Shown here piece by piece: positions 1 to 64,000 of a stretch of 64,000 nt of DNA (positions are counted from its first letter, which is position 1; each line of letters opens with the position of its first letter). Under the pieces are notes generated by a model. That model was not told the origin of the DNA and did not search any database. It was given only the letters and a program-made list of their open reading frames with translations. Position numbers and translations under genes: made by a program. The DNA lies in assembly GCA_943788515.1 (NCBI GenBank), contig CALSQM010000003.1:1-64000 (forward strand). Direction: 5' to 3'. This DNA comes from an uncultured SAR86 cluster bacterium. GTDB lineage: Bacteria; Pseudomonadota; Gammaproteobacteria; Magnimaribacterales; D2472.

Positions 1-432
1 ATTGGTAAAAGAGGTGAGGAAATTGATAACCTGAAAAAAGCAGTTCAAAAAATTGTTAAAAAACCAGCACAAATAAATATTAAAGAGGTTAGAAAGCCTG
101 ATTTAGATGCACAGATTTTAGCCGAGGGTGTCGCTCAGCAATTAGAAAGAAGGGTTATGTTTAGAAGAGCTATGAAAAGAACTGTTCAAAGCGCTCTTAG
201 ACAAAGTGCTAAAGGTGTAAGGGTTGAGGTATCAGGAAGATTAAATGGTGCTGAGATTGCAAGAACCGAATGGTACAGAGAAGGAAGAGTTCCTTTGCAC
301 ACACTTAGAGCAGATATCGATTACGGTACTGCCGAAGCATTAACAACATATGGAATTATTGGTGTAAAAGTCTGGGTATTTAAAGGTGAAATCACTGAAG
401 ACCCATACAAAGTAGATATAGGGGCTAATTAA
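1..432 (+). CDS. rpsC: 30S ribosomal protein S3 (5' end outside window)
   Basis: Small-subunit protein at the mRNA entry site. The frame is open from base 1 and holds the last 143 codons: the end of the KH domain ([11 protein letters not shown]), then the S3 C-terminal domain with [32 protein letters not shown] and [12 protein letters not shown], nearly identical to E. coli S3. It ends GAN, without the long basic tail of E. coli S3. rplP starts five bases downstream in the same transcription unit. The N-terminus lies upstream of this window. Confidence 0.97.
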
Positions 433-437
433 TAATT

Positions 438-848
438 ATGTTACAACCAAAACAAACTAAGTTTAGAAAGATGCACAAAGGCCGTAATAGAGGTCTTGCA
501 CAAAATGGTAATACAGTTGCCTTTGGTAGGTTTGGATTAGTTGCATCTGATAGAGGGCGTATAACTGCTCGACAAATCGAAGCAGCTAGACGAGCAATGA
601 CAAGACATATTAAAAGGGGTGGAAATATTTGGATTAGAATTTTTCCAGACAAACCAATTACTAAAAAGCCTTTAGAAGTCCGTATGGGTAAAGGTAAAGG
701 TAATGTAGAGTACTGGGTTGCTCTTGTTCAGCCTGGAAAAGTCATGTTTGAAATGGCTGGTGTTGAAGAAGAACTAGCTAGAGAGGCTTTTAAATTAGCC
801 GCTGCAAAACTTCCAGTTAAAACTCACTTTATAAGAAAGGATGTATAA
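438..848 (+). CDS. rplP: 50S ribosomal protein L16
   Basis: Large-subunit protein near the A-site tRNA elbow. The 136-residue product has the family's full length, with [19 protein letters not shown] at the N-terminus and [18 protein letters not shown] and [14 protein letters not shown] further on. It sits between rpsC and rpmC as in the S10 operon, and its stop is immediately followed by the rpmC start. Confidence 0.98.
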
Positions 849-1055
849 ATGAGCAAAGAAATTTTAGATCTAAGAAAAAAGAATTTAGAGCAACTAGATG
901 CTGAATTAGCAACTAGTAGAGAGTCTCAATTTAATTTAAGAATTAAGCATAAAACTGGACAACTTAACGAAACCAACCAACTGACTTTAGTAAGAAAGAG
1001 AATTGCAAAAATAAAAACATTAATGAATGAATTAAAAATTAAGGATAGCAAATAA
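849..1055 (+). CDS. rpmC: 50S ribosomal protein L29
   Basis: Small helical protein of the polypeptide exit-tunnel rim, next to L23, where trigger factor and SRP dock. The 68 residues are normal for the family, with the conserved stretch [15 protein letters not shown] near the C-terminus. The start abuts the rplP stop, and its TAA shares a base with the rpsQ ATG (TAATG), which suggests translational coupling. Confidence 0.96.
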
Positions 1056-1342
1056 TGAACTCAACTAATCCAAGAATTCTTTCAGGAGTTGTAATTAGCG
1101 ACAAAGCTGATAAAACGATAACTGTAAAAATTGAAAGAAAAGTCAAGCATCCTCTATATGGGAAAGTCATGAAAAGAGCAACGAAAGTTCATGCTCATGA
1201 TGAAAACAATAGCGCTGCAATTGGTGACCAAGTAACTGTTAAAGAATGCAGACCATTCTCTAAGAGCAAAACTTGGATTCTGGTTGAAGGCGATATCCAA
1301 AATCTATCAGAGAAAGCTGAAGTTACTGGGGAGAATGAATAA
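1055..1342 (+). CDS. rpsQ: 30S ribosomal protein S17
   Basis: 16S rRNA-binding OB-fold protein. The 95 residues include [18 protein letters not shown] and [19 protein letters not shown], typical of S17, with a slightly long acidic C-terminal tail ([12 protein letters not shown]). Both ends overlap neighbours by one base. In E. coli this is the last S10-operon gene and an intergenic gap with the spc promoter follows; here rplN starts directly on its stop codon. Confidence 0.97.
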
Positions 1343-1710
1343 TGATTCAAATGCAATCACTTTTAAAAATTGCTGATAATAGCGGTGCTAGAAGCGTCAT
1401 GTGTATTAAAGTCCTTGGCGGATCAAAAAGAAGGTATGCCAATATTGGTGACATAATCAAAGTAGCAATTCGTGAGGCTATTCCTACTGGGAAAGTAAAG
1501 AAAGGACAAGTTGTTGACGCCCTTATTGTTAGAACAAGAAAAGGTGTAAGAAGAAAAGATGGCTCACTAATTAAATTTGATGAGAATGCCGCAGTCCTAA
1601 TTAATAATCAAAAAGCTCCAATTGGCACTAGGGTTTTTGGACCAGTTACTAGAGAGCTTAGAGATGGGAAGCATATGAAAATTCTATCATTGGCTCCTGA
1701 GGTTATATAA
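1342..1710 (+). CDS. rplN: 50S ribosomal protein L14
   Basis: Large-subunit protein of the inter-subunit bridge next to L19. It has 122 residues with [36 protein letters not shown] and [16 protein letters not shown], all standard L14 blocks. Its ATG overlaps the rpsQ stop, so the spc block is fused to the S10 block with no space for a separate promoter. Confidence 0.98.
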
Positions 1711-1712
1711 AA

Positions 1713-2042
1713 ATGAATATTGTTCCAACAAAATTAAAAACAGGTGATGAAGTTGTAGTAGTCACTGGGAAAGATAAGGGCAAAAAAGGTACCTTAAGAA
1801 AAATACTTAAAGCAAAAAATAAAGGATTTGTTACTGGTATTAACATGGTAAAAAAACACACTAAACCAAATCCAGAAATGGGCATTACTGGTGGTGTTGT
1901 AGAGCAAGAGGCAGCTATTGAGTTATCTAATATTGCTATATGGAATCCTTCAAAAAAATCAAAAGATAAGATTTCCTATTCAAAAGATAGTGATGGAAAA
2001 AAAATACGATTATTTAAATCAGACAAAAAAGAGATTAAGTAA
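1713..2042 (+). CDS. rplX: 50S ribosomal protein L24
   Basis: Assembly-initiator protein of the large subunit with an N-terminal KOW domain (LKTGDEVVVVTGKDKGKKG, residues about 8-26), then NMVKKHTKPNPEMGITGGVVEQEAAIELSNI. It is 109 residues, close to the usual 104. It starts two bases after rplN and its stop directly precedes the rplE start. Confidence 0.97.
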   Translation: MNIVPTKLKTGDEVVVVTGKDKGKKGTLRKILKAKNKGFVTGINMVKKHTKPNPEMGITGGVVEQEAAIELSNIAIWNPSKKSKDKISYSKDSDGKKIRLFKSDKKEIK

Positions 2043-2582
2043 ATGGCAAATTTAAGAGAAAGATATAACACAGAACTAAAGGCTGTCCTTCAAGAGAAGT
2101 TAGGTATGAATAATGTCATGGCTGTTCCAAAGCTTACTAAAGTAGTTATTAACATGGGTGTTGGTGAAGCTGCAAATGACAAAAAACATTTAGAATCTGC
2201 TGTTCAAAATATGACAGCAATAGCTGGGCAAAAGCCTGTTGTTACTAAAGCTAGACAATCTGTTGCAAGTTTTAAAATAAGAGAAGGTTGGCCGATTGGT
2301 TGCAAAGTTACTCTTAGAGGAAACAAGATGTATGAGTTTATGGAAAGGTTGATTGATATTGCTATTCCAAGGGAAAGAGACTTCAGAGGGCTTAATCCTA
2401 AATCTTTTGATGGCCAGGGAAATTATAATTTTGGTATTAAAGAGCAAATTATTTTCCCAGAAATTAAATTCGATAATGTAGACACAATTAGAGGTATGGA
2501 TATTTGTATCAATACGTCGGCAACAAACAAAGAAGATGCTAAAGCTTTATTAGAAGTTTTAGAATTTCCATTTAAAAAGTAG
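2043..2582 (+). CDS. rplE: 50S ribosomal protein L5
   Basis: 5S rRNA-binding protein of the central protuberance. The 179 residues match the family length; conserved blocks are [40 protein letters not shown] and [17 protein letters not shown]. In E. coli the start of this gene is the S8 repressor site for the spc operon. I could not recognise that RNA structure here, and there is no spacer between rplX and rplE. Confidence 0.98.
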
Positions 2583-2591
2583 GTATTAGAA

Positions 2592-2897
2592 ATGGCAAAA
2601 AAATCAATGATCGCTAGAGAAGTTAAGAGAATTAAAACAGTTGCTAAGTTTGCTGAAAAAAGAGCAAGCCTGAAAGCAATTGTTAACGATACTAACGCTT
2701 CGAGTGAGGAAAGGTATGAGGCTTCTATCAAGCTTCAAAAGCTTCCAAGAAACTCTAGTCCTTCAAGAGTTGTAAGAAGATGTCAAATTACAGGCAGACC
2801 TCATGCTGTATATAGAAAATTTGGCCTAAGTAGAATCAAACTGAGAGAAGCCGCAATGAGAGGCGATATCCCAGGTTTAGTTAAATCAAGTTGGTAA
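2592..2897 (+). CDS. rpsN: 30S ribosomal protein S14 (zinc-free form)
   Basis: Small-subunit head protein. The 101-residue product is the long, zinc-free type: the C-terminal region reads [20 protein letters not shown] with a single cysteine instead of the CxxC pairs of the short form. It lies between rplE and rpsH, as in other gammaproteobacterial spc operons. Confidence 0.97.
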
Positions 2898-2901
2898 TAA
2901 T

Positions 2902-3297
2902 ATGAGTTTTCAAGATCCTATAGCAGATTGTTTAACAAGAATTCGTAATGGCTTAATGCGCGGCAAAGTCAATGTGATGGTTCCTCACTCTAAATTAAAA
3001 CATGAGCTAATCAATGTTTTAATCTCAGAGGGTTATATTAAAGGAGTAGAAAGAGTAGAAGAAGATGGCAAGCCGTCTCTTAAAGTCGCTCTTAAATACC
3101 ATAATTCAGCACCAGCAATTAAAACTATTAAAAGAATAAGTAAGCCAAGTCTAAGAAACTACTCAGCTTCAACTGATTTAGATACAGTTAAAAATGGTTT
3201 GGGCGCTTTTATAGTATCCACCAACCAAGGCTTAATGACTGATTCAGAAGCAAGATCCAAGAATGTTGGTGGCGAAATTCTTTGCGAGGTATTTTAA
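2902..3297 (+). CDS. rpsH: 30S ribosomal protein S8
   Basis: 16S rRNA-binding protein of the platform and, in E. coli, translational repressor of the spc operon. The 131 residues begin MSFQDPIADCLTRIRNG and end VGGEILCEVF, both diagnostic. The TAA stop is followed after one base by the rplF ATG. Confidence 0.98.
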   Translation: MSFQDPIADCLTRIRNGLMRGKVNVMVPHSKLKHELINVLISEGYIKGVERVEEDGKPSLKVALKYHNSAPAIKTIKRISKPSLRNYSASTDLDTVKNGLGAFIVSTNQGLMTDSEARSKNVGGEILCEVF

Positions 3298-3298
3298 T

Positions 3299-3841
3299 AT
3301 GTCCAGAGTAGCAAAAAGCCCAATAAATATAGTAGATGGCGTTAATGTCAATGTTACTAATGAATCTATTGAGGTTAAGGGAAAAATTGGCGAAATGAGC
3401 TTTGATCTTCCTGAAACAATTTCTTTAGAAGTTATTGAAAATCTAATTCATGTTAAGTATGACGAAACAAAACAGCAGTCTATTGCATTAGCAGGCACAA
3501 CAAGAGCTCTAGTTAATAATATGATAGTGGGCGTCTCTCAAGGTTTTGAGAAGAAACTTGAATTGAAAGGTGTTGGTTATAGGGCTAAGGCATCAGGAAA
3601 ATTATTAGAACTTACTTTAGGTTTTTCACATCCAGTTAAGTATCAACTTCCAGATGAAGTTGAAGTAGAAACTCCATCACAAACAGAAGTAGTGTTGAAA
3701 AGTTATAACAAGCAGATTCTAGGTCAAGCAGCAGCTGAAATCAGAGCATTTAGACCACCTGAGCCATATAAAGGTAAAGGCGTTAGATATTCTGATGAAA
3801 ATGTAAGAAGAAAAGAAGCTAAAAAAGCAGCTGGAGCATAA
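3299..3841 (+). CDS. rplF: 50S ribosomal protein L6
   Basis: Large-subunit protein next to the factor-binding site. I chose the ATG at 3299 (MSRVAKSPINI) over an upstream in-frame ATG at 3263 that lies inside rpsH, because it gives the family's usual N-terminus and 180 residues. Conserved C-terminal blocks are LKSYNKQILGQAAAEIRAFR and PEPYKGKGVRYSDE. Confidence 0.97.
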   Translation: MSRVAKSPINIVDGVNVNVTNESIEVKGKIGEMSFDLPETISLEVIENLIHVKYDETKQQSIALAGTTRALVNNMIVGVSQGFEKKLELKGVGYRAKASGKLLELTLGFSHPVKYQLPDEVEVETPSQTEVVLKSYNKQILGQAAAEIRAFRPPEPYKGKGVRYSDENVRRKEAKKAAGA

Positions 3842-3844
3842 GAA

Positions 3845-4192
3845 ATGAGCGATAAAAATATATCTAGATTAAGAAGAGCAAAGAAAACTAGAATGAAAAT
3901 CAAGGATCAGGATTCTCCAAGACTTTCAGTTTATAGATCTTCAAAAAACTTTTATGCACAAATTTTTGATAATTTAGGCACGAAAGTAATCGCATCAGCC
4001 TCTACAGTTGAAAAAGACTTAGAAAATAGATCTAACAATACAGAAAGTGCTGAAGCGGTTGGTAAAAGAGTCGCTGAAAGAGCTATTGAAAATGGAATTA
4101 AGAAAGTTGTATTTGATAGATCTGGTTATAAATATCACGGAAGAATAAAAGCATTAGCTGATTCAGCTAGAAAAGCTGGACTGGAGTTTTAA
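3845..4192 (+). CDS. rplR: 50S ribosomal protein L18
   Basis: 5S rRNA-binding protein. The 115 residues include PRLSVYRSSKNFYAQIFDN, AVGKRVAERAIENGIKKVVF and DRSGYKYHGRIKALADSARK, the standard L18 core. It follows rplF by three bases and precedes rpsE. Confidence 0.97.
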   Translation: MSDKNISRLRRAKKTRMKIKDQDSPRLSVYRSSKNFYAQIFDNLGTKVIASASTVEKDLENRSNNTESAEAVGKRVAERAIENGIKKVVFDRSGYKYHGRIKALADSARKAGLEF

Positions 4193-4199
4193 TTAAATT

Positions 4200-4709
4200 A
4201 TGAAAGAAAATAATGTAGCAAACAATCAACAAGTTGACGCTTTAGAAGAAAAGTTAGTCCAAGTTAACAGAGTTGCAAAAGTTGTAAAAGGTGGACGTAT
4301 ATTTGGTTTTACCGCCTTGACTGTTGTAGGTGATGGTAATGGAAGGGTTGGTTTTGGAAGAGGTAAAGCAAAAGAAGTGCCAATCGCAATTCAAAAAGCT
4401 ATGGAAAATGCAAGAAGAAGCATGGTTGAGGTTGAGTTAAACAATACAACTTTATGGTATCCAGTTAAAGCTAAGCATGGTTCTGCAAATGTATATATGC
4501 AACCAGCATCAGAAGGTACTGGAATCATTGCTGGTGGTGCAATGAGGGCTGTTCTTGAGTTAGCTGGAGTTCAAAATGTTTTGGCTAAATGTTATGGGTC
4601 TACTAATCCTGTAAATGTTGTAAGAGCTACTATTAATGCTTTAAGCGCAATGGAGTCTCCAGATACCGTTGCAGCAAGAAGAGGAAAAAAAGTTGAGAAA
4701 GCATCATGA
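4200..4709 (+). CDS. rpsE: 30S ribosomal protein S5
   Basis: Decoding-fidelity protein. The 169 residues carry the S5 double-stranded RNA-binding domain ([38 protein letters not shown]) and the C-terminal domain ([18 protein letters not shown]). Its last four bases overlap the rpmD start (ATGA), which suggests coupled translation. Confidence 0.98.
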
Positions 4710-4894
4710 GTAAAGACAAAACAATGACAATAAAATTAGTAAAAAGTGGAATAGGTCGAATGAAAAGACACAAACTTTGCATTAAAGGACTTGGTTTTAA
4801 AAGACTAAACCAAACAGTAACAGTAGTTGACACTCCTAGTAATAGAGGACTTGTTAATAAAATATCTGACATGATAGAGATTCAGGAAAGCTAA
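4706..4894 (+). CDS. rpmD: 50S ribosomal protein L30
   Basis: Small large-subunit protein of 62 residues. The signature is [20 protein letters not shown] and [20 protein letters not shown], the usual L30 pattern. It overlaps rpsE by four bases, and rplO begins one base after its stop. Confidence 0.96.
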
Positions 4895-4895
4895 A

Positions 4896-5402
4896 ATGAG
4901 TGAAAACGAAACAAATAATATGACGCTAAACAGTTTGTCTAATAAAGGGACATCTCAAAATAGAAAGAGAGTTGGTCGCGGAATGGGCTCTGGAACAGGA
5001 AAAACAGCTGGTAGAGGTCACAAAGGTCAAAAATCTAGAACTGGTGGAGGTGTAAGAGCTGGTTTTGAGGGTGGGCAAATGCCACTTCAAATGAGGTTAC
5101 CTAAATTTGGTTTCACTTCTAGAACAAATAACCATTTAAAAGAAGTAAATGTAAAAAACCTTAATGGGCTGGATGTTATTACTATCGAGACTTTAAAAGA
5201 AAATAAAATTATTTCTAAGTCTGTAAAAAAAGTAAAAATATTTGGTACTTTTGATCTTGAATCAAAATTAAAAGTTCAAGGCATTAAAGTTACTAAGGGC
5301 GCAAAAGAGTCTATAGAAAAAGCTGGTGGAAGTGTTGCTGATGTTATCGCTCCAGTAATACGACCAAAAGGCGTGAAAAAAACTGATAGGACTTCAGGAT
5401 AA
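4896..5402 (+). CDS. rplO: 50S ribosomal protein L15
   Basis: Late-assembly large-subunit protein with KRVGRGMGSGTGKTAGRGHK and GGVRAGFEGGQMPLQMRLPK. The product is 168 residues against about 144 in E. coli, through an eight-residue N-terminal extension and a longer C-terminal tail. A second ATG at 4920 would give the usual MTLNSLS start, but AGGAAA seven bases before 4896 favours the upstream start. secY follows after three bases. Confidence 0.95.
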   Translation: MSENETNNMTLNSLSNKGTSQNRKRVGRGMGSGTGKTAGRGHKGQKSRTGGGVRAGFEGGQMPLQMRLPKFGFTSRTNNHLKEVNVKNLNGLDVITIETLKENKIISKSVKKVKIFGTFDLESKLKVQGIKVTKGAKESIEKAGGSVADVIAPVIRPKGVKKTDRTSG

Positions 5403-5405
5403 TAT

Positions 5406-6707
5406 ATGACTGATCAAGGTACAGGAATGAGCGATCTTTGGAAAAGACTTCGTTTCGTATTTATTGCCATTCTTGTATATAGAATAGGCACACATATTCC
5501 TATACCTGGAATTGATCCCGATGCATTGTCATCAATGTTTGATAGAAATCAAGGAACTATTATAGAAATGTTCAACTTATTTTCTGGTGGAGCTCTAGAA
5601 AGAATGAGTATCTTTGCCCTCAATGTTGTGCCATACATTTCATCTGCAATTATTATGCAATTATTTTCTAATTCAATACCTTATTTGCAAGATTTGAAAA
5701 AAGATGGTCAAGCTGGACGAAATAAAATTACTCAATATACAAGGTATGGAACTGCTGTATTAGCTTTCATTCAAGCATCAGCATTAGCAGTTACTTTATC
5801 TGCTAGCGATCTTGCATATACTCCAGGTCCATCATTTTTAGTATCTGCAGTATTTTCAGTAGTAGCCGGAACAATGTTTTTAATGTGGTTAGGTGAGCAA
5901 GTTTCAGAAAGAGGAATTGGTAATGGAATCTCCATTATTATTGCTACAAGTATTCTTACTGGAATACCTGGGGCTATTGGTCAATCATTAGAACAAACAA
6001 TATCACGAGAAATCAGTCCTCTTTTATTAGTTGCCATTGGGCTTTTAACAATGGCAGTCATAGCTGTTGTTGTATTTATTGAAAGGGGACAAAGAAGAAT
6101 TACAGTTAATTATGCACAAAGGCAACAAGGTAGAAAGCTTATGCAGGCTCAGACTAGCCATCTACCATTTAAAGTAAATATGGCTGGTGTTATACCAGCA
6201 ATTTTTGCAAGTACCTTTTTACTTTTTCCAGCATCACTATCAACATGGTTTGGAGAAAGTGATTCATCAGGTTTCTTGCAAAGCTTTTCACTAGCCTTAA
6301 ACCCAGGACAGCCATTATATGTCCTTGTATTTGCTGGATTAATTATAAGTTTCTGTTTTATATGGCTGGCATTAACATTTAATACTAGAGAAGTTTCAGA
6401 TAATTTAAAGCGTTCAGGTGCTTATATCGCTGGAATAAGACCAGGCGAGCAAACTTCAAATTATATAGACGCGGTATTGGCTAGATTAACAGTGTTTGGA
6501 GCAATATATTTAACATTAATCTGCCTACTTCCTTTAGCCCTAATTAATTTTGCTGGAATATCACCATCAATATCTGTTGGTGGCACTTCAGTTTTAATTA
6601 TTGTTGTTGTGTTAATGGATTTTATGTCTCAAGTGCAATCACACATGATGTCAAATCAATATTCATCACTAATGAAGAAAGCTAATTTAAAAAAATATAA
6701 AAGGTAA
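5406..6707 (+). CDS. secY: SecY preprotein translocase channel subunit
   Basis: Core of the SecYEG inner-membrane protein channel. It has 433 residues and about ten membrane helices. Family blocks are seen at the N-terminus ([20 protein letters not shown]), near residue 165 ([18 protein letters not shown]), in the cytosolic loop ([20 protein letters not shown]), and near residue 330 ([20 protein letters not shown]). It sits between rplO and rpmJ, the conserved end of the spc operon. Confidence 0.98.
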
Positions 6708-6708
6708 T

Positions 6709-6825
6709 ATGAAAGTTAAAGCATCAGTAAAGAAAATCTGCAGAAATTGCAAAATTGTAAGACGAAATGGAGTCTTATTTGTAATCTGTAAAACAGACCA
6801 AAAACATAAACAAAGGCAAGGTTAA
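6709..6825 (+). CDS. rpmJ: 50S ribosomal protein L36 (zinc-ribbon form)
   Basis: A 38-codon gene filling the gap between secY and rpsM. The translation begins [19 protein letters not shown] and ends QKHKQRQG, nearly identical to E. coli RpmJ. The zinc ligands CxxC, a third Cys and a His (CKTDQKH) are all present, so this is the zinc-binding form. Confidence 0.96.
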
Positions 6826-6828
6826 GAT

Positions 6829-7188
6829 ATGGCAAGGATAGCAGGAGTAAATATTCCAGAAAATAAACATGTTGAGATTTCATTAACTCACATATTTGGA
6901 ATTGGCAGAAAAACAGCACAAGATATTTGTAAAGAGTTAAAGATTGATTACACAAGAAAGATTTCTGACTTAACAGAAGATGAAATTGAAAACTTAAGAA
7001 CTGCTATTGGCAAGTTTGTTGTTGAGGGTGATCTAAGAAGAAATATAAGTACAAATATTAAGAGACTTATGGATCTAGGTAGTTACCGTGGAATTAGACA
7101 TAGAAGAAAATTACCTACTAGAGGTCAAAATACTAAGAATAATGCAAGAACAAGAAAAGGCGCTAAGAAACCTATGAGAGGATCATAA
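6829..7188 (+). CDS. rpsM: 30S ribosomal protein S13
   Basis: Small-subunit head protein contacting L5 and P-site tRNA. The 119 residues start [20 protein letters not shown] and contain [20 protein letters not shown] and [13 protein letters not shown] at the basic C-terminus. It starts three bases after rpmJ, so the usual leader in front of the alpha operon, with its S4-binding pseudoknot, is absent here. Confidence 0.98.
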
Positions 7189-7189
7189 G

Positions 7190-7567
7190 ATGGCAGTAAA
7201 AGGAAAGAAAGGTAAAAAAATTGTTACTGATGGTGTTGCACACATTCACTCATCATTTAACAATACGATTGTAACTATAACTGATAAGCAGGGTAACACA
7301 GTATGTTGGGCTACATCAGGTGGATCTGGTTTTAAGGGATCAAGAAAAAGTACACCATTTGCTGCTCAGATAGCTGCTGATAAAGCTGGAAATGCTGCAA
7401 AAGAATTTGGCATGATAAATTTAGACGTTAAGGTTAAAGGGCCTGGTGGTGGAAGAGAATCTGCAATCAGATCTTTAAATGCGTGTGGATTAAAAATTAA
7501 AAGTATTACAGATGTTACGCCACTACCTCACAATGGTTGTCGTCCATCTAAGAAAAGAAGAGTTTAA
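7190..7567 (+). CDS. rpsK: 30S ribosomal protein S11
   Basis: Platform protein near the mRNA exit site. The 125 residues contain [35 protein letters not shown] and [18 protein letters not shown] at the C-terminus. It begins one base after rpsM. Confidence 0.98.
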
Positions 7568-7578
7568 GGGAGTATTAA

Positions 7579-8202
7579 ATGGCAAGATATACAGGACCAA
7601 CACTAAGGCTTTCAAGACGAGAAGGAACAGACCTTTATTTGAAAAGTGGTGTAAGAGCAATTGAATCAAAATGTAATATGGATTCTCCTCCAGGTGTTGC
7701 GGCTGGCGCAAGAAGAGGTAGACTTTCAGATTATGGTCTTCAGCTTAGAGAAAAGCAAAAAGTAAGACGTATGTATGGCGTTTTAGAAAAGCAATTTAGA
7801 AATTACTATAAAAAAGCTGCATCTACTAAAGGTAATACAGGTGAAAACTTATTGTCATTATTAGAAAAGAGAATGGATAACGTTGTCTATAGAATGGGTT
7901 TTGGTTCAACAAGAGCTGAAGCAAGACAAATGGTTTCTCATAAGGCCTTTAAAGTTAATGGCGAAGTTGTAAATATACCTTCTTATCAAATGAAAGCCGG
8001 AGATGAAGTTCAGGTAAGAGATAACAAGAAAGGTCACTTAAGAATTGCTGCTGCATTAAAAATAGCAGCCACGAGAGAAGATTGTGATTGGCTTGAAGTT
8101 GATGAAGCAAACTTAAAGGGAGTATTCAAATCAGTTCCTGATAGAACAGATTTAAGTACAGAAATTAACGAAAATCTTATTATTGAGCTTTACTCAAAAT
8201 AA
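7579..8202 (+). CDS. rpsD: 30S ribosomal protein S4
   Basis: Assembly-initiating small-subunit protein and, in E. coli, repressor of the alpha operon. The 207 residues include [19 protein letters not shown], the block [20 protein letters not shown] and an S4 RNA-binding fold ([20 protein letters not shown]). The N-terminus lacks the CxxC zinc motif of some homologues. A 22-base spacer with a good ribosome-binding site leads to rpoA. Confidence 0.98.
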
Positions 8203-8224
8203 AAAATTAAAGACGGAGAAAATT

Positions 8225-9191
8225 ATGCAAATATCAGTAATAGATCTTTTAGTCCCAACTGAGATACAAGTTGACGACATAACACCAAATCTATCAAAAA
8301 TTACACTAGAACCATTAGAAAGAGGTTTTGGTCATACTCTAGGGAATGCTTTAAGAAGAATTCTTCTTTCTTCAATGCCTGGTGCGGCTGTAACAGATGT
8401 TGTTATTGATGGTATATCCCATGAGTACAGCACTATTGAAGGTGTTAGAGAGGATGTAATAGACATTCTTCTTAACATCAAAGATATGCCTGTGAACATC
8501 ATTGAAGGTAATACTACTGAAATTACTCTTGATGTAACCGGACCTTGCGATGTTTTAGCATCATCTTTTGATGTTCCTGGAAATGTAGAACTTGTAAATC
8601 AAGATTTTCACATTGCAACAATTGTAGATAAAGTAAATCTAAAAATGACACTTACAGTGCAGACTGGAAGAGGTTATGAGCCAGCTGATACTAGAGATGA
8701 TGAAGATAGAGTAGTTGGTGCTTTAAAGGTAGATGCATCATATAGTCCTGTAAGAAGAGTTTCATATACAGTTGATAATGCAAGATTTGAAAAAAGAACT
8801 GACCTTGATAAATTAGTTATTGAGCTTGAAACTGATGGCACGCTAGACCCAAAAATGGCTATTGAGCATTCAGCTACTATCCTTCAACAACAACTTAGTT
8901 CTTTTGTCGATTTAGATGCTATTGCTGAACAAGAGGCCAAGAAAGATCAAAATGACTTTGATCCTTTCCTCTTAAGATCAATTGAAGAGCTAGAATTAAC
9001 AGTTAGATCAACCAACTGTCTAAAAGCTGAAAGCATTTTCTTAATTGGAGATCTTATTCATAGGTCTGAGTTTGATTTATTAAAAACTCCAAATTTAGGA
9101 AAGAAATCACTTAACGAGATTAAAGATGTTCTTGCTTCTAAGAGAGCTATCTTTAGGAATGAATGTGGATAATTGGCCACCAGTAGGATAA
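8225..9191 (+). CDS. rpoA: RNA polymerase alpha subunit, frameshifted near its 3' end
   Basis: Alpha subunit: the N-terminal domain dimerises and assembles beta and beta-prime ([20 protein letters not shown]), and the C-terminal domain binds UP elements and activators ([35 protein letters not shown]). The ATG at 8225 lies behind ACGGAGAA; an upstream in-frame ATG inside rpsD is unlikely. As read, the frame ends at 9172 with RAIFRNECG. One extra A near 9139 explains this: in the next frame the sequence continues [15 protein letters not shown] and stops at 9191, matching the conserved GM..xNWPP terminus. The gene is very probably intact in the organism. Confidence 0.95.
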
Positions 9192-9195
9192 TAAA

Positions 9196-9564
9196 ATGAG
9201 ACATAGAAAAGCAGGAAGAAAACTTAATAGAAATTCATCTCACAGGAAGGCTCTGCTTAAAAATTTAGCAATCGCTTTAATTGAGCAGGATATTATTAGA
9301 ACTACTCTTCCTAAGGCAAAAGAGCTAAGAAAAGTTATTGAGCCACTTATTACTTTAGGCAAGGAAGATACTGTTGCAAACAGACGTCTTGCATTTAGTA
9401 GATTGAGATCAGATGCTGCAGTTGCAAAATTGTTCACTGAGATTTCAGTTAATTCAAAAGATAGAAAGGGCGGATATACAAGAATAATAAAAGCTGGCTT
9501 TAGACCTGGCGATAAAGCTGATATGGCCTACATTGAGCTTGTCGACAGAAATGGCTGGAGATGA
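9196..9564 (+). CDS. rplQ: 50S ribosomal protein L17
   Basis: Large-subunit protein of the exit-tunnel rim. The 122 residues start [20 protein letters not shown], with [20 protein letters not shown], and reach [13 protein letters not shown], where most homologues carry a short acidic Ala/Glu tail. Here the frame stops after GWR. The sequence just beyond reads EAPELKEETAA in another frame, ending at 9611, so the true stop may have been shifted by one missing base near 9556. This is the last gene of the alpha block and converges with uvrA. Confidence 0.95.
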
Positions 9565-9612
9565 CAGCTTCTTCAGAAGCTCCTGAGCTAAAAGAAGAAA
9601 CAGCCGCATAAG

Positions 9613-12430
9613 CTATAACATTTTTTCAAGAAATTGACCTGTGAAGGAGTTGCTAATCTTAGCAACATCTTCAGGGGTTCCTGTAGCTACAATATTCCCT
9701 CCATCACTTCCACCTTCGGGGCCTAAGTCAATGACCCAATCGGCGGTCTTGATCACATCAAGGTTATGCTCTATTACTACGATAGTATTTCCTTGATTTT
9801 TTAAGCCTATCTAATACTCTTAGCAATAACTCTATATCTGCAAAATGAAGGCCTGTTGTTGGCTCATCTAGTATAAATAAAGTTTTACCAGTGCTTCTTT
9901 TTGACAATTCTTTAGCAAGCTTGATTCTCTGCGCCTCGCCCCCAGAAAGAGTTGTTGCTGATTGCCCCAAGGTTATGTACCCTAATCCAACATCATCCAA
10001 GGTTACCAACTTTTTCTTCAGCGCAGGAAGGGCATCAAAAAATACTAGTGCTTCTTCGACAGTCATATTTAAAATATCGCTGATATTTTTGTCTTTATAC
10101 TTAACTTCTAAAGTTTGTTCGTTATATCTATCTCCTTCACAAACATCGCACCTAACGTACACATCAGCAAGAAAATGCATTTCAACTTTTGTCATACCAT
10201 CGCCCTGGCATGCCTCACACCTTCCACCTTTTACATTAAAGCTAAACCTTCCTGGTTTATACCCTCTTGATTTTGCCTCTATGGTTTGAGATAGAAGATC
10301 TCTTATATATGAGAATAAGCCTGTATAAGTTGCCGGATTAGATCTAGGTGTTCTTCCTATAGGAGACTGGTCTATATTTATAACTTTATCTAAGTGTTCA
10401 AGACCTTCTATTTTATCGCACTTAATTTCCTTATTTAGCTTTGCCTTATTAAGCATAAACGAACTTATTGGCAGCAATGTTTGGTTAATTAGTGATGATT
10501 TTCCAGAACCTGACACCCCGGTTATGCATGTGAAAATACCAATTGGTATTTCAGCTGAAATATTTTGAAGATTATTTTCTGAAGAATTAATAATTTTGAT
10601 CATCTTTTCATTTGGAATCATTCTTTTTAATGGAATTTTTATTTGTTTTTTACCTGAAAGGTATTTCGCAGTTATGGAGTTCTTATTGCTTAAAATAGCT
10701 TCAAGATCGCCTTCAGCGCATATTTCACCTCCATGCTTTCCAGCTCCTGGACCTATATCAATAATGTGATCAGCACACCTGATAGCTTCCTCGTCATGCT
10801 CAACGACTATTACAGTATTTCCAAGGTTCTTAAGATTGTTTAAAGTTTTAATTAATTTTTCATTATCTCTCTGATGCAGCCCTATTGATGGCTCATCAAG
10901 AACATAGGTAACACCAACCAGGCCGGATCCAATTTGACTTGCAAGTCTAATTCTCTGCGCCTCGCCACCAGATAAAGTATCAGCACTTCTTTCAAGGGTT
11001 AGATAATTAAGCCCAACATCTTCTAAAAATGTAAGCCTCTCAGAAATTTCTTTTAGAATTTTTTCAGCTATCTTTTCTTTAGCACCCTCAAGCTTCATAT
11101 TTTTAATAAAACTGGATGCTTCATTAATTCTCATACCTGTTATTGAATGTATTTGAGTTTTGTTTATAAAAACATTTCTTGATTGTGTGTTTAATCTTGA
11201 TCCTTCACACTCATCACAAGAGCTCTTAGACATTAGTTTTGATAGCTCGTCTCTGATAAAATCTGAATCTGTTTCTTTAAATCTTCTTTCAGTACTTGGT
11301 ATGATTCCTTCAAACTTATGCTTTCTCACGATTTTGCTACCACTTCTGAATCTATGTGAAAAATCAATTTTTTCTTTTGAGCCCCAAAGAATGATATCTT
11401 TTATATCTTGAGGATAATCTTTCCACTTTGCAGTTAAGCTAAAATCAAAATGAGCGCTTAAACATTTAAGTTGATAGAAATAAAATCTATTCCTTCTAGT
11501 CCACCCTTTGATTGCACCATTTGATATAGACACCTCATCGTCTTGGATTAATCTATTCTCATTAAAATATTGGATAACTCCAAGACCATCGCATCTCGTG
11601 CAAGCACCATAAGGATTATTAAATGAAAACATGCGAGGCTCAAGCTCTGCAATTGCATACCCGCATTGAGTACATGAAAAATTAGATGAGTATAGTGTTA
11701 ATAGTTTGTTATCAATATTTTCTATCTGCACTAGTCCGCTAGAAAGGTTTAAAGAAGTTTCAATTGATTCAGCCAGCCTCGATCTATCCTCTTCATTATT
11801 TTTAATTACGAGCCTGTCAATTACTGCAGAAATATCATGTTTTTTATTTTTCTCTAACTCAGGAAATTCTTCAATTGGATATACAACATCATTTACCTTC
11901 ACCCGAACATATCCGCTCTTTCTTAAGTCCTCATAAACTGCTAAATGCTCTCCTTTCTTACCTCTTACAATTGGAGATAAGATCATTATCTTGGTTCCAT
12001 CTTTAATTTTTAGAACTTCATCACAAATCTCAGAAACAGTCTTAGCCCTCAGCTCCTCGCCATGATCAGGGCATATCGGAGAGCCAATTCTTGCATATAA
12101 AAGTCTAAGGTAGTCATATATTTCAGTAACAGTCCCTACAGTTGATCTTGGGTTATGTGAAGTGGATTTCTGCTCTATAGATATTGCAGGAGAAAGCCCT
12201 TCAATCTGATCAACGTCTGGCTTCTCCATCATTGATAAAAATTGACGTGCATATGTAGAAAGTGATTCAACATATCTTCTTTGGCCCTCTGCATATAAGG
12301 TATCAAATGCAAGTGACGATTTACCAGACCCTGAGAGGCCAGTTATCACAATAATCTTATTTCTTGGAATTTCTAAGCTAATATTCTTAAGATTATGTGT
12401 ACGTGCGCCTTTTATAAAAATACTGTCCAT
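9613..12430 (-). CDS. uvrA: UvrA excinuclease ATPase subunit, one frameshift near the 3' end
   Basis: Damage-recognition ATPase of nucleotide excision repair, with two ABC modules. Visible are both Walker A motifs ([28 protein letters not shown]), both signatures ([36 protein letters not shown]), Walker B ([16 protein letters not shown]) and zinc-binding cysteines ([19 protein letters not shown]). The frame breaks in a six-A run at 9797-9802; with five A it continues [17 protein letters not shown] and stops at 9613 in EKML. I start at the ATG at 12430 ([16 protein letters not shown]); a TTG nine bases upstream is also possible. It is divergent from ssb, as in E. coli, but I see no SOS box. 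Confidence 0.96.
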
Positions 12431-12500
12431 AAGATTCAAAATATCCGTGATGAAAAAATTAATTTAGGTTAAACTTCTATGATTATTATAAGAGGTAAAT

Positions 12501-12941
12501 ATGAGCAGAGGCGTAAATAAAGTAATTTTAGTTGGTAACTTAGGTCAAAAACCTGAAATGAGATATACAGCAACTCAATCAGCAGTAGCTAATATATCAA
12601 TAGCTACAACGGAGTCCTGGAAAGACAAAGAGAGTGGCGAAATGAGAGATAAAACTGAATGGCACAGAGTTGTTTATTTTGGAAAACTAGCTGAAATTGT
12701 TGAAAAATATTTAGATAAAGGTTCAAGCGTATATATTGAAGGTAAACTACAAACTAGAAAGTGGCAAGACAAGTCTGGCTCAGACAGATGGACTACAGAA
12801 ATAGTTGGAAGCGAACTAACCATGTTAGGTTCAAGAGCTTCTAATTCTAATCCATCTCAATCACCTGTTAGTGAAACAGAATCCCCTTTTCCTCAGGATG
12901 ACTCAGGCCCTGGCTTAACAGACGACGATATTCCATTCTAA
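12501..12941 (+). CDS. ssb: Single-stranded DNA-binding protein
   Basis: Coats single-stranded DNA and recruits replication and repair proteins. The 146 residues have an N-terminal OB fold ([53 protein letters not shown]), a Ser/Pro-rich linker and the acidic tip DDDIPF that binds partner proteins. AGAGG nine bases upstream is the ribosome-binding site. Divergent from uvrA across about 70 bases. Confidence 0.97.
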
Positions 12942-12952
12942 ATAGAACTGAT

Positions 12953-13822
12953 TTGATTTCAGATTTTAAGACAGTTCTTTTTAAAGAAGATCAGAATATT
13001 GGGTTTATAACATTAAATAGGCCTCATAAGCTCAATGCATTTAACCAACAAATGCTAAAAGATCTTTTAAGCATATTTGATTACATAGATAGTAATGACA
13101 GCATTAGAGCGGTTATTTTAACTGCTTCTGGAAAGGCTTTTTGTGCAGGTGCTGACTTATCAGCAGGCAAAGATACATTTAATTCAGAGTTTGATAATTC
13201 ATCAGAATATAAAGAAGATTTTAATAGAGACTCTGGAGGTATCCTTGCATTAAGAATGTATAGATGCCTTAAACCAATTCTAATAGCCTGTAACGGGGTA
13301 TCTGTTGGCGTTGGAGCAACTTTACAGCTTGCTGCAGACATTAGAGTTGCATCATCATCAAGTAAGTTCTCATTTCCATTCACTAAGAGAGGCATTGCTC
13401 CAGATGCATGCTCAAGTTGGTTTTTACCTAGACTTGTTGGTATATCTAAAAGTTTAGAATGGTGTTTCTCAGGTGAAATGATCGATGCAGATACTGCGCT
13501 TTCTAGTGGACTAATCTCATATAAAGTTGAACCAGATGAGTTAATAAATAAATCTATTGAGATTGCTAAGAAAATCATTAAAGAGTCTTCTCCTGTATCT
13601 GTAGCACTAACAAGACAAATGATTTGGGGCCTTTCTCAAAAAGATTCTCCTGAATATGCACACAAAGTAGATAGTAAAGTAATTGAATCAAGGGGAAAAT
13701 CTAAAGATGCTGCTGAAGGCGTAATGTCATTTTTAGAAAAAAGAGAAGCAGTCTTTGAAAACAAAGTAAGTAAAGATATGCCTGATTTTTTCCCATTTGA
13801 AAATGACAATTTTAAAGATTAA
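12953..13822 (+). CDS. Enoyl-CoA hydratase/isomerase (crotonase) family protein
   Basis: A 289-residue crotonase-fold protein acting on an acyl-CoA thioester. FITLNRPHKLNAFNQQML is the family N-terminus; ASGKAFCAGADLSAG (about residue 62) and NGVSVGVGATLQLAADIR (about 115) form the oxyanion hole and CoA-binding region. GIAPDACSSWFLPRLVG lies where the catalytic acid resides. The TTG at 12953 is the only early start that keeps the first strand; its ribosome-binding site is weak. It lies 11 bases after ssb and 13 before the Old Yellow Enzyme gene, so the two may act on one substrate. Substrate unknown. Confidence 0.88.
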   Translation: MISDFKTVLFKEDQNIGFITLNRPHKLNAFNQQMLKDLLSIFDYIDSNDSIRAVILTASGKAFCAGADLSAGKDTFNSEFDNSSEYKEDFNRDSGGILALRMYRCLKPILIACNGVSVGVGATLQLAADIRVASSSSKFSFPFTKRGIAPDACSSWFLPRLVGISKSLEWCFSGEMIDADTALSSGLISYKVEPDELINKSIEIAKKIIKESSPVSVALTRQMIWGLSQKDSPEYAHKVDSKVIESRGKSKDAAEGVMSFLEKREAVFENKVSKDMPDFFPFENDNFKD

Positions 13823-13835
13823 TAAGGAATAAATT

Positions 13836-14915
13836 ATGTTATTTGAACCATATAAGTTAAAAAATACTATTTTAAGAAATAGAGTTGTGATGGCTCCAAT
13901 GACAAGAAATCAGTCTCCTGGTGGTATTCCAACTAATGATGTGGTTGAGTACTACAAAAGAAGAGCTGAGGCAGAAGTTGGGCTAATTATTACTGAAGGT
14001 GTGGAGGTTAGCCATGAGGCATCCAGTGCATACCCTAATGTTCCGAGACTTGATTCAGTTGAAGCAAAAGAGGGGTGGAAAAAAGTTGTAGAAGGAATAA
14101 AAGAACATGATGGTCATGTTATCGCTCAATTATGGCATTGTGGTGGCTTTCGTAAATTGGGAATGGGGCCAAATCCTGAAATTCCTGGACATACCGCTTC
14201 TGGTTTAGTTAGACCTGGAAAAAGAGTTGCGCATGCAATGACATCTTCTGATATTGAAGAGACTGTAGAAGCATATGCAAATGATGCAAAAATCTGTGAG
14301 GAGCTTGGTTTTGATGGTATTGAAATTCATGGAGCGCATGGATACTTGATAGATAATTTTTTCTGGAATGGAACCAATGATAGGGATGATGATTTTGGCG
14401 GATCAATTGAATCAAGATCTTTTTTGGCAACATCAATTACAAAAGCAATTAGAGATAATGTTTCTAATGATTTTATTGTTGGTCTAAGGTTTTCTCAATG
14501 GAAGCAGCAAGACTATACAGCTAAACTGGCAAAAAGCCCTGATGATCTTTTAGAGGTGCTTTCAGGCCCATGTAATGCTGGTCTCGACTTTCTTCATTCA
14601 AGCATGAGAAGGTTTTGGGAAAGTGAGTTTGAGGGGTCTGATGAAAACCTTGCTTATTGGACTAAAAAACTTATGAATATTCCTACAATCAGCGTAGGGA
14701 GTGTTGGTCTTGATGGAGATTTTACAGACATGATGGCTTCTGCAAGGACTGCAAGTATCGATAAGGCTGTTCAAGATATCAATGAAGAAAAATATGATAT
14801 GGTTGCAGTTGGAAGAGCTCTCTTATCAGATCATGAATGGGTCATTAAAATGAAAGAAGGGCGTCTAGAAGACATCAATCCATATACTAAAGATGTACTC
14901 TTGAAAATGTATTAG
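13836..14915 (+). CDS. NADH:flavin oxidoreductase, Old Yellow Enzyme family
   Basis: FMN-dependent TIM-barrel reductase of activated C=C bonds, 359 residues. Family blocks: LFEPYKLKNTILRNRVVMAP (N-terminus with the flavin contact), GHVIAQLWHCGGF, GFDGIEIHGAHGYLIDNF (substrate-binding HxxH region, about residue 155), NDRDDDFGGSIESRSF, and MVAVGRALLSDHEW (phosphate-binding C-terminus). It is single-domain, without the FeS and NADPH domains of FadH. AAGGA precedes the ATG. It overlaps fabB by four bases at the 3' ends. With the upstream crotonase it suggests catabolism of an unsaturated acyl or enone compound, which is inference. Confidence 0.9.
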   Translation: MLFEPYKLKNTILRNRVVMAPMTRNQSPGGIPTNDVVEYYKRRAEAEVGLIITEGVEVSHEASSAYPNVPRLDSVEAKEGWKKVVEGIKEHDGHVIAQLWHCGGFRKLGMGPNPEIPGHTASGLVRPGKRVAHAMTSSDIEETVEAYANDAKICEELGFDGIEIHGAHGYLIDNFFWNGTNDRDDDFGGSIESRSFLATSITKAIRDNVSNDFIVGLRFSQWKQQDYTAKLAKSPDDLLEVLSGPCNAGLDFLHSSMRRFWESEFEGSDENLAYWTKKLMNIPTISVGSVGLDGDFTDMMASARTASIDKAVQDINEEKYDMVAVGRALLSDHEWVIKMKEGRLEDINPYTKDVLLKMY

Positions 14916-16120
14916 TATTTGGTAAGAATCAAACTTGCGTTGGTTCCACCAAAACCAAAAGAATTACTCATAGCTGAATTTATTTCAGATGATGTTGTCT
15001 CTGTATTTAATCTTAAGCCTTTAGCCTCATCGCAAAGGTCTTCTATATTTATGGATGGTGCTATGAATTTGTCACGTAGCATCATTATTGAATATATAGC
15101 TTCCTGAGCTCCAGTAGCCCCCAACGAGTGACCTGTCATAGACTTAGTAGAACTTATAACAGGTGAGTTATCTCCAAACAATTCATTAATAGCATTTAAT
15201 TCTGCTATATCTCCAACTGGTGTACTTGTACCATGAGTGTTTATGTAATCTACATCAGAGCCATAGCTTTTAAGAGCCCCTTCCATACATCTTAGAGCTC
15301 CCTCTCCAGAAGGAGCCACCATGTCGTAACCATCAGAGGTTGCATAATACCCTGATAGCTTTGCTAGTACATTTGCATTTCTTTTTTTAGCATGCTCTTC
15401 CTCTTCAAGAATTAAAATTCCTGCACCACCTGATATTACAAAACCGTCTCTATTTTTATCATAAGGCCTTGAGGCAATTGATGGATCATCATTAAAGTTT
15501 GAGGATAGGGCGCCCATTGCATCAAATAGACTCGAAGAGCTCCAGTGCTCGTCTTCACCACCTCCAGCAATAACAATGTCTTGCTGACCAGATTTAATTA
15601 AGTCAGCGCCATGACCAATACAATGAGCACTAGTGGCACAAGCTGACGAAATTGAATAATTAACACCCTTGATTTTGAATGCAGTACCTAATATTGCAGA
15701 AATTGAACTACCCATAGATTTAGTTACTGCATATGGACCTATTCTTTTTGGCCCTTTTTCCCTTGCTATATCTGCAGTTGTAACCATAACTCTGGTTGAT
15801 GCGCCACCTGACCCAGCTACTATGCCAACTCTTGGAGAATCTAATTGCTCTTCAGAAAGTGATGCCATACCAATAGCGTCTTGGGCAGCAAGATATGAGT
15901 ATGCTGCCGACTCGCCCATAAAACGTAACAACTTTCTATCAATTAATTTTGAAAAATCAATATCCATAGACCCAGAGACCTGACTGCGGAACCCCATTTC
16001 TGCATATGAGCTATTTGAAACTATCCCTGACTTTCCAAGCTTAAGACTCTCAAGAACATCTTCATAGGTATTGCCTATGCACGATTTAATTCCAACACCT
16101 GTTATGACTACATTTTTCAT
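14912..16120 (-). CDS. fabB: Beta-ketoacyl-ACP synthase I
   Basis: Condensing enzyme that elongates acyl-ACP, essential with FabA for unsaturated fatty acids. The 402 residues carry the Cys-His-His triad: SISSACATSAHCIG (Cys near 160), NTHGTSTPVGD (His near 295) and MTGHSLGATGAQE (His near 330), plus the terminal SNSFGFGGTNASLIL. It follows fabA on the minus strand with no gap, the gammaproteobacterial fabAB arrangement, which separates it from a FabF reading. Confidence 0.94.
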   Translation of the reverse strand: MKNVVITGVGIKSCIGNTYEDVLESLKLGKSGIVSNSSYAEMGFRSQVSGSMDIDFSKLIDRKLLRFMGESAAYSYLAAQDAIGMASLSEEQLDSPRVGIVAGSGGASTRVMVTTADIAREKGPKRIGPYAVTKSMGSSISAILGTAFKIKGVNYSISSACATSAHCIGHGADLIKSGQQDIVIAGGGEDEHWSSSSLFDAMGALSSNFNDDPSIASRPYDKNRDGFVISGGAGILILEEEEHAKKRNANVLAKLSGYYATSDGYDMVAPSGEGALRCMEGALKSYGSDVDYINTHGTSTPVGDIAELNAINELFGDNSPVISSTKSMTGHSLGATGAQEAIYSIMMLRDKFIAPSINIEDLCDEAKGLRLNTETTSSEINSAMSNSFGFGGTNASLILTKY

Positions 16121-16644
16121 TAGAAGCTACTCGGATCTTTAAATAAACCAACTTTTAGTTTTTCTGCATTATAAATTTCTTTATCGTCAACGTACATTCT
16201 GCCATTAGCAACACCAAGAACAGCACCTCTATTTATAACCCTTTTAATATCAAGTTCATATCTTACGGTATCTGCTGATGGAAGAACTTGTCCAAAAAAT
16301 TTTATATTTTCTGCTCCCAAAGCTCTGCCTATTCCTGGCAGTCCTGACCAAAGCAAGTAAAAGCCTAGCAATTGCCACATTGCATCAAGACCTAAGCATC
16401 CAGGCATAACAGGGTCTTCTTTAAAATGGCATTTAAAAAACCATAAGTCAGGATTTATTTTTAGATTAGCTACAACCATACCTTTTTCAAATTTACCACC
16501 AAAGTCATTGATAGTTGTAATTTCATCAAACATCAACATATCATCAGAGGGCAATCTCCCATCACCACTTTTAGTAAAGAGTGTGCCATTGCTACATTCT
16601 ATCAATTCTTTTTTAGAGTATTTTGCTTGAGCTGAAAAAGTCAT
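16120..16644 (-). CDS. fabA: 3-hydroxydecanoyl-ACP dehydratase/isomerase
   Basis: Dehydrates 3-hydroxydecanoyl-ACP and isomerises the product to cis-3-decenoyl-ACP, the branch point to unsaturated fatty acids. The 174 residues match the family length. The active site is visible: catalytic His in [19 protein letters not shown] and the Asp in [13 protein letters not shown], followed by [17 protein letters not shown]. It shares a base with fabB and overlaps the ispB end by four bases, so ispB-fabA-fabB are probably one transcript. Confidence 0.97.
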
Positions 16645-17591
16645 TTGATCCTATTTATCGAAGTGTCTAGTAATTTTAACATTTCTTGCTGTATACCGTT
16701 ATCTAATTTACAAGCAGAGACTCTACATTTATTTATATACTTCAATGCAAGATTTTCTGTTTCTTTTATTCCATTCAATTTATTAATTATATTGGATACT
16801 TTTGCATGTGAAACTTTTTTATTACCAAGCATAGTATCAAGTATTTTTTTTTCATTAGAGTTAGCATTTTTATATGCAAAATAAAATGGATAAGTTACTT
16901 TTCCCTCTTTGATATCTTGAAATGCTGGCTTGCCAAGTTCTACTTCGTTTCCTAAATAATCTAAGAGGTCATCTTTTATTTGAAAAACTATACCAAGGTT
17001 TTTTGCACAATTAGAAATATTATTAGTGTATTTCTTTCTTGAATTACATAAGAGCGCACCGCACCTGGCTGAAGCCTCAAACAACCTTCCTGTTTTAAAG
17101 TAACTTATATCTTCGAGCCTAGATAAAGTAATACTAGTATTACCAATCGCATCAAGCTGAATTAACTCACCCATAGAGATTTCATTACTTGCGCTGGACA
17201 GCTCTTCTGCAATTTTTTCACTTCCAAGCTCAACCATTAGCACAAATGCTTTGGAATAAATATAATCCCCAATCAAAACTCCATGAGCATTAGTCCATAT
17301 ATTGTTAACTGATTTTACTCCTCTTCTTGTCGGCGACTCATCTACAACATCGTCATGAATAAGTGTTGCATTGTGAAGAAGCTCAATTATCGCAGCTAAT
17401 TTAAATCTCTTTTTACCTTGCCTCTTGTCTCTAGAGGATGAAATTAGGCTTAACCTAGCCCTTAATTGCTTCCCATTTTTATTGAAAATATATGTGTAAA
17501 GATCAGCAATGGACTTTTCTGTGCTAATATTTTGCCTTAAAAGCTTATTGACTTCTTTGAGGTCTTTATTTAATGAGTTTTTATATGCCAT
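16641..17591 (-). CDS. ispB: Polyprenyl diphosphate synthase (octaprenyl type)
   Basis: Builds the long prenyl side chain of ubiquinone or menaquinone from FPP and IPP. The 316 residues have both Asp-rich motifs: [15 protein letters not shown] (about residue 80) and [13 protein letters not shown] (about 205), with GKQLRARL near residue 35. Synteny opposite rplU-rpmA-obgE is the E. coli arrangement and supports IspB over IspA. Chain length cannot be told by eye. Confidence 0.92.
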
Positions 17592-17628
17592 GATTACAAT
17601 TTTATTTAAAGCAAATTATACATAAGTA

Positions 17629-17657
17629 TTGATAAATTCTTCATTAAAGCGTATATT
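17629..17657 (+). promoter_or_regulatory. Sigma-70-type promoter of rplU-rpmA-obgE
   Basis: TTGATA at 17629-17634 and TATATT at 17652-17657, spaced by exactly 17 bases, lie in the ispB/rplU divergent gap. Transcription would start near 17665, shortly before the rplU ATG at 17681, which has an AGGA ribosome-binding site. Predicted from sequence only. Confidence 0.6.
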
Positions 17658-17680
17658 TTGCACCCTTTTAGGATATAAAT

Positions 17681-18001
17681 ATGTACGCAGTAATAGAATC
17701 AGGTGGAAAACAACACAAAATTGAGAAAGGCATGACTTTGCCTGTTGATTTATTAAAGGATGAACCTGGTTCAAAGATAATTTTTGAGAATGTTTTGCTT
17801 TATGTTGATGATAAGAATGTTGAGATTGGTCAACCTTATTTATCTAATGTTAAGGTTACAGCTGAAGTTGTTGATGTTGTTAAATCAGATAAAATTTCTA
17901 TTCTTCGCTTTAGAAGAAGAAAGCATAGTATGACAAAAACTGGTCATAGAGCTAGGCATTCAAAAGTAGAAATCAAAGATATTAAATTAGAGAGTAAATA
18001 A
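17681..18001 (+). CDS. rplU: 50S ribosomal protein L21
   Basis: 23S rRNA-binding protein. The 106 residues include [34 protein letters not shown] and [18 protein letters not shown], the L21 signature. Its stop overlaps the rpmA start by one base. Confidence 0.98.
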
Positions 18002-18258
18002 TGGCACATAAGAAAGCAGGTGGTTCCAGTAAGAACGGTAGAGATTCCAACGCCAAGAGACTTGGCGTAAAAAGATATGGCGGACAAGTTGTAAAAGCTG
18101 GTGAAATTCTTATTCGTCAAAGAGGTACCAATACTCATCCGGGCATTAATGTCGGAATAGGTAAAGATGATACATTATTTGCTAAGGCAGCTGGTGTTGT
18201 TGAATTTACTTATAAAGGCCCTAAAAGCAGAAAAACAGCGAACGTTATTACTCAATAA
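18001..18258 (+). CDS. rpmA: 50S ribosomal protein L27
   Basis: Protein whose N-terminus reaches the peptidyl-transferase centre. The 85 residues begin [20 protein letters not shown] with LGVKRYGGQ and [11 protein letters not shown], without the cleavable N-terminal extension found in Firmicutes. It couples to rplU by a TAATG overlap. Confidence 0.98.
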
Positions 18259-18271
18259 CGTTTCTTAAATC

Positions 18272-19294
18272 ATGAATTTCATTGACGAGGCCTTTCTCGA
18301 AGTTAGGGCAGGGAATGGTGGTGCCGGCGCTTCTAGTTTCCGTAGAGAAAAATATATTCCTTTTGGCGGGCCTGATGGTGGTGATGGTGGAAAAGGAGCC
18401 GACGTAGTTTTTAGAGTTAATCTAAATAAAAACACACTTATTGATTTTCAAAATAAAAGAGTTTTTATTGCAAAAAATGGTAGACCTGGCTCAGGAAAAA
18501 ATAAAACCGGCTCTGCAGCTGAGGATCTTGTAATAGATATTCCAAAGGGAACTGTTATTTATGATGATATTTCTGGTGATGAGCTACTAGATTGTTGTGA
18601 TGATGATATTGAGTATGTTCTAGCCAAGGGCGGCGATGGAGGCCAAGGAAATGCCAGATTTAAATCGAGTACAAACCAGGCTCCAAGAAAATTTACATTG
18701 GGTTTTGAGGGCGAAGTTCGGTTTATTAGGCTCGAACTAAAGTCATTAGCTGATGTTGGTTTGGTTGGGTTTCCTAATGCAGGCAAGTCAACCTTCCTTA
18801 ATAAAGTTTCATCTGCAAAACCTAAGATAGGAAGCTATCCATTTACTACACTGAGACCTCACCTTGGAGCAATAGAAGGATCGAACTCAAGTTTTGTTAT
18901 TGCCGATATTCCAGGTTTAATCGAGGGTGCTTCAGAAGGAGCGGGGCTTGGTATTAAATTCTTACAACACATTTCGAGAACAGGTTTATTGTTAATATTT
19001 GTTGACTTGTACTCAACAGATAATCTTGACCCCATAGAGCAAATCAAACTCCTTAAGAATGAGTTAAGTGCATACAAAGATGATTTAACTCAAAAAATAT
19101 CATGGATAGTTTGTAATAAAATTGATTTGATAAATAATGATGATCTTGAAATTCACTCAAGACACATTCAAGAGGAGTTAGATATAGCAGAAGAAGACAT
19201 TTTCTTTATATCTGCAGCCACAGGAGAGGGCACACAGAAGCTCCTTCAGTCTCTTGAAGAAGTTATATCACAAAGTAAATTAGATTTAACCTAG
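18272..19294 (+). CDS. obgE: GTPase Obg/CgtA, ribosome assembly factor
   Basis: Large-subunit maturation and stress-response GTPase. The 340 residues show the glycine-rich Obg domain (LEVRAGNGGAGASSFRREKY, GGPDGGDGGKGADVVF), then the G domain: G1 GFPNAGKSTF (about residue 166), G3 DIPGLIEGASEGAGLG and G4 NKIDL. It is shorter than E. coli ObgE (390) because the acidic C-terminal extension is missing. The start follows rpmA by 13 bases. It overlaps rpsT by nine bases at the 3' ends. Confidence 0.97.
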   Translation: MNFIDEAFLEVRAGNGGAGASSFRREKYIPFGGPDGGDGGKGADVVFRVNLNKNTLIDFQNKRVFIAKNGRPGSGKNKTGSAAEDLVIDIPKGTVIYDDISGDELLDCCDDDIEYVLAKGGDGGQGNARFKSSTNQAPRKFTLGFEGEVRFIRLELKSLADVGLVGFPNAGKSTFLNKVSSAKPKIGSYPFTTLRPHLGAIEGSNSSFVIADIPGLIEGASEGAGLGIKFLQHISRTGLLLIFVDLYSTDNLDPIEQIKLLKNELSAYKDDLTQKISWIVCNKIDLINNDDLEIHSRHIQEELDIAEEDIFFISAATGEGTQKLLQSLEEVISQSKLDLT

Positions 19295-19549
19295 GGCTTT
19301 AACAGCTTTTGAAAGCCTACTCTTAGTTCTAGCAGCGGCATTTTTATGAATCACTTTCTTTGAAGCAGAAGAGTCTAGGACTTTTTCAGCTTTTGTTAGT
19401 GCTTCCTTAGCCTTTACGGAGTCATTCTCATCAATGCTTGCACGAACAGCTTTAACAGCAGTTCTTACCATTGATCTTTGAGCGTGTCTGAGCTTATATG
19501 TCTCAGCGTTTTGTTTTGCTCTTTTAAGTGATTGTTTTGAGTTAGCCAT
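19286..19549 (-). CDS. rpsT: 30S ribosomal protein S20
   Basis: 16S rRNA-binding three-helix protein of the small-subunit body. The 87 residues begin MANSKQSLKRAKQNAETYKL and contain KKVIHKNAAARTKSRLSKAV. It is monocistronic on the minus strand and converges with obgE, whose last codons it overlaps. Confidence 0.97.
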   Translation of the reverse strand: MANSKQSLKRAKQNAETYKLRHAQRSMVRTAVKAVRASIDENDSVKAKEALTKAEKVLDSSASKKVIHKNAAARTKSRLSKAVKALG

Positions 19550-19574
19550 ATTTATATTTCGTTAAAGAGTGCGT

Positions 19575-19603
19575 AGTTTAATGAGCAAAGCTCATAATGT
19601 CCA
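19575..19603 (-). promoter_or_regulatory. Candidate rpsT promoter with an embedded palindrome
   Basis: Read on the minus strand, TGGACA (19603-19598) and TAAACT (19580-19575) are separated by 17 bases. The spacer holds the inverted repeat ATGAGC-TTT-GCTCAT at 19581-19595, either an operator or chance. The start codon lies about 25 bases beyond the -10 box. Confidence 0.4.
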
Positions 19604-19616
19604 TATTTTTTAGCAT

Positions 19617-19648
19617 AAAAAAAAAGGCAGCTTTATAGGCTGCCTTTT
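19617..19648 (-). terminator. Rho-independent terminator of the TonB receptor gene
   Basis: On the minus strand AAAAGGCAGC pairs with GCTGCCTTTT around a seven-base loop and is followed by a run of T (nine A on the plus strand, 19617-19625). It begins about 20 bases after the receptor's stop codon, so it ends that transcript and isolates rpsT. Confidence 0.85.
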
Positions 19649-19667
19649 AATTAAATATCTAAATAAA

Positions 19668-22337
19668 TTACTTAGATACTTTTATACCAAGAAATACCAT
19701 CTGACCTCTAGGATCATGATGTTTAGGATCGTAACTAAAGTTAGCTGCGTCATAAACAATTGGTGCCGCTTCATCAGTAGCATTGTTTATTCCTGCAGAT
19801 AGTTTTACATCGTAACCAGACACTTCCATATCATAAGAATATCTTAGGTCTAAAGTAGTAAAGCTATCAACATCTTGGCTAAATCCTCTTGAGGTAGCAA
19901 GCGCATCAAGTGCTCTTGTAGTCTCATACTCAGAAATCATTCTGATATAAGCTGCAAAATTATGATCGCCATTAGATAACTTAGCTGATATTACTGATTT
20001 AGTTTCAGGCATAGATCTTGCAAAGTTGTCATGGTTGAATAGACCAACAACATCTCTCATTCCACCTGAACCATTTGGAATTTCATAACTTAGAATACGT
20101 GCAGTGTTGAATCCAACTGTAGCTTGACCCCATACAGTATCAAAGTTGTATGAACCCTCAATATCAAGACCTGTTGCTTCTACATTTTCAGCATTCTGAT
20201 ATTCAGTTGTAACTCCTGCTAGAACTCCATTAAGTCTTTTGATATCTGGATCTGTTGGATCAGCAACGATCTTACCTTGAGCATTTTCAATGGTAATAAC
20301 GTTTTCATAATCAATACCCCAATAATCAACTGACAAAGAAGTTTGATCATTTGGTGTCCAAATTGCTCCAAAGTTAGTATTTTCTGAAGTTTCTGGTTCT
20401 AGGTCAGGGTTATGTGCAACAGCAACTCTAATAAAAGCTGTTGAACCTTTAGCAGTTCCATCTGGATTAAAATCCTGAAGACCTTGAAGTGAAACTAAAG
20501 AAGTTGATAACTGAGATAATGAAGCCTCTCTGAATGAAGTACTGTAAGAACCTCTTAAGACAAGATTATCATTCATCTGATATCTCATTGAAACCTTAGG
20601 ATCAAATGTTGATTCTGAAGTAAGTTGCTCATATCTAGCAGCACCAATAACTTGCAGCTTGTCGCTTACATCTTTTGAGGCTTCAGCGAATATTGCTGTT
20701 GAGTTTCTACTATCTTTATTCTCTAAACCACCGCCTAAGAATATAAGGTCAGACTGCTGAGTGATACTTCCATCAGGACCAAAAACAGCCTTTGATGCGT
20801 CATTTCTTTCTACATTGTAGCCTTCTTTTTTCATTTGAAGTCCAGTAGCAAAATCAACACCACCATCGGTAGTTCCAGTTACTAGGAAATCTAAAACCAT
20901 TAAGTCAGCAACTGTTTTTCTTCTCTCTCCAGAAGAAATATAAGCAATCAATTCAGCAGAGTTTGCTGAAGAATCAAATAGATTCCATGATTCTGTTCCA
21001 CTAGCACCACCAACTCCATTAATAGCAGCATCAAATCTTGATGTACTTGTATCAGGCTGGAAGTAAGAGTGAACTTGTTCACTGTCTGTAAAATGAACTT
21101 CCCATGAATTTCCATTCATCATTGTTCCATTAAGACCAAATGAAATTCTTTCATTTGTATTTTGTCTTGGAGCATTAGGTGAAGGGAATGCTGAGCCTAA
21201 AGCTCTTCCTAACCATAAGATAGGATATGAAAAAGGACTTCCTGCAACACCAGGCATAATTGGCTTACCTAAATAAGATAGCGCTGGGTATGAAGGTGAT
21301 TGAGGATTATCAAGCACATCAATATCAGTTGCCATATAGTCAAATTCAAAATTTACACCATTATCGAATGACGTCTTTGAAGAAAGATAAACACTTGAAT
21401 GTTCTTCGGTGTTAACTAAGTTGAATCTATCTCCATAATAAAATCCACACCTTGTTCCGCCACTAAGACCAGGAGCTGGCGCAGCTTGAGGTAATAAAAT
21501 ACCTTTAGTAGCAACACAACTCGCATCAGGAATTGATTCGTAAATATTATATGTTCCTGCATAAGGCCCACTATCAACTGTTGTGAAAGGACTTGCTCCA
21601 GGTATTGGTAAAATCAAAAAGCTGTTACCAAGTCCACTGACCGCTAATTCAGAGTAATCTGATAGCTCTGTTCCAGCTAAAGGAGATCTATCTAATTGGC
21701 TGTATGCCATTACAACATTAGTATTTCCAGTTTGAGTTCCCCAGATAACGCCCATACTGTCATCAGTCTGGTCGCCCATATCTGTATTTTGTTGTGATAA
21801 ATTAAATTCAATACCTTCGAAGTCTCTTCTTAAAATAAAGTTAACAACACCTGCAACAGCATCTGAGCCATATATAGAAGCAGCACCTTCTTTAAGAATT
21901 TCAACTCTTTCAGTTGCAATCATTGGGATCATATTTGTATCAACAAATACAGCACCATCATTAGATGTACCAGCTGCAATAGTTTGCCTTCGACCGTCAA
22001 CCAACACTAATGTTGATGAAAGGCCAAGACCTCTAAGGTTTACATTAGATGTTCCTTGAGTAGAACCAGCTGTAAATGAATCTGGGTTATTTTCAGACCC
22101 TGAGTCAACAGCTATATTTCTTATAATATCTGCAGCAGTTGATGCTCCTAGGTCTTCAATCGTGTCTCTGCCAATTACTTCGACAGCACTTGCTCCATCT
22201 TTAGCACTACTCTTCAGATATGAACCGGTAACAACAACTTCTTCAACAGAAGATGAGTCTTGAGCAATAAGCCCTATAGGTGTTAATAAGAAAGCAAATA
22301 CGACTAGTGAAGAAAAAATACTAGTTAATTTATTCAT
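19668..22337 (-). CDS. TonB-dependent outer-membrane receptor
   Basis: Energised outer-membrane importer of a scarce ligand. The start at 22337 (MNKLTSIFSSLVVFAFLLTP) has AGGGGGA upstream and gives 889 residues; a longer frame to 22388 lacks a good site. A signal peptide ends near residue 25, then a TonB box (EEVVVTGSYL) and plug domain (VNLRGLGLSSTLVLVDGRRQ, EILKEGAASIYGSDAVAGVV), then a long beta-barrel with the family block NLEPETSENTNFGAIWTPN. It resembles the sugar/peptide/unknown-substrate receptors common in marine bacteria more than siderophore receptors, but the ligand cannot be assigned. It is a single-gene unit with its own terminator. Confidence 0.93.
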   Translation of the reverse strand: MNKLTSIFSSLVVFAFLLTPIGLIAQDSSSVEEVVVTGSYLKSSAKDGASAVEVIGRDTIEDLGASTAADIIRNIAVDSGSENNPDSFTAGSTQGTSNVNLRGLGLSSTLVLVDGRRQTIAAGTSNDGAVFVDTNMIPMIATERVEILKEGAASIYGSDAVAGVVNFILRRDFEGIEFNLSQQNTDMGDQTDDSMGVIWGTQTGNTNVVMAYSQLDRSPLAGTELSDYSELAVSGLGNSFLILPIPGASPFTTVDSGPYAGTYNIYESIPDASCVATKGILLPQAAPAPGLSGGTRCGFYYGDRFNLVNTEEHSSVYLSSKTSFDNGVNFEFDYMATDIDVLDNPQSPSYPALSYLGKPIMPGVAGSPFSYPILWLGRALGSAFPSPNAPRQNTNERISFGLNGTMMNGNSWEVHFTDSEQVHSYFQPDTSTSRFDAAINGVGGASGTESWNLFDSSANSAELIAYISSGERRKTVADLMVLDFLVTGTTDGGVDFATGLQMKKEGYNVERNDASKAVFGPDGSITQQSDLIFLGGGLENKDSRNSTAIFAEASKDVSDKLQVIGAARYEQLTSESTFDPKVSMRYQMNDNLVLRGSYSTSFREASLSQLSTSLVSLQGLQDFNPDGTAKGSTAFIRVAVAHNPDLEPETSENTNFGAIWTPNDQTSLSVDYWGIDYENVITIENAQGKIVADPTDPDIKRLNGVLAGVTTEYQNAENVEATGLDIEGSYNFDTVWGQATVGFNTARILSYEIPNGSGGMRDVVGLFNHDNFARSMPETKSVISAKLSNGDHNFAAYIRMISEYETTRALDALATSRGFSQDVDSFTTLDLRYSYDMEVSGYDVKLSAGINNATDEAAPIVYDAANFSYDPKHHDPRGQMVFLGIKVSK

Positions 22338-22377
22338 AAAAATATCCCCCTGATATTTTGATTGTTTTAGTAAAAAT

Positions 22378-22383
22378 ATTATA
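22378..22383 (-). promoter_or_regulatory. Candidate -10 box upstream of the TonB receptor
   Basis: A perfect TATAAT on the minus strand lies about 40 bases before the receptor start. No good -35 hexamer is seen at the proper spacing, so an activator may be needed. The flanking 22338-22526 is AT-rich and otherwise featureless apart from the palindrome ATATGCATAT at 22418-22427. No clear Fur box was found. Confidence 0.35.
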
Positions 22384-22526
22384 CACAATAAGTATATATA
22401 TCATTTATGCACAGCTAATATGCATATATTCTGATATGAAAGTAACAGTATTTTAAATCAATGTACACAGTAAAAAATAATATTTACCAATGGTATTGCA
22501 AATGAAATTTATTCTGCTAAGGCTTA

Positions 22527-23030
22527 TTAAATAAGCTTTTTAACTTTTTTGGCGCAATCTTCTGCTGGACTCCAAAACCAACCATTTGGTTCATACCCAC
22601 CTGAGTCCCATATTCTGCCGTGAGTCATGTTTATACATTCAACATAGGCTACTTTGGCATTAATATCTAGACCCAGCCTATCCAATGAAACAGCCTTTGT
22701 CCAAAGCGCCATAGAAACATCATTCATCTGATAGTTTTTTTGAATAGCCTTTTTTTGTTCGGGGCTAACCTTACCAACTGCAGGCGCAGGCACTTTATCA
22801 TCATGCATTTCTTTTTGAATTTTTTTTGCCTCAGGCCCCCAAATATCAAAACATAGATCAACAACTGCCACAGCATCCTCATATTTTTTTTGAGCAAACA
22901 GTTCTATTGCTGTTATAGACCAATATGCAGAATCACCAAGTTTATCGTTGCTTGAAAAACATGCAGGATTTGCAAATAAGTTAGATGAATAAAAAGAAAA
23001 TAACAAAGTTAGTAATATATTTTTTCTCAT
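22527..23030 (-). CDS. Small exported protein of unknown function
   Basis: A 167-residue protein with a clear signal peptide (MRKNILLTLLFSFYSSNLFA, then NPACF). The mature part is helical and resembles tetratricopeptide pairs: AYWSITAIELFAQKKYEDAV and MALWTKAVSLDRLGLDINAK. It contains five cysteines (including CFSSND, DLCFDIWG and ECINMTHG), consistent with periplasmic disulfides, and a Trp-rich end (WDSGGYEPNGWFWSPAEDC). I do not recognise the family. It lies between ssrA and the TonB receptor on the same strand, about 190 bases before the receptor start, so a functional link is only possible. Confidence 0.8.
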   Translation of the reverse strand: MRKNILLTLLFSFYSSNLFANPACFSSNDKLGDSAYWSITAIELFAQKKYEDAVAVVDLCFDIWGPEAKKIQKEMHDDKVPAPAVGKVSPEQKKAIQKNYQMNDVSMALWTKAVSLDRLGLDINAKVAYVECINMTHGRIWDSGGYEPNGWFWSPAEDCAKKVKKLI

Positions 23031-23060
23031 ATAGTTACTTATCCTATTAGATATTAAAAA

Positions 23061-23409
23061 TGGTGGAGGCGGCGGGAATTGAACCCGCGTCCGCTAATCC
23101 TTCAGCCTAACTTCTACATGCATAGCTCACCCAATTGGCTTTTTAACTTTCGTGACCCGAGGAGCAGGGTACAAAAGCGAGCTTGATTAGTTTTAACCAA
23201 ACTGTGTCCAAGCAACACAGCTTGGCTAGACTATGATATTTGCCGATACTTCAAACCATAGTCAATTCTGGTATCGGTTAGCATTAAGCTGCTAAAGCGT
23301 AGTTGTCGTTATTTGCAACTAAATTTTTTGTAGTATGTTTTACAAGAATTACCACAATCTTGGCATGCGCTTCGGAGTCCAGTAGAAACGTCGAACCCTG
23401 TTCGCCCCC
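23061..23409 (-). ncRNA. ssrA: tmRNA (ssrA)
   Basis: Transfer-messenger RNA that rescues stalled ribosomes with SmpB. The 5' end (GGGGGCG, 23409-23403) pairs with the 3' acceptor strand CGCCUCC before A-CCA (encoded CCA at 23061-23063). The T arm reads GGGTTCAATTCCC. The tag frame at 23316-23284 is GCA AAT AAC GAC AAC TAC GCT TTA GCA GCT TAA, giving ANNDNYALAA. At 349 nt it is one-piece, not circularly permuted. smpB lies just upstream on the same strand, the classic arrangement. Confidence 0.97.
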
Positions 23410-23457
23410 ATAGGGATGATGATTATACAGTATTACTTAAAATTTTTAGTAGGATGG

Positions 23458-23925
23458 TTATTGTTTTTTGGCATTCTTAAGAATTCTACCCTGGTCACGT
23501 TCCCAATCTCTCTTCTTAATATCTTGCCTTTGATCTCTTACTTTCTTTCCTTTACCAGTAGCAATATCACATTTAATATGATTATCCTTCCAATACATTG
23601 AAGTCATAATTACTGTTAGGCCCTTTTCATTTTTTAGTTTTTGGAGCTCTGATATCTCCTTTTTTTTCAATAAAAGTTTTCTTGTTCTAAGCGGATCAAC
23701 ATTGAAATCTTTTAAAGAAGCCGGCGGATCTATTTTTATACCAAATAACCATGCCTCATCTTTTTTGAAAGTGACGTAGCTGTTTTTTACATCAATCTTT
23801 CCATTTCTAAGAGATTTAACTTCCCATCCCTCTAAAACAAGTCCAGCCTGAAATGTATCACCAAGTACATAGTTTCTTGATGCAGTTTTATTCTTTACAA
23901 TTAGTGCAGGTTTATCTTTAGACAT
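23458..23925 (-). CDS. smpB: SsrA-binding protein SmpB
   Basis: tmRNA partner that brings it to stalled ribosomes and mimics the anticodon arm. The 155 residues contain the OB-fold core NYVLGDTFQAGLVLEGWEVK, SLRNGKIDVKNSYV, LLLKKKEI and a basic C-terminal tail (KKVRDQRQDIKKRDWERDQG). It ends 48 bases before ssrA and is divergent from the DUF3429-like gene. Confidence 0.97.
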   Translation of the reverse strand: MSKDKPALIVKNKTASRNYVLGDTFQAGLVLEGWEVKSLRNGKIDVKNSYVTFKKDEAWLFGIKIDPPASLKDFNVDPLRTRKLLLKKKEISELQKLKNEKGLTVIMTSMYWKDNHIKCDIATGKGKKVRDQRQDIKKRDWERDQGRILKNAKKQ

Positions 23926-23978
23926 ACCTTTATTATGTCCTTAGATAGTTACAGTGCAACAAAAAAATTAAATTTAAA

Positions 23979-24443
23979 ATGAATATTGATTATTTAAAAG
24001 CAACATTTGGATATATTGGATTTATACCATTCGCTATTTTAGCGATTACTCCATGGATCTTTGATGGAGCTATTGCACACATTGCAATAATCTTTCAAAT
24101 TGGTTATGGAGCAATTATTCTTACTTTTTTAGGTGGGATGGCATGGGGTTGGAGAGACGATCAAAAAAATCAAAAGATAAATCTTGCTATAGGTATAGCT
24201 TATAGTTTGATAGGCTGCATGTTATTACTTCTAATGTATTTGGAGTTTATATTGAGCGCTTTATTAATTTCAGTTATAAGTTTTCAATCTTTTTATTATT
24301 TTGAAAGATCAACTGAGGATTTTGTTAAAAGAAGTGAAGATTATATGCACTTTAGAAAAATGTTGTCTCTGTTAGTCTCTATTAGTTTTCTGATATCATC
24401 TGCTTACTGGATCAACCCTTATAGTAACCCTTTAAATTTTTAA
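23979..24443 (+). CDS. DUF3429-like integral membrane protein
   Basis: A 154-residue membrane protein with about five hydrophobic segments. FGYIGFIPFAILAITPWIF near the N-terminus and YGAIILTFLGGMAWGW in the second segment resemble the DUF3429 family (YGAxIxxFLGGxxWG), which has no known function. It ends six bases before the NSS transporter start, so the two are probably co-transcribed. Family assignment is from memory of the motif, not from a search. Confidence 0.7.
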   Translation: MNIDYLKATFGYIGFIPFAILAITPWIFDGAIAHIAIIFQIGYGAIILTFLGGMAWGWRDDQKNQKINLAIGIAYSLIGCMLLLLMYLEFILSALLISVISFQSFYYFERSTEDFVKRSEDYMHFRKMLSLLVSISFLISSAYWINPYSNPLNF

Positions 24444-24449
24444 AAAATT

Positions 24450-25853
24450 ATGGAAATACAAAAACAACTTAAATCACATGGCGCATGGGTCGGTAAATGG
24501 ACCTTTATTCTTGCTGCTACTGGTTCTGCAGTTGGGTTAGGTAACATATGGGGATTCCCATATAAAGCAGGAACAAATGGTGGTGGTGCCTTTGTTCTCA
24601 TTTATTTGGGTTGCATTTTAGCTATCGGATTGCCAATCATGGTTAGTGAAATTGTTATTGGTAGAAGAGCGGGTAACAGTCCTGTTAATGCGATGAGGAG
24701 AGTTGCTGTTGATTCTAATACAACTCCATTATGGCGATTTGTTGGATGGAGCGGGATATTTGCTGGAGTTCTTATTCTTTCCTTTTATAGTGTCATAGCT
24801 GGCATATGCTTAAATTATATTTTTATTTCTGCAACTTCTTCCGGAGCATTAAGTGCTACTGATCAATTCTCAAATGTTATCTCATCGCCTCTTAATTTGC
24901 TTTTTTGGCATACAGTCTTCATGACTTTAACTGCTTTAATCGTTTCGGCTGGTATCAAAGATGGCATTGGTAGAATGGTTAAAATATTAATGCCCATGCT
25001 AGGGATCTTAATGATCTTTATGGTTATTTACGCGATCATTAACGGCGATTTTAATAAAGCAATGACATTTTTATTTGCTCCTGATTTTTCTAATGTTACT
25101 GCGAACACCTTATTGCAGGCTATGGGGCAAGCATTTTTTAGTCTAGGTCTTGGAATGGGTTCGATCATGGCATATGGAGCTTATATGCCTAAAGATCAAA
25201 GCATAGTCAGCAATTCATTTACAGTTGCATCACTGGACACACTTGTTGCAATCGTAGCTGGCATAGCTATTTTTCCAATTATTTTCGCTTTTAGTTTAGA
25301 GCCTAATAGCGGTCCTGGTTTGGTTTTTATTTCAATGCTATCTGCTTTTAATCAAATGCAATTTGGCCAATTTATTGGTCCACTCTTTTTCGTATTACTT
25401 TCAGTAGCGGCACTGAGCTCATCAATATCTTTGCTAGAGCCTGGTGTTGCTTATTTATCAGAAGAGGGAATTTTACCTAGAAAAAGGTCTGCTGAAATTA
25501 TTGCATTTATTGCTTGGGTTCTTGGAATAGGTTCTGCCTTGAGCTTTAATTTATGGTCTGGCTTCGATCTGATTGGCAATAGAGATTTCCTTGAATCAAT
25601 GGAGTTCATTACCAATCAAATATTGCTTCCATTAGGTGGTATGTTTATTGCAATATTTGTTGGATGGTTCATGAAAAAATCACTAATAACTGATGAAATT
25701 GGTGAGATGAATTCAGTTTTATATTTGCTATGGAGGTTCTTTGTAAAATTCATAGCTCCTTTATCCGTTGCTTATATTTTTTATAGTCAATTTCAAGAGA
25801 TGATTGTCGAGTTTTTCACTAGAATTCATACTGCCTTTTTATCAATCTTCTAA
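24450..25853 (+). CDS. Sodium-dependent transporter, NSS (SNF) family
   Basis: Na+-coupled symporter of the LeuT/MhsT fold for an amino acid or related amine. In the 467 residues TM1 carries the unwound signature ATGSAVGLGNIWGFPYKAGT (about residue 25), followed by NGGGAFVLIYLGC. About 11 membrane helices can be counted, like bacterial MhsT-type members. The TM6 region (QAMGQAFFSLGLGMGSIMAYG) holds the conserved FFSLGxGxG stretch. Substrate unknown. It is inserted with its DUF3429-like neighbour between smpB and ratA, which are adjacent in E. coli. Confidence 0.92.
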   Translation: MEIQKQLKSHGAWVGKWTFILAATGSAVGLGNIWGFPYKAGTNGGGAFVLIYLGCILAIGLPIMVSEIVIGRRAGNSPVNAMRRVAVDSNTTPLWRFVGWSGIFAGVLILSFYSVIAGICLNYIFISATSSGALSATDQFSNVISSPLNLLFWHTVFMTLTALIVSAGIKDGIGRMVKILMPMLGILMIFMVIYAIINGDFNKAMTFLFAPDFSNVTANTLLQAMGQAFFSLGLGMGSIMAYGAYMPKDQSIVSNSFTVASLDTLVAIVAGIAIFPIIFAFSLEPNSGPGLVFISMLSAFNQMQFGQFIGPLFFVLLSVAALSSSISLLEPGVAYLSEEGILPRKRSAEIIAFIAWVLGIGSALSFNLWSGFDLIGNRDFLESMEFITNQILLPLGGMFIAIFVGWFMKKSLITDEIGEMNSVLYLLWRFFVKFIAPLSVAYIFYSQFQEMIVEFFTRIHTAFLSIF

Positions 25854-25878
25854 TAGATAATTTTTTTATGCCTCAATA

Positions 25879-26298
25879 ATGAAAAGAAAAATCCATTTTA
25901 AAAAAGAGTTAGATGTTAATAGGCAAAAAGCTTTCGATGTTGTTTCAAAGTTTGATGAGTATTCTGAGTTTTTACCAGGCTGTACAGGATCCTCTCTTAT
26001 AAAAAGAGATTTCCCTACGGAAATAGGGCGGCTTGAATGTAATATTTTAGGAAAGGAATATTTTATTATTTCTGAAAATACCATTTCTGAAGATTCAATT
26101 ACAATCAACCAGATCGAAGGTCCTTTTAATTATTTTGAAGGTAAGTGGACGGTTGAGGCAAAAAGTGACGATTCATGTATTATATATTTTGAAGGCGAAT
26201 TAGAGCTTCCATTTTTACTAAATGCTATGGCCTCTCAAACCCTAATTGATAAATTTTCATCTGCTGTTATTGAGGCATTTATTAATAGAGTTTCATGA
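25879..26298 (+). CDS. ratA: RatA/COQ10-type START-domain protein
   Basis: A 139-residue lipid-binding-fold protein; homologues are described as the E. coli toxin RatA and as ubiquinone-binding COQ10 proteins. Family features are FDEYSEFLPGCTGSSLI (residues about 27-43) and IEGPFNYFEGKWTVE. It precedes rnfH with a four-base overlap, the ratA-rnfH pair next to smpB and bamE that is conserved in gammaproteobacteria. Role in respiration or ribosome inhibition is not decidable from sequence. Confidence 0.88.
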   Translation: MKRKIHFKKELDVNRQKAFDVVSKFDEYSEFLPGCTGSSLIKRDFPTEIGRLECNILGKEYFIISENTISEDSITINQIEGPFNYFEGKWTVEAKSDDSCIIYFEGELELPFLLNAMASQTLIDKFSSAVIEAFINRVS

Positions 26299-26573
26299 AA
26301 ATATTCTTTTCTTATCAGGGGATAGTAGAGAGTCACTTTTTATCATTTAATGTTTCTTCAAGCATAACTGTTGCTGAATTCATAGAGTTTAAAGAAATAA
26401 AGAAAATTATATCTTTAATTGACCATGAGTGTATTTTTGCCGTTAATAGCGAACTTTTGGATGGAAATTTTAAACCCTTGCCTAATAAATACAGGTTACG
26501 AGAGGGAGAAAGGGTTGAGATACTTAGGCCTCTTTTCCAGGACCCAAAAGAGAGAAGATTAAGTAAGGTTTAG
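26295..26573 (+). CDS. rnfH: RnfH family ubiquitin-fold protein
   Basis: A 92-residue beta-grasp protein of unknown biochemical role. The end NKYRLREGERVEILRPLFQD followed by PKERRLSKV matches RnfH (LxxGDRVEIYRPLxxDPKExRR). It overlaps ratA by four bases and converges with bamE, also by four bases. Confidence 0.9.
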   Translation: MKIFFSYQGIVESHFLSFNVSSSITVAEFIEFKEIKKIISLIDHECIFAVNSELLDGNFKPLPNKYRLREGERVEILRPLFQDPKERRLSKV

Positions 26574-26905
26574 TCCTCTTCCGGGCTATTAACAGTTATC
26601 CAGTTTTTTACTAATCCATTTTCATCAAAAAAAATAGTCAGTCTTTTTTCTGTAACCACTTCATCACCAATTTGAACAAAGTTTATATAATCCCATCTAG
26701 ATTCATGAAAGGGATCTTTAATTACTGCTGTTCCTAATATGAATTGAACCTGGTCCTGTGTTTGACCAATCGCAAGCTTATCTAAATCCTCATCTTCAAT
26801 AATATTGCCTTGAAGAACAGGAACCTTGTAAGGACTAAATGAAGAGCATGAGCTGATAATCAACACTACAGAAAAAATATAGAATGTGAGAGTGAGTTGT
26901 TTCAT
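26570..26905 (-). CDS. bamE: Outer-membrane assembly lipoprotein BamE
   Basis: Lipoprotein subunit of the BAM complex that inserts beta-barrel proteins. The 111 residues start with a lipoprotein signal peptide whose Cys lies in IISSCSSF, then VPVLQGNIIEDEDLDKLAIG, QTQDQVQFILGTAVIKDPFH and RWDYINFVQIG, the SmpA/OmlA domain. Minus strand, opposite fur across about 86 bases, as with Pseudomonas omlA and fur. Confidence 0.94.
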   Translation of the reverse strand: MKQLTLTFYIFSVVLIISSCSSFSPYKVPVLQGNIIEDEDLDKLAIGQTQDQVQFILGTAVIKDPFHESRWDYINFVQIGDEVVTEKRLTIFFDENGLVKNWITVNSPEED

Positions 26906-26991
26906 AATTAATTTGGATTATACTTTGTTATATCTGTAAAGTCTTTTCACTATAAGCAATACGACAATAAAAAATAATTAAAGTTTAAAAA

Positions 26992-27411
26992 ATGGGCAAT
27001 CAAACTGAAGAACTAAAAAAAGCTGGGTTAAAGGCCACTTTACCTCGAATTAAAATAATGGAAGTTTTGGCATCAACTGCACTTCAAGAAGAAGCTCATT
27101 TTAGCGCTGAGGATATATATAGAGAGCTAATTTCACAAAATGAAGATATTGGACTAGCAACCATTTACAGAGTTTTAACTCAATTTGAGGCCGCTGGAAT
27201 GGTAACAAAACATCATTTTGAGAACAGTAAAGCTGTTTATGAAATTAACTCAGATGAACATCATGACCATATGGTAGATGTAGATACTGGAAAGGTTCTC
27301 GAATTTCATGACGAGGAATTAGAGCAGCTTCAACACGACATTGCTAAAAGAAAAGGTTATGAGTTAGTTGATCACAGCATGGTTCTGCATGTAAGAAAAA
27401 TAGAATCTTAA
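26992..27411 (+). CDS. fur: Ferric uptake regulator Fur
   Basis: Iron-responsive repressor. The 139 residues have the winged helix (LKATLPRIKIMEVLAS, GLATIYRVLTQFEAAGMV) and metal-binding dimerisation domain (HHDHMVDVDTGKVLEFHDEE). The CxxC of E. coli Fur is absent, replaced by VDVDTG, as in Pseudomonas Fur, whose C-terminus (YELVDHSMVLHVRK) it also resembles. It ends just before the grpE heat-shock promoter. Confidence 0.95.
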   Translation: MGNQTEELKKAGLKATLPRIKIMEVLASTALQEEAHFSAEDIYRELISQNEDIGLATIYRVLTQFEAAGMVTKHHFENSKAVYEINSDEHHDHMVDVDTGKVLEFHDEELEQLQHDIAKRKGYELVDHSMVLHVRKIES

Positions 27412-27424
27412 ATTTAGTTCAGCC

Positions 27425-27452
27425 CTTGAACTGAAAATTTAAATCCCAATAT
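27425..27452 (+). promoter_or_regulatory. Sigma-32 heat-shock promoter of grpE-dnaK-dnaJ
   Basis: CTTGAA at 27425-27430 and CCCAATAT at 27445-27452 are separated by 14 bases, matching the RpoH consensus CTTGAA-N13/14-CCCCATnT. The predicted start of transcription lies near 27459, shortly before the grpE ATG at 27475. It implies RpoH control of the chaperone operon. Confidence 0.82.
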
Positions 27453-27474
27453 ATTATTTAAACGGGATTTAATT

Positions 27475-28035
27475 ATGGCAAAACAAAAAAAATCAAAAGC
27501 TACGGATGTAGATTCTGATAATATAGTAAATGAAGAAGTTGAAGTTGAAGTTGAAGTAAAAGACAGTGAATCAACTGATGACATTGGAACTCTTTCATAT
27601 GAAGAACTTCTTGATAAGAAAGAAGAATTAGAGAAATCTATACTTCGCGCTAATGCAGATTTAGATAATGCGCTTAAGAGAACTTTATCTGAAGTCGAAA
27701 AAGCTCATAAGTATGGTGTAGAAAAATTACTTGTTGAGTTATTGCCTGTAATAGATAGTTTAGAACATGCCTTAAATAACCTTTCAGCTGAAGCGCCAGA
27801 GGAAAAAGAAGGCATTGAACTTACATTAAAGTCTTTTGAATTTGCCCTTGATAAATTTGGAATGATACCCATCTATCCTGTTAATGAAGAATTTAATCCA
27901 GAAAAACACGAAGCAGTCACCATGGAGCAAGACAAAGATAAAGGGAATGGTTTAATTGGAAGCGTATTTCAGAGAGGTTGGGAGCTACATTCAAGAGTAG
28001 TAAGACCAGCCAGAGTTACAGTTATTAAAAACTAG
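27475..28035 (+). CDS. grpE: GrpE nucleotide-exchange factor
   Basis: Exchanges ADP on DnaK. The 186 residues have a charged N-terminus, a long coiled coil (residues about 40-90), then LLPVIDSLEHALNN, VNEEFNPEKHEAVTME and VFQRGWELHSRVVRPARVTV, the GrpE signature. First gene behind the sigma-32 promoter. Confidence 0.97.
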   Translation: MAKQKKSKATDVDSDNIVNEEVEVEVEVKDSESTDDIGTLSYEELLDKKEELEKSILRANADLDNALKRTLSEVEKAHKYGVEKLLVELLPVIDSLEHALNNLSAEAPEEKEGIELTLKSFEFALDKFGMIPIYPVNEEFNPEKHEAVTMEQDKDKGNGLIGSVFQRGWELHSRVVRPARVTVIKN

Positions 28036-28046
28036 AGGAAAGATAA

Positions 28047-29969
28047 ATGTCAAAAATAATAGGAATTGATTTAGGAACAACAAACAGCTGCGTAGCTGTT
28101 ATTGAAGCTCAACAACAAAAAGTTATAGAGAATGCAGAAGGCGGCAGAACAACGCCATCTGTTATCGCTTATACAGATAATGATGAGGTGCTTGTTGGAA
28201 TGCCAGCTAAAAGGCAGGCTGTAACTAACCCAGAAAATACTCTTTATGCAATTAAAAGATTAATTGGTAGGACTTTCGACGACAAAGTGGTTAGTAAAGA
28301 TGCTGACATGGTCCCTTATAAAATTATAAAAGCTGATAATGGTGACGCATGGGTTGAGGCTGCAAATAAAAAACTAGCTCCACCTCAGGTAGCTGCAGAA
28401 ATTCTTAAGAAAATGAAAAAAACTGCGGAAGACTATTTAGGACATGAAGTAAAAGAGGCTGTAATAACAGTACCTGCTTATTTTAATGATTCTCAAAGGC
28501 AAGCCACCAAAGATGCTGGAAAAATTGCAGGCCTTGATGTTAAAAGAATTATAAATGAGCCTACAGCAGCTGCATTAGCATATGGTTTAGACAAACATAA
28601 GGGAGACTCAACCATTGCGGTGTATGATTTAGGTGGAGGTACTTTTGATATTTCAATAATCGAAATTTCTGATGTTGATGGTGAGCATCAATTTGAGGTG
28701 TTATCTACAAATGGAGATACTTTCCTAGGAGGAGAGGATTTTGATTTAAGACTTATAGATTATTTTGTGGAGCAGTTTAAAGACGAATCTGGTTTTGATT
28801 TAAAAAGCGATCCTCTTGCACTGCAAAGGCTAAAAGAGGCGGCAGAAAAAGCTAAAATTGAGCTATCCTCATCAGAACAAACTGAAGTCAATTTGCCATA
28901 TATTACAGCTGATAGTTCTGGACCAAAGCATTTTGTTCATAAAATAACCAGAGCAAAACTAGAGTCTTTAGTTGAAGATTTAGTTGATAAAAGTTTGGAG
29001 CCTCTGAAGTTGGCATTAAAAGATGCAAAACTGACAAATTCAGATATCTCAGAAATTTTATTAGTTGGAGGGCAGACAAGAATGCCTTTAGTCCAAAAGA
29101 AAGTGTCTGATTTTTTTGGAAAAGAGCCTAGAAAAGATTTAAATCCAGACGAAGCAGTTGCTGTTGGAGCAGCAATTCAAGGTTCAGTTTTATCAGGAGA
29201 TACAACTGATGTCTTATTGCTCGATGTCACACCTCTAACACTAGGAATTGAAACTCTTGGCGGGGTCTCAACTCCTGTTATAGAAAAAAATACAACTATT
29301 CCAACTCAGAAATCACAAGTTTTCTCAACTGCTGAAGACAACCAGACAGCTGTTACTGTTCATGTAATTCAAGGAGAAAGAACTCAAGCATCTCAGAATA
29401 AATCACTTGGACAATTTAACCTAACTGATATTCCACCAGCTGGAAGAGGAACTCCTCAAATTGAAGTTTCTTTTGATTTAGATGCTAATGGTATTTTAAA
29501 TGTTTCAGCAAAAGATAAAAATACTGGAAAAGAACAGTCTATTGTTATTAAAGCATCAAGCGGACTTTCTGATGAAGATATAGAAAATATGGTCAAAGAT
29601 GCAGAAGCTAACGCAGAAGATGATAAAAAATTTGAAGAACTAGTTAAAACAAAAAATAATGCAGACATGTTAGTACACGCAACACGCAAAACAATTGAAG
29701 AGTCAGGAGATAAATTGTCTGATGAAGAAAAATCACAGATCGAAGCCTCTGTAGTGACTTTAGAGGAAGCCATAACTTCAGAAAATACTGAGTCGATAGA
29801 ATCTGCGACTAAGAATCTTAATGATGTTCTTACACCACTTACTCAAAAACTTTATGCACAAGATGCCAACTCCGCAGAAGGTGGTGAAGAGGGTAATAGC
29901 GCTCAAGAAGAAACTGATCAAAATACAGTTGATGCTGAGTATGAAGAAGTAAAAGAAGAAGATAAGTAA
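28047..29969 (+). CDS. dnaK: Chaperone DnaK (Hsp70)
   Basis: ATP-dependent chaperone of 640 residues. The nucleotide-binding domain has [31 protein letters not shown]-type phosphate loop, [13 protein letters not shown] and [14 protein letters not shown]; the linker reads [12 protein letters not shown], followed by the substrate-binding domain and lid. It ends in an acidic EEVKEEDK tail. AGAGGAAAG precedes the ATG, 11 bases after grpE. Confidence 0.99.
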
Positions 29970-29977
29970 AAAGACTC

Positions 29978-31078
29978 ATGTCAAAGAGAGACTATTATGA
30001 AATACTAGATGTCTCTCGTGACGCTTCTGCGGCCGAGCTAAAAAAAGCCTTCAAAAAGAAGGCTATGAAATTTCATCCTGATAGAAACCCAGACGACCCT
30101 CAGGCTGATGCTAAATTTAAAGAAGCAGCTGAAGCCTATGAAGTTCTAAATGACCCTCAAAAAAAATCTGCGTATGATCAGTTTGGTCATTCAGGTGTTG
30201 AGGGAATGGGCGGCGGCCAGGGCTTCAATGATGTTAATATTAATGACATTTTTGGCGATATATTTGGAGATGTTTTTGGTACAAGATCATCATCCAGGAG
30301 ATCAAGACGAGGTTCTGATCTTCAATATAATTTAGACCTTAGTCTTAAAGAGGCAGTTCTTGGTGCTCAGAAAAAAATAAAAATACCTTCACATAAACTA
30401 TGTTCAGATTGCAATGGAAGTGGCGCAGCAAGTGGCTCAAGCCCAAGCGTATGCTCAAATTGCAATGGAGCAGGTCAAGTAAGGTTACAGCAAGGATTTT
30501 TTTCTGTTCAGCAGACATGCTCAGTATGTTCAGGATCAGGACAGATAATAAAAGACCCATGCAAGCCATGTAGAGGCCTTGGTGCCACCAAGGAAAATAA
30601 GACGTTATCGGTGAACATTCCATCAGGTGTTGATAATGGGGACAAAGTTAGGTTAACTGGGGAAGGGGAATGGGAGAAGGGTGGTCAGTCAGGTGACTTA
30701 TATGTCGCAATAAGAATAATTGATAATCCTATTTTTGAACGTGAGGGCAAAGACTTATACCTGGAGGCTCCTATTCCATTTGAGATATCTGTAATTGGGG
30801 GAGCCATAAAAATACCAACCCTAGAAGGTTCCTTATCATTAAAGATACCTCCTCAAACACAAACTGGAAAAATTTTTAGACTTAAAGGCAAGGGTGCAGC
30901 AGTTGTCAGAAACTCTAGAAGGGGTGACTTGTTATGCAGGGTCATTGTTGAAACTCCGTCGAGCCTTGATAGAAAACAGTCGAAGCTATTAAAAGAATTC
31001 ACAGATTCGTTAAGTCAGTCTAAAAACTATCCCGGAACTGAGTCATTTCTTAAAGCATCAGATAAATTCAAAGAATAA
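29978..31078 (+). CDS. dnaJ: Co-chaperone DnaJ (Hsp40)
   Basis: Stimulates DnaK ATPase and delivers substrates. The 366 residues show the J domain with HPD (MKFHPDRNPDDP), a Gly/Phe-rich linker, four zinc-binding CxxCxGxG-type repeats (CSDCNGSG, CSNCNGAG, CSVCSGSG, CKPCRGLG) and the C-terminal substrate domain. It follows dnaK by eight bases. dapB starts one base after its stop. Confidence 0.98.
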   Translation: MSKRDYYEILDVSRDASAAELKKAFKKKAMKFHPDRNPDDPQADAKFKEAAEAYEVLNDPQKKSAYDQFGHSGVEGMGGGQGFNDVNINDIFGDIFGDVFGTRSSSRRSRRGSDLQYNLDLSLKEAVLGAQKKIKIPSHKLCSDCNGSGAASGSSPSVCSNCNGAGQVRLQQGFFSVQQTCSVCSGSGQIIKDPCKPCRGLGATKENKTLSVNIPSGVDNGDKVRLTGEGEWEKGGQSGDLYVAIRIIDNPIFEREGKDLYLEAPIPFEISVIGGAIKIPTLEGSLSLKIPPQTQTGKIFRLKGKGAAVVRNSRRGDLLCRVIVETPSSLDRKQSKLLKEFTDSLSQSKNYPGTESFLKASDKFKE

Positions 31079-31079
31079 A

Positions 31080-31743
31080 ATGCTTCATATTTTTATCAAT
31101 GGCGCATCTGGCAAAATGGGTAATGCAATACTTGAACTGTCTCAAAAAGATAATGCAATTTCAGTTGTTACCGATAAATCTTCTAAAGAAATAGATGTAG
31201 TTATCGATTTTTCAAGACCGGAATCTTTAATAAACAATTTACAAGAATTTAAAACATCAAATACTCCTTTTGTTATTGGAACCACTGGTTTTACTGATGA
31301 GCAGATAAAATTGATTGAAGATGAATCCCTCTCAAGGCCAATACTTCTTTCATTTAATATGAGCAAAGGAATCTTTACTCTAAAGAATTCTATTAAGAAA
31401 TTTCTCCAGGATAATATGCATAAATTGGAATGTAATATTGAAGAGATTCATCATATATCAAAAGTAGACGCTCCATCAGGAACTGCGATTGAGATAAAGA
31501 ATCTTATAAAAAAGTATGATTCTTGCTAAAAATATTTTATCTATAAATATTGACTCAAAAAGACTAGGAGATGTTTTTGGTATACATAAAGTTTCTTTTA
31601 AAAATGATATCTAATGAGTTGAATTTAAACATGAAGCTCTTTCAAGAGATGTGTTTGCTGAAGGCGCTATCGAAATAGCCAAAAAAATATTAAAAAAAGA
31701 TCCAGGTTTGTATCAATTAGAAGATTTTTTTGAAAACAAATAG
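31080..31743 (+). pseudogene. dapB: 4-hydroxy-tetrahydrodipicolinate reductase, broken by indels
   Basis: NAD(P)H-dependent enzyme of lysine/diaminopimelate synthesis. The first frame (to 31529) has GASGKMGNAI, VVIDFSRPE, VIGTTGFTDEQ and the active-site block HHISKVDAPSGTA. It breaks near 31527; after one extra base the next frame reads KNILSINIDSKRLGDVFGIH and later EALSRDVFAEGAIEIAKKIL to a stop at 31743. An apparent double stop (TAA TGA, 31612-31617) disappears if two small deletions are restored (ISNEVEFKHEA). The reconstructed protein is about 220 residues, compact against about 270 in E. coli. Sequencing error is more likely than decay. Confidence 0.85.
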
Positions 31744-31811
31744 CTTTTAAAAGCGTTAAATCTTCTATAGAATACAACAACTTTTAACACGAAGGTCCTA
31801 GATTTTAAAGT

Positions 31812-31870
31812 TGGGGTGCTCACTTGAGTCAGCTTTATTGGGATTGGAGAAATAACCCCAGGAGAATAAA
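31812..31870 (+). promoter_or_regulatory. Structured rpsB leader, candidate S2 autoregulation site
   Basis: TGGGGT (31812-31817) can pair with ACCCCA (31855-31860), enclosing a smaller CTC-ACTT-GAG hairpin. The outer stem abuts the GGAG ribosome-binding site at 31861-31864, seven bases before the rpsB ATG. In gammaproteobacteria a conserved rpsB leader mediates repression by S2; the position fits, but I have not matched it to the published consensus. Confidence 0.45.
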
Positions 31871-32818
31871 ATGAGTATAGTTTCAGTAAAAGACCTGTTA
31901 CACGCAGGCGTTCATTTCGGTCATCAAAAAAGGTTTTGGAATCCAAAGATGGAGCAATATATTTTTGATACAAGAAAACAAATTAGTATTATCAATCTTG
32001 ACCTTACCCAAGAACATCTTAAGTGCTGCTGCCTCTAAAGTAGAGGATGTATGCTCAAAAGGTAACAAAGTTCTTTTTGTTGGTACAAAAAGATCTGCAA
32101 GCAAAACAATCAAAGACGAGGCATCCGCATTAGGATTACCTTATGTTAATAAAAGATGGTTAGGTGGAACTCTAACTAACTGGAAAACAATTAGAGGTTC
32201 AATAAGAAGACTTCAGGATATAGAGGAAATGATTTCTTCTGGAAGAATTGAAAAGCTTATTAAGAAAGAAGCTGTTGAAATGCAAAAAGAATATACAAAG
32301 CTAGAAGCAAGTGTTGGTGGTATAAAAGACATGAAAGGTCTTCCGGATGCTATTTTTGTAATCGATGTGAAGTATGAAAAAATAGCAGTTCTAGAAGCAA
32401 AAAAAATGGGAATACCTGTTATAGCGTTAGTTGACACTAACTCAGATCCTGATGGAATCGATATGGTAATACCAGGAAATGATGATGCTATAAGATCAAT
32501 TAGACTAATTACTAAAATTATTGCAGATTCTTGTGCTAGAGGTTTAGAGTCATCTAAAGGGTACTCACCTATTTCTGATAAAGAATCACCAGTTATTCAG
32601 ACTATAAAAAAAGAAGCACCTGTTGTTGAGGCTGTAGCTGAAGAAGCACCTGTTGTTGAGGCTGTAGCTGAAGAAGCTGTAGTTGAAGAAGCACCTGTTG
32701 TTGAGGCTGTAGCTGAAGAAGCTTAGTTGAAGAAGCACCTGTTGTTGAGGCTGAAGTTGAAGAAGCACCTGTTGTTGAAGAAGTTGAAAATACTGAAAAG
32801 AAAGAGGAAGTTAAATAA
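31871..32818 (+). CDS. rpsB: 30S ribosomal protein S2 with acidic repeat tail, two frameshifts
   Basis: Small-subunit protein at the mRNA exit. It starts [20 protein letters not shown] and [18 protein letters not shown]; a small deletion near 31998 moves the frame to [44 protein letters not shown] and [20 protein letters not shown]. After the normal S2 end comes a Glu/Val/Ala/Pro repeat. The frame breaks again at 32722, where one G is missing: AAGAAGCTGTAGTTG at 32671 recurs as AAGAAGCTTAGTTG at 32716. The restored end is [11 protein letters not shown] at 32818. Reconstructed length is about 316 residues against 241 in E. coli. Confidence 0.93.
32611..32777 (+). repeat. 30-bp and 45-bp tandem repeat in the rpsB 3' end
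   Basis: A 30-base unit beginning AAGAAGCACCTGTTGTTG starts at 32611, 32641, 32686, 32730 (two changes) and, in part, 32760. A 15-base spacer unit (AAGAAGCTGTAGTTG) follows the copies at 32641 and 32686, creating a 45-base higher-order repeat. It encodes [10 protein letters not shown] modules of the S2 tail. Confidence 0.9.
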
Positions 32819-32820
32819 TA

Positions 32821-33678
32821 ATGGAAATCAAAGCAGCTCAAGTTAAAGAATTAAGAGATATGTCAGGCGTAGCAATGATGGAATGCAAAAAAGCATTAGT
32901 GGATTGTGATGGTGATATTCAAAAAGCATTAGATTTATTAAGATCAAATAGTGCTTTGAAAGCAGAAAAAAAAGCATCTAGAGTAGCTGCAGATGGAATT
33001 CTTAGAGCATTTTCTGGAGACAGCTATTCAACTTTAATCGAAATAAATTCTGAAACTGACTTTGCAGCCAAAGATTCAAGCTTTATAGGATTTGCAGATG
33101 ATGTTGAAGAATTTATCTCAAAAAATAAATTACTTGATATTACAGAAATACAAGAATCTGATATCGAAGAGAAAAGAAAAGCTTTAATTCAGGGGATTGG
33201 AGAAAATATTCAACTTAGAAGGCTAAATACTGTTGAATATGATGACGGCATGAATGCAGGAGTATATATGCATTCTGACTCAAAACTTGCGTCTGTAGTT
33301 GTTGTCTCAGGTGGCGATGAGTCTTTAGCTAAAGATATAGCTATGCATGTCGCAGCTTTTAATCCACTGTGTTTATCTAAAGACGATCTTGACTCAGAAG
33401 TTTTAGAAAGAGAAAAAGCTATTTATATGGTTCAGGCTGAAGAGTCTGGAAAGCCTAAGGAAATAATGGAAAAAATGATTGAAGGTAAGCTTAATAGATA
33501 TTTATCTGAAGTTTCTTTATTATCTCAATCCTTTGTAAAAGATCCTGATCTTTCAATACAAGATCTCCTTGATAAGAATAGTGCATCTATTCATTCATTC
33601 TCTAGATTAAAAGTTGGTGAGGGTATCGAGGTTGAAACAAAGAATTTTGCCGATGAGGTTGCTGAGCAGTTAAAATAG
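32821..33678 (+). CDS. tsf: Elongation factor Ts
   Basis: Nucleotide-exchange factor for EF-Tu. The 285 residues match the family length; the N-terminus reads [20 protein letters not shown] with the conserved TDF motif near [12 protein letters not shown], and [16 protein letters not shown] in the core. It is an intact gene inside the indel-rich stretch. It starts two bases after the restored rpsB stop. Confidence 0.97.
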
Positions 33679-33682
33679 TTTT

Positions 33683-34396
33683 ATGACCAATCTTATCCAT
33701 AAAAGAATCCTTGTTAAATTTAGTGGGGAATCTGTTGCTGGTGATGATGAGCACGGTATCGATCCAAAAATTCTTGATCAAATGGCTTCTTCTGTAAGCG
33801 CCTGCAAAGAGCTTGGTGCTCAAATAGGTATTGTCATTGGTGGTGGCAATCTTTTTAGGGGTGAAAAACTAAACAAAGCAGGAATGGATAGAGTAGCTGG
33901 CGATCATATGGGTATGCTTGCTACTGTAATGAATGGAATTGCTTTAAGAGATTCTTTAGAAAGAGCTGGAATAAAAACAAGAGTAATGTCTGCGATATCA
34001 ATGTCTGGAATGGTTGAGCATTATGATAGGAGACTAGCTATTCAGTTATTAAGTGATGGTTATGTTGTTATATTTACTGCTGGAACTGGAAATCCCTTTT
34101 TTACTACTGACACAGCTGGTTGTCTAAGAGCTATTGAGACTCAATCTGATTTAATGTTGAAAGCAACAAGAGTTGATGGTGTTTATGATTCGGATCCTGA
34201 GGTAAATGAGAATGCAGAATTTTTCTCAGAATTATCTTTTGACGATGCAATTTCTAAAAACTTAAAAGTAATGGATGCAACAGCATTAACATTAGCAAGA
34301 GATCATAAGCTGCCTATAAAAGTCTTTAATGTGAATACGCCTGATGCTCTTAAAAATATTATTTGCGGTGAAAAGATAGGTACATTAATATCTTAA
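33683..34396 (+). CDS. pyrH: UMP kinase
   Basis: Phosphorylates UMP to UDP. The 237 residues of the amino-acid-kinase fold include [48 protein letters not shown] and [16 protein letters not shown]. Intact. One base separates its stop from the frr ATG. Confidence 0.98.
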
Positions 34397-34397
34397 T

Positions 34398-34953
34398 ATG
34401 AATGAAATAATAAATGCCGCTAGCGAAAGAATGGATAAGTCCATCTCTTCTTTAAATCAAGCTTTTAATAAAATTAGAACAGGTCGTGCTAATCCATCTA
34501 TTCTAGATGGTAGTAAAAGTAGACTACTATGGAACTCCTACTGTGCTTAATCAAGCTGCAAGTATTAGTGTTGAAGATGGAAGATCTCTAGTTATCTCAC
34601 CATGGGATAAATCACTTATTCCTGAGATTGAGAAAGCTATCATGAATTCAAATTTAGGATTAAATCCAAGTACTTCATCAGATCTCATAAGAATTTCAAT
34701 GCCATCTTTAACAGAAGAGACTAGGCAAGACTATATTAAACAGGCACGATCAGAGGCTGAAAATGCTAGAGTTTCAGTAAGAAATATAAGAAGAGACTCT
34801 AATCAATCTATTAAAGATAATCAGTCATCTGGGGACATTTCTGAGGATGATCAAAGACGCCTAGAAGACTTAATACAAAAAGAAACAGACAAATATATAG
34901 CTCTTGTTGACTCAGAACTTAAGAAAAAAGAAGCTGATCTACTAGAAATCTAA
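34398..34953 (+). CDS. frr: Ribosome recycling factor, one frameshift
   Basis: Splits post-termination ribosomes with EF-G. The N-terminus MNEIINAASERMDKSISSLN, then FNKIRTGRANPSIL, is in one frame. One extra base near 34511 shifts it; the next frame continues VKVDYYGTPTVLNQAASISV, then IRISMPSLTEETRQDYIKQA and VSVRNIRRDSNQSIK to 34953. Restored length is about 184 residues, normal for RRF. Essential, so probably intact in vivo. Confidence 0.93.
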
Positions 34954-34962
34954 AAAGCCATC

Positions 34963-35689
34963 ATGGCTAAGAATACTCAAACCATTATCAAAAAATAATT
35001 TGAACGTTGCTGTCATAATGGATGGAAATGGAAGATGGGCTTTATCTAATTCATTGAATATAAGTAAAGGGCATCAAAAGGGAGTTCAGGTTGTTAAAGA
35101 TATAGTCCAAGAATCTGTTCAACAAAAAATATCATCATTAACTCTTTATGCTTTTAGCTCAGAAAACTGGTCACGCCCTAAAGCAGAGATAGAGGCTATT
35201 AAAAAATTAGTTCTAACCGCCATAGAGGAGCAGGTTCCAGAACTAATTGAGCAGAAAGTTAAACTTACATTTTTTGGAAGACATGATGATTTCGGAAAAA
35301 AAATATCAAAAAAAATTAAGGAAGCTGAGTTTAATACTAATACTTCTGAGCCATCACTAAATTTAAATGTTGCTTTGGGATATGGTGGTAGACAGGATAT
35401 AGTTGATTTAACAAAAAATATCTCTTCGAGAGTTCTCGCTAAGGAAATTAATATAGATGATATAAATGAAGAAATGGTGAGTAATTCCTCATGTGTACCT
35501 GAAGATAAAATTGATTTATTAATCAGAACAGGCGGAGATAAAAGGATCAGCAATTTTCTCTTATACCAAATAGCCTATGCTGAAATATTTTTTATAGACA
35601 AATTTTGGCCTGATTTTGAAAAAGATGATTTTATAAGCTGTATCAATAAATTTAATAAAGTGAGTAGAAGGTTTGGCGCAAGAATTTAA
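34963..35689 (+). CDS. uppS: Undecaprenyl diphosphate synthase, N-terminal frameshift
   Basis: Cis-prenyltransferase making the lipid carrier of peptidoglycan and O-antigen. A natural ATG at 34963 gives MAKNTQTIIK; a six-A run at 34990-34995 breaks the frame, and with five A it continues NNLNVAVIMDGNGRWA. Without that correction a TTG at 35000 would be the start. Core motifs: IMDGNGRWALSNS, GHQKGVQVVKDI, LTLYAFSSENWSRPKAE and LLIRTGGDKRISNFLLYQIA. Confidence 0.95.
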
Positions 35690-36493
35690 ACAAAATTTTA
35701 TAACAAGATCCTTAACTGGACTAGGCATAACTTTGCCGGTCTTTTTATTATTTTTCTTGAAAATGATTATGTATTTGTAGCATTCCTTTCATTGATAACA
35801 GGGCTAAGTATTTTTGAATGGTTTAAAAACTCCTAACAATAAAGCTTTATAGCTGACAGTATTATTATTTCATCTGTTTGTAATATTAACTGCGTTATAT
35901 TCTGATAAATTTTTTCTCTACATTATATTTTTACATCAGTCTTTTGGCTTTTGTTCTGCTATTTCACTTGCAACAAAATCATATATAAAACTTAGCTTTA
36001 TTTCATTTGAAAATATTTATCTAAGAACACTTATTCCAATTGGTTTTTTTGGAAGTGGGGTATTTTTAATTAGTCAAGATAGCTTCCTATCATTTTCTAA
36101 TTACTACTTAATGTTGATAATTATTTTTAACTCGGCGATATCAGATAGTTCTGCCTACCTTGGTTGGCTCTTTTTTTGGAAAAAACTCATTACTCAAAGA
36201 AATTAGCCCAAATAAAACATTGGAAGGGTTTCTTGGTGGAATCAGCTGGTTCGGCTATTTTTGGATTTTTATTAGTATATTTTTTTGAATCTAACCCGCT
36301 TTTGATACTAATTCTTATTATTGGATCTATATTTGCCTTTACGGGTGACTATTTCTTTAGTTTTCTGAAAAGGCAAAGCGGAATAAAGGATACTGGTTCC
36401 ATGCTGCCTGGTCATGGAGGCATATTAGATAGAATGGATTCACACTTTTCTGCAACACCGGCAATCACGCTACTAATAATTATTCTTCTGTAA
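35673..36493 (+). pseudogene. cdsA: Phosphatidate cytidylyltransferase, broken by several indels
   Basis: Makes CDP-diacylglycerol for phospholipid synthesis; integral membrane protein. A TTG at 35673 inside the uppS end gives MAQEFKQNFITRSLTGLGIT. Frame changes are inferred near 35750, 35824, 35841-35855, 36162 and 36246. Pieces in order: FVAFLSLITGLSIFEW, ISDSSAYLVGSFFGKNS (after correction), KEISPNKTLEGFLGGIS, and the signature GDYFFSFLKRQSGIKDTGSM followed by LPGHGGILDRMDS. The last block identifies the family clearly. Likely intact in vivo. Confidence 0.9.
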
Positions 36494-37651
36494 ATGAAAA
36501 ATATACTCTTACTTGGAGCTACTGGCAGTATTGGTGATAGTGTTCTTTCTGTAATTAAGCAAAATCAACAATCTTTGAATTTATATGCAATAACTTGATA
36601 CTAATACATCTAAAGCTAGAAGATATTGCTCAGAGCTTTTTCTACCAGAATACATTCATATTAATAATGAAAAATCTTTCAACAAAATCAAAGAAGATCT
36701 CTAGAACTAATAGCTAAGTTTCTAAATGGAAGTTCTGACCTTAATGCTTTAATTAAAGATGATAATATAGATATTATTGTATCTGCTATTACTGGATTTG
36801 CAGGTCTTGAAGCAACTGCGATTGCATCAAAAACAGGAAAACAATTTTATTAGCCAATAAAGAGAGTATTGTAGCTGCTGGAGAATTAATTTTGCTATCA
36901 GCAGAATCTTCTGGCACAACTATTATTCCAATAGACAGCGAACATAATGCTATTTTTCAATGCTTAGCAGGAGAAAAAAATACTGATGATGTTTCTAAAA
37001 TAATAATTACTGCATCTGGAGGGCCTTTTTTAAATAAGAGTCTCTCTAGCATAAAGGGTGTAACTAAAGAACAGGCATTAAAACATCCTAACTGGAGTAT
37101 GGGATCAAAAATATCTATTGATTCAGCCACTCTTGTTAATAAATGTCTTGAATTAATAGAGGCCAAGTACTTATTTGGCTTAGATGAGCATTTCTTTGAG
37201 TTAGTTATACATCCTCAAAGCATTGTGCACTCTATTGTTTCATATAGAGATGGATCAAGTATTTGTCAGATGAGCAATCCAGACATGACAGTACCAATAG
37301 CACATGCTTTATCTGATTATAGGAGGTTAAAAAACAATTTTGATGCAATTAACTTTCTCTTCTTTAAATCTTACCTTTGATGAATTTCCAGAAGATAGGA
37401 AAGGCTTAGAAAATATTGCTAGAGAGGTATGTAAAAATGGTAATAGTTCTGGAATTGTTTTCAATGCTGCCAATGAGGTTGCTGTAAAGAGCTTTCTTGA
37501 AGATGAAATACCATTCAATCAGATTTATGATGTTATATATAGAACTTTTGACACAACTCCCATGTCTAATATTACTGACATTGAATCAATTTATGAAAAA
37601 GATATAGAATCACGCATGGAGGCTAAGAAGGTGGTAAAATCCATCTCTTAA
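36494..37651 (+). pseudogene. dxr: 1-deoxy-D-xylulose 5-phosphate reductoisomerase, four indels
   Basis: First committed enzyme of the MEP isoprenoid pathway. Starts MKNILLLGATGSIGDSVLSV. Indels are inferred near 36596, 36700, 36840 (A4 where A5 restores KTGKTILLANKES) and 37357. Motifs across the pieces: IVSAITGFAGLEAT, IPIDSEHNAIFQCL, ITASGGPFLN, HPNWSMGSKISIDSATLVNK, and NAANEVAVKSFLEDEIPF. Order uppS-cdsA-dxr-rseP is the Pseudomonas order rather than that of E. coli. Confidence 0.93.
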
Positions 37652-37664
37652 AAAATAAGAAATT

Positions 37665-39030
37665 ATGATTACATTTAGTATTTACCTTTTATCATTTATG
37701 GCTGCTTCTTGGTGTTCTTGTTACTATTCATGAATATGGCCATTTTATAGTTGCAAGGCTTTGCAAAGTTCATGTTCAAAGGTTTTCACTTGGCATGGGT
37801 CCAGTGTTTATACCAAAATGGATAAACATGGCACTGAGTTTGCTCTATCGCTTCTTCCATTGGGTGGATATGTCTCTATGATCACTAATAAATTGATCGA
37901 AGTAGAGCCAGAAATAAGAAACACTCTTTCTGAAGAGCAAATAAAGAATACTTTTGATTCAAAACCTAAGTGGCAAAGGGCTTCCATTATGTTTGCTGGG
38001 CCTCTAGCTAATTTTCTTCTTTCAATCTTTATTTTTTCTATAATCTTTTTTGAACACCCCTGATCCTCAAGCAGTTTCAGTTATAAAAGAGCAAAGCTCT
38101 TCTATTGTTTTCAAAGATGCAAATGAATTTATAGTGTCTGGAGATCAAATTAAATCAATTAATTCTGTTGAAATTAATGACCCCAAGGATATTAACTTAG
38201 AGCTGCTTTCATATGCTGGTTATTCTGGATATATAGATTTAGGACTTCATAAGAAATGATATTAGCGAGCTTGTAAATGTAAGTATTAAAGTAAATGACT
38301 ATTTGCCCACATCAGAATCTCAGGCTAATCCACTAGGATATCTTGGTCTTACCGTGGAAAATAAAATGAGGCCTATTGTTGGACAGGTTCTTTCGGGTGG
38401 GGCAGCTGAATTATCAGGACTTAAGCCAAATGACATAGTTACAAAAATTGATAATAAGAAAATATTATTTGCTGAGTGATATTAGAGAAGTAGTATCTGC
38501 AATCCCAAACTCTACTGCATTATTTAGCATCCAAAGGAATAATGAATTAATACAAATCCCTGTAAAGGTTGGGTCTTTAAAAAATGAAGAGGTCTTGAAT
38601 ATGGCGTTCTGGGAATAGCATTTGGAACAAGTAGAACCTTTTATACAATCGATATCCAAAGGTATTTTTGAAACTTATAACTTAAGCAAGAAAACATTAC
38701 AATTCATTGGAAAAATGTTAACTGGAAATATGGGCACTGAAAATCTAAGTGGGCCTATTGGCATTGCTGAGATGGCAGGAAATACTGCGCAGGCAGGCCT
38801 CCTTCCATTTATGTATCTCATGGCTTTATTAAGTATCAGTCTTGCTGTTTTAAACCTTCTACCAATACCAGTGCTCGATGGTGGACAGCTTACACTGCTT
38901 GGTATTGAGGCATTGAGAGGAAAGCCTTTATCAGAAAAAGTAGAAAATTATATTTACAGCGGCGGCGCAAGTTCTTGTTGGTATGTTAATGATATTTGCA
39001 GTATTTAACGACGTTTCAAGATTTTTTTAG
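37665..39030 (+). pseudogene. rseP: Site-2 zinc metalloprotease RseP, about eight indels
   Basis: Inner-membrane protease that cleaves anti-sigma factors and leftover signal peptides. The active-site motif HEYGH appears in [16 protein letters not shown], followed by FSLGMGP, then [18 protein letters not shown] in another frame. The PDZ region includes LGLTVENKMRPIVGQVLSGG, and the second metal-binding motif is LLPIPVLDGGQL. Breaks are inferred near 37698, 37820, 38055, 38247, 38468, 38592, 38628 and 38969; the restored end is FNDVSRFF at 39030. This is the most damaged gene of the window. Confidence 0.9.
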
Positions 39031-39038
39031 GAAGTTAA

Positions 39039-41455
39039 TTGAAAACATTTAAAATTTATATTCTTGGTCTAATGTTATCAGCTCAGCTTTTTGCCTTTGA
39101 TGACTTTCTTGTAAGCGATATTAGAATTATAGGACTGCAAAGAGTCTCTACTGGAAGTATTTTTAATGTTATCCCAATAAGCGTTGGCGACAATATAGAT
39201 CAAAGAAAATCAGCCGATATCACAAGATCACTTTTTGCCACAGAACAATTTGATGACATTCAAATAGCTAAAGATGGCAATACATTAATCATTATCGTCC
39301 AAGAGAGACCATCTATTTCAGCTATAGATATTTCTGGAAACAAGGCGTTAAAAACAGAACAATTGCTAGAAAGTTTAGATGGTGTAGGGATTAAGGAGGG
39401 TGAGGTCTACAAAAGATCAACAGTTGAAAAGGTAAAATCTGAGCTAGTTAGGTCTTATGCATCAAATGGAAGATATGGAGCAGGGGTTGATATTGAAGAA
39501 ATTAAGAAACCTAGAAACAGAATAGAGCTTAATATTGAAGTTGATGAAGGTAAAAGTGCAACAATTGAAAGCATTAACATTATTGGTAATGAGCTCTTCT
39601 CAAATGAAGATTTATTAGATGGCTTTGAGTTGTCATCTGGTTCTATTTTCTCTTTCCTTTCAAATGATAATGCGTACTCAAGAGAAAAATTAAAAGGTGA
39701 TATTGAAAGTTTAGAATCATTTTATCTAAACAGGGGATATCTTAAATTCTCTATAGAATCTTCAGAAATAAGCCTATCTAAAGATAAAAAATCTATTTTT
39801 ATAAACTTTAATATTTTTGAAGGTGAGCAATACACCATCAATGATGTTGAGGTTGTTGGGGATTTACCTTTTGAAGACGAGGTTTATGAAGAGATCACTG
39901 ATTCTTTAAAGGATAAAATTTATTCTCAGGCTCAAATAACTGGCATAGAAGAGTTTTTTACAAATGTTTTGGGTAACCAAGGTTATGCTTTTGCTGAGGT
40001 AAGTGGCAATCCAGTTATTGATGATAATTCACAAGATGTAAAGATTACGTTTTCTGTAATGCCGGGAAAAAGAACGTATACAAGAAAAATTTTATTTACT
40101 GGTAACAACCTTACTCAAGATTATGTATTGCGAAGAGAGATGAGACAGTTTGAAGGGGCTTGGTCCTCTGATAATAGTATTGAATCTGGAAAAGTTAGGC
40201 TAGAAAGACTGGGTTATTTTAAAGAAGTAAATGTCGAGACTGTTCCTGTGGTAGGAACAGATGACCAAATAGATGTCATGTATAGTGTTGAAGAAGAAAA
40301 TACTGGGTCTATTGGAGGTAATCTTGGTTATAGTGATTTTGGTCTTATGGTGGGATTCAATCTTCAGGAACAGAATTTTTTAGGAACTGGAAATACTGTA
40401 GCAGTTGGCATTAATAAGAATGTTTATAGTGAGCAATATAATCTCTCATTCCTTGATCCTTTTGCCACAAAAGATGGGGTTAGTTTGGGCTATAACGCTT
40501 ATTTTAGAGAAACAGATTATGGTGAATATAATGTTGCCAACTACCTTACAAATTCAAATGGTATTGGTCTTCAATATGGCTGGCCTATATCAGACACACA
40601 AAGGTTAAATCTAAGTCTTACTTATGACAAAACAGATATCAGTGTAGGGACACAGCCTGCAAGAGAGATATGGGACTTTGTAAATGCTGAGGGAAATATA
40701 TACGAAACTTTAAACCTTCAGACACAATGGCAAAGAGTAACTTTAAATAGAGGTATGTATCCTACTGATGGTGCATCTACTGCTATTAGTCTTTCAGCAA
40801 CAGTTCCAGGAAGTGATTTAAATTATTATAGAATTAACTTAAGACAAAAATTCTATCAGCCTCTTGGAAGAGGTCTTGTTTTTGGTTTAATGGCGAAATA
40901 GGATATCTATCCACCTTTGGCGATACAAAAGAAACACCTTTCTTTCAAAATTTCTTTGCAGGTGGTCCAAGATCTCTTAGAGGTTTTGAATCAAATACAT
41001 TAGGACCAAGAAGTACAGAAGCACCCTGTTATGAGTTCAATTATGCTGAGGGCACATGTCCTAATCTAATAGATTCCGATGGAGATGAAATACCAGATAA
41101 ACCTTACTACAATCCATATGCCAATTCTGAATATAATAAAAGAGTTTCAATTGGTGGGAATGTAAAAGTTGAAGGTAGTTTGCAGTTAATCTTCAGACTT
41201 CCATTTATTGAAGACCAGAGATCAATGAGATCTGCTTTTTTCTTTGATTTTGGCAATGTATTTTCAGATAACTGTAAAGAGTATCAATTTAATTGTTATA
41301 AACCATCAATTGATGATTTAAGATATTCTTATGGTGTTGGTATAACATTTGTAACTGGTTTTGGGCCAATGAGTTTTGCAATATCAAAACCAACCAATGC
41401 TGGTCAGTATGAAGAGACAAAGCAATTTCAATTCACTGTAGGAAATGTATTCTAA
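39039..41455 (+). CDS. bamA: Outer-membrane protein assembly factor BamA, one frameshift
   Basis: Central BAM subunit: periplasmic POTRA domains and a C-terminal barrel that inserts outer-membrane proteins. TTG start at 39039 behind AGGAAG; signal peptide MKTFKIYILGLMLSAQLFA. POTRA-type repeats span residues about 25-420, then the barrel. The frame breaks at about 40889 (GGTTTAATGG; one more A gives GLNGEIGYLSTF), and the barrel continues with FFAGGPRSLRGFESNTLGPR (the conserved loop-6 RGF) to the terminal FTVGNVF. Restored length is about 805 residues. Confidence 0.95.
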
Positions 41456-41491
41456 TTAATATAAAATGGTCACACCAATTAAGGGGTTATT

Positions 41492-42028
41492 ATGAAAAAC
41501 GTATTTAAATTTAATTTATTTTTAGTTCTGATCTTATCAGTACCAGTATTTGCTGTTGATGGAATGGCTGTAATAGATATGAGAACGGCTGTATTATCTA
41601 CTCAAGCAGCTGCAGATGCATTTAAGGCACTCGAAGAAGATGCTGACTATGCTTCTAATCTTGAGGAAGCACAGTCTCTTCAAGCAGAAAGACAAAGTAT
41701 TGCTGAAAATCTACAGAAAGATTTAGAAACTTTATCTCAAGCAGAAATTGCCCAAATGCAAAAAGATATTCAAGACAAAGGCAAAGATCTAGAATTCTTA
41801 GCAGGCAAAATTCAACAAGCTCAAGAAGAAACAGCTCAGCAGGTCTTCTCTGCTAATGGCCAAGCAATGCAAAAAATTATTGGTGAGCTAATTCAGGCAA
41901 AACAAATAAAAGTCCTTTTACAAAAAAATGACAATATTTTATTTAGTGACCCTGCTTTAGATCTAACTGATGATGTTACATCTATGCTTGATGTTGCTGC
42001 ATCAGAGGCTAATACTCAATCAGAGTAG
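41492..42028 (+). CDS. skp: Periplasmic chaperone Skp/OmpH
   Basis: Holds unfolded outer-membrane proteins in the periplasm. The 178 residues start with a signal peptide (MKNVFKFNLFLVLILSVPVF), then AVIDMRTAVLSTQAAADAFK and a long helical, Gln/Glu-rich coiled-coil (residues about 50-130). Placement between bamA and lpxD supports Skp over other coiled-coil proteins. Its TAG overlaps the lpxD GTG by one base. Confidence 0.9.
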   Translation: MKNVFKFNLFLVLILSVPVFAVDGMAVIDMRTAVLSTQAAADAFKALEEDADYASNLEEAQSLQAERQSIAENLQKDLETLSQAEIAQMQKDIQDKGKDLEFLAGKIQQAQEETAQQVFSANGQAMQKIIGELIQAKQIKVLLQKNDNILFSDPALDLTDDVTSMLDVAASEANTQSE

Positions 42029-42963
42029 TGTCCGAAGAGAAGAATTTTACACTAGCTGAACTAGCAGAATATTCGAATTCTAAGGTTGTTGGCAATGGAA
42101 ATGCCGTTGTCAACAATCTAGCTTCTATACAAAAATCTAACTCCAATTCAATAACATTTCTCACTAACTTAAAATATAAAAGCTTTTTAAAAACCACTAA
42201 AGCAATTGCGATAGTTGTTGATGAAGATTTTGAAATAGAAGAGGGATTGAATTATTTAAAATCAGATAATCCTTATGCAGTTTTTGCAAAACTGACCTCA
42301 CTTTTTAAAAAGCCCTCATATGATTTAGATAATCATATAATTCACCCATCTGCAGTAATTTCTTCTTCATCTAAAATTGGAACCAATGTAACAATTGGAG
42401 CAAATGTTTTAATAGGACCTGGTTGTATTATTGAAGACGATGTTGTCATTAAGTCAAATAGTTCTCTTGTTCAAGATGTATATGTAGGTAAAAATTCAAT
42501 CATTCACAATAATTCAATTCTTGGTTCTGATGGTTTTGGTTACGCTCCATCAAAAGATGGCTATATTAAAATAGAGCAATTAGGCGGCTTAATTATAAAA
42601 TCTAATGTTGAAATTGGAGCAGGCTGTACTATTGATAGAGGGGCTTTAGGTGATACCGAAATTCATGATGGAGTTAAGTTAGATAACCAAGTACATATTG
42701 CGCACAATGTAATTTTAGGAGCAAACTCTGCTATTGCAGCTTGTTGTGCTATTGCAGGCTCAACAACAATAGGAATGAATCTTCAAATGGGAGGTCTTTC
42801 GGGGATTTTAGGCCATCTCTCAATATGCGATAATGTTTCAGTTGGAGCTCACACACTCATAACAAAAAATATTAAAAAATCTGGTAACTATATAGGTATA
42901 ATGCCTGCTCAAAATCAAAAAGACTGGGCTAAATCCTCAATCTTTATTAAAAATAGAGGCTAA
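42028..42963 (+). CDS. lpxD: UDP-3-O-acylglucosamine N-acyltransferase LpxD
   Basis: Third step of lipid A synthesis. GTG start at 42028 overlapping the skp stop. The 311 residues have a uridine-binding N-domain (SNSITFLTNLKYKSFL) and a left-handed beta-helix of hexapeptide repeats (IGTNVTIGANVLIGPGCIIE). The catalytic-His region is in DNQVHIAHNVILGANSAIAA. Followed by fabZ and lpxA as usual. Confidence 0.95.
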   Translation: MSEEKNFTLAELAEYSNSKVVGNGNAVVNNLASIQKSNSNSITFLTNLKYKSFLKTTKAIAIVVDEDFEIEEGLNYLKSDNPYAVFAKLTSLFKKPSYDLDNHIIHPSAVISSSSKIGTNVTIGANVLIGPGCIIEDDVVIKSNSSLVQDVYVGKNSIIHNNSILGSDGFGYAPSKDGYIKIEQLGGLIIKSNVEIGAGCTIDRGALGDTEIHDGVKLDNQVHIAHNVILGANSAIAACCAIAGSTTIGMNLQMGGLSGILGHLSICDNVSVGAHTLITKNIKKSGNYIGIMPAQNQKDWAKSSIFIKNRG

Positions 42964-42964
42964 A

Positions 42965-43405
42965 ATGCTTGATTTCCATGATGAAATATCCACATTTCTT
43001 CCCCATAGGGAACCATTTTTATTTATTGATGAAATAAAAAGTATTGATATTGGTAAATCTATTCATTGCGTAAAACACAACTCACCTGAAGAGGATTATT
43101 TTAGAGGCCATTTTCCCAATAACCCGATTATGCCCGGTGTGCTAATTCTTGAAGCACTAGCGCAAGCTTCTGGTATTTTAGGCTTCAAGACTTTAGAGAA
43201 GACTCCAGAAAGCGGATCTTTATATGTTTTTGCTGGAATAGATAAGGCAAGGTTTAGAAAAAGAGTAGGCCCAAATGATTCCATCGATCTTTTTAGTGCA
43301 GTTGTTAATGAAAAAAGGGGCATATGGAAGTTTGAAACTAGAGCTGAGGTTGATGGTGAGTTAGCTTGCTCAGCAACAATCATGTGTGCGGATAGGAAGG
43401 TTTAA
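42965..43405 (+). CDS. fabZ: 3-hydroxyacyl-ACP dehydratase FabZ
   Basis: Dehydratase of fatty-acid elongation. The 146 residues start at a normal [16 protein letters not shown] and the catalytic His/Glu block [20 protein letters not shown], then [10 protein letters not shown], define FabZ. The stop overlaps the lpxA ATG by one base. Placing fabZ among lpx genes ties hydroxyacyl-ACP use to lipid A. Confidence 0.97.
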
Positions 43406-44186
43406 TGAGTATTCATCCTTCATCAGTAATTAGTGATTCTGCCAAAATCGACCCTTCTGTAGAGATTGGTCCATTTTGTATTATTGGAGATGATGTTGAG
43501 ATTGGGAGCGGATCATCTTGTCCTCAGTCATTCTGTTTTAAAAGGCCCTACAAAAATAGGTAAAAATAATATTATTTATCAGTTTTCATCAATAGGTGAA
43601 GATACTCCTGATAAAAAATATAAAGGTGAAAAAAGTGAACTTATCATTGGTGATAACAATATTTTTAGAGAAGGTGTTACGGTTCATCGAGGGACCAGCC
43701 ACGATAAAGGGTTTACAAAAATTGGAAATGATAATTTATTTATGGCTTATGCTCATGTTGCTCATGATTGCATAGTTGGGGATAGTAATGTTTTTGCAAA
43801 TAGCGCTGGTATTGCTGGGCATGTTGAAGTTGGAAGTTTTGTAACTATTGGTGGTTTTTCTGCCGTTCATCAATTTTGCATTTTGGGTGACTACTCTTTT
43901 GTTGGAATGAATTCATCTATCACCATGGATGTTCCTGCTTATGTAAAAGTAGCATCTAACCCTGCTAGAGTGATTGGTCTAAACTCTGTTGGCATGTCAA
44001 GAAATGAATATTTCTTCAGAGTCTATCAGTCTCATTAAAAAAGCTTATAAATTAGTTTATAAAAAGGGGTACAGGTTAGAAGATGCTATAAATAAGCTTG
44101 TTCTGCTATCTGAAGAAAGCGATGATAAGTTCTTAGATATATTTATTAAATCAATTCAATCCTCTTCCAGAGGCATTTTAAGATAA
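43405..44186 (+). CDS. lpxA: UDP-N-acetylglucosamine acyltransferase LpxA, two frameshifts
   Basis: First step of lipid A synthesis. The N-terminus [20 protein letters not shown] and [16 protein letters not shown], then a shift near 43510 to [16 protein letters not shown] and [20 protein letters not shown] (beta-helix, catalytic His in [12 protein letters not shown]), [21 protein letters not shown] second shift near 44010 (TTT for TT) leads to [20 protein letters not shown] and ends SSSRGILR at 44186. Restored length is about 260 residues, normal. Confidence 0.94.
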
Positions 44187-45308
44187 GTGCAAACAAAAAA
44201 AACTCTTAGAGTAGGCATCGTTGTTGGTGAGCACTCAGGAGATCTCCTAGGCTCAGAGCTAATTAAATCTTTAAAAAATGAAAATGATACGGATATTGAA
44301 CTCTTCGGTATTGGTGGTCCAAAATTATCTGAATTAGGTCTTAAATCAGAATTTGATTTTAAAAAAATTAATGTAATGGGGTTAGTTGAGCCTCTTAAAA
44401 ACTTTAGAGAGTTAAATAAGTTAAGAAAAAAACTTATAACTTTATTTGAAGATAAAAAGATTGATTATTTTATTGGAGTTGATTCACCTGATTTTAATAT
44501 AACTATTCATAAACAGCTAAAGAAAAAAGGTCTTACAAAAAATATCCAATTAGTTAGTCCATCTGTTTGGGTGTGGAGGCAGGGCAGGCTCAAACACATT
44601 AGAAATTTTATAGACATAACTATATGTCTATTTAATTTTGAACATGAATTTTATCAAAAAGAAAATTTAAAAAGTATTCACCTTGGGCATCCTTTCAGCC
44701 ATCTTGAAAAAGGAAATAAACAGGCTATTTACAATAAATATAATCTTGCTGCTGATAAGCATTATGTATCTATTCTTCCAGGTAGTAGAAAATCTGAAAT
44801 CAATAACTTACTTCCGACTTATATAGGTTTTATTAAAGAGCATTCAGAAAAATATAGTGATTATGAATATCTCATTCCAGCTGTAGATAATTCATCCATG
44901 AAAGATATTAAGAACATGGTACCTCCATCACTCCCTGTTCATGTTCATAAAAATTGCTCAAACGAATTTTTATCAGTGTCTGACTATTCAATTGTTACAT
45001 CAGGAACGGCTACTTTAGAGGCATCTGTTCTAAGTTGTAACCCAATAATTTGTTATAAAACAAGCTTTATTAATTATGCGATTATTTCAAGAATGCTTAA
45101 GATAGATAATGTAGGCCTTCCAAATCTATTATTGGAATCAAGAATTTTTCCTGAGTTAATCCAATCAGATTGTAATAAACAAAATTTAATGAAAGAAGCT
45201 GAAAAGATGCAACAGGGTTTCTGCTTTGATGATTATGCATTGAAACTTCAAAACTTGCTTCTTGGTGAGGGTTTTCAAGAAACTGCTAAAACAATTAGAC
45301 GACTTTGA
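44187..45308 (+). CDS. lpxB: Lipid-A-disaccharide synthase LpxB
   Basis: Glycosyltransferase joining UDP-diacylglucosamine and lipid X. GTG start directly after the lpxA stop. The 373 residues include RVGIVVGEHSGDLLGSELIK, IELFGIGGPKLSELGL, IGVDSPDFNITI, LVSPSVWVWRQGRLKHI, VSILPGSRKSEINNLLPTYI and SGTATLEASVLSCNPIICYK. Overlaps rnhB by four bases. This gene marks the end of the indel-rich stretch. Confidence 0.96.
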   Translation: MQTKKTLRVGIVVGEHSGDLLGSELIKSLKNENDTDIELFGIGGPKLSELGLKSEFDFKKINVMGLVEPLKNFRELNKLRKKLITLFEDKKIDYFIGVDSPDFNITIHKQLKKKGLTKNIQLVSPSVWVWRQGRLKHIRNFIDITICLFNFEHEFYQKENLKSIHLGHPFSHLEKGNKQAIYNKYNLAADKHYVSILPGSRKSEINNLLPTYIGFIKEHSEKYSDYEYLIPAVDNSSMKDIKNMVPPSLPVHVHKNCSNEFLSVSDYSIVTSGTATLEASVLSCNPIICYKTSFINYAIISRMLKIDNVGLPNLLLESRIFPELIQSDCNKQNLMKEAEKMQQGFCFDDYALKLQNLLLGEGFQETAKTIRRL

Positions 45309-45850
45309 CTGAATTAATTGCTGGAGTGGATGAAGTGGGAAGAGGATCTCTAGCAGGTCCAGTAATTGCTGCTGCTGTTGTTTTAAAGAATAAAATTGAA
45401 GGTCTAGATGATTCAAAAAAACTTTCCAAGACTAAAAGAGAGCAATTAAATCAAAAAATTATTGAGAATTCTTTTTTTGCATATGGCTCTGCTTCTGTTG
45501 AGGAAATAGATGATATAAATATTCTACAAGCTTCTTTATTGGCAATGAAAAGAGCTATACTTAACTTACCAATTAGGCCTAACAAGGCACTTGTCGATGG
45601 AACTCACAAGCCTGAAATTGACATATTAGTTGAAACTATTATTGGTGGAGATTCTTTGATTGCGGAAATAAGTGCTGCATCAATAATTGCTAAAGTTTAT
45701 AGAGACGATCTAATGATGAAACAAGATATTATTTACCCAAATTATGGCTTCGGGCAGCATAAAGGCTATGGCACTAAAGCCCATATTGAAAATATAAAAA
45801 CTCATGGCAGTTGCTTACTCCATAGAAAATCATTTAAAGGTACATCTTGA
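45305..45850 (+). CDS. rnhB: Ribonuclease HII
   Basis: Removes ribonucleotides and RNA from RNA:DNA hybrids. TTG start overlapping lpxB. The 181 residues have the acidic active-site motif GVDEVGRGSLAGPVIAAAVV (DEVGRG), DSKKLSKTKRE and, near 150, YPNYGFGQHKGYGTKAHIE. Its stop overlaps the dnaE start region. Confidence 0.96.
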   Translation: MTELIAGVDEVGRGSLAGPVIAAAVVLKNKIEGLDDSKKLSKTKREQLNQKIIENSFFAYGSASVEEIDDINILQASLLAMKRAILNLPIRPNKALVDGTHKPEIDILVETIIGGDSLIAEISAASIIAKVYRDDLMMKQDIIYPNYGFGQHKGYGTKAHIENIKTHGSCLLHRKSFKGTS

Positions 45851-48800
45851 GTATGAGGAACTCGTTTTCACATTTAAGAGTTTCTTCAGAATTTAGTATT
45901 ACTCAGGGGCTTTTAACTATAAATCAAATTATCGATAGTGCTGTTAAGCACAATATTCCATCAGTAGCCCTAACTGATAAATCAAATATGTTTGGCCTTG
46001 TTAAATTTTTTAATAAATGTGAAGCCGCTGGTATTAAACCAATATCGGGATCATCTATAAGAGTAGCTTTCGAAGAGGATGATCAGTCTCATGAACTTCT
46101 TTGTCTGGCAAAAACAAATCAAGGGCACAAGAACTTAATGAGAATAATTTCTTTAGCTCACAATAATTATAATTTCCAAACTCCAATCATTGATTTTGCA
46201 AGCTTAACTGAATTAAAAGACGACATAGTGGTTATATCTGGAGGCAAGGATAGTCATATCTTTAATCTACTTAAAAGAAATAAGACTGAAGATGCTGAAA
46301 AACGTATAGACCAATTTCTAAATGCTTTTGATGATGATTTTGTCTTAGAGGTACAAAGGACTAATAGGCTTGATGAAAATGAATATTTTGCCAATCTACT
46401 TCCTTTGTCATCTAAAAAAGGTATTCCATTGATTGCAACAAATGATGTCTTATTTTCTAAAGAAGAAGACTTTGATATTCATGAAACAAAAGTATGTATA
46501 AATACTGGAAAGACTTTAAATGATCCCAACAGAGAAAAGCTTTTTTCTAAAGAGCAGTACTTTAAATCCTCAGCAGAAATGGAAGATTTATTTGATGGTT
46601 TTGATGAACTTATTTCAAATACTATTGAAATTTCTAAGAAATGTAATGTGTCTATCCATACTAAGAATTATTTCTTACCGGAATATCCAGTCCCTAAAGA
46701 ACATGATTTTGATTCTTTCTTGGTAGATTTATCTAGCAAGAGACTGGATGTACATATTGACAAATTCGATGATACTAAGATAAAAATCTATTTAGATAGG
46801 TTGAGATATGAGCTAGACCAAATAAAGACAATGGGGTTTTCTAGTTATTTTTTAATTGTTTATGACTTTATTCAGTGGTCTAAAGATAATGATGTTCCTG
46901 TGGGACCTGGAAGAGGTTCTGGCGCCGGATCTTTGGTTGCATTTGCATTGGGAATCACAACCCTTGATCCACTTGAGCATGGACTTCTTTTTGAAAGATT
47001 TCTAAATCCAGAAAGAATATCGATGCCAGATTTTGATATTGATTTCTGTATGGAAAAAAGAGATAAGGTCATAGATTATGTAAGTAATAAGTATGGTTCT
47101 GATGCAGTATCACAGATAGCGACATTTGGGACTATGGCCGCAAGAGCAGTTGTAAGAGATGTTGCAAGAGCTCTTGGTAAACCATATGCAGTTGGTGATA
47201 GGATTTCTAAAATGATCCCATTTGCACCTGGAATGACTTTGGACAGAGCTAAGGAGGAGCAGCCAATTTTTGCTCAAGCCTCTAAAAATGATCCAGAAGT
47301 AAAAGAAATTGTTGAGCTTGCGTATAAGTTAGAAGGCATAGCTAGAAATGTTGGAAAACATGCTGGTGGTGTTGTTATCGCCCCAGGAAGTATTTCAGAC
47401 TTCTGTCCTATTTATAATGATAGGCAATCCTCATCCGTGATGACTCAATATGATAAAGATGATGTTGAAAAGATAGGCCTTGTAAAGTTTGACTTTCTTG
47501 GTTTAAGAACATTAACAGTAATTGATCGAGCCGTTAAATCAATAAATGCAACTAAAAATGATAAAGATTTATTAGATTTAGATAAAATTCCTCTTAATGA
47601 TCCAAAGGTATTTGAATTACTATCCTCTGGAAAGACTATGGCTGTTTTTCAATTAGAGTCTTCAGGAATGAGAGCTCTTATAAAAAGTTTGAAGCCAACA
47701 AAATTTGAAGAAATTACAGCTTTATTGGCTTTGTATAGACCTGGTCCCCTTAATTCTGGAATGCATACTACTTTTGTAGATAGAAAGCATGGAAAAAGTC
47801 CCGTAGTTTATCCTCATGAGCTACTTGAGCCTGTATTGTCTGAGACATATGGAGTAATTGTTTATCAGGAACAGGTTATGGAGGCTGCAAGAGTTCTGGC
47901 TGGTTACTCAATGGGCGAAGCAGATATATTAAGACGTGTAATGGGCAAAAAGAAAATTGAAGAAATGGAAGAACAAAGAGAAATTTTTATTAAGGGTTGT
48001 GAAGAAAAGTCTATTCCAAAAAATAAAGCTGAAAAAATATTTGAGTTAATAGAGCAATTTGCAGAATATGGTTTTAATAAATCTCATTCGGCTGCATATG
48101 CTGTGATTTCTTATCAGACTGCTTATCTAAAGACCTATTATCCTGAGCATTTCATGTCTGCTGTTTTATCAACTGAATTAGGTAATACAGATAAGATTCA
48201 TGCTTTGATACAAGAATGTAAACGAATGGGTATCAATGTTCTTAACCCAAATATTCTATCAAGTGATAAGCGTTTTTTAGTCAATGACAGCCAGGACATA
48301 GAGTATGGATTGGGGGCTATAAAAGGAGTAGCAGATTCTTTTATAAAGCACGTATGTCAGAAAAGAAAAACAGATGTTTTTAAGGATCTCTGGGATTTCT
48401 CAAATAAAACTGATATTAAGCTCGGTGGGAAAAAGTCATTAGAGGCGCTTTCTCAGTCTGGAGCATTTGATAGTATTGCTCCGTCTCGAACAATAGCAAT
48501 TGCTTGTGTAGAGGATATGCTTAAAGGAAGTGCAAATGGCTCATCTGCAGAAGTTGCCCAAAATGGCGATTTATTTGCAACCATAAATCATGAATTCGAT
48601 CCTTATGAAAAATACAAAAACACCTCAGACATGCCTTTAAGCGAGCTTTTGGCCTTAGAAAAGAAATCACTTGGATATTATTTATCTGGGCATCCGGTAA
48701 ATGCGATTGAGGGCTCTATTAAGCCAATACGATCAAAGAAAATTTCTGATATTAGTCATGACACCAAAAGAGCTTCACTAGTTTGCTTAATTAATAGTGT

Positions 48801-49293
48801 GAGGCAAATAAAAGATAGAAAAGGCAAGCCATTAACTTTTATAAACTTTGACGATGGCACAGGCGTTATGGATGGTGTTGTTGCAGGAGAAGCGTTAGAA
48901 AATTGTCATAATATCCTAAAAGAAGGCCAAATATTAGTTCTAAAAGGTGCTGTCGAAATTGATGACTTTAGATCTAAAGATCTTGGTGATGCAATGTATA
49001 GAATGAGAGTTAAAGAAGTCCACATGTTAGACTCTGAATTACCAAAAAAGGTTTTAAAGGTTATTGTAAATATAGAGAAATCAGAATTATTATCCTTGGA
49101 TAAGTTTTCAGAGAAATTAGATGAAATAGATGCTAGTTTTTGGAAAGAGGGAGTGTGTCAGCTTCATATAAGAGTCTCAACAGATGAGTCTGAGGCTATA
49201 ATTAATATTGGAGACAATTTTAAGTTTCTACCAACTTTATCAAATATTAGTTATTTAAAAGAACTATTTGGTAGTGAAGCTTTGGAGATATAA
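45847..49293 (+). CDS. dnaE: DNA polymerase III alpha subunit
   Basis: Replicative polymerase, 1148 residues, close to E. coli DnaE (1160). Domains in order: PHP (FSHLRVSSEFSITQGLL; residues about 5-200), polymerase core with GPGRGSGAGSLVAFALGITT and catalytic PDFDIDFCMEKRDKVIDYV (about residue 400), fingers, helix-hairpin-helix, OB fold (LVCLINSVRQIKDRKGKPLT) and C-terminal tau-binding region. TTG at 45847 overlaps the rnhB stop; an ATG at 45853 is an equally possible start. No intein or frameshift. Confidence 0.98.
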   Translation: MSMRNSFSHLRVSSEFSITQGLLTINQIIDSAVKHNIPSVALTDKSNMFGLVKFFNKCEAAGIKPISGSSIRVAFEEDDQSHELLCLAKTNQGHKNLMRIISLAHNNYNFQTPIIDFASLTELKDDIVVISGGKDSHIFNLLKRNKTEDAEKRIDQFLNAFDDDFVLEVQRTNRLDENEYFANLLPLSSKKGIPLIATNDVLFSKEEDFDIHETKVCINTGKTLNDPNREKLFSKEQYFKSSAEMEDLFDGFDELISNTIEISKKCNVSIHTKNYFLPEYPVPKEHDFDSFLVDLSSKRLDVHIDKFDDTKIKIYLDRLRYELDQIKTMGFSSYFLIVYDFIQWSKDNDVPVGPGRGSGAGSLVAFALGITTLDPLEHGLLFERFLNPERISMPDFDIDFCMEKRDKVIDYVSNKYGSDAVSQIATFGTMAARAVVRDVARALGKPYAVGDRISKMIPFAPGMTLDRAKEEQPIFAQASKNDPEVKEIVELAYKLEGIARNVGKHAGGVVIAPGSISDFCPIYNDRQSSSVMTQYDKDDVEKIGLVKFDFLGLRTLTVIDRAVKSINATKNDKDLLDLDKIPLNDPKVFELLSSGKTMAVFQLESSGMRALIKSLKPTKFEEITALLALYRPGPLNSGMHTTFVDRKHGKSPVVYPHELLEPVLSETYGVIVYQEQVMEAARVLAGYSMGEADILRRVMGKKKIEEMEEQREIFIKGCEEKSIPKNKAEKIFELIEQFAEYGFNKSHSAAYAVISYQTAYLKTYYPEHFMSAVLSTELGNTDKIHALIQECKRMGINVLNPNILSSDKRFLVNDSQDIEYGLGAIKGVADSFIKHVCQKRKTDVFKDLWDFSNKTDIKLGGKKSLEALSQSGAFDSIAPSRTIAIACVEDMLKGSANGSSAEVAQNGDLFATINHEFDPYEKYKNTSDMPLSELLALEKKSLGYYLSGHPVNAIEGSIKPIRSKKISDISHDTKRASLVCLINSVRQIKDRKGKPLTFINFDDGTGVMDGVVAGEALENCHNILKEGQILVLKGAVEIDDFRSKDLGDAMYRMRVKEVHMLDSELPKKVLKVIVNIEKSELLSLDKFSEKLDEIDASFWKEGVCQLHIRVSTDESEAIINIGDNFKFLPTLSNISYLKELFGSEALEI

Positions 49294-49329
49294 TTAAATC
49301 TTTTAAAAAAAGATTACATATAAAAATTT

Positions 49330-50328
49330 ATGACAGACAAAAAAAGCAAATTATCTGAATATATCCCTCAAAAAGAAAATACTGAGGATCGTAAATTTCT
49401 TGAGTTTGAAAAATCAATTCAGGAAGTTTCTGAAAAAATATCTGCGCTTAAAAATGCAGATATAGATAGCCCTGAATTAAATACTCAAATCTTGGCTCTG
49501 CAGAAAAAAAGAGATCAACTTACTAAAAAGATCTATTCCAAGTTATCTATATGGCAGACTGTTCAGGTAGCAAGGCACCCGCAAAGACCTCACACATTAG
49601 ATTTTATTAAAAGAATTTTTTCAGATTTTGACGAATTGCATGGCGATAGACAGTTTGGAGATGATGCAGCAATTGTAGGTGGAATGGCATATTTAGAAAA
49701 CACACCAGTTATGATTATCGGACATGAAAAGGGAAGAGAGACAGAGGAAAAGGTTAGAAGAAATTTTGGCATGCCTCAACCAGAAGGCTATAGAAAGGCA
49801 AAAAGATTAATGCATTTAGCTGAGCAATTTTCTTTACCCGTAATCACATTTATTGATACTGCAGGTGCATATCCAGGAGTAGAGGGCGAAGAAAGAGGTC
49901 AGAGCGAGGCAATAGCTAGAAATTTAGCTGTCATGTCAGAATTAAAAACACCAATAATAGTTGTTATTACCGGCGAGGGCGGCTCAGGAGGGGCATTGGC
50001 AATAAGTGTTGGCGATCATTTATCAATGCTTGAATATGCAACTTACTCAGTGGCATCACCTGAGGCATGTGCGTCCATAATTTGGAGAACTGCTGAAAAA
50101 GCTTCTGATGCAGCAGATGCTATGAAAGTTTCATCAGGAGAGTTGAAAAAAATTAATATAATTGATGAAATTATTTTAGAGCCATTGGGCGGAGCTCACA
50201 GAGACTATGATCTTATTTCACAAAGTATTAAAAGCTCAATAGTAAATAATTTATCTAAACTAAGTTCATTATCACCCGATGATTTAGTTAAAAGAAGGTA
50301 TGAAAGACTCTTAAGAATTGGTTCTTAG
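49330..50328 (+). CDS. accA: Acetyl-CoA carboxylase carboxyltransferase alpha subunit
   Basis: Transfers CO2 from biotin to acetyl-CoA, the committed step of fatty-acid synthesis, with AccD. The 332 residues contain WQTVQVARHPQRPHTLDFI, GDRQFGDDAAIVGGMAYLE, NFGMPQPEGYRKAKRLMHLA, TFIDTAGAYPGVEGEERGQS and ITGEGGSGGALAISVGD. The N-terminus is slightly longer than in E. coli (319). It lies 36 bases after dnaE. Confidence 0.98.
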   Translation: MTDKKSKLSEYIPQKENTEDRKFLEFEKSIQEVSEKISALKNADIDSPELNTQILALQKKRDQLTKKIYSKLSIWQTVQVARHPQRPHTLDFIKRIFSDFDELHGDRQFGDDAAIVGGMAYLENTPVMIIGHEKGRETEEKVRRNFGMPQPEGYRKAKRLMHLAEQFSLPVITFIDTAGAYPGVEGEERGQSEAIARNLAVMSELKTPIIVVITGEGGSGGALAISVGDHLSMLEYATYSVASPEACASIIWRTAEKASDAADAMKVSSGELKKINIIDEIILEPLGGAHRDYDLISQSIKSSIVNNLSKLSSLSPDDLVKRRYERLLRIGS

Positions 50329-50331
50329 GTT

Positions 50332-51285
50332 GTGCTGAAAATTAATCTAGAAAATCACTTAAATCTTGATAACAAAATTTATATTGCTTTTAGTGGAGGC
50401 AGTGATTCATCCGCTCTGCTTTTCTTAATCTCTGATCTTAGAGATAGACATGAGCTTAATTTGGAAGCAATCCATATTAATCACAACTTATCAGATGATA
50501 GTAAAAAATGGGAAGAGCATTGCAAGTCGATTTGTGAAACATTAAATTTGCCTATTAGAATCAGATCTATTCAGATTGAAACTTCAGGTGATGGACTAGA
50601 ATCTGCTGCAAGAAAAAAAAGGTATAAAGAATTTGAAAATATTCTAGAAGAAGGCGATCAACTGTTAATGGCTCATCATGCTGATGATGTTGCTGAAACT
50701 TTTTTGTTAAGACTTTTTAGAGGTACAGGATCCGATGGTCTTGGTGGGCCGCAATTAAAAAGATCTGTTGGAAAGGGCACTTTGGTAAGACCACTCTTGG
50801 ATTGTTCTAAGAAAGAGCTATTAGATTTTATTAAGCTAAGGGACATTAAATTTATTGAAGACCTCTCTAATTTTGAAGTCAATCAAGATAGAAACTTTGT
50901 TAGAAATAGTCTTATTCCTCTAATTGGTGAGAGATGGAATAATGTCTCATCAAGGATATCTAATACTTCCAAATTACTACAAGAAAGAAATAAAATATTT
51001 TCTCAACTATTCTTTTCAAAATACAAACACTTGATAGGAACAAAAATTTCAATCAAGGAACTAAAGAAGCTAGACTCATCAACGGCAATAGACATAATTA
51101 GACATTCCATTAAAGAAGAAGGGATTGCTTACCCAAACAAGAAGGTTTCTGAAGAAATTATAAAAGTATTTCTTTTATCAAGTCCTGGGCCTAACGCAGA
51201 AGTTAGCTGGTCAAGAACAGATATGGATCAGCCAGGTGGCAGGCTATGCAAAAAAGATGGCCATATTGTTATTTTAAAAAAGTAG
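50332..51285 (+). CDS. tilS: tRNA(Ile) lysidine synthase, short form
   Basis: Converts C34 of tRNA-Ile(CAU) to lysidine, needed to read AUA. GTG start three bases after accA. The 317 residues show the PP-loop YIAFSGGSDSSALLFLIS (SGGxDS), AIHINHNLSDDSKKWEEHCK, GLESAARKKRYKEFE, LMAHHADDVAETFLLRLFRG and LLDCSKKELLDFIKL. E. coli TilS has 432 residues; the C-terminal substrate-recognition domain appears to be missing. No frameshift continuation is visible after the stop. Confidence 0.95.
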   Translation: MLKINLENHLNLDNKIYIAFSGGSDSSALLFLISDLRDRHELNLEAIHINHNLSDDSKKWEEHCKSICETLNLPIRIRSIQIETSGDGLESAARKKRYKEFENILEEGDQLLMAHHADDVAETFLLRLFRGTGSDGLGGPQLKRSVGKGTLVRPLLDCSKKELLDFIKLRDIKFIEDLSNFEVNQDRNFVRNSLIPLIGERWNNVSSRISNTSKLLQERNKIFSQLFFSKYKHLIGTKISIKELKKLDSSTAIDIIRHSIKEEGIAYPNKKVSEEIIKVFLLSSPGPNAEVSWSRTDMDQPGGRLCKKDGHIVILKK

Positions 51286-51312
51286 CTTATATAATATAAA
51301 AGGAGACATGAT

Positions 51313-52086
51313 ATGAAATTTGAAACATTAGATTTAGTAAAACAAGACAAAATAGCAACAATTACATTTAACAGGCCAGAACTTTTAAATGCTGTTAATG
51401 AACAATTTATATGGGACTTTCAAAAAGCTACCAGTGATGTAAAAGATGATGATAATATAAAAGTACTAATCATAAATGCCTCAGGTAGAGGGTTTTGTGC
51501 TGGAGCAGACTTAAGTGAAAGAGAATCATCTTGGGAAGGCTCTCAGGACGCTCTTATGAGAGGCTTCAAGCCATTTTTTGAGAATATTATCTCTATGCCT
51601 AAGCCGGTTATTGCAGCTGTTCAAGGCCCAGCAGCAGGTGTTGGAGCTTCAATTGCAATGTCATGCGATTTGCGAGTGATGTCTGAAAATGGGTATATTT
51701 TGTCTGTCTTTAGCAATATTGCATTAGTGCCTGATGGAGGTCTATCATGGTTTTTGCCAAGATTTATGGGATATTCAAAAGCTTACGAGTACGCTATCGA
51801 AGCAAAGAAAATAATGGCTGATGAATGTTTGCATTTTGGAATGGTTAATAAAGTTGTGCCTGAAGAAGAGTTAATGAAATCCACAATGGATTGGGCACTA
51901 AGGCTTGCAAAAAGACCATCACAATCCTTAGCACATACAAAAAAACTCATGAGAGATTCTCTTCACAATGACTATTGGAAAACTTTTTCACATGAAGCAG
52001 AGATTCAAAACGGCCTCACAAGAAGCCCACAAAACTATGAAGCAGTATCAGCTTTTTTTGAAAAAAGAGAGCCTAATTTTGATTAG
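51313..52086 (+). CDS. Enoyl-CoA hydratase/isomerase (crotonase) family protein
   Basis: A 257-residue crotonase-fold protein. ITFNRPELLNAVNEQFIWDF, ASGRGFCAGADLSERESSWE (oxyanion hole, near residue 60) and AAVQGPAAGVGASIAMSCDL are diagnostic; ALVPDGGLSWFLPRFMG marks the catalytic region. AAAGGAGAC gives a strong ribosome-binding site, and TATAAT lies just upstream (51290-51295). It shares the fold and the GLSWFLPR-type block with the gene at 12953. It overlaps leuA by four bases at the 3' ends. Substrate unknown. Confidence 0.88.
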   Translation: MKFETLDLVKQDKIATITFNRPELLNAVNEQFIWDFQKATSDVKDDDNIKVLIINASGRGFCAGADLSERESSWEGSQDALMRGFKPFFENIISMPKPVIAAVQGPAAGVGASIAMSCDLRVMSENGYILSVFSNIALVPDGGLSWFLPRFMGYSKAYEYAIEAKKIMADECLHFGMVNKVVPEEELMKSTMDWALRLAKRPSQSLAHTKKLMRDSLHNDYWKTFSHEAEIQNGLTRSPQNYEAVSAFFEKREPNFD

Positions 52087-53738
52087 CTATTTAATTTACT
52101 AAGACCAACAATAATGGCTTCGAAGGAAGCTATTGTGGTATTTGGATTAATGCCTACTCCCCAGCTAGTTTTTCCATCACGCTCTAGTTCAATATATGCA
52201 GCCGCCTTAGCATCTGAGCCTGATGATATTGCTGATTGATGATAATCAGAAACTTTTATTTCAGTACCAGTCTTCTTTGAAAGCCCGTTCATTAAAGAGT
52301 CAATAGGGCCATTTCCTGAACCATTAATAGTAACTTCATTGCCATTTATGTTTAGACTTAAATCTAAATGATGAATACCATTTTCTGATGAGGATTTATG
52401 ATTCAAGTAAGAAAACCCTTCTTTTGGAATTAAAAAGTTAGTTTCAAATATTTCCCAAATCTGTGAAGTGTTTATTTCTTTTCCAGATTCATCAGCCAAT
52501 CTTTGTATTTTTTGGCTTATGCTTATTTGAAGTCTTCTAGGTAGAGATACTCCATGATCTTTTTCAAGTAAAAAAGCTACCCCACCCTTACCAGATTGAG
52601 AGTTTATTCGAACCACAGCCTCATAACTTCTTCCAAGATCAGCAGGGTCAATTGGAAGGTATGGAACTTCCCATTTAGGGTCATTAGATTCTCTCATCCC
52701 TTGAAAACCTTTCTTGATAGCATCTTGATGGGAACCTGAGAAGGCTGTAAAAACAAGATCACCCGCATACGGGTGCCTTGGATGGACAGGAAGTTGATTG
52801 CAGTATTCAACCTCACGCATAACTTTATTTATATTTGAGAAATCTAGGTTAGAGTCTGTCCCTTGCGTGAACATATTTAATGCCAATGTAACGATATCAA
52901 CATTTCCTGTTCTCTCTCCATTACCAAAAAGAGTACCCTCAACTCTATCCGCACCAGCCATTAATCCAAATTCAGAAGCTGCTACAGCAGTTCCTCTATC
53001 ATTATGAGGGTGGAGGCTTAGACATATATCATTTCTATTTTTAAGATTCTCATTCATCCATTCTATTTGATCGCCATAAATATTAGGCGTGGACATTTCA
53101 ACTGTTGCTGGCAAATTAATTATTATTTTGTGATCAGAAACCTCTTTTAGAATATCTACAACTGCATCACAAACCTCAGCCGCATACTCAAGCTCAGTAC
53201 CTGTAAAACTTTCTGGAGAGTACTCAAACCGCCAGTCTGTGCTGGGATTTTGCAATGCTAGGTCTTTTATTTTTTTGGCTCCATTAATTGCGATATCTTT
53301 TATTCCAGCTTTATCTTGCTTGAAGACAACTTTTCTTTGTAGAGTAGATGTCGAATTATAAAAATGAACTATTGCTTGAGGAATTCCTTTAAGAGATTCA
53401 AAGGTTCTATTAATTAGTTCATCTCTTGATTGAGTTAAAACCTGGATAGTAACATCAGATGGTATTTTTTTTGATTCTATAAGGTCTCTTACAAAATCAA
53501 AGTCAGTTTGAGAGGCAGAAGGGAAGCCAACCTCTATTTCTTTAAAACCAAGATCACAAAGAAGAGAAAACATTCTATCTTTTCTTTCAGCACCCATAGG
53601 TTCTATAAGAGCTTGATTGCCATCCCTAAGATCGACCGAGCACCATAAAGGCGGTTTATTTATAACTTTTGTAGGCCACTTTCTATTTTCAAGTTTAATC
53701 GGTTCAAAAGGCTTATATTTGTTTACTAGATTATCCAT
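52083..53738 (-). CDS. leuA: 2-isopropylmalate synthase (long type)
   Basis: First step of leucine synthesis: condenses acetyl-CoA with 2-oxoisovalerate. The 551 residues are of the long type known from Pseudomonas and mycobacteria rather than the E. coli type. HMGL-like barrel: LWCSVDLRDGNQALIEPMGA (metal-binding Asp/Arg), EIEVGFPSASQTDFDFV, CLSLHPHNDRGTAVAASEFG and VEGTLFGNGERTGNVDIVTL; the C-terminal regulatory domain lies at about residues 430-551. Monocistronic on the minus strand. Confidence 0.95.
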   Translation of the reverse strand: MDNLVNKYKPFEPIKLENRKWPTKVINKPPLWCSVDLRDGNQALIEPMGAERKDRMFSLLCDLGFKEIEVGFPSASQTDFDFVRDLIESKKIPSDVTIQVLTQSRDELINRTFESLKGIPQAIVHFYNSTSTLQRKVVFKQDKAGIKDIAINGAKKIKDLALQNPSTDWRFEYSPESFTGTELEYAAEVCDAVVDILKEVSDHKIIINLPATVEMSTPNIYGDQIEWMNENLKNRNDICLSLHPHNDRGTAVAASEFGLMAGADRVEGTLFGNGERTGNVDIVTLALNMFTQGTDSNLDFSNINKVMREVEYCNQLPVHPRHPYAGDLVFTAFSGSHQDAIKKGFQGMRESNDPKWEVPYLPIDPADLGRSYEAVVRINSQSGKGGVAFLLEKDHGVSLPRRLQISISQKIQRLADESGKEINTSQIWEIFETNFLIPKEGFSYLNHKSSSENGIHHLDLSLNINGNEVTINGSGNGPIDSLMNGLSKKTGTEIKVSDYHQSAISSGSDAKAAAYIELERDGKTSWGVGINPNTTIASFEAIIVGLSKLNS

Positions 53739-53771
53739 TTTGTATTAAGTAAATGTTAATATTTTATTTCT

Positions 53772-54212
53772 ATGATAACTTCATCTATAAAAACTAACCT
53801 TATCTTAAAAGAGATTGGGGTTACAAGGTATTCTTTGCGCCCTAATAAAGAAAAAACCATCGATAAAGAAATTCATTTTTATCAAAAAGGAAATATTCTA
53901 ACATTACTTGATATTGGTTTTGATGATTTGCCTAAAGATGAGGCAGTCCTTCTTAAAGCAATTGTTGGCGCCATCAATCCTAATGAGTCTAATGAATTGA
54001 TTGAAACTATAAAATTTGATTCAAGCAACCATGTTCAAGAAATGATTACATCAAAGAAAGCATTAGCTGGCGTCATTACCTTTACTAAAGAAAATTTAGA
54101 AATACAAATGCCTTTACCAATAATAAGATCAAAGACCTTGGGTGAGATAATAAGAAATCCTAGCCTCAAGAAGCCCCTTTGGGAAAATATTAAAAAAGAT
54201 ATCATTAAATAA
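53772..54212 (+). CDS. holD: DNA polymerase III psi subunit (HolD-like)
   Basis: Likely psi, which links the clamp loader to chi. The 146-residue protein is divergent, but its N-terminus LILKEIGVTRYSLRPN matches the HolD pattern LQQLGITQWSLRRP, and its C-terminus SKTLGEIIRNPSLKKPLWEN matches ALTDLRANPTARAALWQQ of E. coli psi. It is directly followed by rimI with a one-base overlap, the holD-rimI pair of gammaproteobacteria. The assignment rests on these two motifs plus synteny. Confidence 0.75.
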   Translation: MITSSIKTNLILKEIGVTRYSLRPNKEKTIDKEIHFYQKGNILTLLDIGFDDLPKDEAVLLKAIVGAINPNESNELIETIKFDSSNHVQEMITSKKALAGVITFTKENLEIQMPLPIIRSKTLGEIIRNPSLKKPLWENIKKDIIK

Positions 54213-54649
54213 TGTATAAAATCTCATTGCTAGATATTAATGATCTAGAAGAAGCATATGAGATTGAGTTTTTAACTAACCCATCTCCATGGTCAATTGA
54301 TAATTTTAAATCCTCTTTTGAGGTTGGTCATCATGGCTTAGTCTGCAAAGAAGATAACAAGATGCTAGGTTTTCTAATTTTTTCTCCAATTAAGCCCGAG
54401 GCTCATCTTTTAAGTATTGCAGTTAAAGAGACTGAGCAATATAAAGGGATAGGCTCATTATTACTAAAATCTATGATTAGTCAGTGCAAGGCGATGGGTA
54501 TTAATCAAGTTTTTCTCGAAGTGCGCGCAAGCAACAAGAAGGCCATAGGGTTTTATCAAAAATATGGATTTAAAAAAGATGCCATAAGAGAAAACTATTA
54601 TTCTGGTGATATTCCTGAAGATGCCCTGTTGATGTCTTTAGAGCTTTAA
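54212..54649 (+). CDS. rimI: Ribosomal protein S18 alanine N-acetyltransferase RimI
   Basis: GNAT enzyme that acetylates the N-terminal alanine of S18. The 145 residues show SPWSIDNFKSSF near 27, the acetyl-CoA motif ETEQYKGIGSLLLKSMI (QxxGxG), VFLEVRASNKKAIGFYQKYG and FKKDAIRENYYSGDIPEDA, the latter typical of RimI. It overlaps holD by one base and converges with the gpx pair. Confidence 0.93.
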   Translation: MYKISLLDINDLEEAYEIEFLTNPSPWSIDNFKSSFEVGHHGLVCKEDNKMLGFLIFSPIKPEAHLLSIAVKETEQYKGIGSLLLKSMISQCKAMGINQVFLEVRASNKKAIGFYQKYGFKKDAIRENYYSGDIPEDALLMSLEL

Positions 54650-54652
54650 GTA

Positions 54653-55135
54653 TTAGAGTAATTTAATGATGTCTGATTCAATAGATTCTGGCTTAGTTGT
54701 AGGGCCATAACGCTTTATAACTTCTCCATTTTTATTAACTAAGAATTTTGAGAAGTTCCACTTAATATTTTTTGTTCCCATTATTCCTGGTCGCTCATTT
54801 TTAAGAAAATTATAAAATGGATCAGCATCCTTGCCATTTACATCAATCTTATTAAAAACATTAAATGAAACATCATATTTCTCAGTACAAAAAAATTGTA
54901 TTTCTTCATTTGTTCCTGACTCTTGACCTTTAAACTGGTTACAAGGGAATCCAAGTACCTCTAATCCATTTTCAGCATATTTGCTATACAAATTTTGAAG
55001 CCCTTCATATTGGTAAGTGAAGCCGCATTCGCTAGCTACATTAACTACTAATAAAACTTTGTTTTTAAACGAGCCAATTGATATCTCATTCATATTGGCA
55101 TCTTTTACAACGTGATCATAAATATTTTTAGACAT
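54653..55135 (-). CDS. Glutathione peroxidase family protein (downstream copy)
   Basis: Thiol peroxidase of 160 residues. The catalytic Cys is in NVASECGFTYQYEGLQ (about residue 35; Cys, not selenocysteine), Gln and further motifs in LEVLGFPCNQFKGQESGTNE, and Trp in NIKWNFSKFLVNKNGEV. The second Cys in FPCNQF suggests a thioredoxin-dependent mechanism. It lies immediately after its paralogue at 55128 with an eight-base overlap. Confidence 0.92.
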   Translation of the reverse strand: MSKNIYDHVVKDANMNEISIGSFKNKVLLVVNVASECGFTYQYEGLQNLYSKYAENGLEVLGFPCNQFKGQESGTNEEIQFFCTEKYDVSFNVFNKIDVNGKDADPFYNFLKNERPGIMGTKNIKWNFSKFLVNKNGEVIKRYGPTTKPESIESDIIKLL

Positions 55136-55613
55136 TTAGAAGCTCCTCTATATCTTTTTTCATTTCTTCAGGCTCAGTTTTTGGTCCAAATCTTATAATT
55201 GTTTCACCATTTTTGCTAATTAAGAATTTGGTAAAATTCCATTCAATATCATTTGACCCTGATTCTGCAGGATTGTCTTTTTTTAAGAATTGATAAATTG
55301 GAGCGGCATTATCGCCATTGACATCAATTTTATCAAACAAGCCAAAACTCACATCATATTTCTCAGTACAAAAAAATTGTATTTCCTCATTTGTTCCAGG
55401 CTCTTGAGCTCCAAACTGGTTACAAGGGAATCCAAGAATTTCCAAACCACTTTCTTTGTATTTATTATGAAGACTCTGAAGCCCTTCATACTGATATGTA
55501 AGCCCACATGCACTAGCCACGTTAACAATTAACAAAACTTTATTTTTGAATTCTTCTAGAGTGGTGTCTGTCATGTCAGATTTTTTAACAACTTGTTTAT
55601 AAATATTTGACAT
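55128..55613 (-). CDS. Glutathione peroxidase family protein (upstream copy)
   Basis: 161-residue paralogue of the next gene, with NVASACGLTYQYEGLQSLHN, LEILGFPCNQFGAQEPGTNE and IEWNFTKFLISKNGET. The peroxidatic residue is Cys. AGGAAG precedes the ATG. The two products are similar along their whole length, so a tandem duplication is evident. No signal peptide, so cytoplasmic. Divergent from elaA over about 100 AT-rich bases. Confidence 0.93.
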   Translation of the reverse strand: MSNIYKQVVKKSDMTDTTLEEFKNKVLLIVNVASACGLTYQYEGLQSLHNKYKESGLEILGFPCNQFGAQEPGTNEEIQFFCTEKYDVSFGLFDKIDVNGDNAAPIYQFLKKDNPAESGSNDIEWNFTKFLISKNGETIIRFGPKTEPEEMKKDIEELLNV

Positions 55614-55713
55614 AATTTCTTCCTTTTTTTGTTTGAGTTAAAAGAGTTTACAGAACTCACAACTGGATGAGTCATTATTATATAATTATTTACAGTCAAC
55701 AGTTGATGTAAAT

Positions 55714-56178
55714 TTGAAAAATTTAAAAAAAATAAACTATATTTGGAAAGAATTCTGCGAACTAGCGAGTGATGAATTGTATGCATTGATACATTTAAGA
55801 CAAAAGGTTTTTATTGTTGAGCAAGATTGCCCATATGTAGATGCAGATTTTTTAGATCAAGATGCATTTCATTTGCTTGGCTATGATGATGATAGCCTTG
55901 TTTCTTATTTAAGAGCTTTTCCTCCTGGGATTAAATATGAAGGAGCTTCTCTTGGCAGGATCGTTGTTGATATTTCAAGAAGAGGTGAGCAGCTAGGACA
56001 AGATCTAACAGAAGAGGGTATCTCATTTCTAACTCAGCATTATCCTAATATTGAAATTGTTATTTCAGCTCAACATAGGCTAGAAGGTTTTTATAATGAG
56101 CTAGGCTTTAGTGCTAGAGGCGATGTTTATTTAGAAGATGATATCGACCACATACAAATGTTTCTTTTGAAAAATTGA
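55714..56178 (+). CDS. elaA: ElaA-type GNAT acetyltransferase
   Basis: A 154-residue GNAT protein. LYALIHLRQKVFIVEQDCPY (residues about 22-41), DQDAFHLLGYDDDSLVSYLR, ASLGRIVVDISRRGEQLGQD (acetyl-CoA site) and ISAQHRLEGFYNELGF match ElaA. The substrate of ElaA is not established. A TTG at 55714 is the likely start; the ATG at 55704 runs at once into a stop. Converges with valS, with two bases between the stop codons. Confidence 0.88.
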   Translation: MKNLKKINYIWKEFCELASDELYALIHLRQKVFIVEQDCPYVDADFLDQDAFHLLGYDDDSLVSYLRAFPPGIKYEGASLGRIVVDISRRGEQLGQDLTEEGISFLTQHYPNIEIVISAQHRLEGFYNELGFSARGDVYLEDDIDHIQMFLLKN

Positions 56179-56180
56179 AA

Positions 56181-58400
56181 CTACTCAATAATTTGAGATT
56201 TAAATAGTAATGAATGTATTTCCTCAGTTATAAAGGGAGCGAATGGGTGCATCATTACTAATATTTCTTTTAGCATAGGCCTTAAGTTATCAGTTTTACC
56301 AGACTTCTTACATTCTTCAATATATACATCACAGAACTTACTCCAGAAGAACTCATAGACTTCATTAATAGCAAAATCAAGCCTGTAATCTTCAATATTT
56401 TTTTGTATTTTATTTTTTGTTTTTTGAAATTCATTCATTATTAATTGATCAGAATCAGTTTTAGGATCAAAAATCTCATTACCCGCCGGGTAGCCGTTAA
56501 TAAATCTTGCAGCATTCCATATTTTTGTGCAAAAGTTTCTATAGCCCTTTAATCTACCGAATTCAAAGCTAATGTCCTTGGTATGTGTTGCCAAAGAGTA
56601 AAACGTCATCCTAAGTGAATCTGTTCCATATGATTCAATACCTTTAGGGAATTGATTTCTTGTTTTGCGTTCAATTTTTTGTGCAATTTTTTCTTGCATA
56701 AGATTAGAGGTTCTTTTTTCTACTAATGCATCTTGAGATATACCATAAATAAGGTCCAATGGATCAATCACATTCCCTTTTGATTTTGACATTTTCTGAC
56801 CATTCTCATCTCTAATTAAACCAGTCACATATACATCTTTAAATGGAATTTGATCTGTAAATTCTAGACTCATCATCATCATTCTGGCCACCCAGAAAAA
56901 AATGATATCAAAACCAGTTACAAGCAATGAGGTTGGAAAGTGTTTTTTAAAGTCATCAGTTTCATGAGGCCATCCCATTGATGCAAAAGGCCATAAACTC
57001 GAAGAAAACCATGTATCGAGAACATCATCATCTTGTTTCAGCTCTCTAGTATCTAAGTTATATTGAGTTCTGATTTCCTCTTCATTATGACCAACATAAA
57101 CATTACCCTCAGTGTCATACCAAGCAGGTATTCTATGACCCCACCATATCTGCCTACTAATACACCAGTCTTGTATGTTATCCATCCAGTTAAAATATGT
57201 CTTATCCCAGTTTTGAGGATGAAATTTAATGTCACCGTTATTTACAGCCTCATTAGCCCTAGCTGCCATTTCAGATGTTTTTACATACCATTGATGACTT
57301 AACTTAGGCTCTATAACAACATTGGATCTCTCCCCGCGAGGGACGCTGATATGATATTTTTCTTCTTTTTCTAGAAGAGATAGCTCACTCAATTTTTCTA
57401 TAACAAGTTTTCTTACTTTAAACCGATCAAGATTATTAAAAGGTGCGGGCACATTATCATTTGACCAAGCATCATCATTGAATATATTTATAGGTTCAAA
57501 ATCGCTGTCAGTTTCAGAAGTTTCAACTTGGTCATTTACTTCATGTAATGAATATTTTTTGCCAATTTCATAATCATTAAAGTCATGTCCAGGCGTTATT
57601 TTTAGACAACCAGTTCCAAATTCCATATCCACATAATCGTCAGCTAGTATAGGAATTTTTCTTCCCACAAAAGGTAAAACAATGTTCTTGCCAATTAACT
57701 CTTTGTATCTTTCATCATCAGGGTTAACTGCAATTGCCATATCGCCAAACATTGTCTCAGGTCTTGTAGTGGCAACTGTAACAAAGTCATCAGTTCCTTC
57801 AATTGGATACTTGATATGCCACAATAAGCCATCCTTTTCTTGCCTAACTACCTCTAAATCAGAAACAGCTGTTTTTAAAGATGGATCCCAATTAACAAGC
57901 CTATATCCTCTATAAATTTTTCCTTTTCTATGTAGCTCTACAAATGCCTTAATAACAGCTTCATTAAAACCATCATCGAGTGTAAAGCGATATTTATCCC
58001 AATCTACAGTACTTCCTAGTCTTTTAATTTGTGAGGTTATTTTTTCTTCTGAGTAATTTTTCCAATCCCAAACTTCTTCAAGAAATTTTTCCCTACCAAG
58101 ATCTTTTCTTGTAATCTCTTTCTTCGCTAGGTTATTTTCAACAAGCATCTGCGTTGCAATTCCAGCATGATCACTTCCTACTTGCCAATAGGCATCTTTT
58201 CCTGCCATATGGTTATACCTTGTATAGAAATCCATAATAGCGTACTGAAAACTATGTCCCATATGCAGGGTGCCAGTAACATTTGGAGGAGGAATGACTT
58301 GAGAGAAAGACTCGCTAGATTCTGTATTAGCTACCTTTCTCTCAGACCAAATTTTTACCCACTTTTCTTCTATATCTGTAGGGAAGTACTGTTTATCCAT
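56181..58400 (-). CDS. valS: Valyl-tRNA synthetase, C-terminally short
   Basis: Charges tRNA-Val. The 739 residues include HIGH-type PNVTGTLHMGHSFQYAIMDF (about residue 40), the editing domain (VATTRPETMFGDMAIAVNPD), WCISRQIWWGHRIPAWYD and QKMSKSKGNVIDPLDL (KMSKS, about 545), then the anticodon-binding domain to HPFAPFITEEIHSLLF. E. coli ValRS has 951 residues. The end of the anticodon domain and the whole C-terminal coiled-coil arm are missing, and the next two bases lead into elaA on the other strand. All catalytic motifs are intact. Confidence 0.94.
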   Translation of the reverse strand: MDKQYFPTDIEEKWVKIWSERKVANTESSESFSQVIPPPNVTGTLHMGHSFQYAIMDFYTRYNHMAGKDAYWQVGSDHAGIATQMLVENNLAKKEITRKDLGREKFLEEVWDWKNYSEEKITSQIKRLGSTVDWDKYRFTLDDGFNEAVIKAFVELHRKGKIYRGYRLVNWDPSLKTAVSDLEVVRQEKDGLLWHIKYPIEGTDDFVTVATTRPETMFGDMAIAVNPDDERYKELIGKNIVLPFVGRKIPILADDYVDMEFGTGCLKITPGHDFNDYEIGKKYSLHEVNDQVETSETDSDFEPINIFNDDAWSNDNVPAPFNNLDRFKVRKLVIEKLSELSLLEKEEKYHISVPRGERSNVVIEPKLSHQWYVKTSEMAARANEAVNNGDIKFHPQNWDKTYFNWMDNIQDWCISRQIWWGHRIPAWYDTEGNVYVGHNEEEIRTQYNLDTRELKQDDDVLDTWFSSSLWPFASMGWPHETDDFKKHFPTSLLVTGFDIIFFWVARMMMMSLEFTDQIPFKDVYVTGLIRDENGQKMSKSKGNVIDPLDLIYGISQDALVEKRTSNLMQEKIAQKIERKTRNQFPKGIESYGTDSLRMTFYSLATHTKDISFEFGRLKGYRNFCTKIWNAARFINGYPAGNEIFDPKTDSDQLIMNEFQKTKNKIQKNIEDYRLDFAINEVYEFFWSKFCDVYIEECKKSGKTDNLRPMLKEILVMMHPFAPFITEEIHSLLFKSQIIE

Positions 58401-58415
58401 ATTTTTGGAATAGCT

Positions 58416-59933
58416 TTATTTTAATTTTTTGCTTAGAAGTAGTTCACTTAATAATGGAACAGGTCTTCCAGTTCCAGCTTTTATAGGCGAGCTATGCGAT
58501 GCAGTTGCAGCAATATCTATGTGAGCCCATTTATAATCATTAGTAAACTTAGATAAAAAAGCTGCAGCATGAATTGTGCCTGCTTCTCTGCCTCCGCCAA
58601 TATTAGCTAAATCAGCATATCTTGTTTTAGTGCATGATTGATGCTCATCCCATAAAGGAAGTTGCCATGCTCTGTCACCAGATTCTTCTCCAGCGTCTAT
58701 AATCATGTCAGCAAGATGCTGATCATTTGCCATGACACCACTAGCATGTCTTCCTAGAGCAACTACTACAGCCCCAGTAAGGGTTGCCATATCAATAACA
58801 TGAGAAGGTTTATATTTGCCTACATAAGTTAAAGCATCAGCAAGAATTAACCTGCCTTCAGCATCTGTATTAAGGATTTCAATAGTTTGACCAGACATTG
58901 ATGTCACAACGTCTCCAGGTTTGGTTGCTGTTGATGAGCACATATTTTCAGCACATGCCATGACACCGACCACATTAACATTTGCATTTACTCTAGCTAA
59001 GGTAGACATTACACCAAAAACTGTTGCAGCCCCGCACATATCCCATTTCATTTCATCCATAGCAGGACTTGGCTTAATAGAAACTCCACCTGTATCGAAT
59101 GTCACACCTTTACCTACAAGTGCTACAGGCTTCTCAGAATGTTTGCCACCCTTGTATTCTATTACCATCATTCTAGCAGGCTCTGCACTTCCTCTTGAAA
59201 CACTTAAAAAAGAACCCATGCCCATTTTTTCAAGATCTTTTTCATTAAATGATTTAACTTTAAGCTTAGGAAAGTCCTTTGTCATTGCTTTAACTTTTCT
59301 TTCGATAATTCTTGGTGTGCAGTGATTAGCAGGGAGGTCTCCTAAGTATTTAGCTGTATTCACGCCTTCACCAATTGCATAACCTTTTTTTGCAGCTGCC
59401 TTTGCTTTCGTTAGATCAGCTCCTTTAAGCCCAGTTGTAACGATAGTAAGTTTTTTAACACTTGGCTTCTTTGCAGTTTTATTTTTTGTTTCTGAGAAAA
59501 TATAAACATTAGACTCTACAGTTTTAGCAATCATCTCAATTAGCCATAACTCATCTTTTCCTGATGGAGATACTGCTCCACTCATGATCGAAAGGTCTTT
59601 TACATTAATGCTGTTAGCTTTCTTTGCAATAGACTGATACGAGCTTATCCATTTATGCATAGGCGCATTGGCATCAAGTCCCTTTACTAGCATTATATTT
59701 TCTGCTTCTATTCCATCAATTTTTGGTAAATGAATACTGCTTCCAGAATCTTTTAAGTGCGAGGCAATTGTCTTAGATATATAATTTTTTGAAACTTTAT
59801 TTAGATCTTTAAATGCAGGGTCTTTATTTGTCTCCTTGTTTATTACAATAACAAGTAAACCTGTTTTTAATGATGTTAATGCATTTGTTGATGTGTCTAT
59901 TAATCCAATATTATTTAAAACTTTATATGCCAT
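58416..59933 (-). CDS. pepA: Cytosol leucyl aminopeptidase
   Basis: Two-zinc M17 aminopeptidase that also moonlights in site-specific recombination and pyrimidine regulation in E. coli. The 505 residues contain GKGVTFDTGGVSIKPSPAMD (metal ligands) and the signature NTDAEGRLILADALTYVGK, plus GGREAGTIHAAAFLSKF. It lies directly upstream of valS (15 bases); the usual holC gene between them is absent. Confidence 0.95.
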   Translation of the reverse strand: MAYKVLNNIGLIDTSTNALTSLKTGLLVIVINKETNKDPAFKDLNKVSKNYISKTIASHLKDSGSSIHLPKIDGIEAENIMLVKGLDANAPMHKWISSYQSIAKKANSINVKDLSIMSGAVSPSGKDELWLIEMIAKTVESNVYIFSETKNKTAKKPSVKKLTIVTTGLKGADLTKAKAAAKKGYAIGEGVNTAKYLGDLPANHCTPRIIERKVKAMTKDFPKLKVKSFNEKDLEKMGMGSFLSVSRGSAEPARMMVIEYKGGKHSEKPVALVGKGVTFDTGGVSIKPSPAMDEMKWDMCGAATVFGVMSTLARVNANVNVVGVMACAENMCSSTATKPGDVVTSMSGQTIEILNTDAEGRLILADALTYVGKYKPSHVIDMATLTGAVVVALGRHASGVMANDQHLADMIIDAGEESGDRAWQLPLWDEHQSCTKTRYADLANIGGGREAGTIHAAAFLSKFTNDYKWAHIDIAATASHSSPIKAGTGRPVPLLSELLLSKKLK

Positions 59934-59980
59934 GTAAGCTCTCCTATTTATAGTTTTCTAGTGATAAGATATTTATTGTA

Positions 59981-61138
59981 ATGCATCATAGTTCTCAAGG
60001 CATGTATAAAAAAAATATTCTTTCAAAAAGTTTGAATATGGAGGTACTAAAAACTTCTGGCAGTATTCTTATGATCCTTTTCCTTCTTGTTGTAGGATCT
60101 AGGTTTGTTGGTTATTTTGAAAAAGCTGCTGAGGGTTTAATGGATCCAAGCATCATTTTTAGTGTTATTTTTTTAAGATTTCCTGACTTTATTACTGTAC
60201 TAATACCCTTATCTTTTTTTCTAGGAATATTAATCAGTATTAGCAGGCTCTATGCAGAGCGAGAAATATATGGCTATATATCTGTGGGCCTTTCGCAATT
60301 AGACTTAGTTAAATTCCTGGCGCCTCAAGCATTTATATATTTTTCTATAACTTTAATGCTGAGTCTTTATGTAGCTCCCTATACTAAAGCCTTATCGCAA
60401 GAAATTGTGGTGATAGATTCCTTTGAAGAGCAAATCGAATCAATGAAGCCAGATAAAATATACTCTTTTGAAGATGGAAGGGCATTTATTTATGCAAAAG
60501 GTATTAATGCTAATGTACTAGAAGGTGTAAGGATGTTTAGAGCTGATAATAATGGCTCAAACCTAATAATGGCAGAACAACTTAGTGTTAATAAAGGTAA
60601 TAAACAACTCGAATTAGATTTTATGAATGGTGTGTTTTATAAAGGAATCTTTTCTGATCAAAGGCAAGTAACCTCATCTTTTGAGAAGTTTATCTCTCCA
60701 ATTGAGAAAGATGTCGAAAGAGTTTCAGGATTAAGTATGTCTAAAATTTTTGATTACTCTGCTGAATCAGAAAAAGCTAATCTTCAATGGAATATTTCAA
60801 TTCCAGCTACCTTGATTATCTTATTATTTTTAGGGGTATATATGGGTTCAGTTAAACCTAGGCAGGGAAGATTTTCAGTAATTCTTCCTGGTATGCTGAT
60901 ATATATTGCCTACTTAAGCCTGTTAATCTTGGGAAGAGAGTCATTATCTTCAAATCCAACCTCAGGAATTGGATTATGGTGGATTCACTTAATTTTTGGG
61001 CTCTTTGCAATGCTATATATTTTTAAAGATAACCTTCAAATAGCAAACTCAAGAATACTTATCATCAGAGAACATCAATATTTTAGATATATGGTTGGAA
61101 CTGCGTTGTTATTCATTTTTATTTGGATTATCTTTTAA
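59981..61138 (+). CDS. lptF: LPS export permease LptF
   Basis: Inner-membrane subunit of LptB2FG that extracts lipopolysaccharide. Up to 385 residues: three N-terminal membrane helices (ILMILFLLVVGSRFVGYF, then FRFPDF-like LRFPDFITVLIPLSFFLGIL), a periplasmic jellyroll (about 130-270) and three C-terminal helices. LYAEREIYGYISVGLS is a family loop. An in-frame ATG at 60002 (MYKKN) or 60041 may be the true start. Divergent from pepA and coupled to lptG. Confidence 0.93.
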   Translation: MHHSSQGMYKKNILSKSLNMEVLKTSGSILMILFLLVVGSRFVGYFEKAAEGLMDPSIIFSVIFLRFPDFITVLIPLSFFLGILISISRLYAEREIYGYISVGLSQLDLVKFLAPQAFIYFSITLMLSLYVAPYTKALSQEIVVIDSFEEQIESMKPDKIYSFEDGRAFIYAKGINANVLEGVRMFRADNNGSNLIMAEQLSVNKGNKQLELDFMNGVFYKGIFSDQRQVTSSFEKFISPIEKDVERVSGLSMSKIFDYSAESEKANLQWNISIPATLIILLFLGVYMGSVKPRQGRFSVILPGMLIYIAYLSLLILGRESLSSNPTSGIGLWWIHLIFGLFAMLYIFKDNLQIANSRILIIREHQYFRYMVGTALLFIFIWIIF

Positions 61139-62193
61139 TGAAAATATTTAATAAGTACTTGGTAAAAAGGTCATTTCTAATCTCAATATTTATTTTCATT
61201 ATTTTTGCTATCCTTGATACAGCATTCAATTTTATTTCTGAATTAGAAAATCTATCAATCGATTACACTTTTTTCTATGCATTAAAGCATGCGTTTATTT
61301 CCATGCCACACAGATCTATTGAATTTCTTGAAGGTGCTTGCCTTCTGGGCTTTATGGTAGCTCTTGGAATCTCTCATCAAGAGGGGAACCTTAATGTTCT
61401 TCGATCTAATGGACTATCCCCAATAAAAATAATTTTAATAAGCTCATTGGGTTCTATGATTGTAGTGCTTTCAATTTTAGCTATGGATGAAATTGCTTTC
61501 AGAGAGATGCACATAAAGTCTAAGGTAGAAAAAGATTCTCTATTGGGCCAGGCTACTCAAGAGCAGTCAAAATTTCAATGGATAAAGCAAAACGATTACC
61601 TATTAGGTTATACGAATGTTATAGGTAACTTAATTCTTAACCCAAGACTTATAAAAGTTGATTCAGATATAGAGAAAGTAAATTATTTTAAATCAGCTAA
61701 ATCGGCAAAAATTATAGAAAATGGAATAACTTTTGATCAAGGCTTATTAGTTGAAGGAAATCCGTCGTCTAACGAAATTGCTAATTATGAAATTTTTTCA
61801 TTCCCATTAGTTGCCACTATTCCTTTTTCAGATATAGATAGCTTAAGTTTGGATAGGATTGCTTCTTACAGATCTTTGATGATTGAGAGCAGTCTCGATG
61901 AAGATGTTTTATTTAAAGCCCATTTAGACAAATCTTTTTATAAAAAAATATTTTATCCATTTTCAGTGTTAGCAATAATGATATTTTTTGGATCTTTTAT
62001 TTTTGGGTCATTAAGAGATTCCTCTCCTGGATCTAGAATAGTTTTTGCTGTTTTTGGAGGATTTTTATATAGAATTTTTCAAGATCTTTCTATAAGTATT
62101 TCAATTTCTTATAGTTTACCAATTCTAATTGGTGTGATCGCCCCTGCATCAATTTTATTAATATTAAGTATTTATTCCTATAAACGAATTTAG
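61138..62193 (+). CDS. lptG: LPS export permease LptG
   Basis: Partner of LptF in LPS transport. I start at the ATG at 61138, which overlaps the lptF stop (TAATG); it gives 351 residues (MKIFNKYLVKRSFLISIFIF). Six membrane helices flank a periplasmic domain; NLNVLRSNGLSPIKIILIS is the cytosolic coupling loop. FGSFIFGSLRDSSPGSRIVF near the C-terminus resembles the LptG block around residue 300. The frame could extend 15 bases upstream inside lptF. Confidence 0.93.
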   Translation: MKIFNKYLVKRSFLISIFIFIIFAILDTAFNFISELENLSIDYTFFYALKHAFISMPHRSIEFLEGACLLGFMVALGISHQEGNLNVLRSNGLSPIKIILISSLGSMIVVLSILAMDEIAFREMHIKSKVEKDSLLGQATQEQSKFQWIKQNDYLLGYTNVIGNLILNPRLIKVDSDIEKVNYFKSAKSAKIIENGITFDQGLLVEGNPSSNEIANYEIFSFPLVATIPFSDIDSLSLDRIASYRSLMIESSLDEDVLFKAHLDKSFYKKIFYPFSVLAIMIFFGSFIFGSLRDSSPGSRIVFAVFGGFLYRIFQDLSISISISYSLPILIGVIAPASILLILSIYSYKRI

Positions 62194-62678
62194 ATTAATC
62201 TCAGGCCTGTATTCGACAAGTTATCACTAATAGATCTCCCCTCTGCTGAAAAATATATCTGTAACAATGGAATGCCAACTGCACCAACTACTGCACCAAC
62301 TACTGCACCAACTACTGCACCAACTACTGCACCAACTACTGCACCAACTACTGCACCTAACATTACAATTACTAAGTTCGAAAGAAATCTAATTGTAGCT
62401 TGTTTAATACTGGGATTCTTGCCATCAAAGCTATATATTTCTATTTTCCATATCGCCATACCAAGAGTTTTATTACCATGAATCCAAAAATAACAGTAGA
62501 AAGCCCATGTACTTATGAATACTAATGAAGGGCCAACCCACTTAGCCTCAATAATGCCCCCATTAATCCATACCGCTATTGATCCAACAGTAAACCATAT
62601 GCCACACAGAAGAAATAAATCATAAATCGTTGCTGCCAATCTCCTTATTGGAGAGACCTTGTATGTTTTTAATTTCAT
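62190..62678 (-). CDS. RDD-family membrane protein with glycine-zipper repeat
   Basis: About 162 residues from the ATG at 62678 (MKLKTYKVSPIRRLAATIYD); an ATG at 62717 would add 13 residues but abuts the next gene's start. RDD traits: SPIRRLAATIYDLFLLCGIW, GNKTLGMAIWKIEIYSFDGK and GRSISDNLSNTGLRLI, with about four membrane segments. The third segment contains LGAVV then GAVVGAVVGAVVGAVVGAVV, encoded by a 12-bp tandem repeat, so its length is probably variable. RDD proteins include some Na+/H+ antiporters, but most have no known function. It overlaps lptG by four bases at the 3' ends. Confidence 0.85.
   Translation of the reverse strand: MKLKTYKVSPIRRLAATIYDLFLLCGIWFTVGSIAVWINGGIIEAKWVGPSLVFISTWAFYCYFWIHGNKTLGMAIWKIEIYSFDGKNPSIKQATIRFLSNLVIVMLGAVVGAVVGAVVGAVVGAVVGAVVGAVGIPLLQIYFSAEGRSISDNLSNTGLRLI
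62275..62356. repeat. 12-bp minisatellite, six perfect copies
   Basis: GCACCAACTACT occurs six times without a mismatch at 62281-62352, flanked by partial copies (CCAACT before, GCACC after). On the minus strand it encodes the four-residue unit GAVV in the RDD protein. The period is a multiple of three, so copy-number slippage keeps the frame. Confidence 0.97.
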
Positions 62679-62718
62679 TTTGTTATAGTACTTAAAACCA
62701 TTAAAATAATAAATCATT

Positions 62719-64000
62719 ATGAGTACATCAATTACAAGGTCATCAGAATTTTTAGGTCATCCAAAAGGTCTTTTTGTATGTTTTGCTACCGAGATGTGGG
62801 AAAGATTTTCTTACTATGGAATGAGAGCATTATTAATACTCTATCTTACAAAGCACTGGGAGTTTTCTGATGCTCAAAGTTATGTAATTTATGGCGCCTA
62901 TACATCTCTAGTCTATATAATGCCAGTTTTTGGTGGAATGCTTGCAGATAGGATACTTGGCTCAAGAAAGGCGGTTACATTTGGTGCAATACTACTAGTT
63001 TTGGGTCATACAGGAATGGCTTTTGAAAGTAATGTTCAGGTCTTTTATCTATCTTTAGCTCTTATAATCTCTGGGGTAGGGTTCCTTAAACCAAATATAT
63101 CAACAATGGTTGGTGCTCTTTATGAAGAAGGCGACCCTAGAAGGGATCCCGGATTCACAATTTTTTATATGGGTATAAATATTGGAGCATTCTCTGCCTC
63201 CTTGCTTTGTGGCTACTTAGGTGAAACTTATGGCTGGTCATATGGTTTTGGTGCAGCTGGAATAGGAATGCTAATTGGACTAATAATCTTCTTATGGGGT
63301 CAAAAATACTTAGATGGACATGCAGAGCCAACATCAGACTTTTACATGGACAAGGATAAGGATTTTAATATTACATATGAGAATTGGGCATACATTAGTG
63401 GCATATTTATGGTTTTTGCTTCTTATATGCTTATACAAAATCAAGAAATAGTTGGAAATCTTCTTGGAGGTTTTGGTGCAGTCTGTATTGCTTTTTGGTT
63501 ATTTTACTCATTGTCAAAATGTTCTTCTGAAGAAAGAGATAGGATGATTGTGGTTGGAATTTTAATATTGTTTTCATTAATTTTTTGGGCCCTTTTTGAA
63601 CAAGCAGGATCATCTTTAAATATTCTTACTGACAGAGGTGTAGATAGAACAATATTAGGTTGGGAGGTTCCAGCCTCAATGTTCCAATCTTTAAATGCAT
63701 TTTTTATATTTACTTTAGCTCCTCTCTTTGCTTTTATGTGGCTCGCTCTTGCTAAAAGAAATATAGAACCCTCAACACCACTCAAATTTGCAATTGGAAT
63801 CATGTTTGTTGGGATTGGGTTCCTTGTTCTTGTTTTTGGAATGAACAGTTCTGTCGGAGTTCAAACTGGAGTATTTTGGATAATGCTTATATATCTACTT
63901 CATACAATTGGTGAGCTTTGCTTGTCTCCTGTTGGCCTTTCTTCTGTTACCAAATTATCACCAAAGAGGATTGTTGGAATGATGATGGGTATGTGGTTTT
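62719..64000 (+). CDS. POT/PTR-family proton-dependent peptide transporter (3' end outside window)
   Basis: MFS-type di/tripeptide-proton symporter. The frame is open for 427 codons to the window end. TM1 carries the ExxERFxYY motif (ATEMWERFSYYGMRALLILY), the loop has FGGMLADRILGSRKA, and PTR2 signature 2 is seen in FTIFYMGINIGAFSASLLCG; later FWALFEQAGSSLNI matches the family. About 11 membrane helices are visible. It is divergent from the RDD gene. Substrate range cannot be read from sequence. Confidence 0.93.
   Translation, partial: MSTSITRSSEFLGHPKGLFVCFATEMWERFSYYGMRALLILYLTKHWEFSDAQSYVIYGAYTSLVYIMPVFGGMLADRILGSRKAVTFGAILLVLGHTGMAFESNVQVFYLSLALIISGVGFLKPNISTMVGALYEEGDPRRDPGFTIFYMGINIGAFSASLLCGYLGETYGWSYGFGAAGIGMLIGLIIFLWGQKYLDGHAEPTSDFYMDKDKDFNITYENWAYISGIFMVFASYMLIQNQEIVGNLLGGFGAVCIAFWLFYSLSKCSSEERDRMIVVGILILFSLIFWALFEQAGSSLNILTDRGVDRTILGWEVPASMFQSLNAFFIFTLAPLFAFMWLALAKRNIEPSTPLKFAIGIMFVGIGFLVLVFGMNSSVGVQTGVFWIMLIYLLHTIGELCLSPVGLSSVTKLSPKRIVGMMMGMWF

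Follow-up and report, generated by a model that had tools for sequence, protein, structure and literature searches.

Systems related to the array

Members of the RDD family (PF06271) have three predicted membrane segments, an R...D pair in helix 1 and an aspartate near the C-terminus. The RDD protein of Halobacillus andaensis is reported to act as a Na+(Li+,K+)/H+ antiporter, for which R124/R129 and D154 are reported to be indispensable (PMC5996927). Cation/proton antiport has been reported for this one member of the family (PMC5996927), and by analogy it is a putative activity of the SAR86 protein described here. Glycine zipper motifs (GxxxGxxxG) place a glycine at each fourth position of a membrane segment, whilst in-frame coding minisatellites (VNTRs) are made of tandem, near-identical units located in surface or linker regions. 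Searches of the literature on membrane-helix coding VNTRs and on hypervariability of lptFG found nothing.

The RDD gene and its neighbours

The RDD gene lies on the minus strand of the window (the whole 64,000-nucleotide stretch of SAR86 DNA that was analysed), within an ORF of 175 codons at 62190–62717 that remains open to 62717. The protein is probably 162 amino acids long, because the conserved start of its relatives matches the ATG at 62678, which places the gene at 62190–62678. It scores 47.8 bits against the RDD model, where the Pfam cut-off is 24.1, and it has the same three predicted membrane segments as the family, together with the helix 1 arginine and aspartate (R13, D20) and the C-terminal aspartate (D152), all of which are invariant in an alignment with 18 relatives. 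Unlike the other RDD proteins examined, it has a third membrane segment with 26 extra residues, which lie between R97 and D152; by their position, rather than by alignment, this arginine and this aspartate are the probable counterparts of R124/R129 and D154 in the Halobacillus protein.

On one side the gene is flanked by LptF, LptG and PepA and on the other by a transporter. LptG, the LPS export permease, is the convergent neighbour (61123–62193, plus strand) and its stop overlaps that of the RDD gene, whilst the divergent neighbour is a POT-family peptide transporter (62719–63999, plus strand) that runs off the window.

The 12-bp array and its reading frame

Within the RDD gene, at 62278–62357, is a 12-bp minisatellite with the unit ACTGCACCAACT on the plus strand and GGTGCAGTAGTT on the coding strand, where it encodes GAVV. 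Tandem Repeats Finder reports a period of 12 with 6.7 copies, 100% matches and no indels. A perfect period-12 array of 80 bp is much beyond chance expectation; the G+C content of the window is 34.5%. The minus-strand ORF translates around the array as ...VIVML(GAVV)6GAVGIPLLQIYF..., in which (GAVV)6GAV forms residues 108–134 of the probable 162-residue protein. The original prediction, of a perfect in-frame tandem array within an RDD protein, is borne out by the repeat search, the translation and the Pfam score; the six perfect copies that it counted are indeed perfect but number 6.7. It had also supposed that slippage would alter the helix by whole turns, which does not hold, as each unit adds four residues, or approximately 1.1 helical turn, with a 40-degree shift. 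As in other coding VNTRs the units are perfect, run head-to-tail and have a length that is a multiple of three, but their setting here is a membrane helix and not a surface or linker region.

An antisense ORF on the plus strand (62272–62481) reads MPTAPTTAPTTAP..., a peptide repeat that is also that of the TAPT protein on contig C1 (see below). It was considered as a gene and rejected, being without homologues outside the repeat, and is probably not a gene.

A young insert in one lineage

The RDD protein is found nearly everywhere in the set of sequences covered (61 relatives; the genus, with 18 genomes; and the family, with 107). The array, in contrast, is missing from all 48 of the other distinct SAR86 RDD sequences that were checked, and the RDD genes of the congeners of the window genome are without it altogether. 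The alignment opens a clean 26-residue gap in the relatives at the conserved motif L-[AG]-[IL]-P, and the spacing between two landmarks across the 49 distinct sequences is 52 residues in 46 of them, 54–55 in two and 78 in the window protein only. The net gain is 78 bp, equivalent to 6.5 units, and since this is not an integer, a one-unit duplication in a normal gene would not be sufficient on its own. Viral contigs were also scanned for the array and gave no match.

We judge the array to be a young in-frame insert of one lineage, probably with a near-neutral effect. A recent expansion had been proposed from the perfection of the copies, and the absence of the array from every other RDD sequence checked, together with the presence of perfect copies in an old and divergent gene, upholds this view.

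A diverged rdd allele and the lptF-lptG-rdd segment

The gene that carries the insert is itself unusual when compared with the nearest genome (G004, locus L071), to which the gene-by-gene identity and dS values that follow refer. DNA identity is 94–98% for PepA and 91–96% for POT but only 67–68% for RDD, whilst dS is 0.11 for PepA, 0.27 for LptF, 0.43 for LptG and 0.29 for POT but approximately 1.7 for RDD. Because synonymous divergence in RDD so exceeds the 0.11–0.43 of its neighbours, the gene fits a diverged allele that was acquired by replacement and is held under purifying selection. The RDD dN/dS is 0.14, a ratio that mostly records history predating the insert, and since the protein also keeps every residue that is invariant among the 18 relatives, apart from S5 and V27, the gene looks intact. 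In a protein tree the window allele falls outside its nearest relatives and beside another SAR86 genus, though a tree grouping it with those relatives is not rejected by the AU test (p = 0.33). Accelerated protein evolution, as an insert-driven burst, was considered as the source of the divergence and rejected, synonymous sites being equally raised.

Two further congeners diverge from the window across lptF, lptG and rdd, with PepA and POT remaining similar. The pattern suggests repeated allelic exchange or diversification at this LPS-export locus. Between congeners, DNA identity across the lptF-lptG-rdd region (window 60200–62680) is 62–80%, against mostly 86–98% in the flanking pepA and POT genes. 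Separately, a contig assigned to an uncultured Bacteroidetes MAG (L077) carries a SAR86 POT-rdd-lptG-lptF segment and is probably mis-binned.

The extended membrane segment

Hydropathy and AlphaFold place the third membrane segment of the window protein at residues ~92–145 (62244–62405, minus strand). The array lengthens its hydrophobic run from approximately 22–30 to approximately 53 residues (93–145), which far exceeds one bilayer span. In a low-confidence AlphaFold model of an array-free relative (pLDDT 55) there are three membrane helices, the third of which is continuous at 96–117. In the window protein, also modelled with low confidence, the third segment splits into two helices at 91–119 and 121–143, with a pLDDT of approximately 56–66 over the array in the monomer. 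The extended segment may form a hairpin, with the C-terminal tail switched to the other side of the membrane, or a long bent helix. Searching solved structures by sequence returned chance matches only, and a PDB fold search with the model returned no significant match.

A second array in a TAPT-repeat protein

The same genome contains a second array of equal period on contig C1 (G000:C1 ~163812–163935), which has 11 of the 12 unit bases in common with the RDD array and is read on the opposite strand and in another frame, as a TAPT repeat. It belongs to a gene at G000:C1 ~163686–164172 (L119:3688–4173, minus strand) for an exported protein with no Pfam family. This secreted, mucin-like protein has a signal-like N-terminus, TAPT and ST repeats and a Ser/Thr-rich tail, and its gene adjoins the YjbH exopolysaccharide gene (yjbH) and an SLBB/Poly_export gene. 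Hence, where the RDD array encodes a hydrophobic helix, the C1 array encodes a Thr/Pro/Ala-rich secreted peptide.

The TAPT-repeat protein is found in four congeners, and in congener G011, apparently SCGC AAA076-P13, the TAPT array is present and the RDD array absent. The exact degenerate tandem unit occurs in two of 107 SAR86 genomes, namely that of the window, in both the C1 and RDD genes, and that of a congener, in its TAPT gene; among the 107 only the window's genome has the exact tandem in RDD. When all rotations and both strands are allowed, a random 12-mer fits the unit with at most one mismatch at a rate of ~8e-5 in the window genome and 1.3e-4 in the relatives' loci, and because an 11/12 match is so rare by chance, shared descent of the two arrays appears the more likely explanation of their sequences. 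Every unit of the RDD array has ACT where those of C1 read ACG or ACA. The RDD array is therefore not copied directly from the C1 array as it now stands, and an intermediate or an independent origin is needed.

Origin of the array

The account that we favour, and hold to be somewhat more likely than not, is that a young in-frame minisatellite insert, seeded from the TAPT repeat, lies in a replaced RDD allele and is tolerated in the third helix. The allele would have arrived by homologous replacement, and the seed would have come from the TAPT minisatellite, or from an unsampled relative of it, through template switching or ectopic repair. Replication slippage in frame-keeping steps of 12 bp would then have expanded and homogenised the repeat. 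The resulting (GAVV)n could be tolerated in the third membrane helix because it is hydrophobic and contains no stops or charges, although a single-span helix would thereby become a hydrophobic run of ~50 residues, forced to bend or to form two helices. The effect of the array is most likely nearly neutral or mildly disturbing. The more specific proposal that the mucin-like TAPT minisatellite was copied antisense into a membrane-protein gene, the change of strand yielding a hydrophobic glycine-zipper helix, is put forward tentatively, at somewhat less than an even chance.

An unlikely alternative is that a seed local to the RDD gene expanded de novo and independently, with no connection to the TAPT array. 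The unit is one base away from all C1 units, and A-G codons (GCN GGN), which the relatives carry at this site, could have served as part of a seed; both points would agree with such an origin. It would, however, leave as coincidence an 11/12 match between equal-period arrays in one genome, expected at ~1e-4 per pair, and it sits poorly with a gain that is not a whole number of units.

A second alternative is that the repeats are a selected glycine zipper, driving formation of an RDD oligomer or channel, with slippage tuning the length of the helix. The (GAVV)6GAVG sequence at residues 108–135 does have GxxxGxxxG within a predicted membrane helix, with glycine at each fourth position over 7–8 steps, and both the GxxxG spacing and the location in a membrane segment of an RDD protein, here the third helix, had been correctly foreseen. 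There are also weak matches to curated glycine-zipper models, but these fall far below the cut-offs (19.6 against 28.9 bits for PF13441; 19.2 against 175 for a YiaD-type model). Moreover, and in contrast to recognised glycine zippers, the array is unconserved, being confined to one genome, and its unit is accounted for by a shared minisatellite of which it is probably the antisense reading. Geometry is no more favourable, as the 40-degree shift at each GxxxG step swings the glycine stripe around the helix over 7 steps, and 50 residues are more than one span. The simplest explanation of the sequences is that the "glycine zipper" is a minisatellite read in antisense. The zipper might yet serve a dedicated function, but a role in packing and channel formation, as initially suggested, goes unsupported when a near-identical unit encodes TAPT on the other strand, the model scores are below cut-off and the run is too long, and we regard selection for a zipper as improbable.

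That an assembler produced the copy number or the array itself is very improbable: the assembly is a draft of 18 contigs with 79% completeness, and short-read assemblers can miscount repeats, but both flanks belong to one RDD gene, in frame and in conserved gene order, the ACT-ACT form is found in no C1 unit, so that C1 reads cannot supply the array, and 80 bp is below normal read length.

Implications and other features of the window

The case illustrates how a streamlined, AT-rich marine genome can acquire a long membrane segment at once, from a minisatellite with a unit that is harmless on both strands. It also advises caution, in that a striking motif, here a glycine zipper, can arise as a side product of a DNA repeat. 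Were the copy number to vary in natural populations, the locus would offer a natural test of the extra helix length that a small membrane protein can bear.

A second coding minisatellite is present in the window at 32611–32783, with a 45-bp unit, in the C-terminal tail of an apparent ribosomal protein S2, and the S2-like ORF terminates within this array at 32726. The window also contains an ordinary tmRNA gene on the minus strand at 23061–23409.
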